Origin: Tsukamurella asaccharolytica
GTDB taxonomy: Bacteria; Actinomycetota; Actinomycetes; Mycobacteriales; Mycobacteriaceae
Assembly: GCF_007858435.1 (NCBI RefSeq)
Contig: NZ_VIGW01000006.1
Location: forward strand, 62,001 to 126,000
Direction of reading: 5' to 3'
DNA: 64,000 nucleotides
Under the pieces are notes generated by a model. It saw only the letters and a program-made list of their open reading frames with translations. It searched no databases and was not told the origin of the DNA. The position numbers and the translations under genes are program-made. This document shows, one piece after another, positions 1 to 64,000 of this stretch (its first letter is position 1; each line of letters opens with the position of its first letter).

Positions 1-33
1 CGGAACGGTCGTCGCCGCGGCCGAGTCGGTCAC
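1..33 (-). CDS. start of a gene cut by the window edge; possible toxin partner
   Basis: A GTG at 31-33 follows the antitoxin stop codon after four bases and opens a frame (V-T-D-S-A-A-A-T-T-V-P) that runs off the window edge. The position, immediately downstream of a VapB-like antitoxin on the same strand, is where a VapC (PIN-domain RNase) toxin would be expected. Only eleven codons are visible, so the identity is inferred from context alone. Confidence 0.3.
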   Translation of the reverse strand, partial: MTDSAAATTVP

Positions 34-37
34 GACC

Positions 38-286
38 TCACCGTCGAGCCTCTGCGAGGAATTCCGGGTCTGCGAGGAGCCCGACGCTCCCGTCGGATCC
101 TGCCAGGTCGCGGATCATCCTCCGCTGGAGCGACTGGAGCAGTGCACGCTCGACCAGGCTGACCACCATGTCCTGATTCGAGGCGTAACCCAGCTCCTCG
201 CGTGCTCTGTCGAACAGTCCTTCCGGTGCCCGGAGCGAGGTCATCCTCAGTGGCGCATCACGGAATTCTTCCAAGTGGGCTGTCAT
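38..286 (-). CDS. VapB-family antitoxin-like protein
   Basis: An 82-aa protein with the layout of a type II VapB antitoxin. A short N-terminal segment resembling a ribbon-helix-helix DNA-binding fold (around MTSLRAPEGLFDRAREELG) is followed by a basic helix (LLQSLQRRMIRDLAG) and an acidic C-terminal tail of the kind that wraps the toxin. The ATG at 284-286 is preferred over the in-frame GTG at 296-298 because a perfect GGAGG (292-296) lies five bases before the ATG and would be overlapped by the GTG. It lies 24 bp after the FGE gene on the same strand and four bases before another start codon, as in toxin-antitoxin pairs. The family call rests on size, tail composition and context. It could instead be an orphan antitoxin or a small Arc-like regulator. 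Confidence 0.55.
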   Translation of the reverse strand: MTAHLEEFRDAPLRMTSLRAPEGLFDRAREELGYASNQDMVVSLVERALLQSLQRRMIRDLAGSDGSVGLLADPEFLAEARR

Positions 287-298
287 GTCAACCTCCAC

Positions 299-330
299 TG
301 TATATATGAATTATGGTCGAAGTATATCAG
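299..330 (-). promoter_or_regulatory. AT-rich promoter/operator of the antitoxin gene
   Basis: This is a strikingly A/T-rich patch in GC-rich DNA. On the minus strand it carries a CATAAT -10-like hexamer (310-315) and imperfect inverted ends (CTGTATAT / ATATCAG). It overlaps the 3' end of the FGE gene and would let the antitoxin be transcribed and autoregulated separately from the sulfur operon. No experimental support. Confidence 0.35.
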
Positions 331-1288
331 AATCGGACACGGTGCGGAATCCGATGTTGCTCGCCGTCGAGCGCGGGGTGTTGTGGCTGCGGGCCGCCAC
401 GCGGTAGCGGTAGCAGTAGGAGTCGTGGCACAGGTGGCTGCCGCCGCGCAGCACCCGGGCGGTCCCGCGGTCCGGCCCGGAGGGGGTGTGCTCGGGCGAA
501 ACCCGGTAATAGCGGACGGAGAACCGGTCGGCGCACCACTCCCACACGTTCCCCACCGCCTGGTACAGGCCGTAGCCGTTCGGTGCGTACGCCGCGGCCG
601 GCGCGGTCCCGGCGGCACCGTCGGGCTCGGGGAAGTCCCCGACGAAGATGGCGCAGTCCCGCCCGGGGACCGGGTGCTCGTCGCCCCACGGGTAGCGCGC
701 GCCCTCGAGGCCGCCGCGCGCCGCGTACTCCCACTGCGCCTCCGTCGGCAGGGCCCGGCCGGCCCACGCGCAATAGGCGAGGGCGTCCGCGTGCGAGACG
801 TGCACGACCGGATGATCGTCGTGGGCGACGGTGCCCGGCCCGCCGGGCGTGCGGAAACTCGCGTCCGCCGTCGTCAGCCACCACGGCGTGCCCGGGATCG
901 GCACCCCCGCGGACGGGTCCGCGGCGCAGGCGTGGAAGACCGCGGAGGAACCGAACCGCTCCGCGTCGGTGACGTGCCCGGTCGCGTCGACGAAGGCCGC
1001 GAACGCGGCCACCGTCACCGTCGTCGCGTCGATGGTGAACGCGGGCAGCACGACGCGGTGCACGGGGAGCTCACCGTCGGCGCGGTAGCCGTCGCCGTGC
1101 GCGTCGCCCATCGCGAACGCGCCCGCGGGGACGCGGGCCTGCGTGATCGGGTGCACCCCGCCGCCGTGCACCCCGCCCGGGACCGCACCGCCGCCCGGGA
1201 CCGCACCGCCGCCCGGGCCCGCACCGCCGCCCGGCGCCGCAGCGTGGCGCGGCGGCAGGTCCGGTCCGGGGGGCGTACAGCAGGTCAC
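311..1288 (-). CDS. formylglycine-generating enzyme (sulfatase-activating oxidase)
   Basis: A 325-aa member of the FGE/SUMF1 family, which oxidises the active-site cysteine of type I sulfatases to Calpha-formylglycine using O2 and copper. The family signature is intact near the C-terminus (GGSHLCHDSYCYRYR, then SHNTPRSTASNIGFR), with the two catalytic cysteines at about residues 287 and 292. NVWEWCADRF is also typical. The GTG start at 1288 overlaps the cysNC stop (GTGA), so translation is probably coupled. The first ~50 residues are a Pro/Gly repeat (PGGGAGPGGGAVPGGG) encoded by an 18-bp tandem repeat (about 1187-1245). The catalytic domain starts near VPAGAFAMGD, so a later start is possible. 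No sulfatase is visible in the window. Its place as last gene of a sulfate-activation operon suggests that sulfation and desulfation are linked here. Confidence 0.88.
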   Translation of the reverse strand: MTCCTPPGPDLPPRHAAAPGGGAGPGGGAVPGGGAVPGGVHGGGVHPITQARVPAGAFAMGDAHGDGYRADGELPVHRVVLPAFTIDATTVTVAAFAAFVDATGHVTDAERFGSSAVFHACAADPSAGVPIPGTPWWLTTADASFRTPGGPGTVAHDDHPVVHVSHADALAYCAWAGRALPTEAQWEYAARGGLEGARYPWGDEHPVPGRDCAIFVGDFPEPDGAAGTAPAAAYAPNGYGLYQAVGNVWEWCADRFSVRYYRVSPEHTPSGPDRGTARVLRGGSHLCHDSYCYRYRVAARSHNTPRSTASNIGFRTVSDSDILRP

Positions 1289-3174
1289 TCGTCGAGTATT
1301 CCCCGCTCCACGAGCAGCGCGATCACCCGCTGCGCGAGCTCGTCCGTGTCGGCGCCGGTGGTGTCGAACCGCAGGTCGGGGTCCGTCGGCTTCTCGTACG
1401 GGCCGTCGACGCCGGTGAGCCCCCGCAGCTCGCCGCGATCCGCTCGGGCGTAGAGGCCCTTCGGGTCGCGCCGGCGGCACTCGCTCACGGGCGTAGAGAC
1501 GTGCACCTCCAGGAAATCGATCTCGGCCGCCAGGTTGAGCTCGCGGGCGATGTCCCGGTCGGAGCGGAGCGGCGAGACCAGCGACGCGATCGAGATCACG
1601 CCGGCGTCCGCGAACAGGCGGGTCAGGTGCCCCACGCGGCGGATGTTCTCGGCCCGGTCGCCGGGGGAGAAGCCCAGGTCGTCGGAGATGCCGTGGCGGA
1701 TGTTGTCGCCGTCGATCAGGTAGGCGACGCGGCCCCGCGCGACGATCGCCCGCTCCAGGGCGACCGCCACCGTCGACTTGCCGGAGGCCGGTAGCCCCGT
1801 GAACCACACCGTGGCGCCGCGCTGGCCCGTCCGGGCCCACCGCTCGGCGCGGCCGAGCGAGCTCGGGTGCCAGCGGATGTCGTTGCGGGTCGCCTGTCCG
1901 GGGATCACCTCGCGGGCCTCGGCGATCGTGCCCGCGCCCACGGTGTCGTTGCTCGCCTCGTCGATGAGGATGAGGGCCCCGGTGTCCCGGTTCTGCGCGT
2001 ACGGGTCGGCCACCACGACCGACGAGGTCCGCAGCGTCACCGTCCCGATGTCGTTGAGTGCCAGCTCGGTCGGCCCCACCTGCTCGATGAGCGTCTCGGG
2101 GTCCAGGCGGCGTTCGAGCGACTGGACGGTCGCGCGGACCGTCGCCGTGGCGTGCTTGAGCGCGACGCGGTCCCCGGCGCGCAGGGGCTTCTCGGCCAGC
2201 CAGCAGACGGTGACCTCGAGCTCGCGGGCGGTGACCGGCAGATGCGCGTCCGCGGCGCCCGAGACGAGGACGTCGCCCCGGCCCACGTCGATGTCGTCGG
2301 CCAGCTCGACCGAGACGGACAGCGGGGCGACGGCGGTCGTCCGATCGTCGTCGAGGGTGTCGAGCGCGGTCACCGTCGACCGGCTGCCCGACGGCAGGAC
2401 CAGCACCTCGTCGCCCACCGTCAGCGTTCCCGCGGCGACGCGGCCGGCGTACCGTCGGCGCCGCTCGGCGGTGGGCCGGGAGACCCACTGGACCGGGAGG
2501 CGCAGCTCCGTGGCCACGGCCGACGGTGCGCGCAGCGGCACCGCCTCGAGGTGTTCCAGCAGGGTGGGGCCCTCGTACCAGGGGGTGTGCGCCGAGCGGT
2601 GCACCACGTTGTCGCCGAGCTTGGCAGCCAGCGGTATCGCGGGAATCGCGTCCAGGCCGAGCCGCACGGCGAGCTCGGCGAGCTCGGCCTCGACCTCCGC
2701 GAACCGCTCGGCGGAGAAGTCCACGAGGTCGATCTTGTTCACCGCGGCGATGACGTTCGGCACGCCGAGGAGCGTCGCGATGCGCGCGTGCCGACGGGTC
2801 TGGCGCAGCACGCCCTGGCGGGCGTCCACCAGCAGCACCGCGACGTGCGCGTTGGACGCACCGGTGAACATGTTGCGGGTGTACCGCTCGTGGCCGGGGG
2901 TGTCGGCGAGCACGTAGCTGCGCGACTCGGTGGAGAAGAAGCGGTAGGCCACGTCGATGGTGATGCCCTGCTCCCGCTCGGCGCGCAGGCCGTCGGAGAG
3001 CGCCGCGAGGTCCACCTCGTCGCCGTCGGTGACGGCGTCCAGGTGGTCCGTCGGCAGGCTGCCGGTGTCGTGCAGCAGGCGGCCGATCAGCGTCGACTTG
3101 CCGTCGTCGACCGATCCCGCGGTGGCGAGACGCAGCAGCTGCCGCGTGGTCGGCGGTGTCAGTACGTCCGTCAT
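1285..3174 (-). CDS. cysNC: bifunctional sulfate adenylyltransferase large subunit / APS kinase (CysN-CysC fusion)
   Basis: A 629-aa fusion. The N-terminal EF-Tu-like GTPase domain (GSVDDGKST P-loop near residue 20, DTPGHERYTRNM G3 near residue 90) drives ATP sulfurylase. The C-terminal APS kinase domain carries its own P-loop (GLPASGKST, about residue 460) and makes PAPS. With CysD it converts sulfate plus ATP to APS and then PAPS, the donor used by the sulfotransferase two genes upstream. The ATG at 3174 overlaps the cysD stop (ATGA) and the 3' end overlaps the FGE start. The fused arrangement is the one usual in mycobacteria. Confidence 0.95.
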   Translation of the reverse strand: MTDVLTPPTTRQLLRLATAGSVDDGKSTLIGRLLHDTGSLPTDHLDAVTDGDEVDLAALSDGLRAEREQGITIDVAYRFFSTESRSYVLADTPGHERYTRNMFTGASNAHVAVLLVDARQGVLRQTRRHARIATLLGVPNVIAAVNKIDLVDFSAERFAEVEAELAELAVRLGLDAIPAIPLAAKLGDNVVHRSAHTPWYEGPTLLEHLEAVPLRAPSAVATELRLPVQWVSRPTAERRRRYAGRVAAGTLTVGDEVLVLPSGSRSTVTALDTLDDDRTTAVAPLSVSVELADDIDVGRGDVLVSGAADAHLPVTARELEVTVCWLAEKPLRAGDRVALKHATATVRATVQSLERRLDPETLIEQVGPTELALNDIGTVTLRTSSVVVADPYAQNRDTGALILIDEASNDTVGAGTIAEAREVIPGQATRNDIRWHPSSLGRAERWARTGQRGATVWFTGLPASGKSTVAVALERAIVARGRVAYLIDGDNIRHGISDDLGFSPGDRAENIRRVGHLTRLFADAGVISIASLVSPLRSDRDIARELNLAAEIDFLEVHVSTPVSECRRRDPKGLYARADRGELRGLTGVDGPYEKPTDPDLRFDTTGADTDELAQRVIALLVERGILDE

Positions 3175-4115
3175 CAGAAGTACCCCTCCTTCTTGCGGTC
3201 CTCCATGGCGGCGGCGGACGTGCGGTCGTCGGCGCGGGTCTCGCCCCGCTCCGAGACGGTGGCGGCCGAGATCTCCGCGATGACGTCGGCGATGGCGGTG
3301 GCGCGGCTGCGGACCGCGCCGGTGATCGTCAGGTCGCCGACGGTGCGGTAGCGCACCCACTCCCGGCGCACGGTCTCGTCGGCCCGCGGCTGCGTGAACT
3401 CCGAGACGGCGAGCAGGATCCCGTCGCGCTCGAAGACCTCACGCTCGCTCGCGTAGTAGATCGGCGGCAGCTCCAGGCCCTCGAGCTCGATGTAGCGCCA
3501 GATGTCGAGCTCGGTCCAGTTGGACAGGGGGAACACCCGGACGGATTCGCCGCGGCGGATCCGTCCGTTGTACAGCGACCACGGTTCGGGGCGCTGCGCC
3601 CGCGGGTCCCACTGGCCGAACTCGTTGCGGAAGCTGAACACCCGCTCCTTGGCGCGGGCCCGCTCCTCGTCGCGCCGCGCCCCGCCGAACGCGGCGTCGA
3701 AGTTCCCGGCCTCCAGGGCGTCCAGCAGGGTGCGCGTCTGCAGCCGGTTCCGCGAGCCCGAGGCTTCGGTCGACTCGGCGACCCGGCCGGAGTCGATGGA
3801 CTCCTGCACCGAGGCGACGATGAGCTCGATGCCGTCGGGGTTCTCGGCCGTCGGGGCCACGCGGCGGTCGCGGAAGTCGATCACCTCGGGGAAGTTGTGG
3901 CCCGTGTCCACGTGCAGGATCGGGAAGGGCAGAGGCGAGGGGCGGAAGGCCTTCTCCGCGAGCCGCAGCAGCACGATGGAGTCCTTGCCGCCCGAGAACA
4001 GCAGGACGGGGCGCTCCAGTTCCGCCGCCACCTCGCGGATGATGTGCACGGCCTCGGACTCGAGGACGCGGAGCTCGTCGACGGCGGCGATCGATTCGGG
4101 GGTCGCTGTGGTCAT
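3174..4115 (-). CDS. cysD: sulfate adenylyltransferase subunit 2
   Basis: A 313-aa ATP sulfurylase small subunit of the PAPS-reductase-like PP-loop fold. The PP-loop SGGKDS lies at residues 41-46 and the [16 protein letters not shown] motif follows. It forms the catalytic half of the CysDN complex that makes APS from sulfate and ATP in the cytoplasm. The ATG at 4113-4115 overlaps the sulfotransferase stop codon (ATGA). The 3' end overlaps cysNC in the same way, so stoichiometric, coupled translation is likely. Length is normal for the family. Confidence 0.95.
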
Positions 4116-4909
4116 AGTGGATATCCGTTCGTCGCGGCGTCGGCGCGGTAGCGTTCGGCCCACTCCTTGGAGCGGTCGTTGGACTGGGGCTTGAGCGGCG
4201 GTGGGGGCGCGAGCTGCGGGTCCTGCCCGATCGCATCGAGGACGCGGGCCGTCGTCTTCTGCGGGTCGGCGGCGAGCTCGTGGAAGTCGATCTCGAGGGG
4301 CGTGATGCCCTCGAACGCGAACCACGCCCGCCAGGACCGCTCCTGCTCGCGGAGGATCCAGGCGAGGTGGGCGATCCCGTCGGCGCGGTACACCGCGCGC
4401 TCGTCGCGTTCGCGGTCGTGATCGGGGTCATCGCGCCACACGCGGGTCTGCACGGCCCGCCACATGGAGACCGCCTGGGAGACCACGTCCGGCCGGTGCA
4501 CGTGCACGTAGAGGGGGTCGGCACCGTCGAACAGGGTGCGGATGGCGGTCCGCACCGACGCCGACGCGGTCCGCGTGCGGGTCACGAGGACGGGGGTCTG
4601 GTTCCACATGAGCTTGCCGCCCCACACGCCGTTCGGCGTCCGCCCCTCGCGCCGCACGTCGTCGAGCCACTGCTCGGGACTGCGCGGGTCGACGGTGCCG
4701 GGATCGATCGGGTCGAGCAGGTCGAGCAGCGACGGATCGTCGACGCCGGCGAACCACTCGCGGGGCTGCGGCGGCAGCGACGAGGACGGGTAGTACTGGA
4801 AGAACTCCTGCGGCCTCCCGGCGACGCCGGTGGCCGCGAGGGATTCCACGAGGAGGGTGCTCCCGCTGCGCTGGCTGGCGCACACGAGATAGTCGGACGG
4901 CGGGGGCAT
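4112..4909 (-). CDS. stf0: Stf0-type trehalose 2-sulfotransferase
   Basis: A 265-aa PAPS-dependent sulfotransferase of the Stf0 family. The PAPS 5'-phosphosulfate loop is at the N-terminus ([19 protein letters not shown], residues 10-28), followed by GRPQEFF and the 3'-phosphate-binding [16 protein letters not shown] segment, all diagnostic. In mycobacteria Stf0 sulfates trehalose, the first step of sulfolipid biosynthesis. Placement as the first gene of the unit that makes its own donor (cysD-cysNC) is direct contextual support. No polyketide synthase or acyltransferase for a full sulfolipid is visible in this window, so the end product is unknown. Confidence 0.88.
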
Positions 4910-5059
4910 GCCGTCAGTCTGGCGTAGAAGGGCATTCCGGACCGGGTTTCGGTGGCAGCGTGAACGTGATTCTTGACGGATGGCGGGCCGTGTGGTCCGA
5001 GGGGCTGGACGGCGTCGATGCCCGCGAGGATCAGGTCGAGCCGGCGAGGAACCAGCCGG

Positions 5060-5344
5060 CTACCGGCCGAGCGGCCCCCGGCCGAGGCGCAGGAGGAGCA
5101 TCGCGAGGGTGTGGCCCTCGCGGCCGAGCTCGGAGAACCGCTCGAGCACCTTCATCTCCCGCGAGTGCACCAGGCGAGTTCCGCCCGACGCCATGCGCGT
5201 GCGGCCGATGATCCGCGAGACCTCGCTGCGACGCTTGACCGCGGCGAGGATCTCCGCGTCGAGGCGGTCGATCTCCTCGCGGAGGGCCTGGATCTCCTCG
5301 TCGGCGAGCGGCGTCTCGGCGCCGGTGTCGTCCGGTGTGCTCAT
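5060..5344 (-). CDS. chorismate mutase (AroQ class, intracellular)
   Basis: A 94-aa AroQ-type chorismate mutase, converting chorismate to prephenate for Phe/Tyr synthesis. The N-terminal helix LREEIDRLDAEILAAVKRRSE with the catalytic Arg/Lys positions, then SREMKVLERFSELG, match the short mycobacterial enzyme (Rv0948c type), which needs DAHP synthase as partner for full activity. The ATG at 5342-5344 gives the expected length. Longer upstream extensions in frame look non-coding. The gene is divergent from the membrane protein at 5388 and near uvrD1, the same order as in M. tuberculosis. Confidence 0.88.
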   Translation of the reverse strand: MSTPDDTGAETPLADEEIQALREEIDRLDAEILAAVKRRSEVSRIIGRTRMASGGTRLVHSREMKVLERFSELGREGHTLAMLLLRLGRGPLGR

Positions 5345-5387
5345 GGGTTCAAGTTTTCCACAGCCACGGCACCTACTATCGGGGACC

Positions 5388-7217
5388 GTGCCCGCCGCCG
5401 AATCGACCACCCCACCCGCCGCGCGGCGGGTGCTGTGGATCGGCGCGGCGGTGCTCCTCGTCGCGCAGCTCGCGGTCCGTGGGTACGTGCTCGCGCGGGG
5501 CAACTTCTACTGGGACGACGTGGCCTTCATCGGCCGGGCCGCCCGCCCGCTGACCGATCTCAGTGCCTGGTTCGTCGACTACGACGGCCACTTCATGCCC
5601 GGCACGCTGTTCGCGGCCGCGGCGATCACCACGGTCGCGCCGCTGAGTTGGCCGGCGGCGGCCGCGTCGATCCTGCTGCTGCAGCTGGTGGCCTCGGTGC
5701 TCACGCTACGCACGCTGGTGATCGTCGCGGGGCGTCGCCCGGTGGTGCTGGTCCCGTTCGTCTTCCTGCTGTTCAGCCCGCTCACGCTCACGGCGACGGC
5801 GTGGTGGGCGGCGGCGCTCAACGCCCTGCCGCTGCAGATCGGGCTCGCGGTGGTCGTCGCGGAGACGGTGCGGTACCTGCGCGGCCACCGGCGATCCGGC
5901 ATGTACGCCGTCGCGGCGCTCCTGCTCTCGCTGCTGTTCTTCGAGAAGGCGCTGGTCATCCCGTTCGTCGCGCTGGCCACGGCGTGCCTGCTGCCGTACG
6001 TGCGCGGGCACCGCCGGCCGGTGCGGACCGTGCTGCGCCGCGGGCTGTGGCTGTGGGTCGCGTTCGCTCTGGTGGTCGCCGCGTGGCTCGTGCTGTGGCT
6101 GGCGATCACGGCGTCGCGGCCCGGCAACCACACCGCCGGGTTCACGGCGCGGGTGCTGTGGCGCTCGGTGAACGCGGTGCTCGCGCCGGCCGCGGTGGGC
6201 GGGCCGTGGACGTGGCGGCGCGAGAACCCCGGGCCGCCGCTCGTGGTCACCGACGCGACGCTCACCGTCGTGGGGTTGGTCGCGATCGCCGCGATCCTCG
6301 CGGTCACGTGGCGGGTGGCGCCGCGGGGGCTCGCGGCGTGGGGCGCGGCCGCCGCCTACTTCCTCGGCGCCTCGTCGACGGTCTTCTTCCTCCGCAGCTC
6401 GGAGTTCACGTCGCCGCTGCTCCCGCTCTCGCTGCGCTACTTCGCCGATTTCGCGTGGGTGCTCACCTTGGCCGCCGCGATCGTTCTGCGTTGTGAAACC
6501 GGGCGATATCGAGGGCACGAAGCCGAATCGGGCTTCTCGAGGTCGATATCGCACGGATTCACGAGGGACCGTCGCCTGTGGGTCGCCGTCGTGATCGCGT
6601 TCGCCGTGAGCGGGGCCGTCTCCGCCGTCCGGTTCGTCCCGCTCTGGCACGACAACCCGACCGGCGCCTACCTGCAGAACCTCCGCGCCGGGTCCGCCGC
6701 CTACGCGGATCGCGAGGTGCTCGACCAGGAGGTCCCCGGCGACGTCCTGGCGCGGCTCGCCCGCCCGAACAACCGGCTCTCGCGGATCCTCGCGACCCAG
6801 CCCGCCCACCCACGGTTCGCCGAGCACGCGGGGGAGGCCACCGTCGTCGACACGCAGGGACGCTTCCAGCCCGGCGGAGTCACGCGCGTCCGCAGCCTGC
6901 CGCTCGGGCCGTTCCCCTGCGGCACCCGGGTCGACGACGCCGCCCCGACGACCCTGGCCTACGAGGGTCCGCTGGCGTTCTGGGACTGGGTCGTCGAGTT
7001 CAACTACCTCGCCTCGTCCGACGGGGTCGTCGTGCTGCAGCAGCAACGCGGCGCGACGCCGGTCCGGGTGCCGGTGCGCCAGGGCGCGCACACCGTCTAC
7101 GCCCGGGTGACGGGCACGGGCGACGGGCTCGTCGCGCGGTCGGAGACGCCGGGCCTGGTCGCGTGCGTGGGGAGCGGGCCGGTGGGCCTGCTGGTGCCGG
7201 CGTCGGCCGCCCGCTGA
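5388..7217 (+). CDS. polytopic membrane protein with C-terminal extracytoplasmic domain, function unknown
   Basis: A 609-aa protein starting at GTG 5388. About ten or eleven hydrophobic helices occupy residues 12-400, followed by a soluble C-terminal region of ~190 residues. The architecture resembles GT-C-like or O-antigen/arabinosyl-type membrane enzymes: an early acidic YWDDVAF motif after the first helix, many helices, then a soluble tail. I see no motif that proves glycosyltransferase activity. A hydrophilic stretch of about 25 residues (CETGRYRGHEAESGF...) interrupts the helices where a 70-bp palindromic element sits in the gene (6493-6562) without breaking the frame. The gene is followed 70 bp later by uvrD1 on the same strand. 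Confidence 0.7.
   Translation: MPAAESTTPPAARRVLWIGAAVLLVAQLAVRGYVLARGNFYWDDVAFIGRAARPLTDLSAWFVDYDGHFMPGTLFAAAAITTVAPLSWPAAAASILLLQLVASVLTLRTLVIVAGRRPVVLVPFVFLLFSPLTLTATAWWAAALNALPLQIGLAVVVAETVRYLRGHRRSGMYAVAALLLSLLFFEKALVIPFVALATACLLPYVRGHRRPVRTVLRRGLWLWVAFALVVAAWLVLWLAITASRPGNHTAGFTARVLWRSVNAVLAPAAVGGPWTWRRENPGPPLVVTDATLTVVGLVAIAAILAVTWRVAPRGLAAWGAAAAYFLGASSTVFFLRSSEFTSPLLPLSLRYFADFAWVLTLAAAIVLRCETGRYRGHEAESGFSRSISHGFTRDRRLWVAVVIAFAVSGAVSAVRFVPLWHDNPTGAYLQNLRAGSAAYADREVLDQEVPGDVLARLARPNNRLSRILATQPAHPRFAEHAGEATVVDTQGRFQPGGVTRVRSLPLGPFPCGTRVDDAAPTTLAYEGPLAFWDWVVEFNYLASSDGVVVLQQQRGATPVRVPVRQGAHTVYARVTGTGDGLVARSETPGLVACVGSGPVGLLVPASAAR
6493..6562. repeat. 70-bp nested palindromic element inside a coding sequence
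   Basis: The outer arms GTGAAACCGGGCGATATCGA and the reverse complement of the right end, GTGAATCCGTGCGATATCGA, match at 18 of 20 positions. An inner stem GAAGCC/GGCTTC sits at the centre around GAATCG. The element therefore folds almost completely into one hairpin on either strand. It lies inside the membrane-protein gene and stays open in its frame, adding a hydrophilic loop. It resembles palindromic elements tolerated inside genes in other bacteria. No second copy was found in the window by eye. Confidence 0.7.
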
Positions 7218-7287
7218 TCGGCCGCCGGCCCGGCCGCGGCGTGCGGCGCACGAAACTGTCGGTCCGCCCGGTTACCCTGGACGGGAG

Positions 7288-9711
7288 ATGAGTAGCCCAG
7301 CACCGCAGCAGTCCGGACTCCGCCAGCGTCAGCCCTTTTCCCGCGGGCCGGAGCGGCGGGAACGCGGCCAGGAACTGCTCGACGGGCTCAATCCGCAGCA
7401 GCGCGCGGCGGTGCTGCACGAGGGATCGCCGCTGCTCATCGTCGCGGGCGCGGGTTCGGGCAAGACGGCCGTGCTCACGCGCCGGATCGCCTACCTCCTG
7501 GCGGCCCGCAACCTGCACCCCGGCCAGATCCTCGCGATCACGTTCACCAACAAGGCCGCCGCGGAGATGCGGGAGCGCGTCGCCGGCATCATCGGCAACC
7601 GCGCGAAGATCATGTGGGTCTCCACGTTCCACTCCACCTGCGTGCGCATCCTGCGTGCCCAGGCCGGCCTGCTGCCGGGGATGAACTCCAACTTCTCCAT
7701 CTACGATGCGGACGATTCCCGCCGCCTGCTCACCATGATCGTCAAGGACATGGGGCTGGACGCGAAGAAGTTCGCGCCGCGGGCCCTCGCCACCCACATC
7801 AGCAACCTCAAGAACGAGCTGATCGATCCGGAGCGGGCCGCCGCGGACGCGGCGCAGGCGGGGGAGCCGTTCGCGGTCACCGTCGCCGAGGTCTACGGCA
7901 CCTACCAGGCCCGCCTGCGGGGCGCGAACGCCTTCGACTTCGACGATCTCATCGGGGAGACGGTGGCGCTGCTGCAGTCGCACCCCAATGTCGCGCAGTA
8001 CTACCGGCGCCGGTTCCGCCACGTGATGGTGGACGAGTACCAGGACACCAACCACGCGCAGTACGTGCTGGTCCGCGAGCTCGTCGGCCTGGAGACCGAC
8101 GCCGACGGTGTGGAGCCCAGCGAACTGTGCGTGGTGGGCGATGCGGACCAGTCGATCTACGCCTTCCGCGGCGCGACGATCCGCAACATCGAGGAGTTCG
8201 AGCGCGACTTCCCGAACGCGGAGACCATCCTGCTGGAGCAGAACTACCGCTCCACCCAGACCATCCTCTCCGCGGCCAACGCGGTGATCGCCCGCAACGC
8301 CGGCCGCCGCGAGAAGAAGCTCTGGACCGACCAGGGCGACGGTGACCTCATCACCGGCTACGTCGCCGACAACGAGCACGACGAGGCGAGCTTCGTGGTC
8401 TCGGAGATCGACGCGCTGGCCGACCAGGGCGTCAAGTACAGCGACGTGGCGGTCTTCTACCGCACCAACACCGCCGCGCGCGTGCTGGAGGAGGTCTTCA
8501 TCCGCCACGGCGTGCCCTACAAGGTGGTCGGCGGCGTGCGCTTCTACGAACGCAAGGAGGTACGCGATCTCGTCGCCTACTTGCGCGCGATCGACAACCC
8601 GAACGACACCGTCAGCCTGCAGCGCATCGTCAACACCCCGCGCCGCGGCATCGGCGATCGCGCCCAGGCCTGCCTCACCGTGCACGCCGAGAACCACGGG
8701 GGCACGTTCAGCACCGCCATCGAGGACGCTGTCGAGGGCACCGTCGCCATGCTGAACCCGCGCTCGCGCAACGCGATCGCCACCTTCGCCGGTCTCATGG
8801 CGGATCTGCGCCGCACGGCGGCGGACGAGGATCAGGACCTCGGGGACCTGCTCGAGGCCGTCGTCGAGAAGACGGGCTACCGGGCCGAGCTGGAGGGCTC
8901 GTCGGATCCGCAGGACGGCGCGCGCCTTGAGAACATCGAGGAGCTGATCAGCGTCGCGCGGGAGTTCTCCGCGCAGGACGTCACCGACGTGGTGGTCGAC
9001 GAGGGCGCGCCCGAGCCCGGTTCCCTGGCCGCCTTCCTGGAGCGGGTGTCGCTCGTGGCGGACGCCGACCAGGTGCCCGACAGCGAGGCCGGCGTCGTCA
9101 CGATGATGACCCTGCACACCGCCAAGGGCCTGGAGTTCCCGGTGGTCTTCGTGACGGGCTGGGAGGACGGGCAGTTCCCGCACATGCGCGCCCTGGGCGA
9201 CGAGGCGGAGCTCGCCGAGGAGCGGCGGCTCGCCTACGTGGGTATCACCCGCGCCCGGGAGCGCCTCTATCTCTCCCGTGCGATGGTCCGCGCCACCTGG
9301 GGCGATCCGATGCAGAACCCGGAGTCCCGGTTCCTCGCCGAGATCCCGCAGCACCTCATCGACTGGCGCCGGCTGGAGCCCAAGCGGAGCCAGTTCGGCG
9401 GCTCCCGCGGCGTCTTCGGGCAGGATCGGCCGTCCTGGGGCGGGCAGAACGGGGGCGGTCAGTTCGGCGGCCGCGGCCGGTCCGCGGGGTCCGACGGTGG
9501 CTGGACGCCCAAGCGCGCGCCCAAGCCCACGCGCCGCGCCAACAAGCTCACGCTGGCGGTGGGCGATCGGGTGTCGCACGACTCGTTCGGGCTCGGCACG
9601 GTCACGGCCGTCACCGGCGCCGGGCCGATGGAGCGCGCGACCTTCGACTTCGGCTCGTCGGGCACCGTCACCCTGATGACCTTCGGCGGCCTGCCGATGG
9701 AGAAGCTGTAG
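7288..9711 (+). CDS. uvrD1: ATP-dependent DNA helicase UvrD1/PcrA
   Basis: An 807-aa superfamily 1A 3'-5' helicase. Walker A is AGAGSGKT at residues 53-60, motif Ia is ITFTNKAAAEMR, motif II is VDEYQDTN at about 246, motif III is GDADQSIYAFRGA, motif IV is LEQNYRST, and motif V/VI is TLHTAKGLEFPVVF and YVGITRARERL. The C-terminal ~55 residues (VGDRVSHDSFGLGTV...) form the Tudor-like fold used to contact RNA polymerase and, in mycobacteria, Ku. It acts in nucleotide-excision repair and fork restart. The ATG at 7288 has upstream purine-rich sequence. Flanking chorismate mutase and M23 genes match the M. tuberculosis order. Confidence 0.96.
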   Translation: MSSPAPQQSGLRQRQPFSRGPERRERGQELLDGLNPQQRAAVLHEGSPLLIVAGAGSGKTAVLTRRIAYLLAARNLHPGQILAITFTNKAAAEMRERVAGIIGNRAKIMWVSTFHSTCVRILRAQAGLLPGMNSNFSIYDADDSRRLLTMIVKDMGLDAKKFAPRALATHISNLKNELIDPERAAADAAQAGEPFAVTVAEVYGTYQARLRGANAFDFDDLIGETVALLQSHPNVAQYYRRRFRHVMVDEYQDTNHAQYVLVRELVGLETDADGVEPSELCVVGDADQSIYAFRGATIRNIEEFERDFPNAETILLEQNYRSTQTILSAANAVIARNAGRREKKLWTDQGDGDLITGYVADNEHDEASFVVSEIDALADQGVKYSDVAVFYRTNTAARVLEEVFIRHGVPYKVVGGVRFYERKEVRDLVAYLRAIDNPNDTVSLQRIVNTPRRGIGDRAQACLTVHAENHGGTFSTAIEDAVEGTVAMLNPRSRNAIATFAGLMADLRRTAADEDQDLGDLLEAVVEKTGYRAELEGSSDPQDGARLENIEELISVAREFSAQDVTDVVVDEGAPEPGSLAAFLERVSLVADADQVPDSEAGVVTMMTLHTAKGLEFPVVFVTGWEDGQFPHMRALGDEAELAEERRLAYVGITRARERLYLSRAMVRATWGDPMQNPESRFLAEIPQHLIDWRRLEPKRSQFGGSRGVFGQDRPSWGGQNGGGQFGGRGRSAGSDGGWTPKRAPKPTRRANKLTLAVGDRVSHDSFGLGTVTAVTGAGPMERATFDFGSSGTVTLMTFGGLPMEKL

Positions 9712-9732
9712 TCGTCCCACCCCGAACGACGC

Positions 9733-9764
9733 GAAAGGCGCCCCGGTGATCCGGGGCGCCTTTC
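9733..9764. terminator. bidirectional intrinsic terminator
   Basis: A perfect 14-bp stem (GAAAGGCGCCCCGG / CCGGGGCGCCTTTC) with a four-base loop lies between the convergent uvrD1 and M23 peptidase genes. The outer A and T tracts serve both strands. Confidence 0.9.
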
Positions 9765-9783
9765 AGCGTTCGTGGGGTGCGAG

Positions 9784-10794
9784 TTAGACGCGGATTCCGC
9801 GCTCCGCGAGCCAGGCCTGCGGGTCCAGCTTCGCGCCGCCGGCGCCGTGGACCTCGAAGTGCAGGTGCGGGCCGGTGGAATAGCCGTTGTTGCCCACCCA
9901 GCTGATGAGGTCGCCCGCCTTGACGGTCTGACCCGCCTGGACGTTCACGTTGTACATGTGTCCGTAGACGAGCACGGTGCCGTCCGAGAGCCGGATCTTG
10001 ATCCAGATGCCGAAGCCCGAGGCGGGGCCGGCGTCGGTGACCACGCCGTCGGCGGCCGCGAACAGCGGGGTGCCGAGCGGGGCGGCCAGGTCGAGGCCGC
10101 CGTGCATGGCGCCCCAGCGGGTGCCGAAGTTCGAGGTGAGGGTGGCGCCGTTCACGGGCGCGGTCACCTTCGGGCGCATCGAGTCGATGATGCGCTTGTC
10201 GTCCGCGTCCTTGCGGGCCTTGCCGCCGGCGAGGCCGGAGGCGAACTGCTCGGTGTCCTGCGCGGCGGGCAGGGGAGCCTGACGCCCGGCGTTGGCCTCG
10301 GGGCCCGCGGCGGGCGGCACGATCGGCTGCTGCGAGGTCGATGGGGCCTCGCTGCCGGTGGCGTTGACCACGGCGGCGCCGGCCACGCTGGCGCCCGCGG
10401 CGAGCGCGACCAGGGCGGCGCGGCCCTTGAGGGCGTGCGGGGCGGTGGGGATGCGGTGCTTGCCGCCCTTGCGGACGGGCGCCGGGAGGAGCTCGGGGGC
10501 GACCTCGGGCGAGCCGAGGAGTGCGGTGTCCTCGAGTTCGTCCGCCTCGGGCGCGTCGAGCTCGGTGTCCCCGGTGAACAGCACCTCGGGGATCATGAGG
10601 TCCTGGGTGACCTCGGAGCTGGAGGGGCGGTAGACCAGCGCGGTGTCGTCCGGCGTGTCGGCCCAGGTCTCGGAGTAGGCCTCGTCGAGGCGCTTCTCGA
10701 GCTCATCCAGCGGGATGATCGCGGTGATCGACTCTTCATCGAGGACCTGCGTGCCACCCTGCCAGCCCGCGTGGTTCTCGCGACTCCGTGTCAT
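9784..10794 (-). CDS. membrane-anchored M23 family metallopeptidase
   Basis: A 336-aa protein with a long acidic cytoplasmic N-terminus (~120 residues), one membrane helix (ALVALAAGASVAGAAVV), a linker, and a C-terminal LytM/M23 domain. Zinc ligands are visible in MHGGLDLAA and in HLHFEVH; GYSTGPHLHF is the family signature. It should cleave peptidoglycan peptide cross-bridges outside the membrane. The ATG at 10792-10794 was chosen over the upstream in-frame GTG (10824) because a GGAG lies about ten bases upstream of the ATG and nothing resembles a ribosome site before the GTG. Homologous in position to Rv0950c. Confidence 0.88.
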   Translation of the reverse strand: MTRSRENHAGWQGGTQVLDEESITAIIPLDELEKRLDEAYSETWADTPDDTALVYRPSSSEVTQDLMIPEVLFTGDTELDAPEADELEDTALLGSPEVAPELLPAPVRKGGKHRIPTAPHALKGRAALVALAAGASVAGAAVVNATGSEAPSTSQQPIVPPAAGPEANAGRQAPLPAAQDTEQFASGLAGGKARKDADDKRIIDSMRPKVTAPVNGATLTSNFGTRWGAMHGGLDLAAPLGTPLFAAADGVVTDAGPASGFGIWIKIRLSDGTVLVYGHMYNVNVQAGQTVKAGDLISWVGNNGYSTGPHLHFEVHGAGGAKLDPQAWLAERGIRV

Positions 10795-10942
10795 ATCTCG
10801 CCTACTCCAACCGTAAAACCGCACTTCGGACCACGTGGTGATCCGACGATGTCCTCATCGTGACCGCTTCGTGATCCGCGTCCCGTCGACGATAACGAAA
10901 TGATTGCGACGAGACAACCTCAAGGGGCGCGGTTCGCGCGAA

Positions 10943-10958
10943 TGTGCTCTTGGTCACA
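10943..10958. promoter_or_regulatory. candidate CRP/GlxR-type operator
   Basis: TGTGCTCTTGGTCACA matches the CRP-family consensus TGTGA-N6-TCACA with one mismatch. It lies about 150 bp upstream of the M23 peptidase start on the minus strand, with a second partial GTGATC half-site beside it. Such sites regulate wall hydrolase and resuscitation genes in mycobacteria. Assignment here is by pattern only. Confidence 0.35.
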
Positions 10959-10990
10959 ATGCGATCACAAAGACGCGGATCACGATGGCG

Positions 10991-12298
10991 TCAGTGCTGG
11001 TCGAGCCGGATCCGGTCGTCGTCGGCGTCGTAGTCGTACAACTCGGCGTACCGGCCCCAGTCGATCGCCAGCCGCATCTGGCGTTCGGCGTCCTCCGGGC
11101 CGAAGCCGCGGCGGAGCAGGTCGACGAAGAAGCCGAGCCGGACGGCGGAGTCACTCGACGCGTGCAGGGTGCGCAGCACCGTGCGGACGAGGGGTGCGCG
11201 GGACGCGGCCTGCCGCGCGAAGACCTCCTTCGCCTCCGTCAGCGGCACCGTCACGAACGTGCGGCCCTCCTCGGTGATGCTGATGTCGTTGCCGTCCACC
11301 TCGACGAAGCCCAGCATCGCCGCGGCGTCCACGAGCGGCATGATGTCGTCCAGCTCGAAGTTCAGGTCCGCCGCGAGATCGGGCAGGTCGGCATGATCGC
11401 CGTGCGCGTGGACGAGTTCGACGAGGCCGGCCAGCCCGCCGACGGTCGCGTCCGGCAGGGGCCGGCTCACGGGCGTCGCCTCGCTCGGGTCCGGGGCGTG
11501 CTGGATCTCGGCGCTGCGGCCCGTCAGGGCCTGGTACAGCTCGTCGACGATGGCTTCGAACTCGGACGACGCCCGGTCCCGCGGCCGGGCGAGCGGGATC
11601 GACGTCTCGTGCACGATGCGGCCGGGCTTGGAGCCGAGGACCACGACGCGGTCGGCCAGCAGCACCGCCTCCTCGATGTTGTGGGTGACGATGCAGACGC
11701 TGCGCGTCGGGAAGTCGTCCTGCCCCCACAGCTCGACGATCTCGTTCCGCAGGTTCTCTGCGGTCAGCACGTCCAGCGCGGAGAAGGGCTCGTCCATGAG
11801 CAGCAGGTCGGGCTCGAGTACCAGCGCGCGGGCGAAGCCGACGCGCTGGCGCATCCCGCCGGAGAGCTCGCGCGGGTAGGCCGATTCGAAGCCGTCGAGT
11901 CCGATCGTGTCGATCGCCGCGAGCGCGCGGTCCCGCCGGGCGTCGCGCTCGACGTTCCGGGCTATCAGCCCCAGCTCCACGTTGTCCTGGACGGTCAGCC
12001 AGGGCATGAGGGCGAAGGACTGGAAGATCATCGCGGTGCCGGGGTTGGGCCCGGTCAGGGCCGCACCGTCGGCCTCGACGGTGCCCGACGTCGCCGGGAT
12101 GAGCCCGGCGATGATCCGCAGGAGGGTCGACTTGCCGGAGCCCGAGCGGCCCAGCAGCGCGACGATCTCGCCCGGGCGGATGGTGAGGTCGATGTCGTCG
12201 AGCACGGTGAGGGTCTCGCCGGTGGCGCCTTCGAAGCTCTTGGTGAGGCCGGAGAGGTGGATGAGGGGCCGGTCGCCGGGACGGGTCACGGTGGTCAT
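10991..12298 (-). CDS. ABC transporter ATP-binding protein with AAA-associated C-terminal domain
   Basis: A 435-aa protein. Residues 1-250 are a NitT/TauT-type ABC ATPase: Walker A LGRSGSGKS, Q-loop FQSFALMPW, signature ELSGGMRQR, Walker B LLLMDEPFSALD, switch VTHNIEEAV. Residues ~285-430 form the winged-helix-like AAA-associated domain found on some nitrate/bicarbonate-type ATPases. It energises the permease encoded just upstream. A good AAGGAGG (12305-12311) precedes the ATG. No substrate-binding protein gene accompanies it. Transcription from the M-box leader ties it to Mg2+ status, so the usual nitrate/sulfonate label is doubtful. Confidence 0.85.
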   Translation of the reverse strand: MTTVTRPGDRPLIHLSGLTKSFEGATGETLTVLDDIDLTIRPGEIVALLGRSGSGKSTLLRIIAGLIPATSGTVEADGAALTGPNPGTAMIFQSFALMPWLTVQDNVELGLIARNVERDARRDRALAAIDTIGLDGFESAYPRELSGGMRQRVGFARALVLEPDLLLMDEPFSALDVLTAENLRNEIVELWGQDDFPTRSVCIVTHNIEEAVLLADRVVVLGSKPGRIVHETSIPLARPRDRASSEFEAIVDELYQALTGRSAEIQHAPDPSEATPVSRPLPDATVGGLAGLVELVHAHGDHADLPDLAADLNFELDDIMPLVDAAAMLGFVEVDGNDISITEEGRTFVTVPLTEAKEVFARQAASRAPLVRTVLRTLHASSDSAVRLGFFVDLLRRGFGPEDAERQMRLAIDWGRYAELYDYDADDDRIRLDQH

Positions 12299-12313
12299 GG
12301 GATTCCTCCTTGT

Positions 12314-12358
12314 AATAAGGGGTAGCGGAATAAGGGGTGCCGGAAGCAGGGGTCAGAG
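12314..12358. repeat. three 15-bp direct repeats in the permease-ATPase gap
   Basis: The plus strand reads AATAAGGGGTAGCGG, AATAAGGGGTGCCGG, then a degenerate AAGCAGGGGTCAGAG, back to back. The last unit runs into the permease stop codon. It fills the intercistronic gap and ends just before the ribosome site of the ATPase gene. It may be a slippage product or may affect coupling between the two genes. Confidence 0.55.
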
Positions 12359-14122
12359 GGAGTAGCGGCGCTCGGCCACGCGGTACAGGCGGCGCCACAG
12401 GGCGGCGTTCGTCCCGACCACGAACAAACACATGACGACGATGCCGAGCAGCAAGTGCGCGGTGTGGTCGGCGCCGGTTGCCGCGGTGGCCTGCGCGATG
12501 TAGTCGCCGAGGCCGAACGCGTGGTAGTCCTGGCCGTTGTACGAGACGACCTCGGCGACGATCGACGCGTTCCAGGCACCGCCCGCGGCGGTGATGCCGC
12601 CGGTCACGTAACCGGCGAAGACGCCGGGGAGCAGCACGTACCGCCACTTCATCAGCCGCGGCAGCCGCATGTCGTCGGCGGCCTCGAGCAGATCGCCGGG
12701 GATCGCGCTGGCCGCGGCGATCACGTTGAACAGGATGTACCACTGGGTGCCCAGCGCCATGAGCAGGATCCCGCCGAAGTTCAGTGGAATGTTCCATGCG
12801 ATGAAGACCGCGGTGACCACGGGGAACAGGAAGTTCGCGGGGAAGCTCGCGAAGATCTGGATGATCGGCTGCAGGGCTCGGCTCAGCGCCGGGTTCAGGC
12901 CGATGATCACGCCGATCGGAACCCACACGGCGGTGGCGACCAGCATCACCACGGCGACGCGCGCCATGGTCGCCAGGCCGAGCAGGAGGACGTGGCCCAC
13001 CTCGGTGAGGCCCGCGTCGCGCAGGATCACCTCGACGCAGCGGTAGATGCCGTAGCCGAGGAGGGTGAGCACGACTGCGGCGAAGACCAGGTCGCCGAGG
13101 CGCCGCCGGGCGGGTGCCACGACGGTGGCCGTCCTCGCCCGGCCGCCGAGGACGCCGAAGACGCGGTCGCAGACCACGATGACCGGCGCGAGCAGGCGCC
13201 CGGCGACGGCGCTGACGTGCGAGCGGCGCAGCAGGGTGAGCACCGCCGACTTCGGTTCGCGGCCCGTCGCGGAGTCCTCCAGCCGGAAGCGCTCCGCCCA
13301 GGCCGTGAGCGGGCTCCAGAACAGGAAGTTGACGCCGACGATCACCACGATCATCGCGAGGACGGCCCAGCCGACGCGGCCGAGGTCGCCGTCGGTGGAG
13401 GCGGACGCGACGTAGGCGCCGATGCCCGGGAGGGCGTAATCGTTTCCGGCCACCGACACGGCCTCGGAGGCGGTGAGGAAGAACCATCCGCCGCCGAAGC
13501 TCATCATCGCGTTCCAGACCAGGGGGATCATGCCGCTGGGCACGTCGAGCCGCCAGAATCGCTGCCAGCGGGACAGGCCGAGGTTCTCGGCCGCCTCGCC
13601 CAACTCGCGGGGCTGGCTGATCAGGCTCTGATAGAAGGCGAAGGTCATGTTCCAGGCCTGCGAGGTGAAGATCGCGAAGATCGCGGCGAACTCCAGGCCC
13701 AGGGTGGACCCGGGGAACAGGGCGATGAACAGCGTCACCGTGATGGAGAGGAAGCCGAGGATCGGCACCGACTGCAGCACGTCGAGCAGCGGCATGAGCA
13801 CGGCCCGCGCACGGCGCGAGCGGGCGGCGAGCGTCGCGTAGACGAACGTGAAGACCAGCGACGCCGCGAGCGCGACGAACATCCGCAGCAGGGAGCGGGC
13901 CGCGTAGTAGGGGAGTTGTGCCGGGTCCGTGTCGACGCCGGACTGGGCGTGGGTCAGGTCGACGGGGGTGTTCATGCCCTGTCCGACCCGGATCACGAGC
14001 CAGATCAGGGCGGCGGCCCCGATGACGACGAGGAGGTCGGCGGCGATGCCCGCGCCGCGGGAGCGCCGTCCGGCGCGGCCGCGCGCCGAGAGCAGGCCTC
14101 CGGCAAGGGGTGTGGTGGTCAC
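12353..14122 (-). CDS. ABC transporter permease, two fused BPD_transp_1 domains
   Basis: A 589-aa inner-membrane protein made of two tandem permease domains of the NitT/TauT/SsuC type. Each carries an EAA loop for ATPase docking (EAAENLGLSRWQRFWRLDVP near residue 190 and EAADDMRLPRLMKWRYVLLP near 480), with about six helices around each. A natural fusion removes the need for a homodimer. The GTG start at 14122 overlaps the mgtC stop (GTGA), so the two are translationally coupled. The substrate cannot be read from the sequence. Sharing a transcript with mgtC and an M-box suggests a role in Mg2+ limitation. Confidence 0.85.
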   Translation of the reverse strand: MTTTPLAGGLLSARGRAGRRSRGAGIAADLLVVIGAAALIWLVIRVGQGMNTPVDLTHAQSGVDTDPAQLPYYAARSLLRMFVALAASLVFTFVYATLAARSRRARAVLMPLLDVLQSVPILGFLSITVTLFIALFPGSTLGLEFAAIFAIFTSQAWNMTFAFYQSLISQPRELGEAAENLGLSRWQRFWRLDVPSGMIPLVWNAMMSFGGGWFFLTASEAVSVAGNDYALPGIGAYVASASTDGDLGRVGWAVLAMIVVIVGVNFLFWSPLTAWAERFRLEDSATGREPKSAVLTLLRRSHVSAVAGRLLAPVIVVCDRVFGVLGGRARTATVVAPARRRLGDLVFAAVVLTLLGYGIYRCVEVILRDAGLTEVGHVLLLGLATMARVAVVMLVATAVWVPIGVIIGLNPALSRALQPIIQIFASFPANFLFPVVTAVFIAWNIPLNFGGILLMALGTQWYILFNVIAAASAIPGDLLEAADDMRLPRLMKWRYVLLPGVFAGYVTGGITAAGGAWNASIVAEVVSYNGQDYHAFGLGDYIAQATAATGADHTAHLLLGIVVMCLFVVGTNAALWRRLYRVAERRYSL

Positions 14123-14841
14123 AGGTCAGCCTCCTCGGGCTCGGTGAGTACGTTCCAGCGCACGGCGGTGACCGACGGTTCCATGCTCAGTTGGCTGATC
14201 GCGGACTCGAGGGCCCGGTCGTCGCGGCCGTCGGCGGCCAGGGTGGCGCGCACCTCGACGAGGCCGCCGTCCACGTTGTTACTGCTGATCGACTGGAGGT
14301 GGAAGACGGTGCGGCTGAGCGCCTGCACGAGCAGGACGCGGACGTGCGCCTCGTTCTCGTCGCGGGTCACCGCGACGAACTCGTAGTGGCTCGGCGCCTC
14401 CTTACCCGTGTCCGGCGCCTTGTCGACGACGTGGCCGACCGAGCGCAGCGCCGTGTTGACGGCGATCACGACGGCGGTGCCGGCCGCGGCGGCGAAGTAC
14501 AGCCCGGATCCGGCGAGAGCGCCCACCGCGGCGGAGCACCACAGCGTTGCGGCGGTGTTGAGGCCGCGCACCGTCAGGCCGTCGCGAAGGATCACGCCGC
14601 CGCCCAGGAAGCCGATGCCGGAGACGATCTGCGCCGCGACGCGGGTGGGGTCGCCGCCCTCGAAACCGAAGGCGGACAACACCACGAACAGCGCGGAGCC
14701 CACGGAGACCAGCGCGTTGGTGCGCAGGCCCGCCATGCGCGCACGGTACTGCCGCTCGAGGCCGATCAGGGTGCCGAAACCGACGCCGGCGGCGATCCGC
14801 AGCAGGATGTCGAACTGGGTGATGGTCGAGGTGACGTGCAT
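14119..14841 (-). CDS. mgtC: MgtC/SapB family membrane protein
   Basis: A 240-aa MgtC-family protein. The N-terminal half has five hydrophobic segments with the conserved IGLERQYRARMAGLRTNALV and GIGFLGGGVILRDG motifs. The C-terminal ~85 residues form an ACT-like soluble domain. MgtC supports survival in low Mg2+ and inside macrophages, in part by inhibiting the F1Fo ATPase; it is not itself a proven Mg2+ transporter. The ATG at 14839-14841 has a GGGAGAG ribosome site, and upstream in-frame codons fall in the leader hairpins. It is the first full-length gene after the M-box riboswitch and leader ORF, and overlaps the downstream permease. Confidence 0.93.
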   Translation of the reverse strand: MHVTSTITQFDILLRIAAGVGFGTLIGLERQYRARMAGLRTNALVSVGSALFVVLSAFGFEGGDPTRVAAQIVSGIGFLGGGVILRDGLTVRGLNTAATLWCSAAVGALAGSGLYFAAAAGTAVVIAVNTALRSVGHVVDKAPDTGKEAPSHYEFVAVTRDENEAHVRVLLVQALSRTVFHLQSISSNNVDGGLVEVRATLAADGRDDRALESAISQLSMEPSVTAVRWNVLTEPEEADL

Positions 14842-14873
14842 GATTCTCTCCCTCGTCGGGACACGTCGGATCG

Positions 14874-14896
14874 CGCCGCGACGATGGATCGCGGCG
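14874..14896 (-). other. leader hairpin just upstream of mgtC
   Basis: A perfect 8-bp stem (CGCCGCGA / TCGCGGCG) with a seven-base loop lies 33 nt before the mgtC start codon. A second stem (GCGCTG...CAGCGC, 14917-14936) lies upstream of it. There is no U tract, so neither is an obvious terminator. They sit between the leader ORF stop and the mgtC ribosome site, where leader translation could remodel them. Confidence 0.5.
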
Positions 14897-14973
14897 TGAC
14901 ACTGTGTGTGTGATGAGCGCTGTCGACAGGCAGCGCGCAACCGCCGACGGTCGCGCCGGGGGTGCTGTTGTTG

Positions 14974-15057
14974 CTACCTGAAAAGGTTGGGGCTCAGCGG
15001 ATCCCGTTCGGTGATGCGGGAAGCGCCGAGCTGAATACTATGACTGTCGTCGGGCAT
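14974..15057 (-). CDS. 27-codon leader peptide of the mgtC transcript
   Basis: A small ORF (MPDDSHSIQLG...LSPNLFR) with an excellent ribosome site: TGGAGG at 15065-15070 lies seven bases before the ATG at 15055-15057. It follows the M-box and ends 132 nt before mgtC. The N-terminus is acidic and proline-bearing, and the C-terminus ends LFR. The E. coli/Salmonella MgtL peptide that senses low Mg2+ (as I recall it, starting MEPDPTP and ending KLFR) has a similar character. The resemblance may be chance. The ribosome site can pair with an upstream CCCTCCA, so its translation is plausibly controlled by the riboswitch. Existence as a translated ORF is inferred, not shown. Confidence 0.6.
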   Translation of the reverse strand: MPDDSHSIQLGASRITERDPLSPNLFR

Positions 15058-15062
15058 TGCAT

Positions 15063-15126
15063 CACCTCCATGTGGCGGGAAATCCACGCGCCGATGGAGG
15101 GAAGATGAAGATCGTACGCCCCTCCA
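15063..15126 (-). promoter_or_regulatory. M-box expression platform (anti-Shine-Dalgarno switch)
   Basis: In the RNA, TGGAGGGG (15119-15126) forms the 3' strand of the M-box closing helix and its extension. A CCCTCCA (15095-15101) follows, and then the leader-ORF ribosome site TGGAGG (15065-15070). CCCTCCA can pair with either TGGAGG copy. With Mg2+ bound, the closing helix would hold TGG and leave CCCTCCA free to block the ribosome site. Without Mg2+, the upstream pairing would expose it. This is my structural inference; no U-rich terminator is present. Confidence 0.55.
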
Positions 15127-15286
15127 CGTCAGACCTTCAGCACTTCGCGGCGTGAACCCGTACAGGTAGTACGGGAGCCAATCGGGGCGCACCCTTAAGC
15201 CGGATGCACCTGTCCTGACCCGGGGCGTCTCTCGACGTTCGGGGTCGCTGGCCTGTTTCCGCGAAGGAGCCTCAGCGAACGAATGG
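15121..15286 (-). promoter_or_regulatory. M-box (ykoK) Mg2+ riboswitch
   Basis: The minus-strand transcript carries the conserved blocks of the M-box aptamer in order: CTGAGGCTCCT near the 5' end, AGCGACCCCGAACGTCGAGA followed by GACGCC and GGGTCAGGACAG, then TTAAGGGTGC, and AAGTGCTGAAGGTCTGACG at the 3' end. The closing helix can form between CCATTCGT (15279-15286) and ACGTGG (about 15123-15128). M-boxes bind several Mg2+ ions and switch off Mg2+-homeostasis genes when Mg2+ is plentiful. The next annotated gene is mgtC, which fits. Boundaries are approximate. Confidence 0.88.
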
Positions 15287-15300
15287 CGCCTTACCGATCA

Positions 15301-15329
15301 AGCATGACACGAGGTCGCCCCGTGGGCAA
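15301..15329 (-). promoter_or_regulatory. promoter of the M-box/mgtC transcript
   Basis: On the minus strand, TTGCCC (15324-15329) and CATGCT (15301-15306) are separated by exactly 17 bp. This would start transcription near 15294, just before the M-box closing helix. It overlaps the region upstream of the divergent TetR gene. Confidence 0.55.
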
Positions 15330-15348
15330 GCCGAGTAATGTTCCCGCC

Positions 15349-15963
15349 ATGGAGGTACCGACGACCGGCCGGACCCTCGCTGCCGGGCCCGAGGCGGGGA
15401 CGCCGCGCGAGCGCGCCAAGGCGGCCCGCCGCCGCGAACTGCTCGCCGCCGCGGCGACGCTCATGGCCGAGCGCGGCTTCGCCGGCGTGCGGCTGGAGGA
15501 CATCGGCGCGGCCGTGGGGGTCTCCGGTCCGGCCATGTACCGCCACTTCGCGGGCAAGCAGGACGTGCTCGCCGCGCTGCTGGTGGAGATCTCCGAGTAC
15601 CTGTACGACGGTGGCCGCCGGGTCGCGGAGGAGCGGGCCGGGGACCCGCGGCGGGCGCTGCACGACCTCGTCGATTTCCACGTGGAATTCGCCGCCTCGG
15701 AGCCGGACCTGATTCGCGTGCAGTACCGCGACATGTGGTCGCTCGCACCGGAATCGGCGCGCCGTGTGCGCCGGCTGCAGCGGCAGTACGTGGAGGTCTG
15801 GACCGATGCACTCACCGCGCTCGGCGGCGATGCGGTGGACAACCGCGCCGTGGTGCACGCCGTCTTCGGTCTGATCAACGCCGCCCCGAGTCTGCCGGCG
15901 CTGCCGCAGCCCCGGCTCCGCGCGCTGCTGCGCGAGAAGGCGCTCGCCGCGCTGGGCGTCTGA
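15349..15963 (+). CDS. TetR/AcrR family regulator, probable regulator of the acyl-CoA catabolic operon
   Basis: A 204-aa TetR-type repressor. The N-terminal helix-turn-helix is clear (RRRELLAAAATLMAERGFAG, then LEDIGAAVGVSGPAMYRHF), and a helical ligand-binding C-terminus follows. The ATG at 15349 is preferred over the in-frame ATG at 15283, because the latter overlaps the M-box DNA. A TAATGT -10 (15336-15341) seven bases before 15349 would give a leaderless mRNA. The gene lies 118 bp upstream of, and co-directional with, the accD operon, as the TetR gene does beside the Rv2498c-Rv2506 cluster in M. tuberculosis. The effector is probably an acyl-CoA, which is inference. Confidence 0.8.
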   Translation: MEVPTTGRTLAAGPEAGTPRERAKAARRRELLAAAATLMAERGFAGVRLEDIGAAVGVSGPAMYRHFAGKQDVLAALLVEISEYLYDGGRRVAEERAGDPRRALHDLVDFHVEFAASEPDLIRVQYRDMWSLAPESARRVRRLQRQYVEVWTDALTALGGDAVDNRAVVHAVFGLINAAPSLPALPQPRLRALLREKALAALGV

Positions 15964-16035
15964 GTCCGGCCAATCCGCGTAATCCGCCGCGCTGAAGCTA
16001 CCCCCGAGTAAGACTGGACAGGGTGGCCGAGGTCA

Positions 16036-16066
16036 CATATTCTCATTCTCAGTTAATGATGAATAA
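16036..16066. promoter_or_regulatory. candidate operator/promoter before accD
   Basis: ATTCTCATT (16039-16047) and AATGATGAAT (about 16055-16064) form an imperfect inverted repeat, and ATTCTC is directly repeated in the left arm. It lies in the A/T-rich 50 bp before the AAGGAG ribosome site of the accD gene, a natural place for TetR binding. Pattern only. Confidence 0.4.
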
Positions 16067-16081
16067 CCCAAAGGAGCGGGC

Positions 16082-17614
16082 GTGACATTCCGCGAGGAAC
16101 ACGAGGCGAACGTCGCCGAGCTGCGGGAGCGGCTCGAGAGGGTGGCGCAGGGTGGTGGCGAACGGGCGCGCGCCCGGCACGAGAGCCGCGGCAAGCTCCT
16201 GGTCCGCGAGCGAATCCGGCGCCTACTGGACACGGCCAGCCCGTTCCTGGAGGTGGCGCCGCTCGCCGCCGAGGACATGTACGACGGCAAGGCGCCCTCG
16301 GCGGGCGCCGTCGCCGGCATCGGCACGGTCTCCGGCCGGCAGGTGATGATCGTCGCGAACGACGCGACGGTCTCGGGCGGCACCTACTACCCGATCACCG
16401 TGAAGAAGCACCTGCGCGCGCAGGAGATCGCGTTGCAGAACCGGCTGCCCTGCGTCTACCTGGTGGACTCGGGCGGCGCCATGCTGCTCAACCAGGACGA
16501 CGTCTTCCCCGACCGCGAGCATTTCGGGCGCATCTTCTACAACCAGGCGACCATGAGCGCCGCGGGCATCCCGCAGATCGCCGCCGTACTGGGCAGTTCC
16601 ACCGCGGGCGGCGCGTACGTGCCGGCCATGAGCGACGAGACGGTCATCGTCCGCGACCAGGGCACCATCTTCCTGGCGGGCCCGCCGCTGGTGAAGGCCG
16701 CGACGGGCGAGGACGTGACGGCCGAGGACCTCGGCGGCGGCCTCATGCACTCCACGAAGTCCGGCGTCACCGACCACCTCGTGGACTCCGACGACGAGGC
16801 CCTGGAGAAGGTCCGGCAGATCGTCGGGCGGCTCGGCCCCGTCGGCGAGGTGCAGTGGGACGTGCGCCCGGCGCTGCCCCCGGCGCGCCCGCAGACCGAC
16901 CTGTACGACGTGGTGCCGACCGATCCGAGAATCGGTTACGACGTGCGGAAGCTCATCGGGATCATCGCCGACGGTGGCGAGTTCGACGAGTTCAAGGAGC
17001 TCTTCGGCACCACGCTGGTGACCGCCTTCGCGCGGATCCACGGCCACCCGGTGGGGATCATCGGCAACAACGGCGTGCTCTTCGCCGAGGCCGCGCAGAA
17101 GGGCGCCCACTTCATCGAGCTGTGCGACAAGCGCCGCATCCCCCTGGTCTTCCTGCAGAACATCACCGGGTTCATGGTGGGCCGGCAGTACGAGGAGGGC
17201 GGCATCGCCAAGCACGGTGCCAAGATGGTGACCGCCGTCGCGTGCGCCCGTGTCCCCAAGTTCACCGTGATCGTGGGCGGCTCCTTCGGCGCCGGCAACT
17301 ACTCCATGTGCGGCCGTGCCTACTCGCCGCGCTTCCTCTGGATGTGGCCCAACGCGCGGATCTCCGTGATGGGCGGCCCGCAGGCCGCCGACACCCTCGG
17401 CTCGGTCCGCCGCGAGCAGGAGGGCATGGAGGAGTTCAAGCAGGAGGTGCGCGACCAGTTCGAACGCCAGTCGCAGGCCTACTACTCCACGGCCCGGCTG
17501 TGGGACGACGGCGTGATCGACCCCGCCGACACCCGCACCGTCCTCGGCCTCGCGCTGGAGGCGGCGTCCCGGACGCCGCTCGCCGAGGTCTCCTACGGCG
17601 TCTTCCGGATGTGA
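16082..17614 (+). CDS. accD1: acyl-CoA carboxylase beta subunit (methylcrotonyl-CoA carboxylase type, AccD1)
   Basis: A 510-aa carboxyltransferase subunit with two crotonase-like halves. The acyl-CoA-binding N-half has [21 protein letters not shown] and [16 protein letters not shown]. The C-half has [20 protein letters not shown] and [20 protein letters not shown], features of the MCC-beta branch rather than acetyl/propionyl-CoA AccD. It carboxylates 3-methylcrotonyl-CoA in leucine breakdown together with the biotin subunit encoded next. The GTG start at 16082 follows AAGGAG at a good distance. First gene of a seven-gene run. Confidence 0.88.
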
Positions 17615-17625
17615 GGCAGAAGAAG

Positions 17626-19647
<2,022 letters not shown>

Positions 19648-19648
19648 C

Positions 19649-20797
19649 ATGGAACTGACCCAGGACTACGCGGACCTGCGGGACACGGTGCGCGACTTCG
19701 CCGATCGGGTGGTCGCGCCGGTCTCGGCCAAGCACGACGAGGAGCACTCCTTCCCCTACGAGGTCGTGAAGCAGATGGGCCAGATGGGCCTGTTCGGCCT
19801 GCCCTTCCCCGAGGAGTACGGCGGGATGGGCGGCGACTACTTCGCCCTCGCCCTCGCGCTGGAGGAGCTGGCCCGCGTCGATCAGTCGGTGGCGATGACG
19901 GTCGAGGCCGGCGTCGGCCTCGGCGCCATGCCGATCTACAAGTTCGGCACCGAGGAGCAGAAGCAGAAGTACCTGCCCTCCCTCGCGGCAGGCGAGAACC
20001 TGGCCGGCTTCGGCCTCACCGAGCCCGGCTGCGGCTCGGACGCCTCGGGCACGCAGACCACCGCCAAGCTCGACGGCGACGAGTGGGTCATCAACGGCTC
20101 CAAGCAGTTCATCACCAACTCGGGCACCGACATCACCAGCCTGGTGACGGTGACCGCGGTGACCGGCACCAAGCCGGACGGCCGCAAGCAGATCTCCACG
20201 ATCATCGTGCCCAGCGGCACGCCCGGTTTCACGGTCGAGCCCGCGTACAACAAGGTGGGCTGGAACGCCTCCGACACGCACCCGCTGAGCTTCTCCGACG
20301 TGCGGGTGCCGAAGGAGAACCTGCTGGGCGAGGAGGGGCGCGGCTACGCGAACTTCCTCTCCATCCTCGACGAGGGCCGCATCGCCATCGCTGCGGTCGC
20401 GACCGGCGCCGCGCAGGGCTGCGTCGACGAGTCGGTGAAGTACGCCAAGGAGCGCAACGCCTTCGGCAAGCCGATCGGCGAGTTCCAGTCCATCGCCTTC
20501 GCCATCGCGCGGATGGAGGCGCGGGCGCACACCTCCCGGGTGGCCTACTACGAAGCGGCCCGCCTGATGCTGGCCGGCAAGCCCTTCAAGAAGGAAGCCG
20601 CCATCGCGAAGATGATCTCCTCCGAGGCCGCGATGGACAACGCGCGCATGGCCACCCAGATCCACGGCGGCTACGGCTTCATGAACGAGTACCCCGTCGC
20701 GCGGCACTACCGCGATTCGAAGATCCTCGAGATCGGCGAGGGAACCACCGAGGTGCAGCTCATGCTGATCGCGCGCTCGCTGGGGCTGAACTCGTGA
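19649..20797 (+). CDS. acyl-CoA dehydrogenase (FadE19-like, branched/short chain)
   Basis: A 382-aa FAD-dependent acyl-CoA dehydrogenase: GFGLTEPGCGSDASG, WVINGSKQFITNSG, GGYGFMNEYPVARHYRDSKI. The terminal motif is LEIGEGTTEVQ, with Glu at the catalytic-base position of medium/short-chain enzymes. Classical isovaleryl-CoA dehydrogenases have Gly/Ala there and place the base elsewhere. The operon position implies branched-chain acyl-CoA, but the motif favours a short/branched-chain dehydrogenase rather than a textbook isovaleryl enzyme. The ATG at 19649 begins one base after the accA1 stop codon. Confidence 0.85.
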   Translation: MELTQDYADLRDTVRDFADRVVAPVSAKHDEEHSFPYEVVKQMGQMGLFGLPFPEEYGGMGGDYFALALALEELARVDQSVAMTVEAGVGLGAMPIYKFGTEEQKQKYLPSLAAGENLAGFGLTEPGCGSDASGTQTTAKLDGDEWVINGSKQFITNSGTDITSLVTVTAVTGTKPDGRKQISTIIVPSGTPGFTVEPAYNKVGWNASDTHPLSFSDVRVPKENLLGEEGRGYANFLSILDEGRIAIAAVATGAAQGCVDESVKYAKERNAFGKPIGEFQSIAFAIARMEARAHTSRVAYYEAARLMLAGKPFKKEAAIAKMISSEAAMDNARMATQIHGGYGFMNEYPVARHYRDSKILEIGEGTTEVQLMLIARSLGLNS

Positions 20798-21297
20798 GCG
20801 AGCAGGAGCCCGTGCGGCGGGTGACCCAGCGCGGCCTGTGGTTCGACGAGTTCGAGGACGGGGTGCTGTACGAACATCGGCCCGGCGTCACCGTGACCGA
20901 GGCCGACAACGTGCTGTTCACCAAGCTGACCATGAACACCCAGGCGCTGCACCTGGATGCGCACTGGTCGGCGCAGCAGCCCGGCTTCGGCGGCCAGCGC
21001 CTGGTGAATTCGATGTACACGCTGTCCACCCTGGTGGGGCTGTCTGTCGCGCAGCTCACCCAGGGCACGCTGGTGGCGAACCTCGGCTTCTCCGAGATCG
21101 CCTTCCCCGCGCCGGTCTTCGCCGGCGACACCCTGTACGCGGAGACGCTCTGCACGGGCAAGCGGGAGTCGAAGTCGCGGCCCGGGGAGGGCATCGTCAA
21201 CCTGCGGCACGTCGCCCGGAACCAGGACGGCGCCGTCGTCGCCGTGGCCGAGCGATCCACCCTGGTGCGCAAGGCACCGTCGGGCGAGGAGGCGTAG
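20794..21297 (+). CDS. MaoC-like (R)-specific enoyl-CoA hydratase
   Basis: A 167-aa hot-dog-fold protein of the MaoC family. The N-terminal half carries the hydratase-like segment DNVLFTKLTMNTQALHLDAHW, in which the Asp and His are the likely catalytic pair. In M. tuberculosis the equivalent (Rv2499c) lies between FadE19 and CitE and is thought to hydrate an unsaturated acyl-CoA of the leucine route, plausibly 3-methylglutaconyl-CoA. The GTG start at 20794 overlaps the fadE stop (GTGA). Confidence 0.82.
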   Translation: MSEQEPVRRVTQRGLWFDEFEDGVLYEHRPGVTVTEADNVLFTKLTMNTQALHLDAHWSAQQPGFGGQRLVNSMYTLSTLVGLSVAQLTQGTLVANLGFSEIAFPAPVFAGDTLYAETLCTGKRESKSRPGEGIVNLRHVARNQDGAVVAVAERSTLVRKAPSGEEA

Positions 21298-22140
21298 GTG
21301 CACCACCATGAGGACCTGAACGCCCCCGCCTGGCGGCCGCCCGGCCCCGCGATCCTGTTCTGCCCGGCCGACCGGCCCGAGCGGTACGCGAAGGCGGCGG
21401 AGCGGGCCGACGCGGTGATCCTCGACCTCGAGGACGCGGTGACCGCCGATGCGCGGCCCGCGGCCCGGGAGGCGCTGATCGCCAGTGATCTCGACCCGGC
21501 GTCGACGATCGTGCGGGTGAACGCCTTCGGCACCCACGACTTCGCCGAGGACATCGAGGCGCTGCGGCGCACCGCGTACCGCGTGGTGATGCTCGCCAAG
21601 ACGGAATCGGCGCACCAGCTGGACCGGCTGGCGCAGGTCGACGGCGTGCAGGTGCTCGCGCTCATCGAGACGCCACTGGGAGCGGTGAACGTCAACGAGA
21701 TCGCGGCGCACCCGCGGTGCATCGGGCTCATGTGGGGCGCGGAGGATCTGGTGGCGGCGATGGGCGGGCGGTCCAGCCGCTTCCCCGATGCCACGTACCG
21801 CGACGTCCCGCGGCACGTCCGGTCGGCGACCCGGCTCGCGGCCGCCGCGCACGGCAAGTTCGCGCTCGACGCGGTGCACATCGACATCGCCGATACCGAC
21901 GGCCTCGCCGCCGAGGCCGAGGACGCCGTGGCGCTCGGCTTCGCCGCCACCGTCTGCATCCACCCCTCGCAGGCGGCGGTGATCCGTGCCGCCTACCGGC
22001 CCACGGACGACGAGATCGCCTGGGCCCGGGAGGTGCTTCAGGCGGAGGCCGGCAGCAACGGCGTCTACCAGGTGCGGGGTCAGATGATCGACGCGCCACT
22101 GCTCGCCCAGGCCCGCGCGATCGTCGCCCGGGCCGACTGA
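21298..22140 (+). CDS. CitE-like acyl-CoA lyase (HMG-CoA/citramalyl-CoA lyase type)
   Basis: A 280-aa HpcH/HpaI aldolase-fold lyase: [27 protein letters not shown] (Mg2+ ligand), [37 protein letters not shown] and CIHPSQ. The M. tuberculosis counterpart (Rv2498c) has been described as a lyase for (S)-citramalyl-CoA and (R)-HMG-CoA, ending itaconate and leucine breakdown. In this operon it would release acetoacetate plus acetyl-CoA. The GTG start immediately follows the maoC stop with no spacer. Confidence 0.85.
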
Positions 22141-22160
22141 GGTTCTGGAGGAGCGAAGAG

Positions 22161-23786
22161 ATGACCACCCCGTCCTACGATCGCGGCGAGACCGAGCCTG
22201 CGCTGCTCACTGCCACTATCGGCGCCCAGGTCGAGATGACCGCGGACCGGTTCGGCGAGCGCACCGCGCTCGTCGACGTGCCCTCGGGCCGCCGCTGGAC
22301 CTACGACGAGCTGCTCGCCGACTGCCGCGCGTTCGCGGCGGGGCTGCTCCGCAACGGGATCCGCCGTGGCGATCGCGTGGGAGTGTGGGCCCCCAACACC
22401 CCCGAGTGGGTGATCGTGCAGTTCGGCACCGCGCTGGCGGGCGTCGTCCTGGTCAATCTCAACCCCGCGTACCGGCAGCGCGAACTCGAGTACGCCCTCA
22501 ACCAGTCGGGCATCGTGGCGGTGTTCACGATGACCAGCTTCAAGACCTCCGAGTACGCCGCGATGCTGGAGGCCGCACGGCCCGAGGCGCCTGCGCTGCG
22601 CGACGTGGTGGCGTTCGGCACCCCGGCGTGGGACGACTACCTCGTCGCGCCCACCGAGGACGAGCTCGGCGACCTCGCCGATCTCGGCGACGAGCTGAGC
22701 CCGGACGACGCGATCAACATCCAGTACACCTCCGGCACCACGGGTTTCCCCAAGGGCGCCACGCTGACCCACCGCAACATCCTCAACAACGGCTACCTCG
22801 TGGGCGAGTTGCTGAACTACACGGAGCGGGACTCCATCTGCATCCCTGTGCCCTTCTACCACTGCTTCGGCATGGTGATGGGCAACCTCGCGGCGATCAC
22901 CCACGGCGCCGCCATGGTGATCCCCGGGCCCGCCTTCGTGCCGGAGGACGCGCTCGCCGCCGTCGCCGCCGAGAAGTGCACGAGCCTGTACGGCGTCCCC
23001 ACCATGTTCATCGCCGAGCTCGCCCTCGGGAACTTCGACTCCTACGACCTCACCAGCCTGCGGACCGGCGTCATGGCGGGCTCGCCGTGCCCGGAGGAGG
23101 TCATGCGGAAGGTGGTCGACCGGATGGGCATGACCGAGGTCTCGATCTGCTACGGCATGACGGAGACCTCGCCCGTGTCCACGCAGACCCGCGTCGATGA
23201 CGCGCTCGAGCTGCGGGTCGGCACCGTCGGGCGGGTGGGACCGCACCTGGAGATCCAGGTGATCGACCCGATCGACGGCACCGTCATGCCGCGTGGCGAG
23301 GTCGGGGAGCTGTGTACCCGTGGCTATTCCGTCATGAAGGGCTACTGGAACAACGCGGAGAAGACCGCAGAGGCGATCGACGCCGAGGGCTGGATGCACA
23401 CCGGCGACCTCGCGACGATGGACGACGACGGCTACGTGCGGATCACCGGCCGGATCAAGGACATGGTGATCCGCGGCGGGGAGAACATCTACCCGCGCGA
23501 GATCGAGGAGTTCCTCTACACCCACCCGGACATCCTGGACGCGCAGGTGATCGGCGTGCCCGACGAGAAGTACGGCGAGGAGCTCATGGCCTGGATTCAG
23601 CTCCGCGAGGGAGTGGCCTCGTTCACCGTCGAGGACCTGAGGGCCTTCGCGGACGGGAAGATCGCGCGGCACAAGATCCCGCGGTACGTGCACGTGGTCG
23701 CGACCTTCCCCATGACGGTGTCGGGGAAGATCCGGAAGGTGCAGATGCGGGAAGAGTCCGTGACGTTGCTCGGTCTGGAAGGCTGA
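22161..23786 (+). CDS. acyl-CoA synthetase (FadD35-like AMP-binding enzyme)
   Basis: A 541-aa ANL-superfamily ligase: [19 protein letters not shown]-loop, [29 protein letters not shown], and the C-terminal catalytic lysine in [13 protein letters not shown]. It activates a carboxylic acid to its CoA thioester via an acyl-adenylate. Position in the branched-chain operon, as for fadD35 in mycobacteria, suggests a short or branched acid such as isovalerate or another keto-acid-derived substrate. A GGAGGAG lies upstream of the ATG at 22161. Confidence 0.85.
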
Positions 23787-23790
23787 CGGG

Positions 23791-25653
23791 GTGCATTCGA
23801 TCGATCGTTTCGCAGAGTCCGTCGGCCTCCCCGCCGGGGACTACGGTGCCGTCCACGAGTGGTCCGTGTCCGAGCCCGAGGCGTTCTGGGGCGCGGTGTG
23901 GGACTTCTTCGATCTCGGGGAGCGGACCGGCCCCGTGCTGGTGGCGCGGGAGATGCCCGGCGCCCGCTGGTTCCCGGACGTGACGCTGAACTACGTGGAC
24001 CGTGTGCTGCGGTTCGCGGACCGGCCGGGGAACGCGATCGTGGGCCTCTCGGACGATGGTGCGCGGGTGGAGGTCCCGTGGTCGGAGCTGCCGGCTCGGG
24101 TGTCCGCGATCGCGGAGCTGCTGCGCTCGCTCGGCGTGGGCCTGGGGGACACGGTCGCGGCGTACCTGCCGGACGAGCCCTTCGCGGTGCTCGCGTTCCT
24201 GGCGACGGCGTCGATCGGCGCGGTCTGGTCCGGCTGCGGGCAGGACTACGCGCCGGAGGGCGCGGCGGGCCGGATGGCGCAACTGGCGCCGAAGGTGCTC
24301 TTCGCTCGCGACGGCTACGCCTTCGGCGAGAAGTACGTCGACAAGCGCGCCGACACCGCGGAACTCGCCGCCCTGCTGGGGGTTCCGGCCTCGCACGTGA
24401 TCACCGAGCTGCCCGAGCCGACGGCCGAGACGCCGGAGCTCGCGCCCGTGCAGGTGCCCTTCGACCACCCGCTGTGGGTACTGTTCTCGTCGGGCACGAC
24501 CGGCAAGCCGAAGGGCATCGTCCAGGGCCACGGCGGCATCCTCGTCGAGCACGTGAAGGTACTGGGCCTGCACAACGAGATCGGCCCCGGCGACGTCTTC
24601 TTCTGGCACACCGCGCTGTCGTGGATGATGTGGAACTACCAGGTGGCCGGGTTGCTGATGGGGGCGACGATCGTCACCTTCTCCGGACACCCCCTCGCGC
24701 CCACGGCGGACCGTCTGTGGCAGGTGTGCGAGGACGAGAAGGTCACCTTCTTCGGCACCAGCCCCGGTCAGCTGCAGGCCTCCCGCAAGGCCGGCCTGAA
24801 CCCGGGGACCGACCACGAGCTGGTGCTCAAGACCATCGGCAGCACCGGCTCGCCGCTGGCGCCCGACCTGTTCGTGTGGGTGGACGAGCATGTGGCGCAG
24901 GGGCTCCCAGTGAGCTCGGTGTCCGGCGGCACCGACGTGTGCAGTGCCTTCTGCGGCGGCACCGCGTCCGTCCCGCACGTCCCCGGTGAGCTGACCGTGC
25001 GCTACCTCGGTTGCGCCCTGGAGGCGTGGGCGCCGGACCGGACCCCGCTCGTCGGCGAGGTCGGCGAGATGGTCATCACCGTCCCGATGCCGTCGATGCC
25101 GACGAACTTCTGGAACGACCCGGACGGAGCGAAGTACCGGGCCGCCTACTTCGAGCACGAGTGGACCGACGGCGTCGCGCCCAATGTCTGGCGGCACGGC
25201 GACTGGGTGGAGCTGACCGACCGCGGGTCGATCACCATCCACGGCCGCAGCGATGCGACGTTGAACCGCAACGGCATCCGCATGGGCTCCGCCGACATCT
25301 ACGAGGTGGTCGAGGCCATCCCGGAGATCGCCGAGGCGATGGTCGTGGGTGTCGACGGACCTGACGCCAAGTACTGGATGCCGCTGTTCCTGACGCTCGT
25401 GCCCGGCGCGGAGCTGACGGACGAGCTGGTGGGCCGCATCCGCACCGACGTGCGTACCAGGCTGTCGCCGCGCCACGTGCCCGATGAGGTGATCCTCGCC
25501 CCCGGCATCCCGCACACCAAGACGGGCAAGAAGCTGGAGATCCCCGTGACCGGCATGCTGGCCGGCCGAGACGTGAACGTCGATCCGAAGTCCGTCGACG
25601 ACCCGGAGTTGCTCGGCTGGTACGAGGAGCAGGGTCGCGCCCACAGGTGGTAG
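23791..25653 (+). CDS. acetoacetyl-CoA synthetase
   Basis: A 620-aa acetoacetate-CoA ligase of the ANL superfamily: WFPDVTLNYVDRVL N-terminal ACS motif, LFSSGTTGKPKGIVQGHGG, SGGTDVCSAFCGG, HGRSDATLNRNGIRMGSADIY, and the C-terminal TKTGKKLEIP with the catalytic Lys. It would re-activate acetoacetate released by the lyase two genes upstream, so leucine carbon ends as acetyl-CoA. In M. tuberculosis the cluster uses a CoA-transferase pair (scoAB) instead. The GTG start lies four bases after the fadD stop. Its last codons and stop lie at the edge of the 23-bp repeat array. Confidence 0.92.
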   Translation: MHSIDRFAESVGLPAGDYGAVHEWSVSEPEAFWGAVWDFFDLGERTGPVLVAREMPGARWFPDVTLNYVDRVLRFADRPGNAIVGLSDDGARVEVPWSELPARVSAIAELLRSLGVGLGDTVAAYLPDEPFAVLAFLATASIGAVWSGCGQDYAPEGAAGRMAQLAPKVLFARDGYAFGEKYVDKRADTAELAALLGVPASHVITELPEPTAETPELAPVQVPFDHPLWVLFSSGTTGKPKGIVQGHGGILVEHVKVLGLHNEIGPGDVFFWHTALSWMMWNYQVAGLLMGATIVTFSGHPLAPTADRLWQVCEDEKVTFFGTSPGQLQASRKAGLNPGTDHELVLKTIGSTGSPLAPDLFVWVDEHVAQGLPVSSVSGGTDVCSAFCGGTASVPHVPGELTVRYLGCALEAWAPDRTPLVGEVGEMVITVPMPSMPTNFWNDPDGAKYRAAYFEHEWTDGVAPNVWRHGDWVELTDRGSITIHGRSDATLNRNGIRMGSADIYEVVEAIPEIAEAMVVGVDGPDAKYWMPLFLTLVPGAELTDELVGRIRTDVRTRLSPRHVPDEVILAPGIPHTKTGKKLEIPVTGMLAGRDVNVDPKSVDDPELLGWYEEQGRAHRW

Positions 25654-25750
25654 CGTGCTCGCAAACGGTAGCGTAGCCAACTCGCAAATGGTAGCGTAGA
25701 AAGCTCGCAAAAGGTAGGGTTGATCGGTCGCGCAGGGTAGTCTTGCGTCG
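25649..25750. repeat. 23-bp direct-repeat array in front of the DUF4143 gene
   Basis: Units of exactly 23 bp start at 25667, 25690 and 25713, each with the form GGTAGxGT-N7-CTCGCAAA (the third more diverged). A truncated unit precedes them (25649-25666) and a partial GGTAGTCTTGCGTCG follows (25736-25750). Each unit contains a TAG(C/G)GT hexamer that resembles a -10 box. The last one, TAGTCT at 25738-25743, lies just before the GTG and suggests leaderless transcription. The array starts inside the stop-codon region of the upstream gene. Confidence 0.75.
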
Positions 25751-27000
25751 TGGACTACCTGGAGCGCACTGTCGACCGAGAGCTGGATGAGTTGCTGCCC
25801 ATCGCGTCGGCTGTGGCGCTGGACGGCCCGAAGGGCGTAGGAAAGACCGACACGGCCAGGCGTCGCGCGGACGCGGTTTGGTATCTGGACGATCCTGCTC
25901 AACGCGAGGTCGCACGGGCGGATTTCGGGCTCTCGACGCTGCCGAGCGGGACGGTCCTGCTCGACGAGTGGCAGAAGATTCCGCAGATATGGGACGCGGT
26001 GCGAAGGCGGGTCGACGCCGGCGCGCCCCCCGCACGCTTCCTCATGACGGGCTCCGCGACGCCTATCGATCCAACCGGAACCCACAGTGGTGCAGGAAGG
26101 ATCCTGTCCCTTCGCATGCGGCCGATGGGCCTGCATGAGCGAGGGCTGGTCGAACCGACCGTGTCCCTATCGGCGCTGCTCTCCGATGCCTCCGGGGCGA
26201 TAGCGGGCGAAAGTTGCTTCGGGCTCCGGGAGTATGCGGAGGCCATCGTTGCCAGCGGATTCCCCGGGATCATGACCGCGGTGCCGCGATTGCGCCGACG
26301 CATGCTGGACGCGTACATCCAACGCGTCATCGATCGTGACCTTCCCGAGCAGGGCTACGACGTTCGCCGGCCCGAGACCCTGCGGCGGTGGCTGTCGGCG
26401 TACGCCGCGGCGTCGTCGACCACGGCGGCGTACTCGAGCCTGCTCGACGCGACCACCGGTGGAGACGGATCGCAACCTGCGAAGACCACCACCGTCGCCT
26501 ACCGTGACCATCTCACGCAGCTGTGGCTGCTGGATCCCGTTCCGGGGTGGATTCCCGCGAATAATGCGATTCGGCGCCTCCAACAGGCGCCGAAGCACCA
26601 GCTCGCCGACCCCGCATTGGCCGCACGCCTCCTGAACCTCTCGGAGGCGTCGTTGGTGGGCACCGCCGGTGCGCACATGATCGGCCCACTCTTCGAATCG
26701 CTCGTGGCGCTCGGTGTCCGCGTCATGGCACAGGCAGCGGAGGCGCGGGTGAGCCACCTCCGCCTGACCGGTGGTGACCGCGAGGTCGATCTGATCGTCG
26801 AGGGTCCAGATGGACAGATTCTCGGTATCGAGGTGAAACTGGCGCCGGATGTGAACGAGCGAGACGTGCGTCATCTGCTCTGGCTGCGCGAGAAGATGCC
26901 GGATCGGGTTGCGGACCTCGTGGTGATCACCACCGGGAGAATGGCCTACCGGCGGCCCGACGGCGTCGCCGTGGTCCCGCTGGCGCTTCTCGGACCGTGA
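25750..27000 (+). CDS. AAA ATPase with DUF4143 domain, function unknown
   Basis: A 416-aa protein. The N-terminal P-loop NTPase has Walker A LDGPKGVGKTDTA and Walker B-like GTVLLDEWQ, with a MTGSATP sensor. The C-terminal DUF4143 region contains a restriction-nuclease-like core (FESLVALGVRV..., REVDLIVEGPDGQILGIEVK), where D...E-x-K resembles a PD-(D/E)XK active site. Such genes are scattered among prokaryotes, often horizontally moved, with no settled role. It stands alone between a catabolic operon and an unrelated secreted-protein pair, and its promoter region is a repeat array. The GTG start is set by the TAGTCT box six bases upstream. Confidence 0.8.
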   Translation: MDYLERTVDRELDELLPIASAVALDGPKGVGKTDTARRRADAVWYLDDPAQREVARADFGLSTLPSGTVLLDEWQKIPQIWDAVRRRVDAGAPPARFLMTGSATPIDPTGTHSGAGRILSLRMRPMGLHERGLVEPTVSLSALLSDASGAIAGESCFGLREYAEAIVASGFPGIMTAVPRLRRRMLDAYIQRVIDRDLPEQGYDVRRPETLRRWLSAYAAASSTTAAYSSLLDATTGGDGSQPAKTTTVAYRDHLTQLWLLDPVPGWIPANNAIRRLQQAPKHQLADPALAARLLNLSEASLVGTAGAHMIGPLFESLVALGVRVMAQAAEARVSHLRLTGGDREVDLIVEGPDGQILGIEVKLAPDVNERDVRHLLWLREKMPDRVADLVVITTGRMAYRRPDGVAVVPLALLGP

Positions 27001-27047
27001 CGACGCGGCGCTTGCAGACGGTCGCAGGTGGAGCCTCCGGACCCGGA

Positions 27048-27428
27048 TCAGAGGTGGCCCGAAGTGCACTGCCAGACCAGGATCGCGCCGCCGCCGTTGC
27101 GCGTGAGGGCGCTGGACTGCGCTGCGCGGATCGAGCGGCCGGTGCCGCCCTGGAACCAGCCGGGCTTCTGCGCGACGGCGCCGCAGCCGTCGGAGAACGA
27201 CGCGAGGACCTTGCAGCTCGCGTAGCCGCACGAACCGAGCGCGGCGCGTTCGGCGGCACCGGGGCTGGCGTAGTCCCAGGCGCGGCCCGTGGCGCCGTTG
27301 CTGGCGACCGCGATCGCGCCGAAGTTGACCGCGGCGTTGGCGGCCGGCGCCGCCGCGACCTGGGCGCCGCCGGCGACACTGGCGGTGGCGACCGCGGCGA
27401 TCAGGGCCTTCTTGGTGAACGTCTTCAT
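27048..27428 (-). CDS. secreted DUF4189 protein
   Basis: A 126-aa protein with a Sec signal peptide (KKALIAAVATASVAGG...AANA, cleavage about residue 33) and a mature DUF4189 domain. Features include FGAIAVASNG, alternating Ala/Gly, four cysteines in CGYASCKVL, SDGCGAV and WQCTSG that could form two disulfides, and RAAQSSAL. Small DUF4189 proteins are common in mycolata and not functionally defined. It lies 40 bp downstream of the lipoprotein gene on the same strand, so the two may be co-transcribed. Confidence 0.8.
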   Translation of the reverse strand: MKTFTKKALIAAVATASVAGGAQVAAAPAANAAVNFGAIAVASNGATGRAWDYASPGAAERAALGSCGYASCKVLASFSDGCGAVAQKPGWFQGGTGRSIRAAQSSALTRNGGGAILVWQCTSGHL

Positions 27429-27468
27429 GGTGGGGTGCCTTTCGTGAAGCGGGGGAGTGTGGTGATGA

Positions 27469-28254
27469 TCAGCGGGGAAGGCTCTCGCCCGGCCCCGGGT
27501 TGCTGGTGGTCTCGACGGGCGTGACGTCGGGCTTGGTGACGGACACCGTCTGGCCCCACTTCGAGAACGTGAGGGTGATGGTGCCCTCGGTCGAGGGCTT
27601 GACCTCGATGCGGACGAGCTGCTTGTCGCCGGAGTTCTGGATCCACAGCGTCGTGGGGACGGGGACGCTCTTCGCGGGGTCGACGCGCGAGCCGGAGATC
27701 GTGGCGATCTCGGTGGCGGGCACGGTGCCGGTGATCTTGGTCGTCTCCTGGCCGCCGATCGTCTCGGTGCCCGCGGCCTTCGCTCCGGTGACCTTCGTGA
27801 GGATGTTGGGGATGCCCTTGGCCTCGTCGAAGAGCGCGGAGACGTCGTAGATCGAGGCGCCGTCGCCGTAGTCCGCGTACTTGTCGCCGTAAAGCGAGGC
27901 GTACATGTGGCCGTCGATGAAGGTGAACTTGCCCTCGGCGTTGCCCGGCTGGATCACCGCCGTGCCCTGCGCCTGCGTGGACGGCTTGACCCGGAGGTCA
28001 CCGTCGACCTTGGAGAGGGGGAGGTTGGGCACCTTGCCGGCTACGTCGACGGTGAAGTGGGTGCTCGTGACCTTCTTGGCGGCCTCGGCGGCGGATGCGA
28101 GCAGCGCCGCGGCGTCGACGTTCGAGGCGCCGGCCGAGGCGGTGGTCTCGGAGCCGGCCGTCGAGGTGCCCTTGTCGGCGCAGCCGGTGAGGACGACGCT
28201 CAGCGCGAGGGCTGCCGAGGCGGCGATGAGGGCGGGGTGGGACGTGCGCTTCAT
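27469..28254 (-). CDS. LprG/LppX-family lipoprotein
   Basis: A 261-aa lipoprotein with a signal peptide and lipobox VVLTGC (lipidated Cys25). The mature part has the LppX_LprAFG pattern: STHFTVDVAGKVPNLPLSKVDGD, GTAVIQ, FTFIDGHMYASL, YDVSALFDEAKGIPNILTKV, and an antiparallel half-barrel. Family members carry triacylated lipids or lipoglycans across the periplasm. The mycobacterial paralogue LprG is paired with an efflux gene, which is absent here, so the exact orthology is open. Probably transcribed with the DUF4189 gene. Confidence 0.82.
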   Translation of the reverse strand: MKRTSHPALIAASAALALSVVLTGCADKGTSTAGSETTASAGASNVDAAALLASAAEAAKKVTSTHFTVDVAGKVPNLPLSKVDGDLRVKPSTQAQGTAVIQPGNAEGKFTFIDGHMYASLYGDKYADYGDGASIYDVSALFDEAKGIPNILTKVTGAKAAGTETIGGQETTKITGTVPATEIATISGSRVDPAKSVPVPTTLWIQNSGDKQLVRIEVKPSTEGTITLTFSKWGQTVSVTKPDVTPVETTSNPGPGESLPR

Positions 28255-28525
28255 GGGTGTGGCTCTCCTTCGGTAGGGCTGAGGAGAGTTTCGAAGATCG
28301 GACTTAACGGCCGCTTGCCACCGCCTGAATCGGTTTTCGTGGCTAACTAGCCTGGGCAGATCCGAAACTTACTGACGGGTAGGTTGCGAAACCTGATAAC
28401 CGCAGGTCAAGTGAGATAGGTCATTGAGCAAGGGTCGCCGCCCGAGCGGATTCGCGGAGGCATAGAGTCGAACAGGACCCGTGAAGAGTGCGGGTGGACC
28501 GAGTAACCAGACAGATGGTGAGCTG
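28255..28525. other. divergent intergenic region (lipoprotein / sucCD)
   Basis: 271 bp without a gene. It should hold the promoters of the lipoprotein gene (minus) and sucCD (plus). The part around 28340-28420 is less GC-rich. I see no convincing operator or riboswitch. An in-frame GTG at 28481 upstream of sucC is rejected as the start because the family begins MDLFEYQAK. Confidence 0.5.
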
Positions 28526-29689
28526 ATGGATCTCTTCGAATATCAAGCGAAGGAACTGTTCGTCAAGCACGGCGTACCGACCTCGCCGGGCCGCGTGACG
28601 GACAACGTCGCCGATGCACGCGCGATTGCCGAAGAAGTCGGCAAGCCTGTGATGGTCAAGGCGCAGGTGAAGGTGGGTGGCCGCGGTAAGGCCGGTGGCG
28701 TGAAGTACGCCGCGACGCCGGACGACGCGGAGCGCTACGCGAACGACATCCTGGGCCTGGACATCAAGGGCCACGTCGTCAAGAAGCTCCTGGTCGCCGA
28801 GGCGAGCGACATCGCCGAGGAGTACTACATCTCCTTCCTGCTCGACCGCGCGAACCGCACCTACCTGGCCATGTGCTCGGTCGAGGGCGGCGTGGAGATC
28901 GAGGTCACCGCCGAGGAGAACCCGGACGCGCTGGCGAAGATCGCCGTGGACGCGACCAAGGGCGTCGACCTGGCCACCGCCCGCGCGATTGCCGAGGCCG
29001 GCAAGCTGCCCGCCGAGGTGCTCGACGCCGCGGCCGTCACCATCCAGAAGCTGTGGGAGGTCTTCGTCGGCGAGGACGCCACCCTGGTCGAGGTCAACCC
29101 GCTCGTCCGCACGCCGGACGATCAGATCCTCGCGCTGGACGGCAAGGTCTCGCTGGACGAGAACGCCGACTTCCGCCACCCCGATCACGAGGCCTTCGCC
29201 GACGCCGGGTCCACCGACCCGCTCGAGCTCAAGGCCAAGGAGAACGACCTCAACTACGTCAAGCTCGACGGTCAGGTCGGCGTCATCGGCAACGGTGCGG
29301 GCCTGGTCATGTCGACCCTCGACGTGGTCGCCTACGCCGGTGAGAACCACGGCGGCGTCAAGCCCGCCAACTTCCTCGACATCGGCGGTGGCGCCTCGGC
29401 CGAGGTCATGGCCGCCGGTCTGGACGTCATCCTCGGTGACGAGCAGGTCAAGAGCGTCTTCGTCAACGTCTTCGGCGGCATCACCGCGTGCGACGCGGTC
29501 GCCAACGGCATCGTCGGCGCCCTGAACACCCTGGGCGACACGGCCTCCAAGCCGCTGGTCGTCCGCCTCGACGGCAACAAGGTCGAGGAGGGCCGGGCGA
29601 TCCTGGCCGCCGCGAACCACCCGCTGGTGACGCTCGCGGAGACCATGGACGAAGGCGCCGACAAGGCCGCCGAGTTGGCGAACAAGTAA
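28526..29689 (+). CDS. sucC: succinyl-CoA synthetase beta subunit (ADP-forming)
   Basis: A 387-aa ATP-grasp subunit: [18 protein letters not shown] start, [23 protein letters not shown] and [12 protein letters not shown]. With SucD it makes ATP (or GTP) from succinyl-CoA in the TCA cycle. The ATG at 28526 aligns with the conserved family start. sucD follows after 16 bp. Both neighbours and order are as in M. tuberculosis Rv0951-Rv0952, but the preceding ~17 kb is not. Confidence 0.96.
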
Positions 29690-29705
29690 GGGAGACAACA
29701 GAAAA

Positions 29706-30608
<903 letters not shown>

Positions 30609-30626
30609 CCGCAGCACATTCGGTCC

Positions 30627-30660
30627 ACGACCCCGTCTCCCGCCAGGGAGGCGGGGTCGT
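30627..30660 (+). terminator. terminator of sucCD
   Basis: ACGACCCCG, then CTCCC, pairs with GGGAG and CGGGGTCGT in a long stem around a GCCA loop, 19 bp after the sucD stop. It has no clear U tract. Confidence 0.75.
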
Positions 30661-30811
30661 CCCGTCTCTCCGGCTCGACGGTGCCGCGCCCTGGTGACTG
30701 TCGCGGAACATCACATTCACATGAGTTGAACCCCGACCGCGTCGGAGTCCGTGTATAGGGTGGTGAGGTACTGGCTCCACGGGAGCCGCGTCGACCTTCG
30801 GGGAGAAGAAC

Positions 30812-31975
30812 ATGACCTACTCAGGTGGAGGGTACGGGCAGCAGCCGGGCCAGGGGGGCTACGGGCAGCCGGACTACTCGCAGCAGGGCTACGGCCAGCA
30901 GGGATACGGGCAGCCGGGGCAGCAGGGCTACGGCCAGCAGCCGGGTCAGCAGCCCGCCCAGCAGGGCGGCTACGGCCAGCAGCCGGGTCAGCAGGGCTAC
31001 GGCCAGCAGCCCGACTACTCCCAGCAGGGCTACGGTCAGCCGGGGTACGGCCAGGGCTACCCGCAGCAGCAGGGGTACGGCCAGGGCTACCCGCAGCAGC
31101 AGGGCTACGGTCAGCAGTACGGCGGCGGCTACCAGCAGGCGCCCGCCGCGCCGTCGAAGCCGCTCGACCTGGCCCTCGTGCTGTCGATCGCCACCGCCGC
31201 GCTGGGCGTGATCACCTTCCTCCTGGGCTTCCTCACCTTCTACGAGCGCACGGTGGCCGCCGGGTCGTTCTCGACCAGCGCCTCCGCTTCGGGCTTCGAG
31301 AGCCCGACGCAGCCCCTCCTCGTGCTGCTGCTCGCGGCGGGCATCGCGGCGGGCCTGAGCCTGATCGCGAAGGGCTCCACCGGCCGCACTCCGGCCGCCG
31401 CGCTCGCGGTCGCCGGTTTCCTCGGCTTCCTGGTCGGCACGTTCTCGTGGGAGAACCAGGCCTACGGTTACTGGATCGCGCTCGTCTTCGCGCTGTTCAC
31501 CGCGGCCACCGCGGTGGTGCTGGTGCTGGTCGACGCGGGCATCGTGAAGAACCCGGCCGCCGAGGCCGCGGCCGCGGCCGGCGCGACGACCTCCGAGACC
31601 GCCACGTCGTCCGCCCCCGAGGCCGCCTCCGCCCCGTCGAACCCGGCCGTCCCGGCCTCGGGCTCGGCCCAGCAGGAGCAGCAGGCTCCGCAGTCGCAGG
31701 GCCAGTCGCAGTGGCCCTCGTACGGCGGCTACCAGGCGCCGGCCTCGTCGGGCTACCAGGCGCCCGCCTCGACTCCGTCGACCCCCGCGGCGCCGGCCAC
31801 GACGGGCTTCCCGTCGAGCGCGCCGTCGAACCCGGGCGCCTCGGCCTCCGGCGACGAGGTGACCACGGCCTTCGGCCAGGCCTCCACGGCCGGCACGCAG
31901 TCCTTCGGATCCCCGTCGACGCCGCAGCACGGCGCGCACTCGTCCGAGGGCGAGAACAAGCCGCAGGGTCAGTAG
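30812..31975 (+). CDS. DUF5336 membrane protein with Gln/Gly/Tyr-rich N-terminus
   Basis: A 387-aa protein. Residues 5-115 are a low-complexity tract of GYGQQPG and GYGQPDY repeats. Four hydrophobic helices span about residues 125-250. The C-terminal ~130 residues are Ser/Ala/Pro-rich and disordered, with a second QQ-rich patch. It matches the Rv0954-type DUF5336 family, which lies next to sucCD and perM in mycolata and has been linked to the divisome/envelope. The Q/G/Y composition resembles phase-separating domains. The ATG at 30812 follows GGGGAGAAG. Confidence 0.8.
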
Positions 31976-32024
31976 CCACCGCCCGCGGCGCGCCTGAGCC
32001 ACCATCGGCCACTCCGATGTCACA

Positions 32025-33503
32025 GTGGTGAAGATGATCGACTCAGCGCGCGCCGCCGGGCCGGGCCCGAGCGAGACCCGGCCGCTGTTCGTGATGGCCT
32101 TCGGGCCGTCGCTCGTGACCCTCGCGTCCATCTTGCTGGTGGGCGTGGTGGTCCTGCTCACCACGTCGACGGGGCTCGGGGCGATCGCCCCGACCGTCGC
32201 CGGTCTGTGGTTGGCCGTGCACCAGGTGCCGGTCACCATCAGTGACATCACCCTCGGCTTGCTGCCGTTGGTTCCCACGGCCGCGCTGGTCGTGGGCGTC
32301 GCCAGGGCCGCCCGCCACGCCGGCGGCGTGGGCCGCTCGCTCGCGGATCTGCGCTCGGTGCTGCTGTGCGCCATCGCCGGCCCCGCCCTCTTCACCGCCA
32401 TCGCGCTGGCCGTCATCAACGACGCCGCGGGGCGGTTCACCATCAGCACGCCGCCGCCGCTCACCGCCTTCGTCGCCACTGTCGCGGTCCATCTCGGCGC
32501 GGCCCTGCTCGGCCTCGCGCCCGCCTACTGGCGCGATGTCGCCCGCTTCCTCCGCATCCCCACCTGGGTCGACGACTGCGCCCGCCTCGCCGGTCGCGCG
32601 CTGCTCGCCTTCGGCGCCGTCGGCCTGGCCATCGTCGTCGTCCGGCTCGTGATCCGCTGGGAGACGGTCTTCGAGTTGGTCCGCTCCGGCAACGACGGCG
32701 TCGGCATGGTCTCGCTGGTCCTGCTCTCGCTGCTGTACCTGCCCAACGCCGTCATCGCCGCCGCCGCGCTGCCCCTCGGCGCGACCGTGGACCTCGGCCC
32801 CCTCTCGATGAGTGTCTTCTCCGCCGTGCCCGGCCGCGCGCCGGGCGTGCCGATCCTCGCGGTGCTGCCCCAGGGCCCGTCGCCCTGGTATCTGCTGCCC
32901 CTGCTCGTCGTGCCCGCGCTCGTAGCGGTCCAGGTGGGCCGACGGTGCGCCGCCCGCTCCCTCGAGCTGGGGCCGACGGTGACCGCGGTCGCCGCGACCG
33001 CCGTGCTCACCGCGACCGGTTTCGCCGCCGCGGCCTTCGTCGCGGGCGGCGAGCTCGGCGGCTTCGGCTACGCCGGCGCCGATCTGCTCCAGGTGTTCGG
33101 TTTCACCCTCGGCTGGATCGGCCTCGTCGGCGTGCTCGCCGCGCTGGTACTGCAGCAGGCGGGCGAGTCCCGCGCCGTGCGGGCCGCGCGCCGGGCCGAG
33201 GAGGAGGCACCGTCGGGCTACACCACCTACGCCGACGAGGCGGACGTGATCGACGACGGCGAGACCGTCGAGATCGAACCCGCCGACCGCGAGGCGCACG
33301 CCGCCGATCCGGCCGAGGACGACACCGCCGATCCCGCCGGCCCGGACGACACCGCCGACACCGGCGATTTCGACGCCGTCGCCGAGCAGCCCACCGAGGA
33401 GGTCCGGCCGGTGTCCCGGCAGTCTGTCGGGCCCGCCGCCACGAAGCGCGAGCGTGACATCGCAGACATCGAGGAACTCGACAGCTACACGTTCGGGCAG
33501 TAG
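32025..33503 (+). CDS. PerM-like (DUF6350) integral membrane protein
   Basis: A 492-aa protein with about ten hydrophobic helices (residues 25-395) and a long acidic cytoplasmic tail (IDDGETVEIEPAD..., ending IEELDSYTFGQ). Position between the DUF5336 gene and purN, and this architecture, match Rv0955/PerM, a membrane protein needed for cell division and persistence in M. tuberculosis. The start is uncertain: GTG 32025, GTG 32028 and ATG 32034 are all in frame and within ten bases, with no decisive ribosome site. Confidence 0.75.
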   Translation: MVKMIDSARAAGPGPSETRPLFVMAFGPSLVTLASILLVGVVVLLTTSTGLGAIAPTVAGLWLAVHQVPVTISDITLGLLPLVPTAALVVGVARAARHAGGVGRSLADLRSVLLCAIAGPALFTAIALAVINDAAGRFTISTPPPLTAFVATVAVHLGAALLGLAPAYWRDVARFLRIPTWVDDCARLAGRALLAFGAVGLAIVVVRLVIRWETVFELVRSGNDGVGMVSLVLLSLLYLPNAVIAAAALPLGATVDLGPLSMSVFSAVPGRAPGVPILAVLPQGPSPWYLLPLLVVPALVAVQVGRRCAARSLELGPTVTAVAATAVLTATGFAAAAFVAGGELGGFGYAGADLLQVFGFTLGWIGLVGVLAALVLQQAGESRAVRAARRAEEEAPSGYTTYADEADVIDDGETVEIEPADREAHAADPAEDDTADPAGPDDTADTGDFDAVAEQPTEEVRPVSRQSVGPAATKRERDIADIEELDSYTFGQ

Positions 33504-33599
33504 CACCCTTCGAGCAGTGGCGCGCAGGGCCGACGCTAGGCTGGTGCCGAATCGTCCCTCTGCGAGGAGTGCATCCTGAACACGCCCAGCCCCACGGTC

Positions 33600-34210
33600 G
33601 TGCCGCCGTGCGCGCCCGCCCGGATCGTCGTGCTGGCGTCCGGTACCGGGTCGCTGCTCGAGGCGCTGCTGGCCGCCGCGGCGGCACCCGGGTACCCGGG
33701 CTCCGTGGTCGGCGTCGTCGCGGACCGGCCGTGTCGCGCGCTGGAGATCGCCGCGGGCGCCGGCGTGGAGGCCACCGCGGTGCCCGTGCGGGCCTACGGG
33801 GACCGGGCGGCGTGGGACGCGGCGCTGACCGCCGCCGTCGCCGAGCTGGAGCCGCATCTGGTGGTCGCGGCCGGCTTCATGAAGATTCTCGGTCCCGCCT
33901 TCCTCGCCGCCTTCGATGGCCGGGTCATCAACGCGCATCCCGCGCTGCTGCCCGCCTTCCCGGGCGCCCACGCCGTTCCCGCCGCCCTCGAGCACGGAGT
34001 CAAAGTCACCGGCTCCACCGTGCACCTCGTGGACGCGGGACTCGACACCGGGCCGATCCTCGCGCAGGAGGCGGTCGCGGTGCAGCCCGGGGACACCGAG
34101 GACACTCTGCACGAACGGATCAAGGTCGTTGAGCGTCGGCTTCTGACAGAGGTCGTCGCCGCGGTCGCCCGCCAGGGCTACAGCACGGTTGGACGAAAGG
34201 TCACCATTCC

Positions 34211-34214
<4 letters not shown>
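33600..34214 (+). CDS. purN: phosphoribosylglycinamide formyltransferase
   Basis: A 204-aa GAR transformylase: [17 protein letters not shown] at the N-terminus, the formyl-THF site [16 protein letters not shown], and [17 protein letters not shown]. It adds the first formyl carbon of the purine ring from 10-formyl-THF. GTG 33600 is the first standard start but has no ribosome site. An in-frame CTG at 33576 lies six bases after GAGGAG and would add eight residues, so it may be the real start. The stop overlaps the purH start (ATGA), giving a coupled purNH pair. Confidence 0.93.
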
Positions 34215-35758
<1,544 letters not shown>

Positions 35759-35818
35759 TCGCACGGTGGGGTGATCGCGAGTCTGTGCCCGGCTGAAATC
35801 CGGCGGCACCATCGCTGA

Positions 35819-35845
35819 ACAGCCATGCGTGAGACGCATGGCTGT
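35819..35845. repeat. palindrome 1 of 4 (ATGCGT core)
   Basis: A 12-bp perfect stem, ACAGCCATGCGT/ACGCATGGCTGT, with loop GAG, lies 60 bp after the purH stop. It may also terminate purH. It shares the CATGCGT core with three more hairpins in the next 280 bp. Confidence 0.7.
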
Positions 35846-35858
35846 GACCTGCGGGTTT

Positions 35859-35895
35859 CCGCGTGTGCCATGCGTGCCGTGCATGGCACACGCGG
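35859..35895. repeat. palindrome 2 of 4 (ATGCGT core)
   Basis: A 15-bp perfect stem, CCGCGTGTGCCATGC/GCATGGCACACGCGG, with a seven-base loop. This is the strongest of the four hairpins and lies 13 bp after palindrome 1. Confidence 0.75.
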
Positions 35896-36052
35896 AGACC
35901 TCTACGTGCGGCTGCCCTGCGCCTGCCCTGCGCCTGGGCCTACGGCCCGGCCGACCGCCCGGCTGAGCCGACCGCCCGGATGATCCGTCGACCCACGGTG
36001 CCCGTGTCGAACCGGCGTGCCTCGCCTCGCGGCTTGTCCTGCGTCGCGGGTG

Positions 36053-36071
36053 CCATGCGTCCGACGCATGG
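36053..36071. repeat. palindrome 3 of 4 (ATGCGT core)
   Basis: An 8-bp perfect stem, CCATGCGT/ACGCATGG, with loop CCG, in the same purH-arsR gap. Confidence 0.65.
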
Positions 36072-36102
36072 GCGAGGCTGCATATGTGCAGTTCAGATGG
36101 GG

Positions 36103-36119
36103 TATGCGTGCGGCGCATA
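36103..36119. repeat. palindrome 4 of 4 (ATGCGT core)
   Basis: A 6-bp stem, TATGCG/CGCATA, with a five-base loop, 41 bp before the arsR stop codon. The whole gap 35759-36159 contains no credible gene. Apart from these hairpins it has short GC-rich repeats only. Confidence 0.55.
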
Positions 36120-36159
36120 GCCTAGTGGAGATCGCCCCGCCGCACCTCCCGCGCTTCGA

Positions 36160-36507
36160 TCACCGGCTCAGCTCGTCGAGGAGACTCACCGCCGCGCGGG
36201 CGTACTCGCCGATCCAGCGGTCGTGGATGCGCTTGATGGGCACGGGCGCCAGGGTGAGGTGACGCTCGCGGCCGACCTTGCGGCCGATGACCAGTTGCGC
36301 GCGCTCGAGCACGCGCAGGTGCTGCAACACCGTGGTGCGGTCGAGGTCGGGGAAGTGATCGCACAGGTCGCCGGTGGTGCGCGGCGACTCCTTGAGCACG
36401 TCCAGTATGCGTCGGCGCGTGGCGTTGGCGAGGGCCTTGAAGACGGCGTCGTCCGCATCCTCGTCGCCGGCGGGGTCCGCGGAGCCCTTGCGACCACTCG
36501 TAGACAT
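36160..36507 (-). CDS. ArsR-family winged-helix regulator
   Basis: A 115-aa ArsR/SmtB-fold repressor: DAVFKALANATRRRILDVLK, then the recognition region LDRTTVLQHLRVLERAQLV and the wing KVGRERHLTLAPVPIKRIHDRWI. It lacks cysteine metal sites, so it is of the non-metal kind paired with SRPBCC genes. The divergent SRPBCC gene begins only 16 bp away. The pair probably forms an autoregulated unit, with the operator covering both start codons. Confidence 0.85.
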   Translation of the reverse strand: MSTSGRKGSADPAGDEDADDAVFKALANATRRRILDVLKESPRTTGDLCDHFPDLDRTTVLQHLRVLERAQLVIGRKVGRERHLTLAPVPIKRIHDRWIGEYARAAVSLLDELSR

Positions 36508-36526
36508 GTTGTAGTTTTATCACATG
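36505..36526. promoter_or_regulatory. overlapping divergent promoter/operator of arsR and SRPBCC genes
   Basis: The 16-bp gap (36508-36523) plus the two start codons form an imperfect dyad, ATGTTGTAGTTTTATCACAT. There is no room for ribosome sites on either side, so both messages are probably leaderless. One ArsR dimer here could block both genes. Confidence 0.5.
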
Positions 36527-36991
36527 TCCGAACTCAAGGAACTCACCTTCACCGTCTCCGGCTACGTGGCGCGCCCCACGGCCCAGGTCTACGAGGCCGT
36601 CGCCGACCCGGAACAGCTCTCCCAGTACTTCACCACCGGCGGCGCCCGCGGGCGGCTCGAGCCCGGCACCGAGGTCACCTGGGACTTCGCCGACTTCCCA
36701 GGCGCCTTCCCCGTGCAGGTCGTCGAGGCGAACCCGCACTCGAAGATCGTGATCCGTTGGGAGGCCGAGAACGGCGTCGCCGGCGACGGCCACACCACCA
36801 CGACGTTCGAGTTCGCCCCGATCGACGACGACACCCGCACGCTGGTCACCATCACCGAATCCGCCTGGACCGCCACCGAGGGCGGCGCGAAGGCCGCTTT
36901 CGGCAACTGCATGGGCTGGACGGGCATGCTCGCCGCGATGAAGGCCTGGGTCGAGCACGGGATCAACCTGCGCGAAGGCTTCTACGTGTAG
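36524..36991 (+). CDS. SRPBCC (AHSA1-like) domain protein
   Basis: A 155-aa START/Bet v1-like protein: VSGYVARPTAQVYEAVADPEQLSQYF N-terminus, TWDFADFPGAFPVQV, and the terminal helix FGNCMGWTGMLAAMKAWVEHG. These proteins bind hydrophobic ligands in a central cavity; the substrate is unknown. ArsR-SRPBCC pairs are frequent in actinobacteria. The ATG at 36524 is the only reasonable start. Confidence 0.82.
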   Translation: MSELKELTFTVSGYVARPTAQVYEAVADPEQLSQYFTTGGARGRLEPGTEVTWDFADFPGAFPVQVVEANPHSKIVIRWEAENGVAGDGHTTTTFEFAPIDDDTRTLVTITESAWTATEGGAKAAFGNCMGWTGMLAAMKAWVEHGINLREGFYV

Positions 36992-37033
36992 CCCACCGTC
37001 GACATCCCGCGCCGGTCCTGACAGGGTGGAGGT

Positions 37034-37894
37034 ATGTCCGAGACCGCCGCCCTCGCCCGTCGCGCCTACGAGACCGTCGAACCCTTCCACGTGGTCGCCT
37101 ACTTCAACCCCGGCATCCACGCCGCCTGCACGGACCTGGAGATCGACCAGCACGCGCTCTATGTGGGCGCCCGCGCGGCGCCGATGGGCGAGGCGCACGC
37201 CTCGGTGGTGACGGCCGCGTTCTACAACTTCGCGCCCCCCGTCATCGAGAACGGATGGTCGCAGGCCCTGCAGGCCGGGCTCGCCGAGGTCGACGACCGC
37301 CGCTACGCCATGCTCGCCGAGCAGTTCGGCACGATCCTGGCCGGCATCGACCCCGCCGAGATCGAGTCCCTCGCGCAGGGATTCGGCGCCGTCATCGACG
37401 GTCTGCCGCTGGCCGGACGGGCGCTCGCCTCCGCGTGGGCGGCGTCGCCCGTCCCGGACTCTCCGGCGCTCGCCCTGTGGCGCAACGTCGCGGTCGTGCG
37501 CGAATGGCGCGGCGACAACCACCTCGCCGAGCTGATCCGGCACGGCCTGACGGGCCTCGAGGCCGGGGTTCTCCACGAGGCCGACCTGCCCGATCCGACG
37601 GTCCGCCGCCGGGTCCTGGGCCGTCAGTTCTTCCGCCTCACCCGCGGCTGGAGCGAGGACCAGTGGGCCGAGGCGGTGGCCGGGCTCGCCGCCCGCGGCA
37701 TCGTCGAGGGCGAGCCGGAGGCGCACCGTCTGACCCCGGAGGGCATGGCCCTGTACGACGACATCGAGGCGGGCACCGACGCCGTGAGCGGCGCCGCATT
37801 CAGCGACGCCGCTGAGGGCCTCGTCGATCGGATGCGCCCGGTCAGCAAGGCCGTGATCGACTCCGGCGTCCTCCCCGGGACCAGGAAGAAGTAG
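37034..37894 (+). CDS. SCO6745-family protein, probable helical/winged-helix protein
   Basis: A 286-aa protein of the family annotated after Streptomyces SCO6745: ARRAYETVEPFHVVAYFNP, YVGARAAPMGEAHASVVTAAFYNF, LWRNVAVVREWRGDNHLAEL, then a MarR-like winged-helix C-terminus (LTPEGMALYDDIEAGTDA). No catalytic motif is recognisable and the function is not established. It lies 42 bp after the SRPBCC gene on the same strand. Confidence 0.7.
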   Translation: MSETAALARRAYETVEPFHVVAYFNPGIHAACTDLEIDQHALYVGARAAPMGEAHASVVTAAFYNFAPPVIENGWSQALQAGLAEVDDRRYAMLAEQFGTILAGIDPAEIESLAQGFGAVIDGLPLAGRALASAWAASPVPDSPALALWRNVAVVREWRGDNHLAELIRHGLTGLEAGVLHEADLPDPTVRRRVLGRQFFRLTRGWSEDQWAEAVAGLAARGIVEGEPEAHRLTPEGMALYDDIEAGTDAVSGAAFSDAAEGLVDRMRPVSKAVIDSGVLPGTRKK

Positions 37895-37962
37895 CCTGTT
37901 CCCGGTTTCGCTCCGGGCTTACCCGGTGGGGCGGGGGCGGGGATCGGCGTAGCGTTGTTCTC

Positions 37963-39363
37963 GTGAGCACCGCACGCGCTGATGAACGCCCCGACCTGCC
38001 CGCCACCGTCGGAGAGCTCCGGGCCTCCGGCCACGTCTACCGTGGGATCAAGGACGAGCTCCGCAACAACCTGCTGGCCGCGCTGCGCGCCGATACCGAC
38101 CCTTGGGACGGCATCCAGGGCTTCGACGACACCGTCATCCCGCAGCTCGAACGCGCCCTCCTCGCGGGCCACGACGTGGTCCTGCTCGGCGAGCGCGGCC
38201 AGGGCAAGACCCGCCTGATCCGCACCATCGTCGGCCTGCTCGACGAGTGGACCCCCGTGATCGACGGTGCCGAGCTCGGCGAGCACCCGTACCACCCGAT
38301 CACGCCCGCCTCGATCCGTCGCGCGCAGGAGCTGGGCGACGAGCTGCCCGTCGCGTGGCGCCACCGCGACGAGCGCTACTCCGAGAAGTTGGCGACGCCG
38401 GACACCTCCGTCGGCGACCTGGTGGGCGATGTCGACCCTGTGAAGGTGGCGCAGGGCCGCAGCCTGGGCGACCCCGAGACCATCCACTTCGGTCTCATCC
38501 CGCGGGCGCACCGCGGCATCGTCGCGGTCAACGAGCTGCCCGACCTCGCCGAACGCATCCAGGTCGCGATGCTCAACGTGATGGAGGAGCGCGACATCCA
38601 GGTGCGCGGCTACACGCTGCGCCTGCCGCTCGACGTGCTGCTCCTGGCGTCCGCGAACCCCGAGGACTACACCAACCGCGGCCGCATCATCACGCCGCTC
38701 AAGGACCGCTTCGGCGCGGAGATCCGCACGCACTACCCGCTGGATCTCGAGGACGAGGTGGCGGTCATCGAGCAGGAGGCCGACGTCGTCGCCTCCGTCC
38801 CGCACTACCTCACCGAGGTCTTGGCCCGCTTCACCCGCGAGCTGCGGGAGTCGTCCGCGGTCGATCAGCGCTCGGGCGTCTCCGCCCGGTTCGCGATCGC
38901 CGCGCAGGAGACCATCGCCGCCGCGGCGCTGCACCGCGCGGCCGTGGGCGGCGAGGAGCTGCCCGTCGCGCGGCCCGTCGACCTGATGACGGTGCCCGAC
39001 GTGCTGCGCGGCAAGGTCGAGTTCGAGGCCGGCGAGGAGGGGCGCGAGATCGCGACGCTCGTGCACCTGCTGCGGCGCGCGACGGCCGGGACCATCAGCG
39101 AGTACCTGCTCGGCGTCGATCTGGGGCCGCTCGTGGAGGCCATCGAGGCCGGCGGGCCGATCGTCACGGGCGACGACGTGACCGCCGAGGAGCTGCTGTC
39201 CGCGCTCCCGGAGGTCCCGGTCCTCGCGGAGGTCTACCGCCGGCTCGAGGCGGAGTCGCCGGGGGAGCGGGCCGCGGCCGCCGAGTTCGCGCTGGAGGGG
39301 CTGTATCTCGCGCGGCGGATCGGCAAGGAGTCCGACGACGAGGGCCAGACTGTCTATGGCTGA
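37963..39363 (+). CDS. MoxR/magnesium-chelatase-like AAA+ ATPase
   Basis: A 466-aa AAA+ protein: Walker A GERGQGKT near residue 75, Walker B region AVNELPDLAERIQVAMLNVM, arginine-finger ANPEDYTNRGRIITPLKDRF. MoxR-type ATPases act with VWA-domain partners as chaperones for assembly or metal insertion, and the VWA protein overlaps it by eight bases. Same pair and position as Rv0958-Rv0959. GTG start, no strong ribosome site. Confidence 0.88.
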   Translation: MSTARADERPDLPATVGELRASGHVYRGIKDELRNNLLAALRADTDPWDGIQGFDDTVIPQLERALLAGHDVVLLGERGQGKTRLIRTIVGLLDEWTPVIDGAELGEHPYHPITPASIRRAQELGDELPVAWRHRDERYSEKLATPDTSVGDLVGDVDPVKVAQGRSLGDPETIHFGLIPRAHRGIVAVNELPDLAERIQVAMLNVMEERDIQVRGYTLRLPLDVLLLASANPEDYTNRGRIITPLKDRFGAEIRTHYPLDLEDEVAVIEQEADVVASVPHYLTEVLARFTRELRESSAVDQRSGVSARFAIAAQETIAAAALHRAAVGGEELPVARPVDLMTVPDVLRGKVEFEAGEEGREIATLVHLLRRATAGTISEYLLGVDLGPLVEAIEAGGPIVTGDDVTAEELLSALPEVPVLAEVYRRLEAESPGERAAAAEFALEGLYLARRIGKESDDEGQTVYG

Positions 39364-41344
39364 TCGGGCCCGGCGCGGGCAGGGGACACGGCGGGGGCAC
39401 CTGGCCCGGTACCGCCGCTACACCGGCGGGCCCGATCCGCTGGCCCCGCCCGTGGACCTGCGCGACGCCCTCGACGAGATCGGCCGCGACGTGATGAACG
39501 GCGTCTCCCCGCGGCGTGCGCTGCAGGAGTACCTGCGCCGCGGCGGCGAGAACCGCCGCGGCCTCGACAGACTCGCGGAGCTGGCGAACCGTCGTCGGCA
39601 GGAGTTGTTGCAGCGCAACAACCTCGGCAAGACCTTCGAGGATGTGCAGAAGCTTCTCGACGAGGCCGTGCTCGCGGAGCGCAAGGAGCTCGCGCGGGCG
39701 CTGGACGACGACGCCCGGTTCCAGGAGATGCGGATCTCGAACCTGCCGCCGTCGGCGGCGCAGGCCGTGCGGGAGCTGGGCGATTACTCGTGGCGCTCGC
39801 CGGAGGCCGCGCAGAAGTACGAGGCGATCCGCGACCTCCTCGGCCGCGAGCTGCTGGACCAGCAGTTCGCGGGGATCAAGCAGGCCCTCGAGGGCGCGAC
39901 TGACGAGGATCGCGCGGCGATCCAGACGATGCTCGACGACCTGAACGCGCTGCTGGACAAGCACAATGCCGGCGAGGCGACGCAGGAGGACTTCGAGGAG
40001 TTCATGGCCGCGCACGGCCAGTACTTCCCCGAGAACCCGCGGAACATCGACGAGCTGATCGACGCGCTGGCGCGGCGGTCCGCGGCGGCGCAGCGGCTCT
40101 ACAACAGTCTCACCCCCGAGCAGCGGGCGGAACTGGAGGAGCTCTCGCAGGCGGCCTTCGGCTCGCCGCAGCTGTCGCAGGCACTGAGCGACCTCACCGG
40201 CAAGCTCATGGACGCCCGTCCCGGCGAGGACTGGTACGGCAGCCAGGAGTTCGAGGGCGGCGAGGGCATGGGCCTCGGCGATGCGACGCAGGCCATGCAG
40301 GACATCGCCGACCTCGAGTCCCTCGCGGAGCAGCTGAGCCAGCAGCACAACGGCGCCGCGCTCGACGACATCGATCTCGATGCGCTGCAACGGCAGTTGG
40401 GCGAGGAGGCCGTCGCCGACGCGCGGACGCTCGCCGAGCTGGAGAAGGCGCTGAAGGAGCAGGGGTACTTCGCGCGGGATCCCGACGGTGCGCTCCGGCT
40501 CTCGCCCAAGGCGATCCGGCGGCTGGGCCAGTCGATCCTGCGGGACGTCGCGCACCGTCTCACCTCCCGCGGAGGCGAGCGCAACACCGCCCGCGCCGGC
40601 GCCACCGGCGAGGCCACGGGCGCGAGCCGCGAATGGCGGTTCGGCGACACCGAGCCGTGGGATGCCACCCGCACCGTGCTCAACGGCGTTCTCCGCCAGG
40701 CGGCCTCGGGTGAGTCGGGTCCGGTGACGCTGGACGCCAAAGACATCGAGGTGACCGAGACCGAGGCGCGCAGCCGCGCGGCCGTCGCGCTGCTCGTGGA
40801 CACCAGCTTCTCCATGGTCATGGAGAACCGCTGGCTGCCGATGAAGCGGACGGCTCTGGCTCTGCACCAACTGATCTCGACCCGGTTCCGCGGGGATGAC
40901 CTGGCGCTCATCAGCTTCGGCCGGTACGCACGCACGCTGAGCGTCGGCGAGCTGACCGGTCTGGACGGCGTGTACGAGCAGGGCACCAACCTGCATCATG
41001 CGCTGGCGTTGGCGCAGCAGCACTTCCGCGCGCACCCGAACGCGCAGCCCGTGCTCCTCGTGGTCACCGACGGCGAGCCGACCGCCCACCTCGAGCGGAA
41101 CGGCGAACCCTTCTTCGACTACCCGCCGCACCCGCGGACCGTCGCGCTGACGGTGCGCGCCCTGGACGCCGTGGCCGCGCAGGGCGCGCAGATCACCGTC
41201 TTCCAGCTGGGCGACGACCCGGGGCTGACCCGGTTCCTCACGGCGGTGGTGCGGCGCGTGGGTGGGCGGCTGGTCTCTCCGGACCTCGACGGCCTCGGCG
41301 CCGCCGTGGTCAGCGACTACCTGGGCAGCCGCACGCGCCGGTGA
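39356..41344 (+). CDS. VWA-domain protein, partner of the MoxR-like ATPase
   Basis: A 662-aa protein with a helical N-terminal ~450 residues and a C-terminal von Willebrand A domain. Its MIDAS is intact (VDTSFSM for DxSxS, then the Thr in the EQGTNLHH loop and the Asp in VVTDGEPT). It starts within the last codons of the AAA+ gene, so translation is coupled. In such pairs the VWA protein recruits substrate for the ATPase; the client is unknown. The stop codon abuts the stop of the convergent DUF1707 gene. Confidence 0.86.
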   Translation: MADRARRGQGTRRGHLARYRRYTGGPDPLAPPVDLRDALDEIGRDVMNGVSPRRALQEYLRRGGENRRGLDRLAELANRRRQELLQRNNLGKTFEDVQKLLDEAVLAERKELARALDDDARFQEMRISNLPPSAAQAVRELGDYSWRSPEAAQKYEAIRDLLGRELLDQQFAGIKQALEGATDEDRAAIQTMLDDLNALLDKHNAGEATQEDFEEFMAAHGQYFPENPRNIDELIDALARRSAAAQRLYNSLTPEQRAELEELSQAAFGSPQLSQALSDLTGKLMDARPGEDWYGSQEFEGGEGMGLGDATQAMQDIADLESLAEQLSQQHNGAALDDIDLDALQRQLGEEAVADARTLAELEKALKEQGYFARDPDGALRLSPKAIRRLGQSILRDVAHRLTSRGGERNTARAGATGEATGASREWRFGDTEPWDATRTVLNGVLRQAASGESGPVTLDAKDIEVTETEARSRAAVALLVDTSFSMVMENRWLPMKRTALALHQLISTRFRGDDLALISFGRYARTLSVGELTGLDGVYEQGTNLHHALALAQQHFRAHPNAQPVLLVVTDGEPTAHLERNGEPFFDYPPHPRTVALTVRALDAVAAQGAQITVFQLGDDPGLTRFLTAVVRRVGGRLVSPDLDGLGAAVVSDYLGSRTRR

Positions 41345-41947
41345 TCACTTGATCTCCACCTCGACGCCGCCCCAGAAGGCGAAGCCCTTCACCACGATCC
41401 GCGGGCCGGTGGGATCGCCCGTCTGCGGGTTCTTGTGATCGAAGCAGCCCATCACGCCCACGCCCTCGACCTGCACGTTCACGCCGCGCGGCAGGATGAT
41501 CTGCACGCCGCCCATCACGGCGTAGACGTTCAGTGTCACGTCGCCGACGAGGAACGTCGCCTCCCGCAGGTCCAGCGTGACGCCACCCCAGAAGGCGGTC
41601 GCCGTGTGCTCGGCGCCGACGGCGACCGGGCCGCGCACCTTCGTCTCCGACATCACGGCCCACTTGGTCTCGCCCAGGCGCGCCACGCCCGCCGGGGCCG
41701 TCGACGGTGCGCGGTAGGCGGGAGCGGCCGACGCCGGGAGGTTCTGCACTGCGGGCAGATCCGCGACGAGGCGGTCCAGGTCGGCGAAGGTGCGGGCAGC
41801 CACCGCCTGGTGCGAGCGCTCCTCGTACTCGGGGAGCGTGAGCTGGCCGAGGCCGAGCGCCTCGGACAGCATTTCCACGACGCGGTTGCGATCGTGATCG
41901 GATGCTCGCAGGACGTCGCGGCGGAGGGGTTCCAACTCGTCGGACAT
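41345..41947 (-). CDS. DUF1707 protein with C-terminal cell-wall-active-antibiotic-response-like domain
   Basis: A 200-aa protein. The N-terminal DUF1707 (RASDHDRNRVVEMLSEALGLGQLTLPEYEERSHQAVAARTFADLDRLVADLP) is followed by a beta-rich region with two FWGG segments (TAFWGGVTLDLREA, AFWGGVEVEIK) and VYAVMGGVQIILPRGV. The second part resembles the LiaF-like DUF2154 fold used in envelope-stress sensing. There is no membrane helix. Similar in layout to Rv0966c. Convergent with the VWA gene, with zero intergenic bases. Confidence 0.82.
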   Translation of the reverse strand: MSDELEPLRRDVLRASDHDRNRVVEMLSEALGLGQLTLPEYEERSHQAVAARTFADLDRLVADLPAVQNLPASAAPAYRAPSTAPAGVARLGETKWAVMSETKVRGPVAVGAEHTATAFWGGVTLDLREATFLVGDVTLNVYAVMGGVQIILPRGVNVQVEGVGVMGCFDHKNPQTGDPTGPRIVVKGFAFWGGVEVEIK

Positions 41948-41959
41948 GCCACGACTCTA

Positions 41960-41996
41960 GGCGAACGCCCCTCCGTCCGGCGGAGCGGCGTTCGCC
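41960..41996 (-). terminator. terminator of the histone-H1-like gene
   Basis: GGCGAACGCC pairs with GGCGTTCGCC outside an inner CTCCG/CGGAG stem. The hairpin begins eight bases after the stop codon of the minus-strand gene and lies just upstream of the DUF1707 start. Confidence 0.8.
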
Positions 41997-42003
41997 GGAG
42001 GCG

Positions 42004-42936
42004 TCAGAGGAGGCGGCCGACCACGGGGAGACGCTTGAGCAGCAGCGCGATGCCCGAGGGCCGGCCCTTCTGCGGGGCAGCCTTCTCGAGATCCTTCGAC
42101 GGCGCCTTCGCCTTCGGCGCAGCCTTCGGCTCCGGTGCGGTCGCCGGCTTCTTCGCGTCGATCGAGGCGGGCGCCTTGCCCTTCGAGGCGGCGTCGTTCT
42201 GTGCGGCGATGGGCGTGATCTTGGCCTCCGACGCCTTGACCGGCGCCTTCTTCGCGGCGGGCTTGGTCGCGGTGGTCTTGGCGGCGGTGGTCTTGGCGAC
42301 GGGCTTCGCGGACACCTTCTTCGCAGGCGCCTTCTTCGCGGGGGCCTTCTTGGCCGGGGCCTTCTTCGCCGGAGCGGCCTTCTTCGCGGCCGGGGTGGCC
42401 TTCGTGGCCGGGGCAGCCTTCTTCGCAGGCGCCTTCTTCGCCGGGGCGGCCTTCGCGGCGGCCGGCTTCTCAGCAGCGGGCTTCTCGGCGGCCGGCTTCT
42501 CGGCGGCCGGCTTCTCGGCACCGTCGAGGCCCAGCAGTGCCCAGGCGTCCTCCCACGCGGCGACGGCGTCGGCGGTCACCGAGAGGTTGGTGTTGGCGGT
42601 CAGCGACTTGCCCGGGTTCTTGCCCTCCCACGCGGCGGCGAGCTTCGCCACGTGCGCGGCGTAGTCGGCGGCGGGGGCGAGGGCGATGGGCGCACCGTCG
42701 GACAGGTCGACGAGGGCCCAGGCGGTGACGGGGGCCTTGGCGGTGGCCTCGCTCTTGCGGGCCTGCCATGCGTCGCCGGTGGTGGCCTTGACGCGGAGCG
42801 TCTCGGTGCGGCCGCCGGCTGCGGAGACGGTGACGAGCGTGGTGCTGCCCTTCGTGGTCACCTCTGCCTTGCCCCCGCGGGCCTCGACGGCAGAGACGAA
42901 GACGGCGACGGCGCGCTGTGCGGCGGTCTGAGCCAT
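42004..42936 (-). CDS. alanine/lysine-rich protein with histone-H1-like tail
   Basis: A 310-aa protein. The first ~125 residues form a small folded domain (QRAVAVFVSAVEARGGKAEV, SLTANTNLSVTADAVAAWED). From about residue 140 the chain is a basic Ala/Lys/Pro repeat (EKPAAEKPAAEKPAA, then APAKKAPAKK) like eukaryotic H1 and mycobacterial HupB tails, ending in a short hydrophobic-basic motif (LLLKRLPVVGRLL). DNA or nucleoid binding is likely; a role at the membrane cannot be excluded. ATG 42934-42936 is preceded by AGGAGAGA; the longer GTG-started frame is rejected. Confidence 0.75.
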   Translation of the reverse strand: MAQTAAQRAVAVFVSAVEARGGKAEVTTKGSTTLVTVSAAGGRTETLRVKATTGDAWQARKSEATAKAPVTAWALVDLSDGAPIALAPAADYAAHVAKLAAAWEGKNPGKSLTANTNLSVTADAVAAWEDAWALLGLDGAEKPAAEKPAAEKPAAEKPAAAKAAPAKKAPAKKAAPATKATPAAKKAAPAKKAPAKKAPAKKAPAKKVSAKPVAKTTAAKTTATKPAAKKAPVKASEAKITPIAAQNDAASKGKAPASIDAKKPATAPEPKAAPKAKAPSKDLEKAAPQKGRPSGIALLLKRLPVVGRLL

Positions 42937-43034
42937 GGGGTCTCTCCTGGGTTCGGTTCGCGGCGCGCCGTTCAGCGCGCTACTCGTGCGTTCATTAACC
43001 CATGAGTAGTTTCGTGAACCCAAGCCAAAACGAG

Positions 43035-43055
43035 GGTCACAGGCGTAATGTGACC
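43035..43055 (-). terminator. possible terminator after the AEC transporter
   Basis: GGTCACA/TGTGACC form a seven-bp stem 20 bp downstream of the transporter stop. There is no U tract. It could equally be an operator for the gene that follows. Confidence 0.4.
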
Positions 43056-43074
43056 GGGTCGTGCGTCACATTGT

Positions 43075-44013
43075 TCAGGTGAGAAGGACCGCGATCAGCA
43101 TGATCGTCGGAATCGACAGCGCCGTTGTGATAAGGCCGGAATCCCGCGCGAGAATCACGCCGCGGTTGTATCGCAGGGCGTAGACCAGCACGTTCTGTGC
43201 GGTCGGGAGGGCGGCGGTCACCGTCTGCGCCAGCAGGGCGTGGCCCGTCTGGCCGAACAGGAATCGCGCCATCGCCCACGCCAGCACGGGCATTGCGATC
43301 ATCTTGAGCACGGTCGCGAGGGCGATGTCCCGGCGGGGTGCCTCGCCTTTCTGCATCACCCGGACGCCGCCGAGGGAGAGGCCGAAGACGATCAGCGCCA
43401 TCGGCACGGAGGCGTCGCCGAGCAGTTTCACCGGGCTCATCATCCAGTCCGGCGGATGCCACCGTGTCAGCGAGATCGCGAGTCCGATCAGCGCGCCGAC
43501 GACGATCGGGTTCCGCAGCGGGGTCACGACGGTGCGCCACAGCGGCTGCTTCGGGCCGGTGCGCTCGCGGGCCTCGGCGAGATCGAGCGCGGTCAGGGCG
43601 ATCGTCGAGAACACGAGGATCTGGAACAGCAGCAGCGGCGCGACGTACGAGGTGTCGTGGAGCACGAAGACCGCGATCGGGATTCCCAGGTTCGACGAGT
43701 TCACGTAGCTCGAGGCGAGCGCGCCGATGGTGGCATCGCCCGTCGACCTCCGCCAGAAGACGCGGACGATCACGTAGTACACCGCCGCGATCGTCAGTGC
43801 CGATGCCGCGCTCACCCACAGTCGGGAGCTGAACAGCACCGTGACGTCGGTGGTCGCGAGCGCGTGCAGGAGTAGGGCCGGCGTGAGGAGGTAGAACACG
43901 AGCAGCGACAGCTGCTTCTCCGGCTGCTCACCCAGTACCCCCAGCCGGCCCAGCAGCCACCCCGCCGCGATGATGATCGCGATCACGGCGAAGCCGGCCA
44001 GCACGGATGTCAC
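43075..44013 (-). CDS. AEC (auxin efflux carrier) family transporter
   Basis: A 312-aa membrane protein with ten hydrophobic helices in two inverted halves. The family motifs SSYVNSSNLGIPIAVFVL (helix 4 crossover) and TALPTAQNVLVYALRYN (helix 9) are present. Members export or import small carboxylates such as malate or malonate; the substrate is not readable. The ATG at 44013 lies 82 bp from the inverted-repeat element upstream. It is divergent from rpmF. Confidence 0.85.
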   Translation of the reverse strand: MTSVLAGFAVIAIIIAAGWLLGRLGVLGEQPEKQLSLLVFYLLTPALLLHALATTDVTVLFSSRLWVSAASALTIAAVYYVIVRVFWRRSTGDATIGALASSYVNSSNLGIPIAVFVLHDTSYVAPLLLFQILVFSTIALTALDLAEARERTGPKQPLWRTVVTPLRNPIVVGALIGLAISLTRWHPPDWMMSPVKLLGDASVPMALIVFGLSLGGVRVMQKGEAPRRDIALATVLKMIAMPVLAWAMARFLFGQTGHALLAQTVTAALPTAQNVLVYALRYNRGVILARDSGLITTALSIPTIMLIAVLLT

Positions 44014-44095
44014 GTGCGAAAAGATTACGCGACCGAAGCATCGCTGTGATGGGTGCCGCCTGGAGCTGGAGGTGGCGGTGGCGGGGCCCGTCGAT

Positions 44096-44261
44096 GCGGC
44101 GACTCTCCGATTCTGTCCGAATCGGTCAGCGCGCTGGGCGGGGCGGCGACGACGGCGGGGCGTGGTCGACGGTGTCCGCGGGGCGACAGCTCGAGCATGG
44201 TCGACGTTCGGTGTCCTCGGCGGGCGTTGTCCGACTCGGACAGAATCGGAGAGTCCGCCGC
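44096..44261. repeat. 166-bp element with ~30-bp terminal inverted repeats
   Basis: The left end GCGGCGACTCTCCGATTCTG with TCCGAATCGG matches the reverse complement of the right end (GCGGCGGACTCTCCGATTCT with GTCCGAGTCGG) except for one indel and one mismatch. The left arm is itself a hairpin (CCGATTC-TGTCC-GAATCGG). The interior is non-coding and GC-rich. It fills most of the 408-bp AEC-rpmF divergent gap and looks like a non-autonomous mobile element or a large cruciform. I see no flanking target duplication that I would defend. Confidence 0.65.
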
Positions 44262-44421
44262 CCGAGTCATCACCGTCACTGCTTCGACGAGGCCGCCGAC
44301 GGCCCCGTCACTCGCGTTTTGGCGGGCGGGCCGCGGGACGGTAGACTTCAGTGCTTGTGACGTTGGAAGCCCTCGGGGCTCGCGTCGAGAGCTTTTTTCG
44401 TCAAGACCGATAGGAAGAATC

Positions 44422-44595
44422 ATGGCTGTACCGAAGCGCCGTATGTCGCGGGCGAACACGCATGCTCGCCGCTCGCAGTGGAAGGCGAACAACCCCGAGC
44501 TGCAGGCCGTGCAGGTCGGCGGCCGCACCCACCTGGTTCCGCGTCGCCTCGTGCGCGCCGCGAAGCTGGGCCTGGTCGATCTCGACCGCCGCTAA
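44422..44595 (+). CDS. rpmF: 50S ribosomal protein L32
   Basis: A 57-aa L32: [40 protein letters not shown]. It has no cysteines, so it is the zinc-independent form. A short AGGAAGA ribosome site precedes the ATG. The preceding 60 bp contain CTCG-CGT-CGAG followed by AGCTTTTTT, which might be a weak attenuator. A strong terminator follows. rpmF-...-mprA order as in M. tuberculosis. Confidence 0.95.
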
Positions 44596-44608
44596 CTGAT
44601 CTTTCCCC

Positions 44609-44643
44609 CAAGAGCGGGTCGGCCCTGTGCCGGCCCGCTCTTG
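44609..44643 (+). terminator. terminator of rpmF
   Basis: CAAGAGCGGG-CGGC pairs with GCCGGCCCGCTCTTG around CCTGT, 13 bp after the rpmF stop. A 14-bp stem with one bulge. Confidence 0.85.
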
Positions 44644-44665
44644 AGGTGTATCCGAGGGGGCGCAC

Positions 44666-45322
44666 GTGCTGCTGGCGGTGCTGAACTACGCGGGCATCGC
44701 GGTCTTCGCCGCCTCCGGCGCGCTGATCGGCGTCCGCAAGCGGCTCGACCTGTTCGGCGTGTGGACGCTCGCCGCGCTCACCGGCGTGGGCGGCGGCGTC
44801 GCCCGCGACGTGCTGTTGGGCATCCATCCGCCCGCCTCGTTCCAGGGCTGGGAGAACCTCACGACCGCGTCGATCGCGGCGGCCTTCGTCTTCGTCTTCC
44901 ATCCGCAGTTCAGCCGGCTCCGCAACTCGGTACTCGTGCTCGACGCGATCGGCATGGGCGTCTTCTCCGCCACCGGCGCGCTGACCGCCCTGCATCACGA
45001 CGCCTCGCCCTTCGCCGCCGCGCTCATCGGCATCACCACCGCCCTCGGCGGCGGCGTGCTGCGGGACATCCTGGTCAACGAGGTACCGCTGCTCATCCAG
45101 GAGCGCGACCTCTACGCCATCCCCGCCCTGACCGGCGCCGTGGCGACGGTGCTCGCCGCGTCGTGGGGTGCGACCGACTCCCGCGCGCTGCTCGTCGGTG
45201 CGGTCCTGGCCTCGGGCTTCCGCCTCCTCGCGCTGTGGCAGGGCTGGCGGGTGCCCATCGCACCCGAGGACGTCGCCGGTCGTTTCCTGAGGGCGTGCAG
45301 GCGCGGCTTCCGTCGCCGCTGA
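44666..45322 (+). CDS. TRIC-type cation channel (YadS family)
   Basis: A 218-aa membrane protein with seven helices and two copies of the TRIC repeat: [39 protein letters not shown] and [11 protein letters not shown]...[18 protein letters not shown]. The GGGxxRD motifs line the K+/monovalent cation pore in prokaryotic TRIC channels. GTG start at 44666, just after the rpmF terminator. A short gap separates it from mprA. Confidence 0.9.
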
Positions 45323-45402
45323 GCGGCGTGTTCGCTCTGGGCCGAGCGCCGAAGTGGGCCCGTTCAGCGAATTCATACCCGACTTCGGTAAAACTGTGGA
45401 CT

Positions 45403-46089
45403 ATGCGAATTCTGGTGGTCGACGACGATCGTGCCGTGCGGGAGTCCCTGCGCCGCTCGCTGACCTTCAACGGGTACCAGGTGGAGACCGCCGTCGACGG
45501 GCAGGACGCGCTCGATCACATCGCCAGCAACCGCCCGGAGGCGCTGGTCCTGGACCTGAACATGCCGCGGATCGACGGTCTGGAGGTGTGTCGGCGCCTG
45601 CGCAGCGCGGGCGACGACCTGCCGATCCTCGTGCTCACCGCCCGCGACGCGGTCAGCGACCGGGTGAGCGGCCTCGACGCCGGCGCCGACGACTACCTGC
45701 CCAAGCCCTTCGCGCTGGAGGAGCTGCTGGCCCGGATGCGGGCGCTGCTGCGCCGCGCCGCGCCGGAGGTGGGCGCCGATAACGAGGTGCTCCGCTTCGA
45801 GGACCTCAGCCTCGACCCGGCCACCCGTGAGGTGCTCCGCGGCGAGCGGAACATCAGCCTCACCCGCACCGAGTTCAGCCTGCTCGAGATGCTCATGAGC
45901 AACCCGCGCCGCGTGCTCACCCGCAGCCGCATCCTCGAGGAGGTGTGGGGCTACGACTTCCCGACCTCGGGCAACGCGCTCGAGGTGTACGTCGGATACC
46001 TGCGCCGCAAGACCGAGGCCGAGGGGGAGAGCCGCCTGATCCACACCGTGCGGGGCGTGGGGTACGTCCTGCGCGAGACCCCGCCGTGA
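45403..46089 (+). CDS. mprA: response regulator MprA (OmpR family)
   Basis: A 228-aa regulator. The receiver domain has acidic pocket DDD at residues 7-9, phosphoacceptor D51 in VLDLNMP and K101 in YLPKP; the C-terminal winged helix has [30 protein letters not shown] and [11 protein letters not shown]. The neighbours mprB and pepD identify it as MprA, which answers envelope stress and controls sigB/sigE and pepD in M. tuberculosis. The ATG at 45403 fits the family start. A candidate binding site lies before pepD. Confidence 0.93.
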
Positions 46090-46093
46090 TGCG

Positions 46094-47632
46094 ATGACGG
46101 TGCCGAGGCACTCGCGCCCGGATCCCCGCGACCGCCAGGCCCGCGACCGGCACCCTCGCGACCGGCAGGTACAGGACCGTCGACCGATGCGCGACCCCAA
46201 CCCGATCACCCGCAACGTCAGCTTCCGCTGGCGGGTCACGCTGCTGGCCGCGGCGGTCGTCGGGATCACGGTGGCGCTCATGGCGGCGTCGGCGTTCTTC
46301 GTGGTCAAGCGGGCGATGTACGCGGATGTCGACAATCGCCTGCACCAGCAGGTGGACTCCGTCGCCCCGGCGATGAGCTCGCCGGTCACGCAGTTCACCA
46401 CGGTGATGATGATGCTGATGTTCCGGCCGGACATGTCGGTCAACCGCACGATGGTCGTCTATCCCGACGGGACGCCGTACCACTCGGGCCCGTCGGGCCA
46501 GGTGCCGATCGGGCAGCCCGAGCGCGACGTGGTCTCGGGCAAGCTGGCGCAGTCGCTGCGTTCCGAAGGCGACACCCGGGTCATGGCGCGACGGCTGGAC
46601 AACGGCGTGACGATCATCGTGGCCGAGGACCTCGCGCCGACGAAGAGCCTGCTCAGCGAGCTGGGCGTCGTGCTCGTCGTGGTCGGCGCGTGCGGCATCG
46701 TCCTGGCGGCGATCGCGGGCACGGCCGTCGCGCGGGGCGGGCTGCGCCCCGTCCAACGGCTCACGGAGGCCGCGGAGCGGGTCGCCCGCACCGACGACCT
46801 GGCCCCGATCCCCGTGGTGGGCCGCGACGAGCTGGCCCGCCTGACCACCAGTTTCAACACGATGCTCAAGGCCGTGGCCGAGTCCCGCGACCGGCAGGCG
46901 CGCCTCGTCGCCGACGCCGGGCACGAGCTGCGCACCCCGCTGACGAGCCTGCGCACCAACGTCGAGCTGCTCGTCGCCGCGAACCAGCCGGGCGCTCCGC
47001 CGATCCCCGAGGACGACATGAAGGAGCTCTCCGACGACGTCCTCGCCCAGGTCGAGGAGCTGACGACGCTGGTCGGCGACCTCGTCGACCTCGCGCGCGA
47101 GGACGCCCCCGAGGCGGTGAACGAGGAGGTCGACCTCGAGGAGATCGTGCAGAAGGCGGTCGAGCGCGTGGAGCGCCGCCGCCCGACGGTCCGCTTCGAG
47201 GTCGCGAGCGCGCCCTGGTACGTCTACGGCGACAACGGTGGCCTGGGCCGCGCGGTGGTGAACGTGCTGGACAACGCCGCGAAGTTCTCGCCCGACGGCT
47301 CGGTGGTCCGGGTCGAGCTGGCCGAGACCGGCGTGGACCGGGCGGCACTGAGCGTCGCCGACAGCGGTCCGGGCATCCCCGAGGAGGACCGGGAGCTGGT
47401 CTTCGAGCGCTTCTACCGCTCGATGGCGAGCCGCTCGATGCCCGGCTCGGGCCTGGGCCTGGCGATCGTCAAACAGGTGGTGGAGCGGCACGGCGGGTCC
47501 GTCGCGGTCGGCACGGCCGACGGCGGCGGCGCGCTGGTGCGCCTCGAGATCCCCGGCAGCCCGGTCGCGGGCGAGCGGGCGCCGCAGGTGGTGCAGCGGG
47601 AACCCCGGCTGCGCCTGCTCCGGGGGAAATGA
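46094..47632 (+). CDS. mprB: sensor histidine kinase MprB
   Basis: A 512-aa kinase. Two membrane helices (about residues 45-65 and 190-215) flank an extracytoplasmic sensor domain. HAMP follows, then HisKA with DAGHELRTPLTSLR (His about 277), and HATPase motifs VLDNAAKFSPDG, DSGPGIPEED and GSGLGLAIVK. It starts four bases after mprA. The first ~30 residues are an odd basic repeat (RDRQ-ARDRH-PRDRQ), encoded by a short tandem DNA repeat; starting at the Met before RDPNPITRN (46187) would remove it. The sensor domain has a Met-rich segment (TTVMMMLMFRPDMS). Confidence 0.9.
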   Translation: MTVPRHSRPDPRDRQARDRHPRDRQVQDRRPMRDPNPITRNVSFRWRVTLLAAAVVGITVALMAASAFFVVKRAMYADVDNRLHQQVDSVAPAMSSPVTQFTTVMMMLMFRPDMSVNRTMVVYPDGTPYHSGPSGQVPIGQPERDVVSGKLAQSLRSEGDTRVMARRLDNGVTIIVAEDLAPTKSLLSELGVVLVVVGACGIVLAAIAGTAVARGGLRPVQRLTEAAERVARTDDLAPIPVVGRDELARLTTSFNTMLKAVAESRDRQARLVADAGHELRTPLTSLRTNVELLVAANQPGAPPIPEDDMKELSDDVLAQVEELTTLVGDLVDLAREDAPEAVNEEVDLEEIVQKAVERVERRRPTVRFEVASAPWYVYGDNGGLGRAVVNVLDNAAKFSPDGSVVRVELAETGVDRAALSVADSGPGIPEEDRELVFERFYRSMASRSMPGSGLGLAIVKQVVERHGGSVAVGTADGGGALVRLEIPGSPVAGERAPQVVQREPRLRLLRGK

Positions 47633-47664
47633 GGAAGCGTGGTGTCCGGGGAAGTGACAATCTG

Positions 47665-47682
47665 CTCACAGGCACCTCACAG
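47665..47682 (+). promoter_or_regulatory. candidate MprA-binding direct repeat upstream of pepD
   Basis: CTCACAG is repeated with an 11-bp period (47665-47671 and 47676-47682), the spacing typical for OmpR-family dimers on one DNA face. It lies about 50 bp before the pepD start. In mycobacteria MprA binds paired direct repeats upstream of pepD. Confidence 0.55.
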
Positions 47683-47730
47683 CAGTCGTATGCAGTCTGG
47701 GCGGGGAATGACGATGAAGGAGGGGGCTCC

Positions 47731-48999
47731 ATGACCGAGGGTCCGCAGAATCCCTATCAGCAGGGGCAGCCGGCCGGGCAGTACGGCCAGCAGTCCGGCC
47801 AGCAGCCGGGGCAGTACCAGCCCACGCAGCAGTACTCGAGCGCCTACCCGGCGCCGGGCGGCGCACCATCGGGCTACCCGGGGCCGGGCGGCCTGCCCCC
47901 GGTGACCACGACGCCCCCGCCCGCGCGCGGCCCGAAGATGGGCGCGCTGGTCGCGATGGGGGTGGCGATCGCGCTGATCGCGTCGCTGCTCTCGGTGACC
48001 GGGGCCTACCTGGTGTGGGGACAGGGCGGTAGTTCGCCGACGACGATCGTGTCCGGGGGTGACGCGCCGCCGGTGGTCAAGGGCTCCGTGCAGGAGGTGG
48101 CCCAGAGCGTGCTGCCGGCCGTGGTGTCGATCGACAACCAGGCGGGGGCCTCGGAGTCGTCCGGCTCGGGCGTGGTGATCAGCGCGGACGGCAAGATCGT
48201 GACGAACAACCACGTCGTCGCCGGCAACGGCAGGCTGACGGTCTCGTTCTCCGATGGCAGCGTGAGCAACGGCGCGGTGGTGGGCACCGATCCGATCACC
48301 GATCTCGCGGTGATCCAGACGGACAAGCGCGGCCTCACGCCGTTGGCCTTCGCCGACAGCAGCAAGCTCAGCGTCGGCCAGGAGGTCGTGGCCGTGGGCG
48401 CCCCGCTGGGGCTCGCCGGCACGGTGACCAGCGGCATCGTCTCCGCGCTGAACCGCCCGGTGGCGACCAGCGGTAGGGATTCCGACCAGGCGACGGTGAT
48501 CAACTCGGTGCAGACCGACGCGGCGATCAACCCGGGCAACTCGGGTGGCGCGCTGGTCGACATGACGGGACGCCTCGTGGGCATCAACTCATCGATCGCG
48601 ACGCTCGGCTCGAGGGCGACGGGGCAGCAGGGCGGCAGCATCGGTCTGGGCTTCGCGATCCCGTCGAACCAGGTGCAGCGGATCAGCAAGGAGCTGATGG
48701 ATTCGGGCTCGGCCACGCACGCGGCCGTGGGCATCACGGTGGACCCGCGCGCGTCGGTGAACCGGCCGGGAGCGCTCGTGGTGGACGTCTCGGCGACGGG
48801 CGGCTTCGGCCGCGCGGGCATCCCGAAGGGCGCGCTGGTGACCAAGCTGGACGATCTGAACATCTCCGACGGCTTCGGTCTGATCGGAGCCGTGCGGGCC
48901 TACCAACCGGGGGCTACCGTGACCGTTACCTACCTCGACAGCCCGAGTAGTACGAGTCCGGTGACCAAGCAGGTGACGCTCGATAAGTTGGACAAGTGA
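47731..48999 (+). CDS. pepD: HtrA-like serine protease PepD
   Basis: A 422-aa membrane-anchored DegP/HtrA protease. A Gln/Pro/Gly-rich cytoplasmic tail (~68 residues) is followed by one membrane helix (VAMGVAIALIASLLSVTGAY), a trypsin-like domain with triad His161 (TNNHVVAG), Asp191 (TDLAVI) and Ser271 (NPGNSGGAL), and a C-terminal PDZ domain (GALVVDVSATGGFGRAGIPKG). It degrades or refolds misfolded envelope proteins and feeds back on MprAB signalling. AGGAGGGGG precedes the ATG at 47731. The stop overlaps moaB2. Confidence 0.93.
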   Translation: MTEGPQNPYQQGQPAGQYGQQSGQQPGQYQPTQQYSSAYPAPGGAPSGYPGPGGLPPVTTTPPPARGPKMGALVAMGVAIALIASLLSVTGAYLVWGQGGSSPTTIVSGGDAPPVVKGSVQEVAQSVLPAVVSIDNQAGASESSGSGVVISADGKIVTNNHVVAGNGRLTVSFSDGSVSNGAVVGTDPITDLAVIQTDKRGLTPLAFADSSKLSVGQEVVAVGAPLGLAGTVTSGIVSALNRPVATSGRDSDQATVINSVQTDAAINPGNSGGALVDMTGRLVGINSSIATLGSRATGQQGGSIGLGFAIPSNQVQRISKELMDSGSATHAAVGITVDPRASVNRPGALVVDVSATGGFGRAGIPKGALVTKLDDLNISDGFGLIGAVRAYQPGATVTVTYLDSPSSTSPVTKQVTLDKLDK

Positions 49000-49622
49000 C
49001 TGAGGAGTCGAAGATGACCGCGGAGATGAGCCAGAGCCGAGCAACGGATGCCGAATGGCTGGAGGGCGACGTGCTGGATGCGCCCGTTCTGGACGATCCG
49101 GTGCTCGACAGTGCCGGCGTGATCGGCCGTGCCCTCGTGGTGGTCGTCGACGACCACCTGCAGCCCGGCGCCGCTCGGGCGTCCGGCGCGTCGAAGTCGG
49201 TGGGCTCGCTGGTGACGGAGCTGCTGGAGGAGGCCGGCTTCGAGGTGGACGCCGTGGTCGTGGTCCCGGCCGAGGAGGTGGACGTGCGCAACGCGCTGAA
49301 CACCGCGGTGATCGGCGGCGTCGACCTGGCAGTGACCATCGGTGGGGTGGGCGTGGGCGCACGCGATGTGACGCCGGAGGCCACCGGGGCGATCCTCGAC
49401 AAGAAGCTGCGCGGCATCTGCGAGGCGCTGCGCTCGTCCGGGCTGGCCGCCGGCGCGACCGACGCGGGCCTCTCCCGGGGCCTGGCCGGCGTCTCCGGCA
49501 GCACCGTAGTGGTGAACCTCGCCAGCTCGCGCGCCGCGATCCGCGACGGCATGGCGACGCTGACGCCGCTCGCCACCCACGTGATCCGCCACATCGCGGG
49601 CGGGGACGACCAGGCCCGGTGA
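48996..49622 (+). CDS. moaB2: molybdopterin-adenylyltransferase-like protein MoaB2
   Basis: A 208-aa MoaB/MogA-fold protein: VTELLEEAGFEVDAVVVVPAE and the MPT-binding loop TIGGVGVGARDVTPEATG (canonical TGGTGxxxRDxTPE, with Gly in place of Thr). Position after pepD equals Rv0984. The GTG start overlaps the pepD stop (GTGA). Extra N-terminal ~40 residues are acidic and probably disordered. Whether the altered loop still adenylylates molybdopterin is not clear; pterin or signalling roles are possible. Confidence 0.85.
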   Translation: MTEESKMTAEMSQSRATDAEWLEGDVLDAPVLDDPVLDSAGVIGRALVVVVDDHLQPGAARASGASKSVGSLVTELLEEAGFEVDAVVVVPAEEVDVRNALNTAVIGGVDLAVTIGGVGVGARDVTPEATGAILDKKLRGICEALRSSGLAAGATDAGLSRGLAGVSGSTVVVNLASSRAAIRDGMATLTPLATHVIRHIAGGDDQAR

Positions 49623-49828
49623 CGCCCAGCGGAGATCCCACGCCGCGGAAGTACTCCGCGCGCGATATCGCGCGGATCTTCGGGGACGTCCTGCCCTCAC
49701 AGACCAGGGACGATCTGTCCGACGACGCCGCACCCCGCCCGGGTGCGGCGTCGCCCGTTGCCGGGTCCGACGGTGACTCCACCGACCGCTGGTACCGCGA
49801 GAACCGCCCGCCGCATCACGGCGGCTAG
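49619..49828 (+). CDS. 69-aa conserved-looking small protein coupled to moaB2
   Basis: The GTG at 49619 overlaps the moaB2 stop (GTGA). The product begins VTPSGDPTPRKYSARDIARI, continues with FGDVLPSQTRDD and has an acidic, disordered tail ending RWYRENRPPHHGG. The KYSARDI-RIFGDVLP segment looks like a conserved helix-forming core. Coding is supported by the overlap, codon bias and clean stop. I do not recognise a function; it may bind an operon partner. Confidence 0.65.
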   Translation: MTPSGDPTPRKYSARDIARIFGDVLPSQTRDDLSDDAAPRPGAASPVAGSDGDSTDRWYRENRPPHHGG

Positions 49829-50248
49829 CTCGCTTGAAACTACAAATGCCAGCGGTGTGACTAAGAACACGGCCGTGTCGTGAAACGGTCAGGTTACGTC
49901 TCTGGTGTATCTGAATGAATTCTAAGTGGGAGGGCCGTCCCGCCTTCGCCCAGGTGGGCACGCATTTTGAATGAGTGCACCCTAATAAGTGCAGGTGGCT
50001 GCATGAGTACGAGATTCACCATCTCCACGAACAGGTTGACGAAATCATCATTTAGGAAGATTGAAAGCGTTGCGCGACCTGGAAACCTGAGGATATGCTC
50101 CGCGGGAACCGAAGGTCAGTGAAGACTTCCGGGGAACCGATAGTGATCCCGGCCTGAGAACGGCCGGGATTCGGCCCGTGGCCGGGTGAGCCGTCGGGCT
50201 GGCGCTCCTACCGGAGCGTCACACAATGATTCCTGGTGAGGGGAACGA
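49829..50248. other. 420-bp upstream region of the porin cluster
   Basis: No gene is visible. The segment is less GC-rich than its surroundings between 49829 and 50100, which suggests promoter DNA. Candidate elements are TTGACG at 50036-50041 and GATATGCT at 50092-50099, but I cannot pair them with correct spacing. The 3' part holds a strong hairpin (listed separately) that would be in the porin mRNA leader. Confidence 0.5.
50146..50170 (+). other. hairpin in the 5' leader of the first porin gene
   Basis: ATCCCGGCC pairs perfectly with GGCCGGGAT around TGAGAAC, ending 78 nt before the porin ATG. No U tract follows, so it is more likely an mRNA stability or regulatory structure than a terminator. 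Confidence 0.5.
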
Positions 50249-50908
50249 ATGAGCAAGATGAGCAAGGTTGCAGGGCGCGCCGGCGTCGTTGCGATCGCGG
50301 TGGCCGCGGCCGCCTCGGTCGCTGCAGGGTCGGCGAACGCCGGTCCGCTGCCCAGCGGTGAGAAGATCGTCCCGGCCCCCGCGGGCTGGAGCGTCGTTCT
50401 GAAGTCGACGGGTAACTCGTCGGCGATCCAGGGTTCGCTCGCCACGGCACAGTCGCGGACCGCGTGGTACACGTCCAACGGCTCCGTCACGGTGAAGGCT
50501 CCGGCCGACGCGAAGGACATCCAGGGCAAGCTCGGCGTCGGCGTCATCGTCGGCTGCCAGTTCCCGGGCCAGATCGGCGTGGGTGTCACGGTGGAGGGTC
50601 CGGGCGCGGTACTCGACTCGAACGGCCCGAGCGCCAGCCTCGGCGGCGTATCCCCCAAGCTCACTGTGCCGCTGACCCCGGGCGCCACCTCGAGCGTCTC
50701 CGGGTACGGCCGCGCGGACCAGCTGGGCTCCACCGATTCGATCAAGTTCACCAAGGCCGGCACGTACAACGTGTCGATCAAGGACCAGAACATCGACATC
50801 AAGCACTGCTCGGGCTACGCGCAGGCGCGCGTCGTGACCTGGGTCGAGATCAAGGGCAGCAACCGTATCCAGGGCTTCCTGTACGGCGCGCCGTTCTCGC
50901 TGGGCTGA
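50249..50908 (+). CDS. MspA-family porin-like protein (paralogue 1)
   Basis: A 219-aa secreted protein with a signal peptide (residues 1-31, cleaving after ANA). The mature protein ends in the MspA-family C-terminal pattern: CSGYAQARVVTWVEI, then FLYGAPFSLG. It is the most divergent of three paralogues here and has a single internal Cys pair (VGCQFPG, KHCSGYA), probably a disulfide. MspA proteins form octameric outer-membrane (mycomembrane) channels for small hydrophilic nutrients. GAGGGGAA precedes the ATG. The 3' hairpin separates it from paralogue 2. Confidence 0.82.
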   Translation: MSKMSKVAGRAGVVAIAVAAAASVAAGSANAGPLPSGEKIVPAPAGWSVVLKSTGNSSAIQGSLATAQSRTAWYTSNGSVTVKAPADAKDIQGKLGVGVIVGCQFPGQIGVGVTVEGPGAVLDSNGPSASLGGVSPKLTVPLTPGATSSVSGYGRADQLGSTDSIKFTKAGTYNVSIKDQNIDIKHCSGYAQARVVTWVEIKGSNRIQGFLYGAPFSLG

Positions 50909-50936
50909 TCCTCCGACCGACCTGACTCTCTCTTGC

Positions 50937-50952
50937 CCGCCCCTCGGGGCGG
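50937..50952 (+). terminator. hairpin between porin genes 1 and 2
   Basis: CCGCCC/GGGCGG with a four-base loop lies 28 bp after the stop of the first porin gene. No U tract; it could be a partial terminator or an mRNA processing/stability element. Confidence 0.45.
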
Positions 50953-50975
50953 CGATTCCCGAAGGAATACATTCA

Positions 50976-51674
50976 ATGAAGAAGATCGCGATCCGTGGCG
51001 CCATCGCTGCCGCCGCGGCCGGCGTGGCGCTCGGCGCCCTCTCCACGGGTGCGGCCAACGCCGACACCTTCATCCCGCTGCCCAACGACAGCGTCACCAA
51101 CAAGGTGGGTGACTCGACCGTCACGGTGAGCATCACCAACCAGAGCGCGAAGCTCTCGCCCGGCATGGTCTCCCTGCCCACCACCCGCAACGCGTGGGTC
51201 TCGGGCGTCGTCTCCGCGAAGATCAACGGCGGCAAGCCCGACGGCGGCTCCATCTCCGCCGGCTACGCCGTGGGCTGCCAGGTCGACGTCGGCAAGACCG
51301 AAGTCACCGCTGGCGTGACCGGCGCCTCGGGCGCGAGCGTGAACTTCAACGGCCCGACCATCCAGCCGAAGGTGACTGCCACCACCGGTGCCACCATTTC
51401 GCTCGCCGCGGGCAGCATCGGCACGCAGATGCTGACCTACGACCGCGCCTCCTGGCCGTCGCCCGGCGACGAGGTCGCCCCCGACTGGGCCGATCCCAGC
51501 ACCAGCTTCAAGTTCAAGGGTGCCTCGGGCTCGCTCGCCTACACCGAGCAGACCATCGGCGTCGACGGCTGCGCCGGCTACGCGCAGGCTCGCTTCTTCG
51601 CCAAGGTCAAGGTGAAGTCGGGCAACACGCAGTCGACGGTCGTCCTGTGGGGCAAGCCCTTCACCCTGGGCTGA
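50976..51674 (+). CDS. MspA-family porin (paralogue 2)
   Basis: A 232-aa protein with signal peptide (cleavage after ANA, about residue 29). The mature chain begins DTFIPLPND and carries the shared core LSPGMVSLPTTRNAWVSG, GGSISAGYAVGCQVDVG, NFNGPTIQPKVT, LAAGSIGTQMLTYDRASWP and ends GCAGYAQARFFAKVKV...LWGKPFTLG. It is highly similar to paralogue 3 at 53409, pointing to gene duplication. Expected to be a mycomembrane channel. GAAGGAA precedes the ATG at 50976. Confidence 0.9.
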   Translation: MKKIAIRGAIAAAAAGVALGALSTGAANADTFIPLPNDSVTNKVGDSTVTVSITNQSAKLSPGMVSLPTTRNAWVSGVVSAKINGGKPDGGSISAGYAVGCQVDVGKTEVTAGVTGASGASVNFNGPTIQPKVTATTGATISLAAGSIGTQMLTYDRASWPSPGDEVAPDWADPSTSFKFKGASGSLAYTEQTIGVDGCAGYAQARFFAKVKVKSGNTQSTVVLWGKPFTLG

Positions 51675-51689
51675 TCCCCATCACGCGCT

Positions 51690-51721
51690 AGAAGGCGGTG
51701 TCCGTTCGGGCGCCGCCTTCT
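51690..51721 (+). terminator. terminator after porin gene 2
   Basis: AGAAGGCGG/CCGCCTTCT with an inner GTCC/GGGC helix, beginning 15 bp after the porin stop. Confidence 0.8.
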
Positions 51722-51827
51722 GCGTCTCGTTTGATTGGTACTAACGTACAAATCGGGCACGGCGCCGCCCGAGGCGTACCACGCGAATCCTCAGGCGCTG
51801 CATCCGCTCTCAAGGAAGCTGACACCA

Positions 51828-53144
51828 ATGAATACGAAGGCAACCACCCTCACCTCCGCCACCGCGATCGTGGCCGCCGCCGCCGTCGCCATCGCGCCCG
51901 TCTCCGGCGCGATCACGACCGCCGCTCCCGCCGCCGCGCCGGCCGCCGCCGTGGTGAACGCTGCCGCGACCCCCTCGGCAGTCCTCAAGAACATCGCCGC
52001 GGTCCCCGCCGCCGCGAACGTCGCCTCGGCGATTCCCGCCGCCGCGACCGCCACCTCGGCCGCCTCCGACGCGCTCGGCGCCTTCGTCGTCGTGACCGAC
52101 GAGGCCGTGCAGGGCGCTTCGGCCGCCGTGCAGAACGCTACGGCGCAGGCCACTGCCATCGAGCTGCCGACCGTCCCGAAGGCCGTCACCGATCTGCTCA
52201 ACCTCGCGGGGCTGCCGGTTCAGGCCGTCTACCGGGTCCTGCAGACCAGCCAGGGTGTGTACACCGTTTGGTACAAGATGCTCACCTCCGTGCCGCAGGC
52301 GATCTTCCGCGGCGAGTTCGGCGCCGTTCCGGAGCTGTTCCGGAAGGCTGCCCAGGACTCGCTGACGTGGATCGCCACCGGCGCGGGCCCGAAGGCGCCC
52401 ACGACGACCAAGTCGCTCACGACTGAGGTCACGACGGCTTCGGACTCGACCCCCACACCGAACCTGTTCACCGCCGGGCTCGACGTGCTGGGCATCCCGG
52501 TGGCGACGGCGTTCGCCGGCGGCCAGGCGGCGCTGTCGATCTACAAGAACTTCTACGGCCTGCTGACCTCGGTTCCCCAGGCGGTCTTCCAGGGTAAGTT
52601 CGGCGACGCCGTGAACCTCGTGGTGGACGCCGTGAACAAGTCGGTGAACACGATCGTCACCTTCCCGGCCACCCAGATCGCCGCAGCGCAGGACAAGATC
52701 GACACGTTCATCGATCTGCTGACCCCGCCCGCCCCGGCGCCGACCGTCACGCCGAAGGACGCGGTGTCGCGGGTCTCTGCCACGTCCGCGGACGAGGACA
52801 AGACCTCGGTCGCTCAGAACCTGTCGGCCGAGGCGGACAAGGTTGTCGAGCCGAAGGTCGTGGAGCCGAAGGTCGTGGAGCCGAAGGTTGTCGAGCCGAA
52901 GGTTGTCGAGCCGAAGGTTGTCGAGCCGAAGGTCGTGGAGCCGAAGGTTGTCGAGCCGAAGGTTGTCGAGCCGAAGGTTGTCGAGCCGAAGGTCGTGGAG
53001 CCGAAGGTTGTCGAGCCGAAGGTCGTCGAGACGAAGACCGTCGAGACGAAGACCGTCGAGCCGGAGCAGTCGAGCAAGAAGGATTCCACGACGCCGGATT
53101 CGACGAACACGTCGAACTCCACGTCGGAGTCGGGCGCCAAGTAG
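51828..53144 (+). CDS. secreted repeat protein with VVEPK tail, function unknown
   Basis: A 438-aa protein. An Ala-rich signal region (residues 1-45) is followed by an Ala/Val helical segment and two related modules: [20 protein letters not shown]...[14 protein letters not shown] (about 142-175) and [25 protein letters not shown] (about 239-263). The shared core is LTSVPQAxFxGxFG. The C-terminal third has fifteen pentapeptides, twelve of them VVEPK, then a Ser/Thr-rich end. The extended Pro/Glu/Lys tail could span the cell wall, like a stalk. It sits between MspA paralogues and has its own terminator. No known domain is recognised. Confidence 0.75.
52842..53066 (+). repeat. 15-nt tandem repeats encoding VVEPK
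   Basis: Fifteen 15-nt units in frame: twelve encode VVEPK, then [10 protein letters not shown] and TVEPE. Synonymous codons reveal a higher-order 60-nt period: a unit starting GTCGTG is followed by three starting GTTGTC (units 3-6, 7-10), with units 11-12 beginning a further copy. This implies recent expansion by unequal crossover or slippage, so length may vary between strains. Confidence 0.9.
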
Positions 53145-53162
53145 CCCTCCGCTTTCACAGCA

Positions 53163-53208
53163 GCGCATCGCGCGTCCTGGGACTTCCCGGGGCGCGCGAT
53201 GCGCCTTT
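53163..53208 (+). terminator. terminator after the VVEPK protein gene
   Basis: GCGCATCGCGCG pairs with CGCGCGATGCGC and is followed by TTTT, beginning 18 bp after the stop. A canonical intrinsic terminator. Confidence 0.88.
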
Positions 53209-53408
53209 TGTGCAGAAGTCGGCGGGCGCTCGAGCGCACCGTGGCGGCAGGAGACCCCGGGGAAACCAACGCTGGGTGCCGATCCTGTTACAGCTTCCCC
53301 TCAGTGTTAACTCAGTGTTTCCACGGGCGATTCGACCTGTTTCCGGCTGGTACCTTCCTTTCTCAAGCGCCGACGACGCACGGCCGGCGTATCGAAAGGA
53401 CTGGGTAC

Positions 53409-54110
53409 ATGACCCCGAGAATCTCCGTTACCGCGGCGGCGGTCGCCAGCGCGGGTGCGCTGGCGGCCACGCTGCTCGCACCCGCCACCGCGAGCGCCGA
53501 CACCGTCATTCCCCTGCGGGACGTGACGCAATCGGTGAAGGCAGGCGCCGGCACCATCACTGTCAGCGTGAAGGCCCAGCGCGCAAAGCTGTCGCCCGGC
53601 ATGGTCGCGCTGCCCACCACGCGCAATGCGTGGGTATCCGGGGTCGTCAGCGTCAAGGTCAACGGGGCTGCGGCCGACGGCGGCTCGATCGAGGCGGGCT
53701 ACGCCGTCGGCTGCCAGATCGATGTCGGATCGGCCGGTGTCGAAGCGGGCGTCGAGGCGGCGTCTGGTGCCTCGGTCGACTTCAACGGTCCGACGATTCA
53801 GCCCTCGGTGACCGCGAGTACGGGCGCCTCCCTCTCCCTCGCGGCAGGGTCGATCGGCACGCAGTCGCTCACCTACGATCGCGCGACCTGGCCGAAGCCG
53901 GGCGATGAGATCGATCCGGACTGGTCGGCGCCGTCGACGAGCTTCGACTTCACCGGCTCGAGCGGCAGCTTCACCTACAGCGACCAGACGATCGGCGTCG
54001 ACGGCTGCGCCGGCTACGCACAGGCCCGCCTGTACGTGATCGTGCGTGCCGAGGTGGGCGACACCAAGGGGCGCGTCGTCCTCTGGGGCGATCGCTTCAC
54101 CCTCGGCTGA
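53409..54110 (+). CDS. MspA-family porin (paralogue 3)
   Basis: A 233-aa protein with signal peptide (cleavage after ASA, about residue 29) and mature N-terminus DTVIPLRD. It repeats the paralogue 2 core: LSPGMVALPTTRNAWVSG, GGSIEAGYAVGCQIDVG, DFNGPTIQPSVT, LAAGSIGTQSLTYDRATWP and GCAGYAQARLYV...LWGDRFTLG. Charge differs (more acidic pairs such as EIDPDWS), so pore selectivity may differ. The ATG at 53409 follows AAAGGACTG. The gene is convergent with mscL across a shared terminator. Confidence 0.9.
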   Translation: MTPRISVTAAAVASAGALAATLLAPATASADTVIPLRDVTQSVKAGAGTITVSVKAQRAKLSPGMVALPTTRNAWVSGVVSVKVNGAAADGGSIEAGYAVGCQIDVGSAGVEAGVEAASGASVDFNGPTIQPSVTASTGASLSLAAGSIGTQSLTYDRATWPKPGDEIDPDWSAPSTSFDFTGSSGSFTYSDQTIGVDGCAGYAQARLYVIVRAEVGDTKGRVVLWGDRFTLG

Positions 54111-54134
54111 CCGCACCGTCGGACTGGGAAACGA

Positions 54135-54168
54135 AAGCCGGCCTCCCGCGAGTGCGGGAGGCCGGCTT
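54135..54168. terminator. bidirectional terminator between porin 3 and mscL
   Basis: A perfect 15-bp stem, AAGCCGGCCTCCCGC/GCGGGAGGCCGGCTT, with loop GAGT. Confidence 0.9.
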
Positions 54169-54183
54169 CGTGGGTCGGTGACG

Positions 54184-54642
54184 TCAGATCTGCGGCTTCT
54201 GCGAGGGGAACTGACCCGTCGGCGGGAGCTCGGCGGCCGAGTGCGCGCCGCCCTGCGGACGCGCGGTCTGCGCGGCCAGGAGGTCGCGGATCTCGACGAG
54301 CACGTCCACCTCGTCCTCCGACGCCTTCTCCGGCGCGAGGCGGGCCTTCATGCGCTCGTACGGCAGGATCAGGATGAAGTAGACGACCGCCGCGACCAGT
54401 ATGAAGTTGATCACCTGGGTGAGCACCGCGCCGAGATCGATGGTGGTGGCCGGGTTGCCGTCGACGATCTGCCACGAGAGGCCCTTGACGTCCTTGCCGC
54501 CGCCGATCGAGGCGATGAGCGGCTTGACGACGTTGTCGGTGAAGGCGGTGACGATCGCGGTGAACGCGGCACCGATGACAACGGCGACCGCGAGGTCCAG
54601 CACGTTGCCCTTGAGGAGGAAGTCCTTGAATCCCTTGAGCAT
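54184..54642 (-). CDS. mscL: large-conductance mechanosensitive channel
   Basis: A 152-aa MscL: N-terminal amphipathic MLKGFKDFLLKGNVLDLAVAVVIGAAFTAIV (TM1), extracellular loop, TM2 with INFILVAAVVYFILILPYERM, and a cytoplasmic helix bundle. It releases osmolytes when membrane tension rises. Actinobacterial forms carry a Pro/Gln-rich C-terminal extension, also seen here. ATG 54640-54642 is preceded by AAGGACA. Same neighbourhood as M. tuberculosis Rv0985c. Confidence 0.96.
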   Translation of the reverse strand: MLKGFKDFLLKGNVLDLAVAVVIGAAFTAIVTAFTDNVVKPLIASIGGGKDVKGLSWQIVDGNPATTIDLGAVLTQVINFILVAAVVYFILILPYERMKARLAPEKASEDEVDVLVEIRDLLAAQTARPQGGAHSAAELPPTGQFPSQKPQI

Positions 54643-54711
54643 GATCGAGTGTCCTTCGTGAGTTTGTAACGCCAGTGACGCATGATGAATTTTCGGACTT
54701 ATGCTAGCCGT

Positions 54712-55239
54712 ATGAATCGAATCCGCGCAGTGGACGCGGGCGTTTCGGCCGTTGTGATCTTGGCCGTCGGCGGCCTCGCCGCCGGTTGGTTCGGGATCGA
54801 ACGCGCCGTCCCCACGCCACGCACGCCCGTCGCCGAGCATGACTACCGCATCGGGAACGATTACGCCGGAGTCGATTTCCGCGCGCCGCTGGGCTGGGAG
54901 AAGGTGCCGTCGGGCCGCGCCGACGTGGCACGTTTCGTCCACGCGACCGGCAGCTCGCTCACGGTCCTCCTCACGACCGGAATGACCGATTTCGACACCG
55001 CGGCGCCGCGCCGCCTGCGCGAATTCGAGGCGGGCGGCGTCGACGCGCGCTTCACCGGCGACCTCCGCGGTACGCGCTTCTCCGGGCGCACCTGCACCGC
55101 CACCACCGGCGGCGGACGATCGGGGGAGTGCGCCGTCGTCGGGCGGGACTCGCTGTTGGTCACGCTCCTCGCCCTGCGCCCGCCCGACGGTGCCGCGCCC
55201 GACCTGGCCGCGCTCGTCCGATCGATGCGGGAGGTGTGA
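54712..55239 (+). CDS. single-pass membrane-anchored protein, function unknown
   Basis: A 175-aa protein: one N-terminal helix (AVDAGVSAVVILAVGGLAAGWFG), then an extracytoplasmic alpha/beta domain (YRIGNDYAGVDFRAPLGWEK..., FSGRTCTATTGGGRSGECAVV with a likely disulfide, LLVTLLALRP). The shape resembles small lipoprotein-like PsbP/Mog1 domains but I recognise no family. ATG 54712 was chosen over 54682 because a TATGCT box ends seven bases upstream, suggesting a leaderless message. It overlaps the next gene by one base (TGATG). Confidence 0.65.
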   Translation: MNRIRAVDAGVSAVVILAVGGLAAGWFGIERAVPTPRTPVAEHDYRIGNDYAGVDFRAPLGWEKVPSGRADVARFVHATGSSLTVLLTTGMTDFDTAAPRRLREFEAGGVDARFTGDLRGTRFSGRTCTATTGGGRSGECAVVGRDSLLVTLLALRPPDGAAPDLAALVRSMREV

Positions 55240-56237
55240 TGCGCGCGCGGATGACCACGATCTCCTTCTGGGTGTTCGCGGCCGGCCTGGTGCTCGGCGG
55301 CTACGTGCTCGCGCGCGACATGCTGCCGCGGTTCGGCGAATCCGGCGCCGCCATGGCCGCGGCGGCGCCGATCATCGTGCTCGCGGCCGCCGCGGTCGCG
55401 GTGATCATCTGGGCCCTCGACCGGTCCGACGCCCAGGTCCGCAGCGCGTGGGCGCTCGCCTTCGCCTGGGGCGCGATCGGCGCGTGCGGGCTGGCGCTGC
55501 AGATCAACGGCTTCGCCTCCGACGCCGTCAGCGACGTGCTCGACGACCCCGGCGCCACGTACTGGGGCGCCGCCCTCGTCGGCCCGCTCAACGAGGAGAC
55601 CATCAAAGGTGCCGGCGTGGCCCTGCTGCTCGTGATCTTCCGCGACCGGCTGCGCCGCCCCCTCCAGATCTTCGCCGTCGGCGCGTTCGCGGGCCTCGGC
55701 TTCCAGGTGGTGGAGAACCTCAGCTATGCGATCACCTTCGCGCTGCGCGACGCGCAGTCCGACGTCGCCGGCGCGCTCACCGTGACCCTGCTGCGCGCGC
55801 TGTTCGGCTTCCAATCGCACTGGGTGTACACCGGGTTCTTCGCGCTGGGACTCGCACTGCTGCGCAGCCGCCCGGCGCTGGCAGTCCTCGCCGTGGCGCT
55901 GTCGTACCTCCTGCACTTCTGGTGGAACGCCCCCGGCGGTGACGACCCGATGCTCGCCTTCGCCCTGATCCTGCTCAAATGCGCGGTCACCCTCACCCTC
56001 CTCGGCGCGGCCTGGTGGTGGATGATCCTCGACCAGCGCCGATGGCTCCAGGGCGCCATCGGTACGCCCGAAGCGGCGGCGCTCGCCCCGCCCGCCGAGC
56101 TCGCGACGCTGCCCACCCGGGCCCTCCGTCGCGCAGGCCAGGAGTACCTGCGCCACTACTACGGCCCCGCGTTCGCCGATGTCGCGCGGGAGCGGCAGAG
56201 GTGGCTGATCCGCGAGCTGACCCAGCGCCTCGGCTGA
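55239..56237 (+). CDS. PrsW-family intramembrane metalloprotease
   Basis: A 332-aa membrane protein with eight or nine helices and the Abi/PrsW signatures: PLNEETIKG (paired glutamates), GFQVVENLSYA (second Glu/Asn site) and SHWVYTGFFALG plus LLHFWWN (His ligands). PrsW proteases cleave anti-sigma factors or other membrane proteins. The substrate here is unknown. The C-terminus adds a basic helix (YLRHYYGPAFADVARERQ). It is translationally coupled to the small protein upstream and convergent, three bases from the SAF gene. Confidence 0.82.
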   Translation: MRARMTTISFWVFAAGLVLGGYVLARDMLPRFGESGAAMAAAAPIIVLAAAAVAVIIWALDRSDAQVRSAWALAFAWGAIGACGLALQINGFASDAVSDVLDDPGATYWGAALVGPLNEETIKGAGVALLLVIFRDRLRRPLQIFAVGAFAGLGFQVVENLSYAITFALRDAQSDVAGALTVTLLRALFGFQSHWVYTGFFALGLALLRSRPALAVLAVALSYLLHFWWNAPGGDDPMLAFALILLKCAVTLTLLGAAWWWMILDQRRWLQGAIGTPEAAALAPPAELATLPTRALRRAGQEYLRHYYGPAFADVARERQRWLIRELTQRLG

Positions 56238-56240
56238 CCC

Positions 56241-56873
56241 TCACCGGAAGACCACCGACAGCGGCGAACTGAGCGCCGCGGCGGCCACCGCGTGCGCCTC
56301 CGACTCCGACATCGCGAGCATCGCGGTGCGCGCCTGCTGCCGCCCGGCCTGCGGGGCCGCGGCCACCGCCACCGTCGCCGAGCGGGCCAGCACCGCGGGC
56401 GAGTCGTCCTTGCGCTGGGCCACCACGTCCACCACGTCGCCCGCGCGGAGCAGGTCCATCGTGGCCGGGTCGTGCAGCGATACCGGCACCAGCCGCGCGC
56501 CGGGGCGTATCTGCCCGGCGGTGCGGTCGGTGAGCACCCGCCGGCCCGTGAGGATCTCGCCCGCGGCCACCGGGCCCGTCACCGACCGGCCGACGGCATC
56601 GTCGGGCCCCGTCAGCGCGTCCTGCGGCGCGAGCTCGGCGGGCACGGTGCGCACCGCCAGGTCGTCGCCGGAGAGCCGGCCACCCGGCCCCAGCTCGCGG
56701 GCGGCCACGAGCACCTGCGCCTGCGGCCCGCTGGGCCGGCTGGTGACGGCGATGACGAGCGCGAGCGCGGCCAGGACCGCGGCGACGGCCCGTCGAGCCG
56801 TCAGCGTGCGCGCCCAGCCGGGTCGCAGCGCGGCCCGCAGCCTCTCCGCCCCGGTCGGTTGCAAGGAGTCCAT
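56241..56873 (-). CDS. SAF-domain membrane protein (CpaB/RcpC-like)
   Basis: A 210-aa protein with one N-terminal membrane helix (RRAVAAVLAALALVIAVTS) and a SAF domain (VLVAARELGPGGRLSGDDLAVRTVP, GRSVTGPVAAGEILTGRRVL), then an RcpC-like segment (ARLVPVSLHDPATMDLLRAGDVVDVVAQR). CpaB/RcpC proteins help assemble Flp/Tad pili, but no tad genes are near. Single SAF proteins at this locus are common in actinobacteria and uncharacterised. The ATG is at 56873. Confidence 0.78.
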   Translation of the reverse strand: MDSLQPTGAERLRAALRPGWARTLTARRAVAAVLAALALVIAVTSRPSGPQAQVLVAARELGPGGRLSGDDLAVRTVPAELAPQDALTGPDDAVGRSVTGPVAAGEILTGRRVLTDRTAGQIRPGARLVPVSLHDPATMDLLRAGDVVDVVAQRKDDSPAVLARSATVAVAAAPQAGRQQARTAMLAMSESEAHAVAAAALSSPLSVVFR

Positions 56874-56961
56874 GCCAGGACGCTACGACGGTGCGCCGTC
56901 GCGGCACCGTCGGAGAAGGGGTGCCTGTGGATAACCCCGAACCTGTGGAGGAAGGCCCCGA

Positions 56962-57765
56962 TCAGGCCTTCGGATCCTTGTAGTAGACGATCTGGTGCGT
57001 CGTCGCCAGGAGGGTGCCGTTGCGGCCCCAGAGCTGGCCGTACTGGTCGAAGTGGCCGTGGCCGAACCGGGCGGCGCGGGCGGAGGCGAGCAGGTGATCA
57101 TCGCCCTGCTGCTCGAGTTCCGCGGGGCTCGCGTGGAAGTACGTCGTCAGCGAGATCGTCCCGGCCGGCACGTACGTGCCGCGGCGCAGGAAGATCCGCG
57201 GGAAGAAGGAATCGGCGATCGAGGCGAGCGCCGGATAGTCCAGCGGGCGGGCGGGCTTGTCGCGCAGCCACATGGTGGTCGTCGAGCCCTCCTGCGGGCC
57301 GTCCATCTCCAGGCTGCCCTCGACGAAGCGGGTCTCGTAGTTCTTCGCCCACTCCACGAACTCCGGCAGCGACAGCTCGGGGTAATCCTCGGGGCCCTGG
57401 ACGGGCGGGAAGTCCAGTTCGGTGTCGCTCCAGGTGTCGCGGCGGGTGCCGAACACCGCGGTCCCGGAGGCGACGGCACCGTCGTCCTGACTGATGACGA
57501 ACGTGAAGTGCTGGTTGGTGCGGTTCGTGCGGAGCACGGTGATCGCGAGGTCCCAGGCGCCGTTCGTGATCGGGGCGGCGAAGTTGAGCGTGAGACTCAG
57601 CGGGTGCCCGTGTGCCTCGGGGTGCGCCTGCAACGCGGCGACCACCGCGGCGGCCGTGATCCCGCCGAACGGCCCGACCATGTTGTTGTAGGCCGGGTGC
57701 GTGTGCGCGCGGAAGCCGCCGTCGACGGGCTCGAGAGCCGTCGCCTCGTCGAAGACGTGCGTCAC
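56962..57765 (-). CDS. acyl-CoA thioesterase (TesB-like, double hot-dog)
   Basis: A 267-aa protein with two hot-dog halves: FRAHTHPAYNNMVGPFGGITAAAVVAALQ at the start and PAGTISLTTYFHASPAELEQQGDD...GHGHFDQYGQLWGRNGTLLATT near the end. Family members hydrolyse medium or long acyl-CoAs. The GTG start at 57765 overlaps the fmdB stop (GTGA), so the two are co-translated; longer upstream open frame belongs to the fmdB shadow. Confidence 0.8.
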   Translation of the reverse strand: MTHVFDEATALEPVDGGFRAHTHPAYNNMVGPFGGITAAAVVAALQAHPEAHGHPLSLTLNFAAPITNGAWDLAITVLRTNRTNQHFTFVISQDDGAVASGTAVFGTRRDTWSDTELDFPPVQGPEDYPELSLPEFVEWAKNYETRFVEGSLEMDGPQEGSTTTMWLRDKPARPLDYPALASIADSFFPRIFLRRGTYVPAGTISLTTYFHASPAELEQQGDDHLLASARAARFGHGHFDQYGQLWGRNGTLLATTHQIVYYKDPKA

Positions 57766-58028
57766 GAGCTGGTCGCCTTGTCGGCCTTCGTGGAGGTGTC
57801 GGGCTTCTTCTCCGATTTCTTCTCCGACGTGGCCGCTGTATCGGCCTTGGAGCTGCGCGAATCGGTGCGGTAGAAGCCGCTGCCCTTGAAGACTACGCCG
57901 ACGGAGTTGAACAGCTTCCGCAGCGGTCCGCCGCAGTGGGGGCACTCGGTCAGCGAATCGTCGGAGAAGGACTGGACGGCGTCGAAGGCCTCGCCGCACT
58001 CCTTGCACTGATACGAATAGGTAGGCAC
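57762..58028 (-). CDS. FmdB-family zinc-ribbon protein
   Basis: An 88-aa protein: PTYSYQCKECGEAFDAVQ and ECPHCGGPLRKLF give the two CxxC knuckles of a rubredoxin-like zinc ribbon, followed by FNSVGVVFKGSGFYRTD and a Lys/Ser/Thr-rich disordered tail. It is the Rv0991c type, described in M. tuberculosis as a redox-regulated chaperone-like protein. GTG at 58028 chosen because the family begins MPTYxY. Confidence 0.9.
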   Translation of the reverse strand: MPTYSYQCKECGEAFDAVQSFSDDSLTECPHCGGPLRKLFNSVGVVFKGSGFYRTDSRSSKADTAATSEKKSEKKPDTSTKADKATSS

Positions 58029-58102
58029 GCTGCCGATTCTACCTCGCGGATTAGCACTCGTGCGATTCGAGTGCCAGGGGTGTGAGCGGATACGATACCG
58101 GC

Positions 58103-58654
58103 ATGACGGCTCCCTCACCCGCGCGGCGCATCGTGGACGCGGCACGCGAGGTGATCGCCGCGAACGGCATCCCCGGCGTCAGCATGGATCAGGTGGCCAA
58201 GCAGGCGCACGTCTCCCGCAGCACGCTGTACCGGATCTTCCCCAACCGCGACCAGTTGATCGCCCGCGTCGTGGCCATCGAGATCCGCACGCTGCGCCGC
58301 AAGCTCGACAAGACGATCGTGGGGTACACGCCGCAGCAGACCCTGGTCGAGGTGTTCGTCCTGAGCATCGAGCAGGCCGAGGCGAACATGGCCGTCTCGA
58401 AGGTGCTGGCCGCCGAGCCCGAGTACTTCCTGCGCATCCCGCGCGGCGTGTGGGACCTGCTCATTCAGGGCATCGTGATCCGGCTGCGCAACTCCGGCGC
58501 TGAGCAGGACTACGCGGAGCTCTGCTCCGTGGTGGACCTCATCCTGCGGATCACGGGTTCGCTGCTGTCCAACCCGCCCACCGGCCTGGACATCAGCGAT
58601 ACCGACGCGCTGCGGGCGTACGGCGAGAAGTACGTCACCCGCCTCCTGGTGTAG
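58103..58654 (+). CDS. TetR/AcrR family regulator
   Basis: A 183-aa TetR repressor: RIVDAAREVIAANGIPGVSM then QVAKQAHVSRSTLYRIFPNRD recognition helix; helical effector domain after residue 55. ATG 58103 is preferred to GTG 58082: TACGAT at 58091-58096 lies seven bases upstream and would give a leaderless message. Divergent from fmdB, so fmdB and the thioesterase may be targets. Confidence 0.82.
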   Translation: MTAPSPARRIVDAAREVIAANGIPGVSMDQVAKQAHVSRSTLYRIFPNRDQLIARVVAIEIRTLRRKLDKTIVGYTPQQTLVEVFVLSIEQAEANMAVSKVLAAEPEYFLRIPRGVWDLLIQGIVIRLRNSGAEQDYAELCSVVDLILRITGSLLSNPPTGLDISDTDALRAYGEKYVTRLLV

Positions 58655-58727
58655 ACCGGCGCCGTCAATCCACGGCCCACAGCGTCACGAAGCCAGATCC
58701 GGCCTCCTGACGCTCTCAGCCGCGGAT

Positions 58728-59258
58728 TCACGACACGAAGTCCACCAACCCCGACGGGGTCAGTGCCGCATGCACCGGCACATCCGTGGGCTCCGACGGC
58801 AGGAAGTCGACCAGCTCGTCGTCGTAGACCACCGCGATCAGCCGCGGCCCCGCCACCAGCGAACGGTCGTAGTAGCCCGCCCCGCGCCCCAGCCGCACAC
58901 CCGCGCGGGAGCAGCCCAGCGCGGGCAGCAGCACCGTCGACGCCGAGGCCACAGCATCAACGCCCAGCCGCGGCCCCGCGGGTTCGAGGAGCCCGAAGGG
59001 CCCGGGGGCCAACGATCCCGACCAGGCCCAGTCCAGCGGGCCGGGCTCAGGCGGGGTGACCGGCAGCAATACCCGACGGTCCAGGGTGAACGCCGGCTCG
59101 GTACCCACCGGCACGTACGCCGCCACCACCTCGCCCAGGTCCGCCGCGGCCAGAACGGACGTCAACGCCGCGCCGGCCGCGGCCCTCTCGGCCGAGGTCA
59201 TCGCCGCTCGCCCGCGGCGGAAACGCGCACGCCACTCGGCCTTGGATGCAGCGCTCAT
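58728..59258 (-). CDS. 5-formyltetrahydrofolate cyclo-ligase
   Basis: A 176-aa enzyme converting 5-formyl-THF and ATP to 5,10-methenyl-THF: KAEWRARFRRGRAAM basic N-helix, VAAYVPVGTEPA, and the conserved LGRGAGYYDRSL loop near residue 125. Folate carbon then serves purN/purH-type steps. Divergent from galU across 61 bp, as Rv0992c-Rv0993. Confidence 0.92.
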   Translation of the reverse strand: MSAASKAEWRARFRRGRAAMTSAERAAAGAALTSVLAAADLGEVVAAYVPVGTEPAFTLDRRVLLPVTPPEPGPLDWAWSGSLAPGPFGLLEPAGPRLGVDAVASASTVLLPALGCSRAGVRLGRGAGYYDRSLVAGPRLIAVVYDDELVDFLPSEPTDVPVHAALTPSGLVDFVS

Positions 59259-59319
59259 GCGGTGAACACGCAGCCACGCGGATCGGTTACCTCCATGAGC
59301 CCTAGCTTATGGTGGTGCA

Positions 59320-60219
59320 ATGACCACAGTCCCGTCCATCCCGAAGACCGCGATCGTCCCGGCCGCAGGCCTCGGCACCCGCTTCCTCCCTGCGACGAAG
59401 ACGGTGCCGAAGGAACTGCTCCCGGTGGTCGACACTCCCGGCATCGAGTTGGTGGCCGAGGAGGCCGCGGCCGCCGGCGCGGAGCGCCTGTGCATCGTGA
59501 CCAGCCCGGGTAAGGACGGGGTGGTGGCCCACTTCGTCGAGGACCTGGTGCTCGAGGGCACGCTGGAGAAGCGCGGCAAGACTGCGATGCTCGACAAGGT
59601 GCGCCGCGCCCCGAACCTCATCCACGCCGAGGCCGTCATCCAGGAGAAGCCGCTCGGCCTGGGGCACGCCGTGGCCTGCGTCGAGCCCGCCCTGGACGAC
59701 GACGAGGACGCGGTCAGCGTCCTGCTGCCCGACGATCTGGTGCTGCCCAACGGCGTGCTCACCACGATGGCGAAGGTCCGCGAGAAGCGCGGCGGCTCGG
59801 TGCTGTGCGCGATCGAGGTCACCCCGGAGCAGATCAGCAGCTACGGCGCCTTCGACGTAGAGATCGTGCCCGACGCCGCCAACCCCGACGTGCTCAAGGT
59901 CAACGGCATGGTCGAGAAGCCGAAGGCCGAGGACGCCCCGTCGAACTACGCGGCGGCCGGCCGCTATCTGCTGGATCGCGCGATCTTCGACGCGCTGCGC
60001 CGCATCGGCAAGGGCGCGGGCGGCGAGATCCAGCTGACCGACGCCATCGCACTGCTCATCAGCGAGGGGCATCCCGTGCACGTCGTGGTGCACCGCGGAA
60101 CCCGACACGACCTCGGAAATCCCGGGGGCTACCTCAAGGCTGCGGTTGACTTGGCGTTGGACCGCGATGACTACGGTCCCGACCTGCGGGCGTGGCTCGA
60201 GGGTCGACTCAACCGATAG
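59320..60219 (+). CDS. galU: UTP-glucose-1-phosphate uridylyltransferase
   Basis: A 299-aa nucleotidyltransferase: KTAIVPAAGLGTRFLPATKTVPKELLPVVDTPG N-terminal signature, PLGLGHAVACVEPAL, LLPDDLVL (metal Asp) and GMVEKPKAEDAPSNYAAAGRYLL. It makes UDP-glucose for trehalose, glycogen and wall polysaccharides. ATG at 59320. First gene of galU-glp-rimJ, with 13 bp to the next gene. Confidence 0.95.
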   Translation: MTTVPSIPKTAIVPAAGLGTRFLPATKTVPKELLPVVDTPGIELVAEEAAAAGAERLCIVTSPGKDGVVAHFVEDLVLEGTLEKRGKTAMLDKVRRAPNLIHAEAVIQEKPLGLGHAVACVEPALDDDEDAVSVLLPDDLVLPNGVLTTMAKVREKRGGSVLCAIEVTPEQISSYGAFDVEIVPDAANPDVLKVNGMVEKPKAEDAPSNYAAAGRYLLDRAIFDALRRIGKGAGGEIQLTDAIALLISEGHPVHVVVHRGTRHDLGNPGGYLKAAVDLALDRDDYGPDLRAWLEGRLNR

Positions 60220-60232
60220 GGAGGCCGACGAC

Positions 60233-61474
60233 ATGCGCTCCGTGGAGGACCATCTGGCACGGGTCACAGCGGCGGCGGTGGCGCCGCGGCCGGTGCGTGT
60301 GGGTATCTCCGAGGCGCAGGGCCTCATGTGTGCGGAGGAAGTGGTCGTCGAGAGCGCCCTCCCCGCCTTCGACCAGGCCGCCATCGACGGCTACGCCGTG
60401 CGCTCCGTGGACGTGGCGCGCGCCGGCGAGACCGACGAGGAGACCGGCGAGCAGATCGTGGTCTCGCTCCCCGTCGTGGGCGAGGTCCGCGCGGGCAACC
60501 GCCAGCCCATCCGGCTGCAGCCCGGTCAGGCCGTCAAGGTCGAGACCGGTGCGCCCCTGCCGACGCTCGCCGACGCCGTCCTCCCCGATAAGTGGACCGA
60601 CGGTGGCCTGTCGAAAGTCCGTGTCGGACACTCGGTCCGGTCCGGCCAGTACGTCCGGCGTACCGGCGACGACGTGCAGCCGGGCGACGTGGCCGTCCGC
60701 CGCGGCACCGTCGTCGGGCCCGCGCAGGTGGGCCTGCTCGCCGCCGTCGGGCGCGACAAGGTCTCCGTGCACCCGCGGCCGCGCGTCGCGGTGATCTCCG
60801 TGGGCCGCGAGCTGGTCGACATCGACCGGGACACCGGCGCCGGCCAGGTCTACGACGTGGCCTCCTACGCGCTGGCCGCCGCCGCCCGCGACTGCGGCGC
60901 CGAGGTGCACCGCGTGGGCATCGTCACCACCGACGGGGTGCGGGAGGCGGTCGAGGCGCAGCTGCAGCGCTCCGAGGTCGTGATCGTGACCTCCGCGCTC
61001 GGCGGCACCGCCTCCGAGGACATCACCACCGCGCTCGCCGACCTGGGCGACCTCGCGGTGGAACGCGTCGCGATGCATCCGGCGTCGGTGCAGGGCTTCG
61101 GCACGCTCGGCGACGATCAGGTGCCCACCTTCCTGCTGCCCTCGAACCCGATGAGCGCGCTGGTCGCCTTCGAGGTCATGGTGCGGCCGCTGATCCGCAT
61201 CGCGCTCGGTAAGCGGCAGCCGATGCGCCGGCTGGTCTCGGCCAAGAGCGCGGCGTCGCACCAGTCGCCCGTGGGCCGGCGCGAGTACGTCCGCGGCCAG
61301 CTCATGCGCGACGAGGACACCGGCGAATTCATGGTCGCGCCGATCCCCGACAACGGCTCCCACCTGCTGGTGAGCCTGGCCGAGGCGAACTGTCTCATCG
61401 TCGTGGAACCGGAGGTCACCGAGGTCCGCGCGGGCGACGACGTCGTCGTCGCCTTCCTCGCCCAGCGCGGCTGA
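60233..61474 (+). CDS. glp: MoeA/gephyrin-like protein (Glp candidate)
   Basis: A 413-aa MoeA-fold protein: FDQAAIDGYAVRSVDV, GQAVKVETGAPLPTLADAV, YDVASYALAAAARDCGAEV, and a C-terminal beta-barrel domain. In molybdotransferases the active loop reads SGGVSxGDxD or close. Here it is TSALGGTASEDITTALAD, so catalysis is doubtful. Corynebacteriales have a gephyrin-like Glp at this site, encoded near its membrane receptor GlpR, and Glp binds FtsZ. The glpR-like gene is two genes downstream. RBS AGGGAGG before the ATG at 60233. Confidence 0.82.
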   Translation: MRSVEDHLARVTAAAVAPRPVRVGISEAQGLMCAEEVVVESALPAFDQAAIDGYAVRSVDVARAGETDEETGEQIVVSLPVVGEVRAGNRQPIRLQPGQAVKVETGAPLPTLADAVLPDKWTDGGLSKVRVGHSVRSGQYVRRTGDDVQPGDVAVRRGTVVGPAQVGLLAAVGRDKVSVHPRPRVAVISVGRELVDIDRDTGAGQVYDVASYALAAAARDCGAEVHRVGIVTTDGVREAVEAQLQRSEVVIVTSALGGTASEDITTALADLGDLAVERVAMHPASVQGFGTLGDDQVPTFLLPSNPMSALVAFEVMVRPLIRIALGKRQPMRRLVSAKSAASHQSPVGRREYVRGQLMRDEDTGEFMVAPIPDNGSHLLVSLAEANCLIVVEPEVTEVRAGDDVVVAFLAQRG

Positions 61475-61475
61475 C

Positions 61476-62108
61476 GTGCTCTTCGGAAGGGACTGGCAGG
61501 TCGAACTGGGCCCGCTCACGACGGCTGCGGGCGTCGTGCGGCTGCGGCCCATCCGGGCCCGCGACGGCCGGCAGTGGTCGCGGCTGCGGCTGCTCAACCG
61601 CGCGGAGCTCGAGCCCTGGGAACCGTCGGACGAGGTGAGCTGGCAGCGCCGGCACACCGCCTCGCAGTGGACACCGCTGTGCGCCTCGCTCCGCGCGCAG
61701 GCCCGGTCCGGCCAGATCGTGCCCATGGTCATCGAGGTCGACGGTGCCTACGCCGGCCAGATCACCATCGGCAACATCACCCGCGGGCAGCTGCGCAGCG
61801 CGTGGGTCGGGTACTGGGTGGACCGGCAGGTGACCGGTCGCGGGGTGGCGACGGCGGCGGTCGCGTTGGCCGTCGACCACTGCTTCGGGGCGCTGCAGCT
61901 GCACCGCGTGGATGCGACGGTGCGTCCGGAGAACGCCGGCTCTCTTGCCGTGCTGCGGCATTCGGGTTTCCGCGAGGAGGGCCTGCTGCGCCGCTACCTG
62001 CACGTCGACGGTGCCTGGCGCGACCACCTGCTCGTCGCGATCACGGCCGAGGAAGTCGCGGATTCGATGGTCGCGCGCGTGGTTCGATCCGGGCGCGCCC
62101 GCTTCTGA
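61476..62108 (+). CDS. rimJ: RimJ-type GNAT N-acetyltransferase
   Basis: A 210-aa GNAT: RLRPIRARDGRQWSRLRLLN beta1-alpha1, GQITIGNITRGQLRSAWVGYWVDRQVTGRGVATAAVAL with the acetyl-CoA loop (RQVTGRGVATAA), and DATVRPENAGSLAVLRHSGFREEG. RimJ-type enzymes acetylate protein N-termini; the M. tuberculosis counterpart is Rv0995. The GTG start lies one base after the glp stop, so translation is coupled. Confidence 0.85.
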   Translation: MLFGRDWQVELGPLTTAAGVVRLRPIRARDGRQWSRLRLLNRAELEPWEPSDEVSWQRRHTASQWTPLCASLRAQARSGQIVPMVIEVDGAYAGQITIGNITRGQLRSAWVGYWVDRQVTGRGVATAAVALAVDHCFGALQLHRVDATVRPENAGSLAVLRHSGFREEGLLRRYLHVDGAWRDHLLVAITAEEVADSMVARVVRSGRARF

Positions 62109-62249
62109 TCGTGTGACTGAAGTGACTGGTTGAGATTTTTGGGGTTTGCCTACGGCGCGTCGGCCGTGCTTATTCGTGCAGTTGAAATAGCCTTCAAGGC
62201 GACTTACACGGATGTGATCCGTGCTCGCTGAATGCTGGAGGGAGCCGAG

Positions 62250-63434
62250 ATGATCCCGCAGACACTGCTCTGGGTGGGGCTGATCGTCGCGTGGCTGGTG
62301 GTGCTCGTTCCGATGCTCGCCGCGCGGCATCCCAAGGTGAACCAGGTGTCCGACGCGACGCTGAAGACCCGCCTGCTGCACCGCGGCGGCTCCGCCGGCC
62401 GCGCCGTGCGACGCCGCATCCGCCCGGCGGCCACCGTCGCCGAGAAGCGCTCCGGCGAGGCCGCTGACGATGCCGCTCCCGAGGGTGTCGCCGCCGAGGA
62501 TGTCGAGGACGGCCGGATCGTGCTCGGCAAGGCCGCCCCCGCGGCGACCGTCGAGCTCGCCGACGAGGAGGCGGAGGCGCACGCCTACGTGGACTCTGAC
62601 GTCGACGACCTGCACGGATCCAGCCCGATGGACGGCGACACCACCCCGATCCCCACTGTCGAGCGGGCGGCGATGGCCGCGCAGAAGCAGGTCGTCGACC
62701 TCGACCGCCTCGACGACGAGGCCGCTCCGATCGTCCGGCGCGTCTCCGCGCCCGAGCCCGAGGTGGCACCCGAGGCCGAGGTGGCACCCGAGGCCGACGT
62801 GGCACCCGAGGCCGACGTCGCGGCGGAGAAGGACGCCGACGAGACCGTCGATGAGGGCGTCGACGATCCGGCGGCGCTGGACGACGTCCCTGCGGACGAG
62901 CAGCTCACGGAGGAGCTCGACCCCGTCGCCCGCCCGGCGGCCCTGCTCGATGAGGAGGAGGACGTCGACGCCGAGCCGCGGCGCCGGCGCGGCGGCTACG
63001 ACCCCGAGAACGACGCCCGCATCACCGAGGCGCGGTTCCGGTTCCGGCAGCGCGTGACGCTGGTGCTGGGCGTGCTCGCCGTGGTCGCGCTGGGCGCGGG
63101 CCTGATGAACGTCCCCTTCGCCTGGTACGGACTCGGCGCCGTGGTGCTCGCGCTGGTCGTCTACCTGGTGTACCTGCGCCGGACGGTGCGGATCGAGACC
63201 GAGATCCGTCGCCGCCGCCTGGCCCGGCTCGAGCGTGCGCGCCGCGAGCGCGCCCGGGAGGCCGAGCTGCGCGACGGGGTGCCCGCGCACCTGCGTCGGG
63301 GCGGCTGCATCGTCATGGAGATCGACGACGAGGACCCGGCCTTCGATCACCTGCCGCGCTACCGCGCGGAGGAGTTCGACTTCCTCGATCGCCCCGCTGA
63401 CGTGCGGGAACCGTACGAGCGCAAGGTCGGTTAA
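62250..63434 (+). CDS. glpR: SepX/GlpR-type divisome membrane protein
   Basis: A 394-aa protein: N-terminal helix (TLLWVGLIVAWLVVLVPMLA) with HPKVNQVSDATLKTRLLHRG, an acidic disordered centre containing EVAPEAEVAPEADVAPEADV repeats, then two helices (VTLVLGVLAVVALGAGLM, YGLGAVVLALVVYLVYL) and a basic coiled segment. The C-terminal acidic region (EIDDEDPAFDHLPRYRAEEFDFLDRP) is typical. GlpR links Glp-FtsZ to the polar scaffold Wag31 in Corynebacterium; SepX is the Streptomyces relative. ATG 62250 is preferred to ATG 62232 because GGAGG (62237-62241) lies eight bases before it. Confidence 0.83.
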   Translation: MIPQTLLWVGLIVAWLVVLVPMLAARHPKVNQVSDATLKTRLLHRGGSAGRAVRRRIRPAATVAEKRSGEAADDAAPEGVAAEDVEDGRIVLGKAAPAATVELADEEAEAHAYVDSDVDDLHGSSPMDGDTTPIPTVERAAMAAQKQVVDLDRLDDEAAPIVRRVSAPEPEVAPEAEVAPEADVAPEADVAAEKDADETVDEGVDDPAALDDVPADEQLTEELDPVARPAALLDEEEDVDAEPRRRRGGYDPENDARITEARFRFRQRVTLVLGVLAVVALGAGLMNVPFAWYGLGAVVLALVVYLVYLRRTVRIETEIRRRRLARLERARRERAREAELRDGVPAHLRRGGCIVMEIDDEDPAFDHLPRYRAEEFDFLDRPADVREPYERKVG

Positions 63435-63476
63435 CAGTTTCGCCGTGGGCCTTGGTAAGGTATCCGAGTTCCGCAA

Positions 63477-63549
63477 GGGGCTATAGCGCAGTTGGTAGCG
63501 CGCCTCGTTCGCATCGAGGAGGTCAGGGGTTCGATTCCCCTTAGCTCCA
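63477..63549 (+). tRNA. tRNA-Ala (anticodon CGC)
   Basis: A complete 73-nt cloverleaf: acceptor GGGGCTA/TAGCTCC (one G-U), D arm GCGCAGTTGGTAGCGC, anticodon stem CCTCG/CGAGG with loop TTCGCAT (anticodon CGC, reading GCG), variable loop, T arm AGGGGTTCGATTCCCCT. The CCA end is not encoded. A terminator follows. Confidence 0.97.
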
Positions 63550-63559
63550 CCCAGGAACG

Positions 63560-63595
63560 CCGCAGGCCAGGAGGATTCTTCCTCCTGGCCTGCGG
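63560..63595 (+). terminator. terminator after tRNA-Ala
   Basis: CCGCAGGCCAGGAGGA pairs with TCCTCCTGGCCTGCGG, a perfect 16-bp stem with a four-base loop. Confidence 0.88.
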
Positions 63596-63848
63596 TCGTT
63601 TGTCCGCTCGAGCAAAGTCTCAACCTGGACTTGAGTCAGGTGTCGTCGGGGTCGGTTCGACGCGGCAGTGTCCGAAGGTTCCGTTTTGTGCAGTTGCTGA
63701 AGATGTGGCCGGGGCAGATACACGTACGAAAATCAAATTTAACTATTCGAAACCAACAGCGAATCATCTGTGCCAGTGCGTGTTTCGAACGTCTAGGTAG
63801 TCGCAGGACGGCGTCGCACCCGCGTGTCCGGCGCTACTCTTCTGCGAC
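63596..63848. other. 253-bp intergenic region with an A/T-rich patch
   Basis: No gene is credible here. Between about 63722 and 63775 the DNA is markedly A/T-rich compared with the rest of the window. It could be the promoter of the following secreted-protein gene or remnant foreign DNA next to a tRNA. I found no copy of the tRNA 3' end that would mark an attachment site. Confidence 0.45.
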
Positions 63849-64000
63849 ATGAGCAATCGATGCGCGGTCGCCGTGGTGCTGGTCGCCGTGGCGCTGGTCG
63901 CACCGCCGGCGGCCTCCGCTGAGCCACCGTCCGCGCCGATCGGCGCGAGTGCGGCGGAAGCCGCACTGACGACGCTCGCCGTGAAGGGCCGAGCGCCGAA
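63849..64000 (+). CDS. secreted HNH-type (DUF1524-like) nuclease, N-terminal part
   Basis: ATG 63849 opens a frame that runs off the window edge. It encodes a Sec signal peptide (CAVAVVLVAVALVAPPAASA) and the mature start of a protein ending LTTLAVKGRAPK. The 'L..L.VKGRAPK' segment is typical of the N-terminus of actinobacterial secreted HNH/DUF1524 family nucleases. Only 50 residues are present and no catalytic residue is visible, so the family call is provisional. Confidence 0.6.
   Translation, partial: MSNRCAVAVVLVAVALVAPPAASAEPPSAPIGASAAEAALTTLAVKGRAP

Follow-up and report, generated by a model that had tools for sequence, protein, structure and literature searches.

Bacterial Mg2+ import is attributed to CorA, MgtA/B, MgtE and NrmT, and the M-box, a Mg2+ riboswitch, is known to fold when Mg2+ is plentiful. 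According to PMC4072509, genes under M-boxes nearly always encode Mg2+ transporters, and NrmT, a Nramp-type carrier whose function was tested, was identified by this logic: it stands under M-boxes, and its family had been credited with a different cargo. The pe20 operon of M. tuberculosis (M-box-uORF2 (Rv1805A)-pe20...mgtC; PMC12810186) has a strongly initiated short ORF behind its M-box, and the encoded peptide has been called specific to mycobacteria. In PMC8092293 Salmonella MgtQ is described as a short ORF with early acidic residues, where aborted translation controls expression of a Mg2+ transporter.

Here we describe a gene cluster in Tsukamurella asaccharolytica, located in a 64,000-nucleotide stretch of contig NZ_VIGW01000006.1 (the window), in which an M-box and a leader ORF precede mgtC, a fused ABC permease and an ABC ATPase (Table 1). 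We lean towards reading mgtC-permease-ATPase as a Mg2+-starvation operon whose ABC transporter imports Mg2+ or a Mg2+-bearing solute, and relatives in other bacteria suggest, by gene context, that the transporter may be an overlooked part of Mg2+ acquisition. As in the pe20 operon (PMC12810186), an M-box is followed by a strongly initiated short ORF, P1, anti-SD and SD are complementary, and mgtC is part of the operon; unlike it, the Tsukamurella operon has an ABC permease and ATPase and no PE/PPE genes. Like NrmT, the transporter stands under M-boxes while its family is taken to move another substrate; it differs in being an ABC transporter whose function is predicted from gene context.

Table 1. 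Features of the M-box-mgtC-ABC transporter locus (positions in the window)
Feature	Position	Strand	Basis
Candidate promoter TTGCCC-N17-CATGCT	15301-15329	-	Read from sequence
M-box (ykoK) Mg2+ riboswitch aptamer	15115-15290	-	Rfam RF00380, full-model match
Aptamer helix P1 3' strand, GTGGAGGGG	15119-15127	-	Sequence; candidate anti-anti-SD
Candidate anti-SD CCCTCCA	15095-15101	-	Can pair with P1 3' strand or with SD
Leader ORF, 27 codons, MPDDSHSIQLGASRITERDPLSPNLFR	14974-15057	-	Sequence; two AGT Ser codons near start
mgtC, 240 aa	14119-14841	-	PF02308 + PF21770
Fused two-domain ABC permease, 589 aa, GTG start	12353-14122	-	Two BPD_transp_1 matches
ABC ATPase, 435 aa	10991-12298	-	ABC_tran + C-terminal AAA_assoc_C PF09821

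The M-box, which the initial annotation had placed at 15121-15286 on the minus strand, was recovered by a covariance-model search of the window with a score of 111.6 bits (gathering score 44; E = 4.6e-24), and in the whole-genome search it was the sole RF00380 match. The promoter proposed ahead of it can indeed be read with its 17-bp spacing; as a consensus match it is weak, its conservation in the window and four Tsukamurella relatives is partial, and a sigma-70 scan gave no promoter there at the scan threshold.

The gene order predicted from the sequence was also recovered. MgtC matches PF02308 (125.3 bits) and PF21770 (89 bits), both over cut-off, the GTG start of the permease gene overlaps the mgtC stop by 4 nt (GTGA), and 54 nt separate the permease and ATPase genes. 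Both the permease and the ATPase fall into ABC families and not into the CorA, MgtA, MgtE or NrmT classes. Type I permease domains with EAA loops together with an ABC ATPase are as in NitT/TauT importers, and the best NCBIfam models are of this type, all scoring below their own cut-offs; a cognate NMT1-type binding protein is not encoded alongside. The closest solved sequences of both proteins are those of the bicarbonate importer CmpBCD (PDB 9u9z) and the nitrate importer NrtBCD (PDB 8wm7), which by fold as well are among the permease's best matches. In contrast to these, the present system has its two permease domains fused into one protein and a single ATPase with an AAA_assoc_C region, no NitT-type binding protein was found, and permease Asp114 (invariant in 41 rows) aligns with a Gln of CmpB and NrtB. 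The ferric importer FbpBC of Thermus thermophilus (PDB 9j4r) is likewise fused and aligns over 433 residues, with 13% identity and from a different ABC subfamily. As modelled, the AAA_assoc_C region looks like two winged-helix-like units; against solved sequences it had no credible match (best E 0.2).

The absence of a solute-binding protein, as initially annotated, is borne out for the NitT type: none was detected in the window by tblastn with 20 such proteins, or in 80 permease loci using the 20 queries and their profile. A PF13379 match is absent from 4 of 30 genomes, and among the neighbours scanned an SBP_bac_8 binding protein is encoded two genes upstream of the permease in one locus (L095).

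The ABC transporter family occurs in Actinomycetota, Cyanobacteriota, Chloroflexota and Burkholderiales, and its linkage to Mg2+ genes recurs. Specifically, in 14 of the 80 named loci the permease gene has a same-strand M-box no more than 1.2 kb upstream (in Tsukamurella, Nocardia, Bifidobacteriaceae and a Chloroflexota MAG), and 13 of the 66 loci without M-box carry mgtC or mgtA, the gene for a Mg2+-type P-type ATPase. Overall, mgtC is present in 19/80 loci (immediately upstream of the permease in 15) and an MgtA-like ATPase in 9/80, three of which were checked and score 919-1014 bits (cut-off 611). In six loci (L034, L088, L089, L090, L092 and L130) the ABC genes follow the M-box without an intervening mgtC; in the Chloroflexota MAG (L130) the M-box (130.5 bits) is followed by a 12-pair intrinsic terminator and then directly by the permease start. 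This comparison, based on gene neighbourhoods, supports the earlier proposal that the transporter belongs to the Mg2+-starvation response. The remaining 53 loci, including all Cyanobacteriota and Pseudomonadota rows, lack all three (M-box, mgtC and mgtA) in the stretch examined, and the family may therefore be Mg2+-specific only in part.

An M-box stands ahead of the permease in five of ten genomes of the order with a full-length permease (298 genomes searched), whereas one genome of the order (G102) has four M-boxes with none at its ABC genes. In one sample 25 of 48 genomes have an M-box, 12 of these 25 with none before the ABC genes, and on a quick tree of 84 rows the M-box state changes at least 8 times. 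In five Bifidobacteriaceae loci without an M-box (L082, L085, L087, L111 and L115), relaxing the E-value to as much as 1 still gave no RF00380 match. In the 20 of the 80 loci scanned with Rfam at gathering scores, the only RNAs near the permease were M-boxes and tRNAs, with no other riboswitch.

Other Mg2+ routes in the genus are CorA (13/13 genomes) and MgtE (8/13). None of the 13 genomes has MgtA over the cut-off, which leaves the ABC pair as the sole transporter under M-box control here. Among the papers listed in our literature searches, judged by titles and abstract openings, we found neither an M-box-controlled ABC transporter nor an ABC Mg2+ transporter, in agreement with the initial annotation, which knew of no ABC importer described under an M-box; 'ABC transporter' and 'mgtC' do not occur in the main text of the M-box regulon paper PMC3766115.

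The leader ORF that had been noted between M-box and mgtC is preceded by GGAGGTGATGCA, and its SD and start occur once in the genome with up to 3 mismatches allowed. The P1 3' strand resembles this SD site and is a candidate anti-anti-SD by analogy with the system in PMC12810186. Equilibrium folding was applied to 12 loci, each compared with 200 shuffled linkers. In the window without the P1 3' strand the SD had an unpaired probability of 0.00 (6/200 shuffled linkers were equally low), and it was covered (0.00-0.01) in four of five Tsukamurella, including the window, and open (0.52) in L123. Release of the SD by the P1 3' strand was not reproduced for the window, where 96 of 200 shuffled linkers did as well or better; the corresponding numbers were 5 for L032, 90 for L061, 46 for L123, 73 for L062, 141 for L034, 191 for L038, 72 for L069, 10 for L071, 36 for L096, 86 for L079 and 133 for L073. 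Because release stands out only in L032 and L071 among the loci folded, we rejected equilibrium folding as proof of a switch and keep the P1/CCCTCCA/SD switch as a proposed mechanism.

At high Mg2+ the M-box would be folded with P1 closed, leaving CCCTCCA free to cover the leader ribosome-binding site; the leader would stay untranslated and transcription would stop early, probably by Rho as we infer from the pe20 M-box of M. tuberculosis. At low Mg2+ the P1 3' strand would capture CCCTCCA, the leader would be translated and transcription would run into mgtC, permease and ATPase. Translation of leader codons 1-10, with acidic residues and AGU serines, is probably Mg2+-sensitive, as for MgtQ. 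MgtC would adapt cell physiology to low Mg2+, and one fused permease would assemble with two ATPases into a type-I-fold ABC transporter that works without a dedicated NitT-type binding protein.

Similar leader ORFs are present behind 42 of 48 M-boxes and ahead of 10 of 13 M-box-free mgtA genes, a wider family beyond this operon that the initial annotation had not named. Among 48 distinct leaders, serine is encoded by AGT in 93 of 128 cases at codons 2-10 and in 13 of 129 later; by frame the AGT counts are 93/0/2, i.e. almost all in frame 0, and six leaders have no AGT at codons 2-10. Of 53 leaders, a set chosen in part for AGT codons, 50 have Asp or Glu within codons 2-8, and the window leader starts MPDD, with early acidic residues as in leaders of the MgtL/MgtQ type. 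MgtL of Salmonella shares with MgtQ the short ORF, the early acidic residues and aborted translation. To our knowledge the AGU-serine bias is not a feature of either, and their likeness to the present leader lies in the short ORF and its early acidic residues. A resemblance of the leader end to MgtL (LFR) was rejected: across five Tsukamurella the C-terminal halves vary, and the other leaders of the genus end earlier. The MgtA-type genes L168 and L169 lack a leader, as do another 23 genes that likewise pass the TIGR01524 cut-off, and the pattern GGAGGTG..RTG..GGAAGTAGT gave one match in 394 genomes of the class, against five for the reversed control pattern, an uninformative outcome.

With uORF2/Rv1805A the window leader shares a strong SD, a short ORF behind an M-box and a conserved N-terminus; proline 7 is reported for those peptides (PMC12810186), while the present leader (MPDDSHS) has Ser 7. 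The peptide is stated there to be specific to mycobacteria, whereas leaders of this kind are also present in other families of actinobacteria and, where there is no M-box, ahead of mgtA. The words 'serine', 'AGT', 'AGU', 'mgtL' and 'ABC' each occur zero times in PMC12810186, and no description of an AGU-serine leader was found among the papers listed in our searches.

Might the transporter instead help at low Mg2+ by moving a counter-ion or a different solute, one resembling bicarbonate, nitrate or an organic anion? Its closest solved relatives, CmpB/NrtB and CmpD/NrtD, carry anions, and the sub-threshold NCBIfam models point the same way; against this stand the near-exclusive use of M-boxes for Mg2+ transporters (PMC4072509), the presence of mgtA and mgtC beside the gene in some members of the family and the lack of a detectable NitT-type binding protein, and we regard an anion as possible and clearly less probable than Mg2+. 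That same lack, together with the winged-helix look of the modelled AAA_assoc_C region, would suit an exporter or a regulatory membrane complex, which we consider unlikely. It is still more improbable that the M-box serves mgtC and that the ABC genes are passengers that joined the operon for unrelated reasons: the 53 loci without visible Mg2+ link are what one would cite for it, and it is countered by the six loci with an M-box (one with its intrinsic terminator) before a permease without mgtC, by the linkage of permease loci to mgtA, and by loci such as L070, L091 and L112, where an AGT leader stands directly before the permease in the absence of an M-box and of a neighbouring mgtC.

As to the leader, its product could be a small protein that works in trans, for instance as a transporter subunit, which is what D'Halluin et al. 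suggest for Rv1805A. The conserved N-terminal residues and the homologue reported outside an M-box context (PMC12810186) agree with this; the preference for one serine codon, nearly all in one frame and concentrated in the early codons, and the variable C-terminal halves do not, and we find such a role rather doubtful here. The codon bias suggests, from sequence comparison, a cis-acting, translation-based Mg2+ control.

Taking a Mg2+-importing transporter as the preferred reading, we tentatively propose a binding-protein-free ABC Mg2+ importer as a further class beside CorA, MgtA, MgtE and NrmT. In Actinomycetota, AGU-serine and early acidic codons of the leader could make translation the Mg2+ sensor, in a module used with or without M-box, the M-box being only one of the devices before it. 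If true, the ABC route would be a new class of Mg2+ import and would give a function to this transporter family. Finally, the AGU-serine leader offers a way to test the role of the unexplained small ORF behind mycobacterial M-boxes, and may help to locate Mg2+ genes where the M-box is absent.

The minus strand of the window carries an operon whose parts are collected in the table. The initial annotation had placed an M-box (the RF00380 Mg2+ riboswitch) at its head, and the covariance model recovers this element at full length, far over its gathering score, as the sole match in the 4.12-Mb genome. The gene set claimed behind it, mgtC, a two-domain fused permease and an ATPase with an AAA-associated domain, linked by an overlap and a short gap, is borne out by the domains, with a 4-base overlap between mgtC and the permease gene and 54 nt between the permease and ATPase genes; as to the claimed promoter, only a weak promoter-like sequence was found. 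Co-transcription of the operon genes is predicted and likely; two terminator-like sites occur in 10700-15450, compared with a mean of 1.2 in shuffled sequences, and the one on the coding strand sits within the permease gene.

Features of the operon and its surroundings in the window
Feature	Position	Strand	Remarks
Weak promoter-like sequence	15329-15301	-	first element of the unit
M-box	15290-15115	-	111.6 bits (gathering score 44), full length
Leader ORF, 27 codons	15057-14974	-	
mgtC	14841-14119	-	PF02308 + PF21770
Fused ABC permease	14122-12353	-	two BPD_transp_1 stretches
ABC ATPase	12298-10991	-	ABC_tran + AAA_assoc_C
AAA_assoc_C region of ATPase	11027-11383	-	
TetR-type regulator	15283-15963	+	divergent
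M23 peptidase	9784-10824	-	166 nt past ATPase
tRNA	63477-63549	+	

The TetR-type regulator is near the SACE_7040 model, under its cut-off; the listed start overlaps the M-box promoter and a later start is likely. Acyl-CoA carboxylase-like ORFs come after it, and both recur as neighbours in other Tsukamurella. The M23 peptidase gene is not a recurring permease neighbour, and, apart from the M-box, the tRNA gene is the sole element in the window to reach an Rfam gathering score. The AAA_assoc_C region of the ATPase resembles two winged helices in the predicted model, and no solved relative of it was found by sequence.

Among 298 genomes of the order, ten hold a full-length permease relative (at least 60% identity), and five of these (G000, G191, G238, G074 and G214) have a same-strand M-box just upstream of it; any M-box is present in 27/298, and one genome (G102) carries four M-boxes, all of them away from its ABC genes. 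For a wider sample we used a ten-permease profile and kept the top 80 stretches out of 563 confirmed. The ATPase gene adjoins the permease gene in 77 of these 80 loci; two stretches lacking it stop 55 nt (L119) and ~1 kb (L110) beyond the permease, and in L113 no ATPase match was found in the 3.4 kb beyond. Our own covariance model, run over 90 loci (the ten order genomes and the 80 named loci, L033/L061 and L037/L065 each being one contig), gave 24 M-box matches. Nineteen share the strand of the permease and precede it by no more than 1.2 kb. The 80 named loci contribute 14 of these: Tsukamurella (L061, L062, L123), Nocardia (L069, L071, L073, L075, L079, L096), Bifidobacteriaceae (L088, L089, L090, L092) and an Anaerolineae MAG (L130). 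The placement of the other five (L076 twice, L100, L102, and L103 at 4.3 kb) is unfit to serve the permease. In Streptomyces orinoci (L076:5251-11310) the ABC pair is flanked by two M-boxes, one divergent and the other with an Nramp gene behind it, and each M-box has its own AGT leader. The Rfam model, applied to 48 whole genomes (from 50 of the 80 loci; L074 left out, two loci sharing a genome), found M-boxes in 25, ahead of the ABC genes in 13 and solely elsewhere in 12. In a quick phylogeny of 84 permeases the M-box association requires at least eight changes. In L034, L088, L089, L090, L092 and L130 no mgtC match separates the M-box from the permease, so the ABC genes are the nearest M-box target in these six loci. 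The earlier assignment of the transporter to the Mg2+-starvation response is supported by these cases together with the 14/80 loci having an M-box upstream.

The clearest case of the ABC genes as direct M-box target is the Chloroflexota MAG (L130:5619-5948), where an M-box (130.5 bits) is followed by GACAGCCCCTCGAGATCGAGGGGCTGTTTTGTTG, an intrinsic terminator with a 12-pair stem and a T-rich tail, and then by the permease start. Because the 8-mer CGAGGGGC is common to the P1 3' strand (P1, the aptamer helix) and the terminator 3' arm, the former could displace the latter. The locus reads as a transcriptional version of M-box control over the ABC permease.

Links to Mg2+ genes extend beyond the riboswitch. 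An mgtC gene is present in 19/80 loci, directly upstream of the permease in 15, and a P-type ATPase of ~880 residues in 9/80 (Amycolatopsis, Saccharopolyspora, Solihabitans, Mycolicibacterium, Mycobacterium and Microbacterium); the three checked all exceed the cut-off of the magnesium-translocating model TIGR01524 (919-1014 vs 611 bits). Counting M-box, mgtC and mgtA together, 27/80 loci have one or more of them, including 13 of the 66 that are M-box-free. None of the three was found in the available stretch of 53/80, including all Cyanobacteriota and Pseudomonadota rows, which argues against a Mg2+ role for the entire permease family. Within the 13 Tsukamurella genomes, MgtA over cut-off was found in none, MgtE in eight (including this one), and CorA and Nramp in all; CorA and MgtE can provide the base Mg2+ supply, and the ABC pair is the only M-box-controlled transporter in this genome.

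In M. tuberculosis the pe20 M-box governs a short uORF via an anti-Shine-Dalgarno (anti-SD) element and Rho, and that paper terms the peptide mycobacteria-specific, its role being unclear (D'Halluin et al. 2026, PMC12810186). The same parts are seen in the window: the P1 3' strand GTGGAGGGG, CCCTCCA, GGAGGTGATG and the start codon. Folding backs the covered SD (6/200 shuffled linkers equally low) and does not reproduce the open state (96/200 do as well). Among five Tsukamurella the SD and first codons are conserved, the remainder of the leader is not.

Leaders of this look (SD with at least six consensus bases, 8-60 codons) are present behind 42/48 M-box sites. At M-box-free mgtA sites they precede 10/10 genes of the main scan, or 10/13 counting three further ones: L083, whose leader has a weaker SD, and L168 (start uncertain) and L169, with no leader within 420 nt. 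Across 30 TIGR01524 loci of the order, a leader lies within 420 nt in 4/7 scoring at least 860 bits (for a fifth, L163, the L020 M-box leader lies further upstream) and in 0/23 scoring 710-775 bits; these 23 are over the cut-off as well, so they are leaderless Mg2+ pumps or pumps of a different kind. Actinobacterial permease loci show an AGT leader no further than 600 nt from the start of the operon in 8/13 cases with an M-box and 17/36 without (0.19 expected among the 36 from the frequency in the rest of the loci), and loci of other phyla in 1/31. These figures are descriptive, with no test attached, as the criterion was chosen after examples had been seen; related species are counted repeatedly. 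AGT-serine-rich leaders with strong SDs, preceding mgtA, mgtC or the ABC permease, include that of the window and those of L063, L064, L066-L068, L070, L072, L074, L078, L086, L091, L097, L112, L166 and L167; the loci named here are M-box-free at that place, and many of the leaders are non-mycobacterial. Two Streptomyces AGT leaders likewise have no M-box match, L107:3357 (+), MDCSSPGHSCPCPR, and L120:1948 (reverse strand), MDGSSHSPGHSRPR.

In 48 distinct leaders selected regardless of codons, AGT accounts for 93/128 serine codons in codons 2-10 and 13/129 from codon 11 on, and by reading frame the AGT triplets number 93, 0 and 2; AGT is absent from codons 2-10 in six leaders, five of them in the Nocardia clade. 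A smaller set of 39 leaders gives 76/105, vs 30/910 in 28 actinobacterial permease genes. Four related low-GC Gardnerella leaders use AGT for 28/38 serine codons vs 22/180 in their own permease genes, so the bias is not merely a rare-codon preference. The frame-bound preference and the free C-terminal ends suggest that the leader works during its own translation. AGU, which the leaders favour over AGC, is read by G-U wobble. Asp or Glu occurs within codons 2-8 in 50/53 leaders, some of them picked for AGT codons. The nearest mechanism is Salmonella mgtQ, where Asp2 and Glu5 codons are described to destabilise the ribosome and to be needed for Mg2+-transporter translation (PMC8092293). That the leader senses Mg2+ via its codons is a tentative suggestion from the sequences.

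According to PMC4072509, an M-box nearly always precedes corA, mgtE or mgtA, and NrmT was discovered by asking why one precedes an Nramp gene; "ABC" is absent from the accessible text. Our literature search, which covered little of the subscription literature, found no description of an M-box-controlled ABC transporter or of an AGU-serine leader among the papers it listed. The unit is very probably a Mg2+-controlled operon with the ABC genes included. More probably than not, the transporter would serve Mg2+ acquisition in some form, and it may, rather less probably, carry Mg2+ itself.
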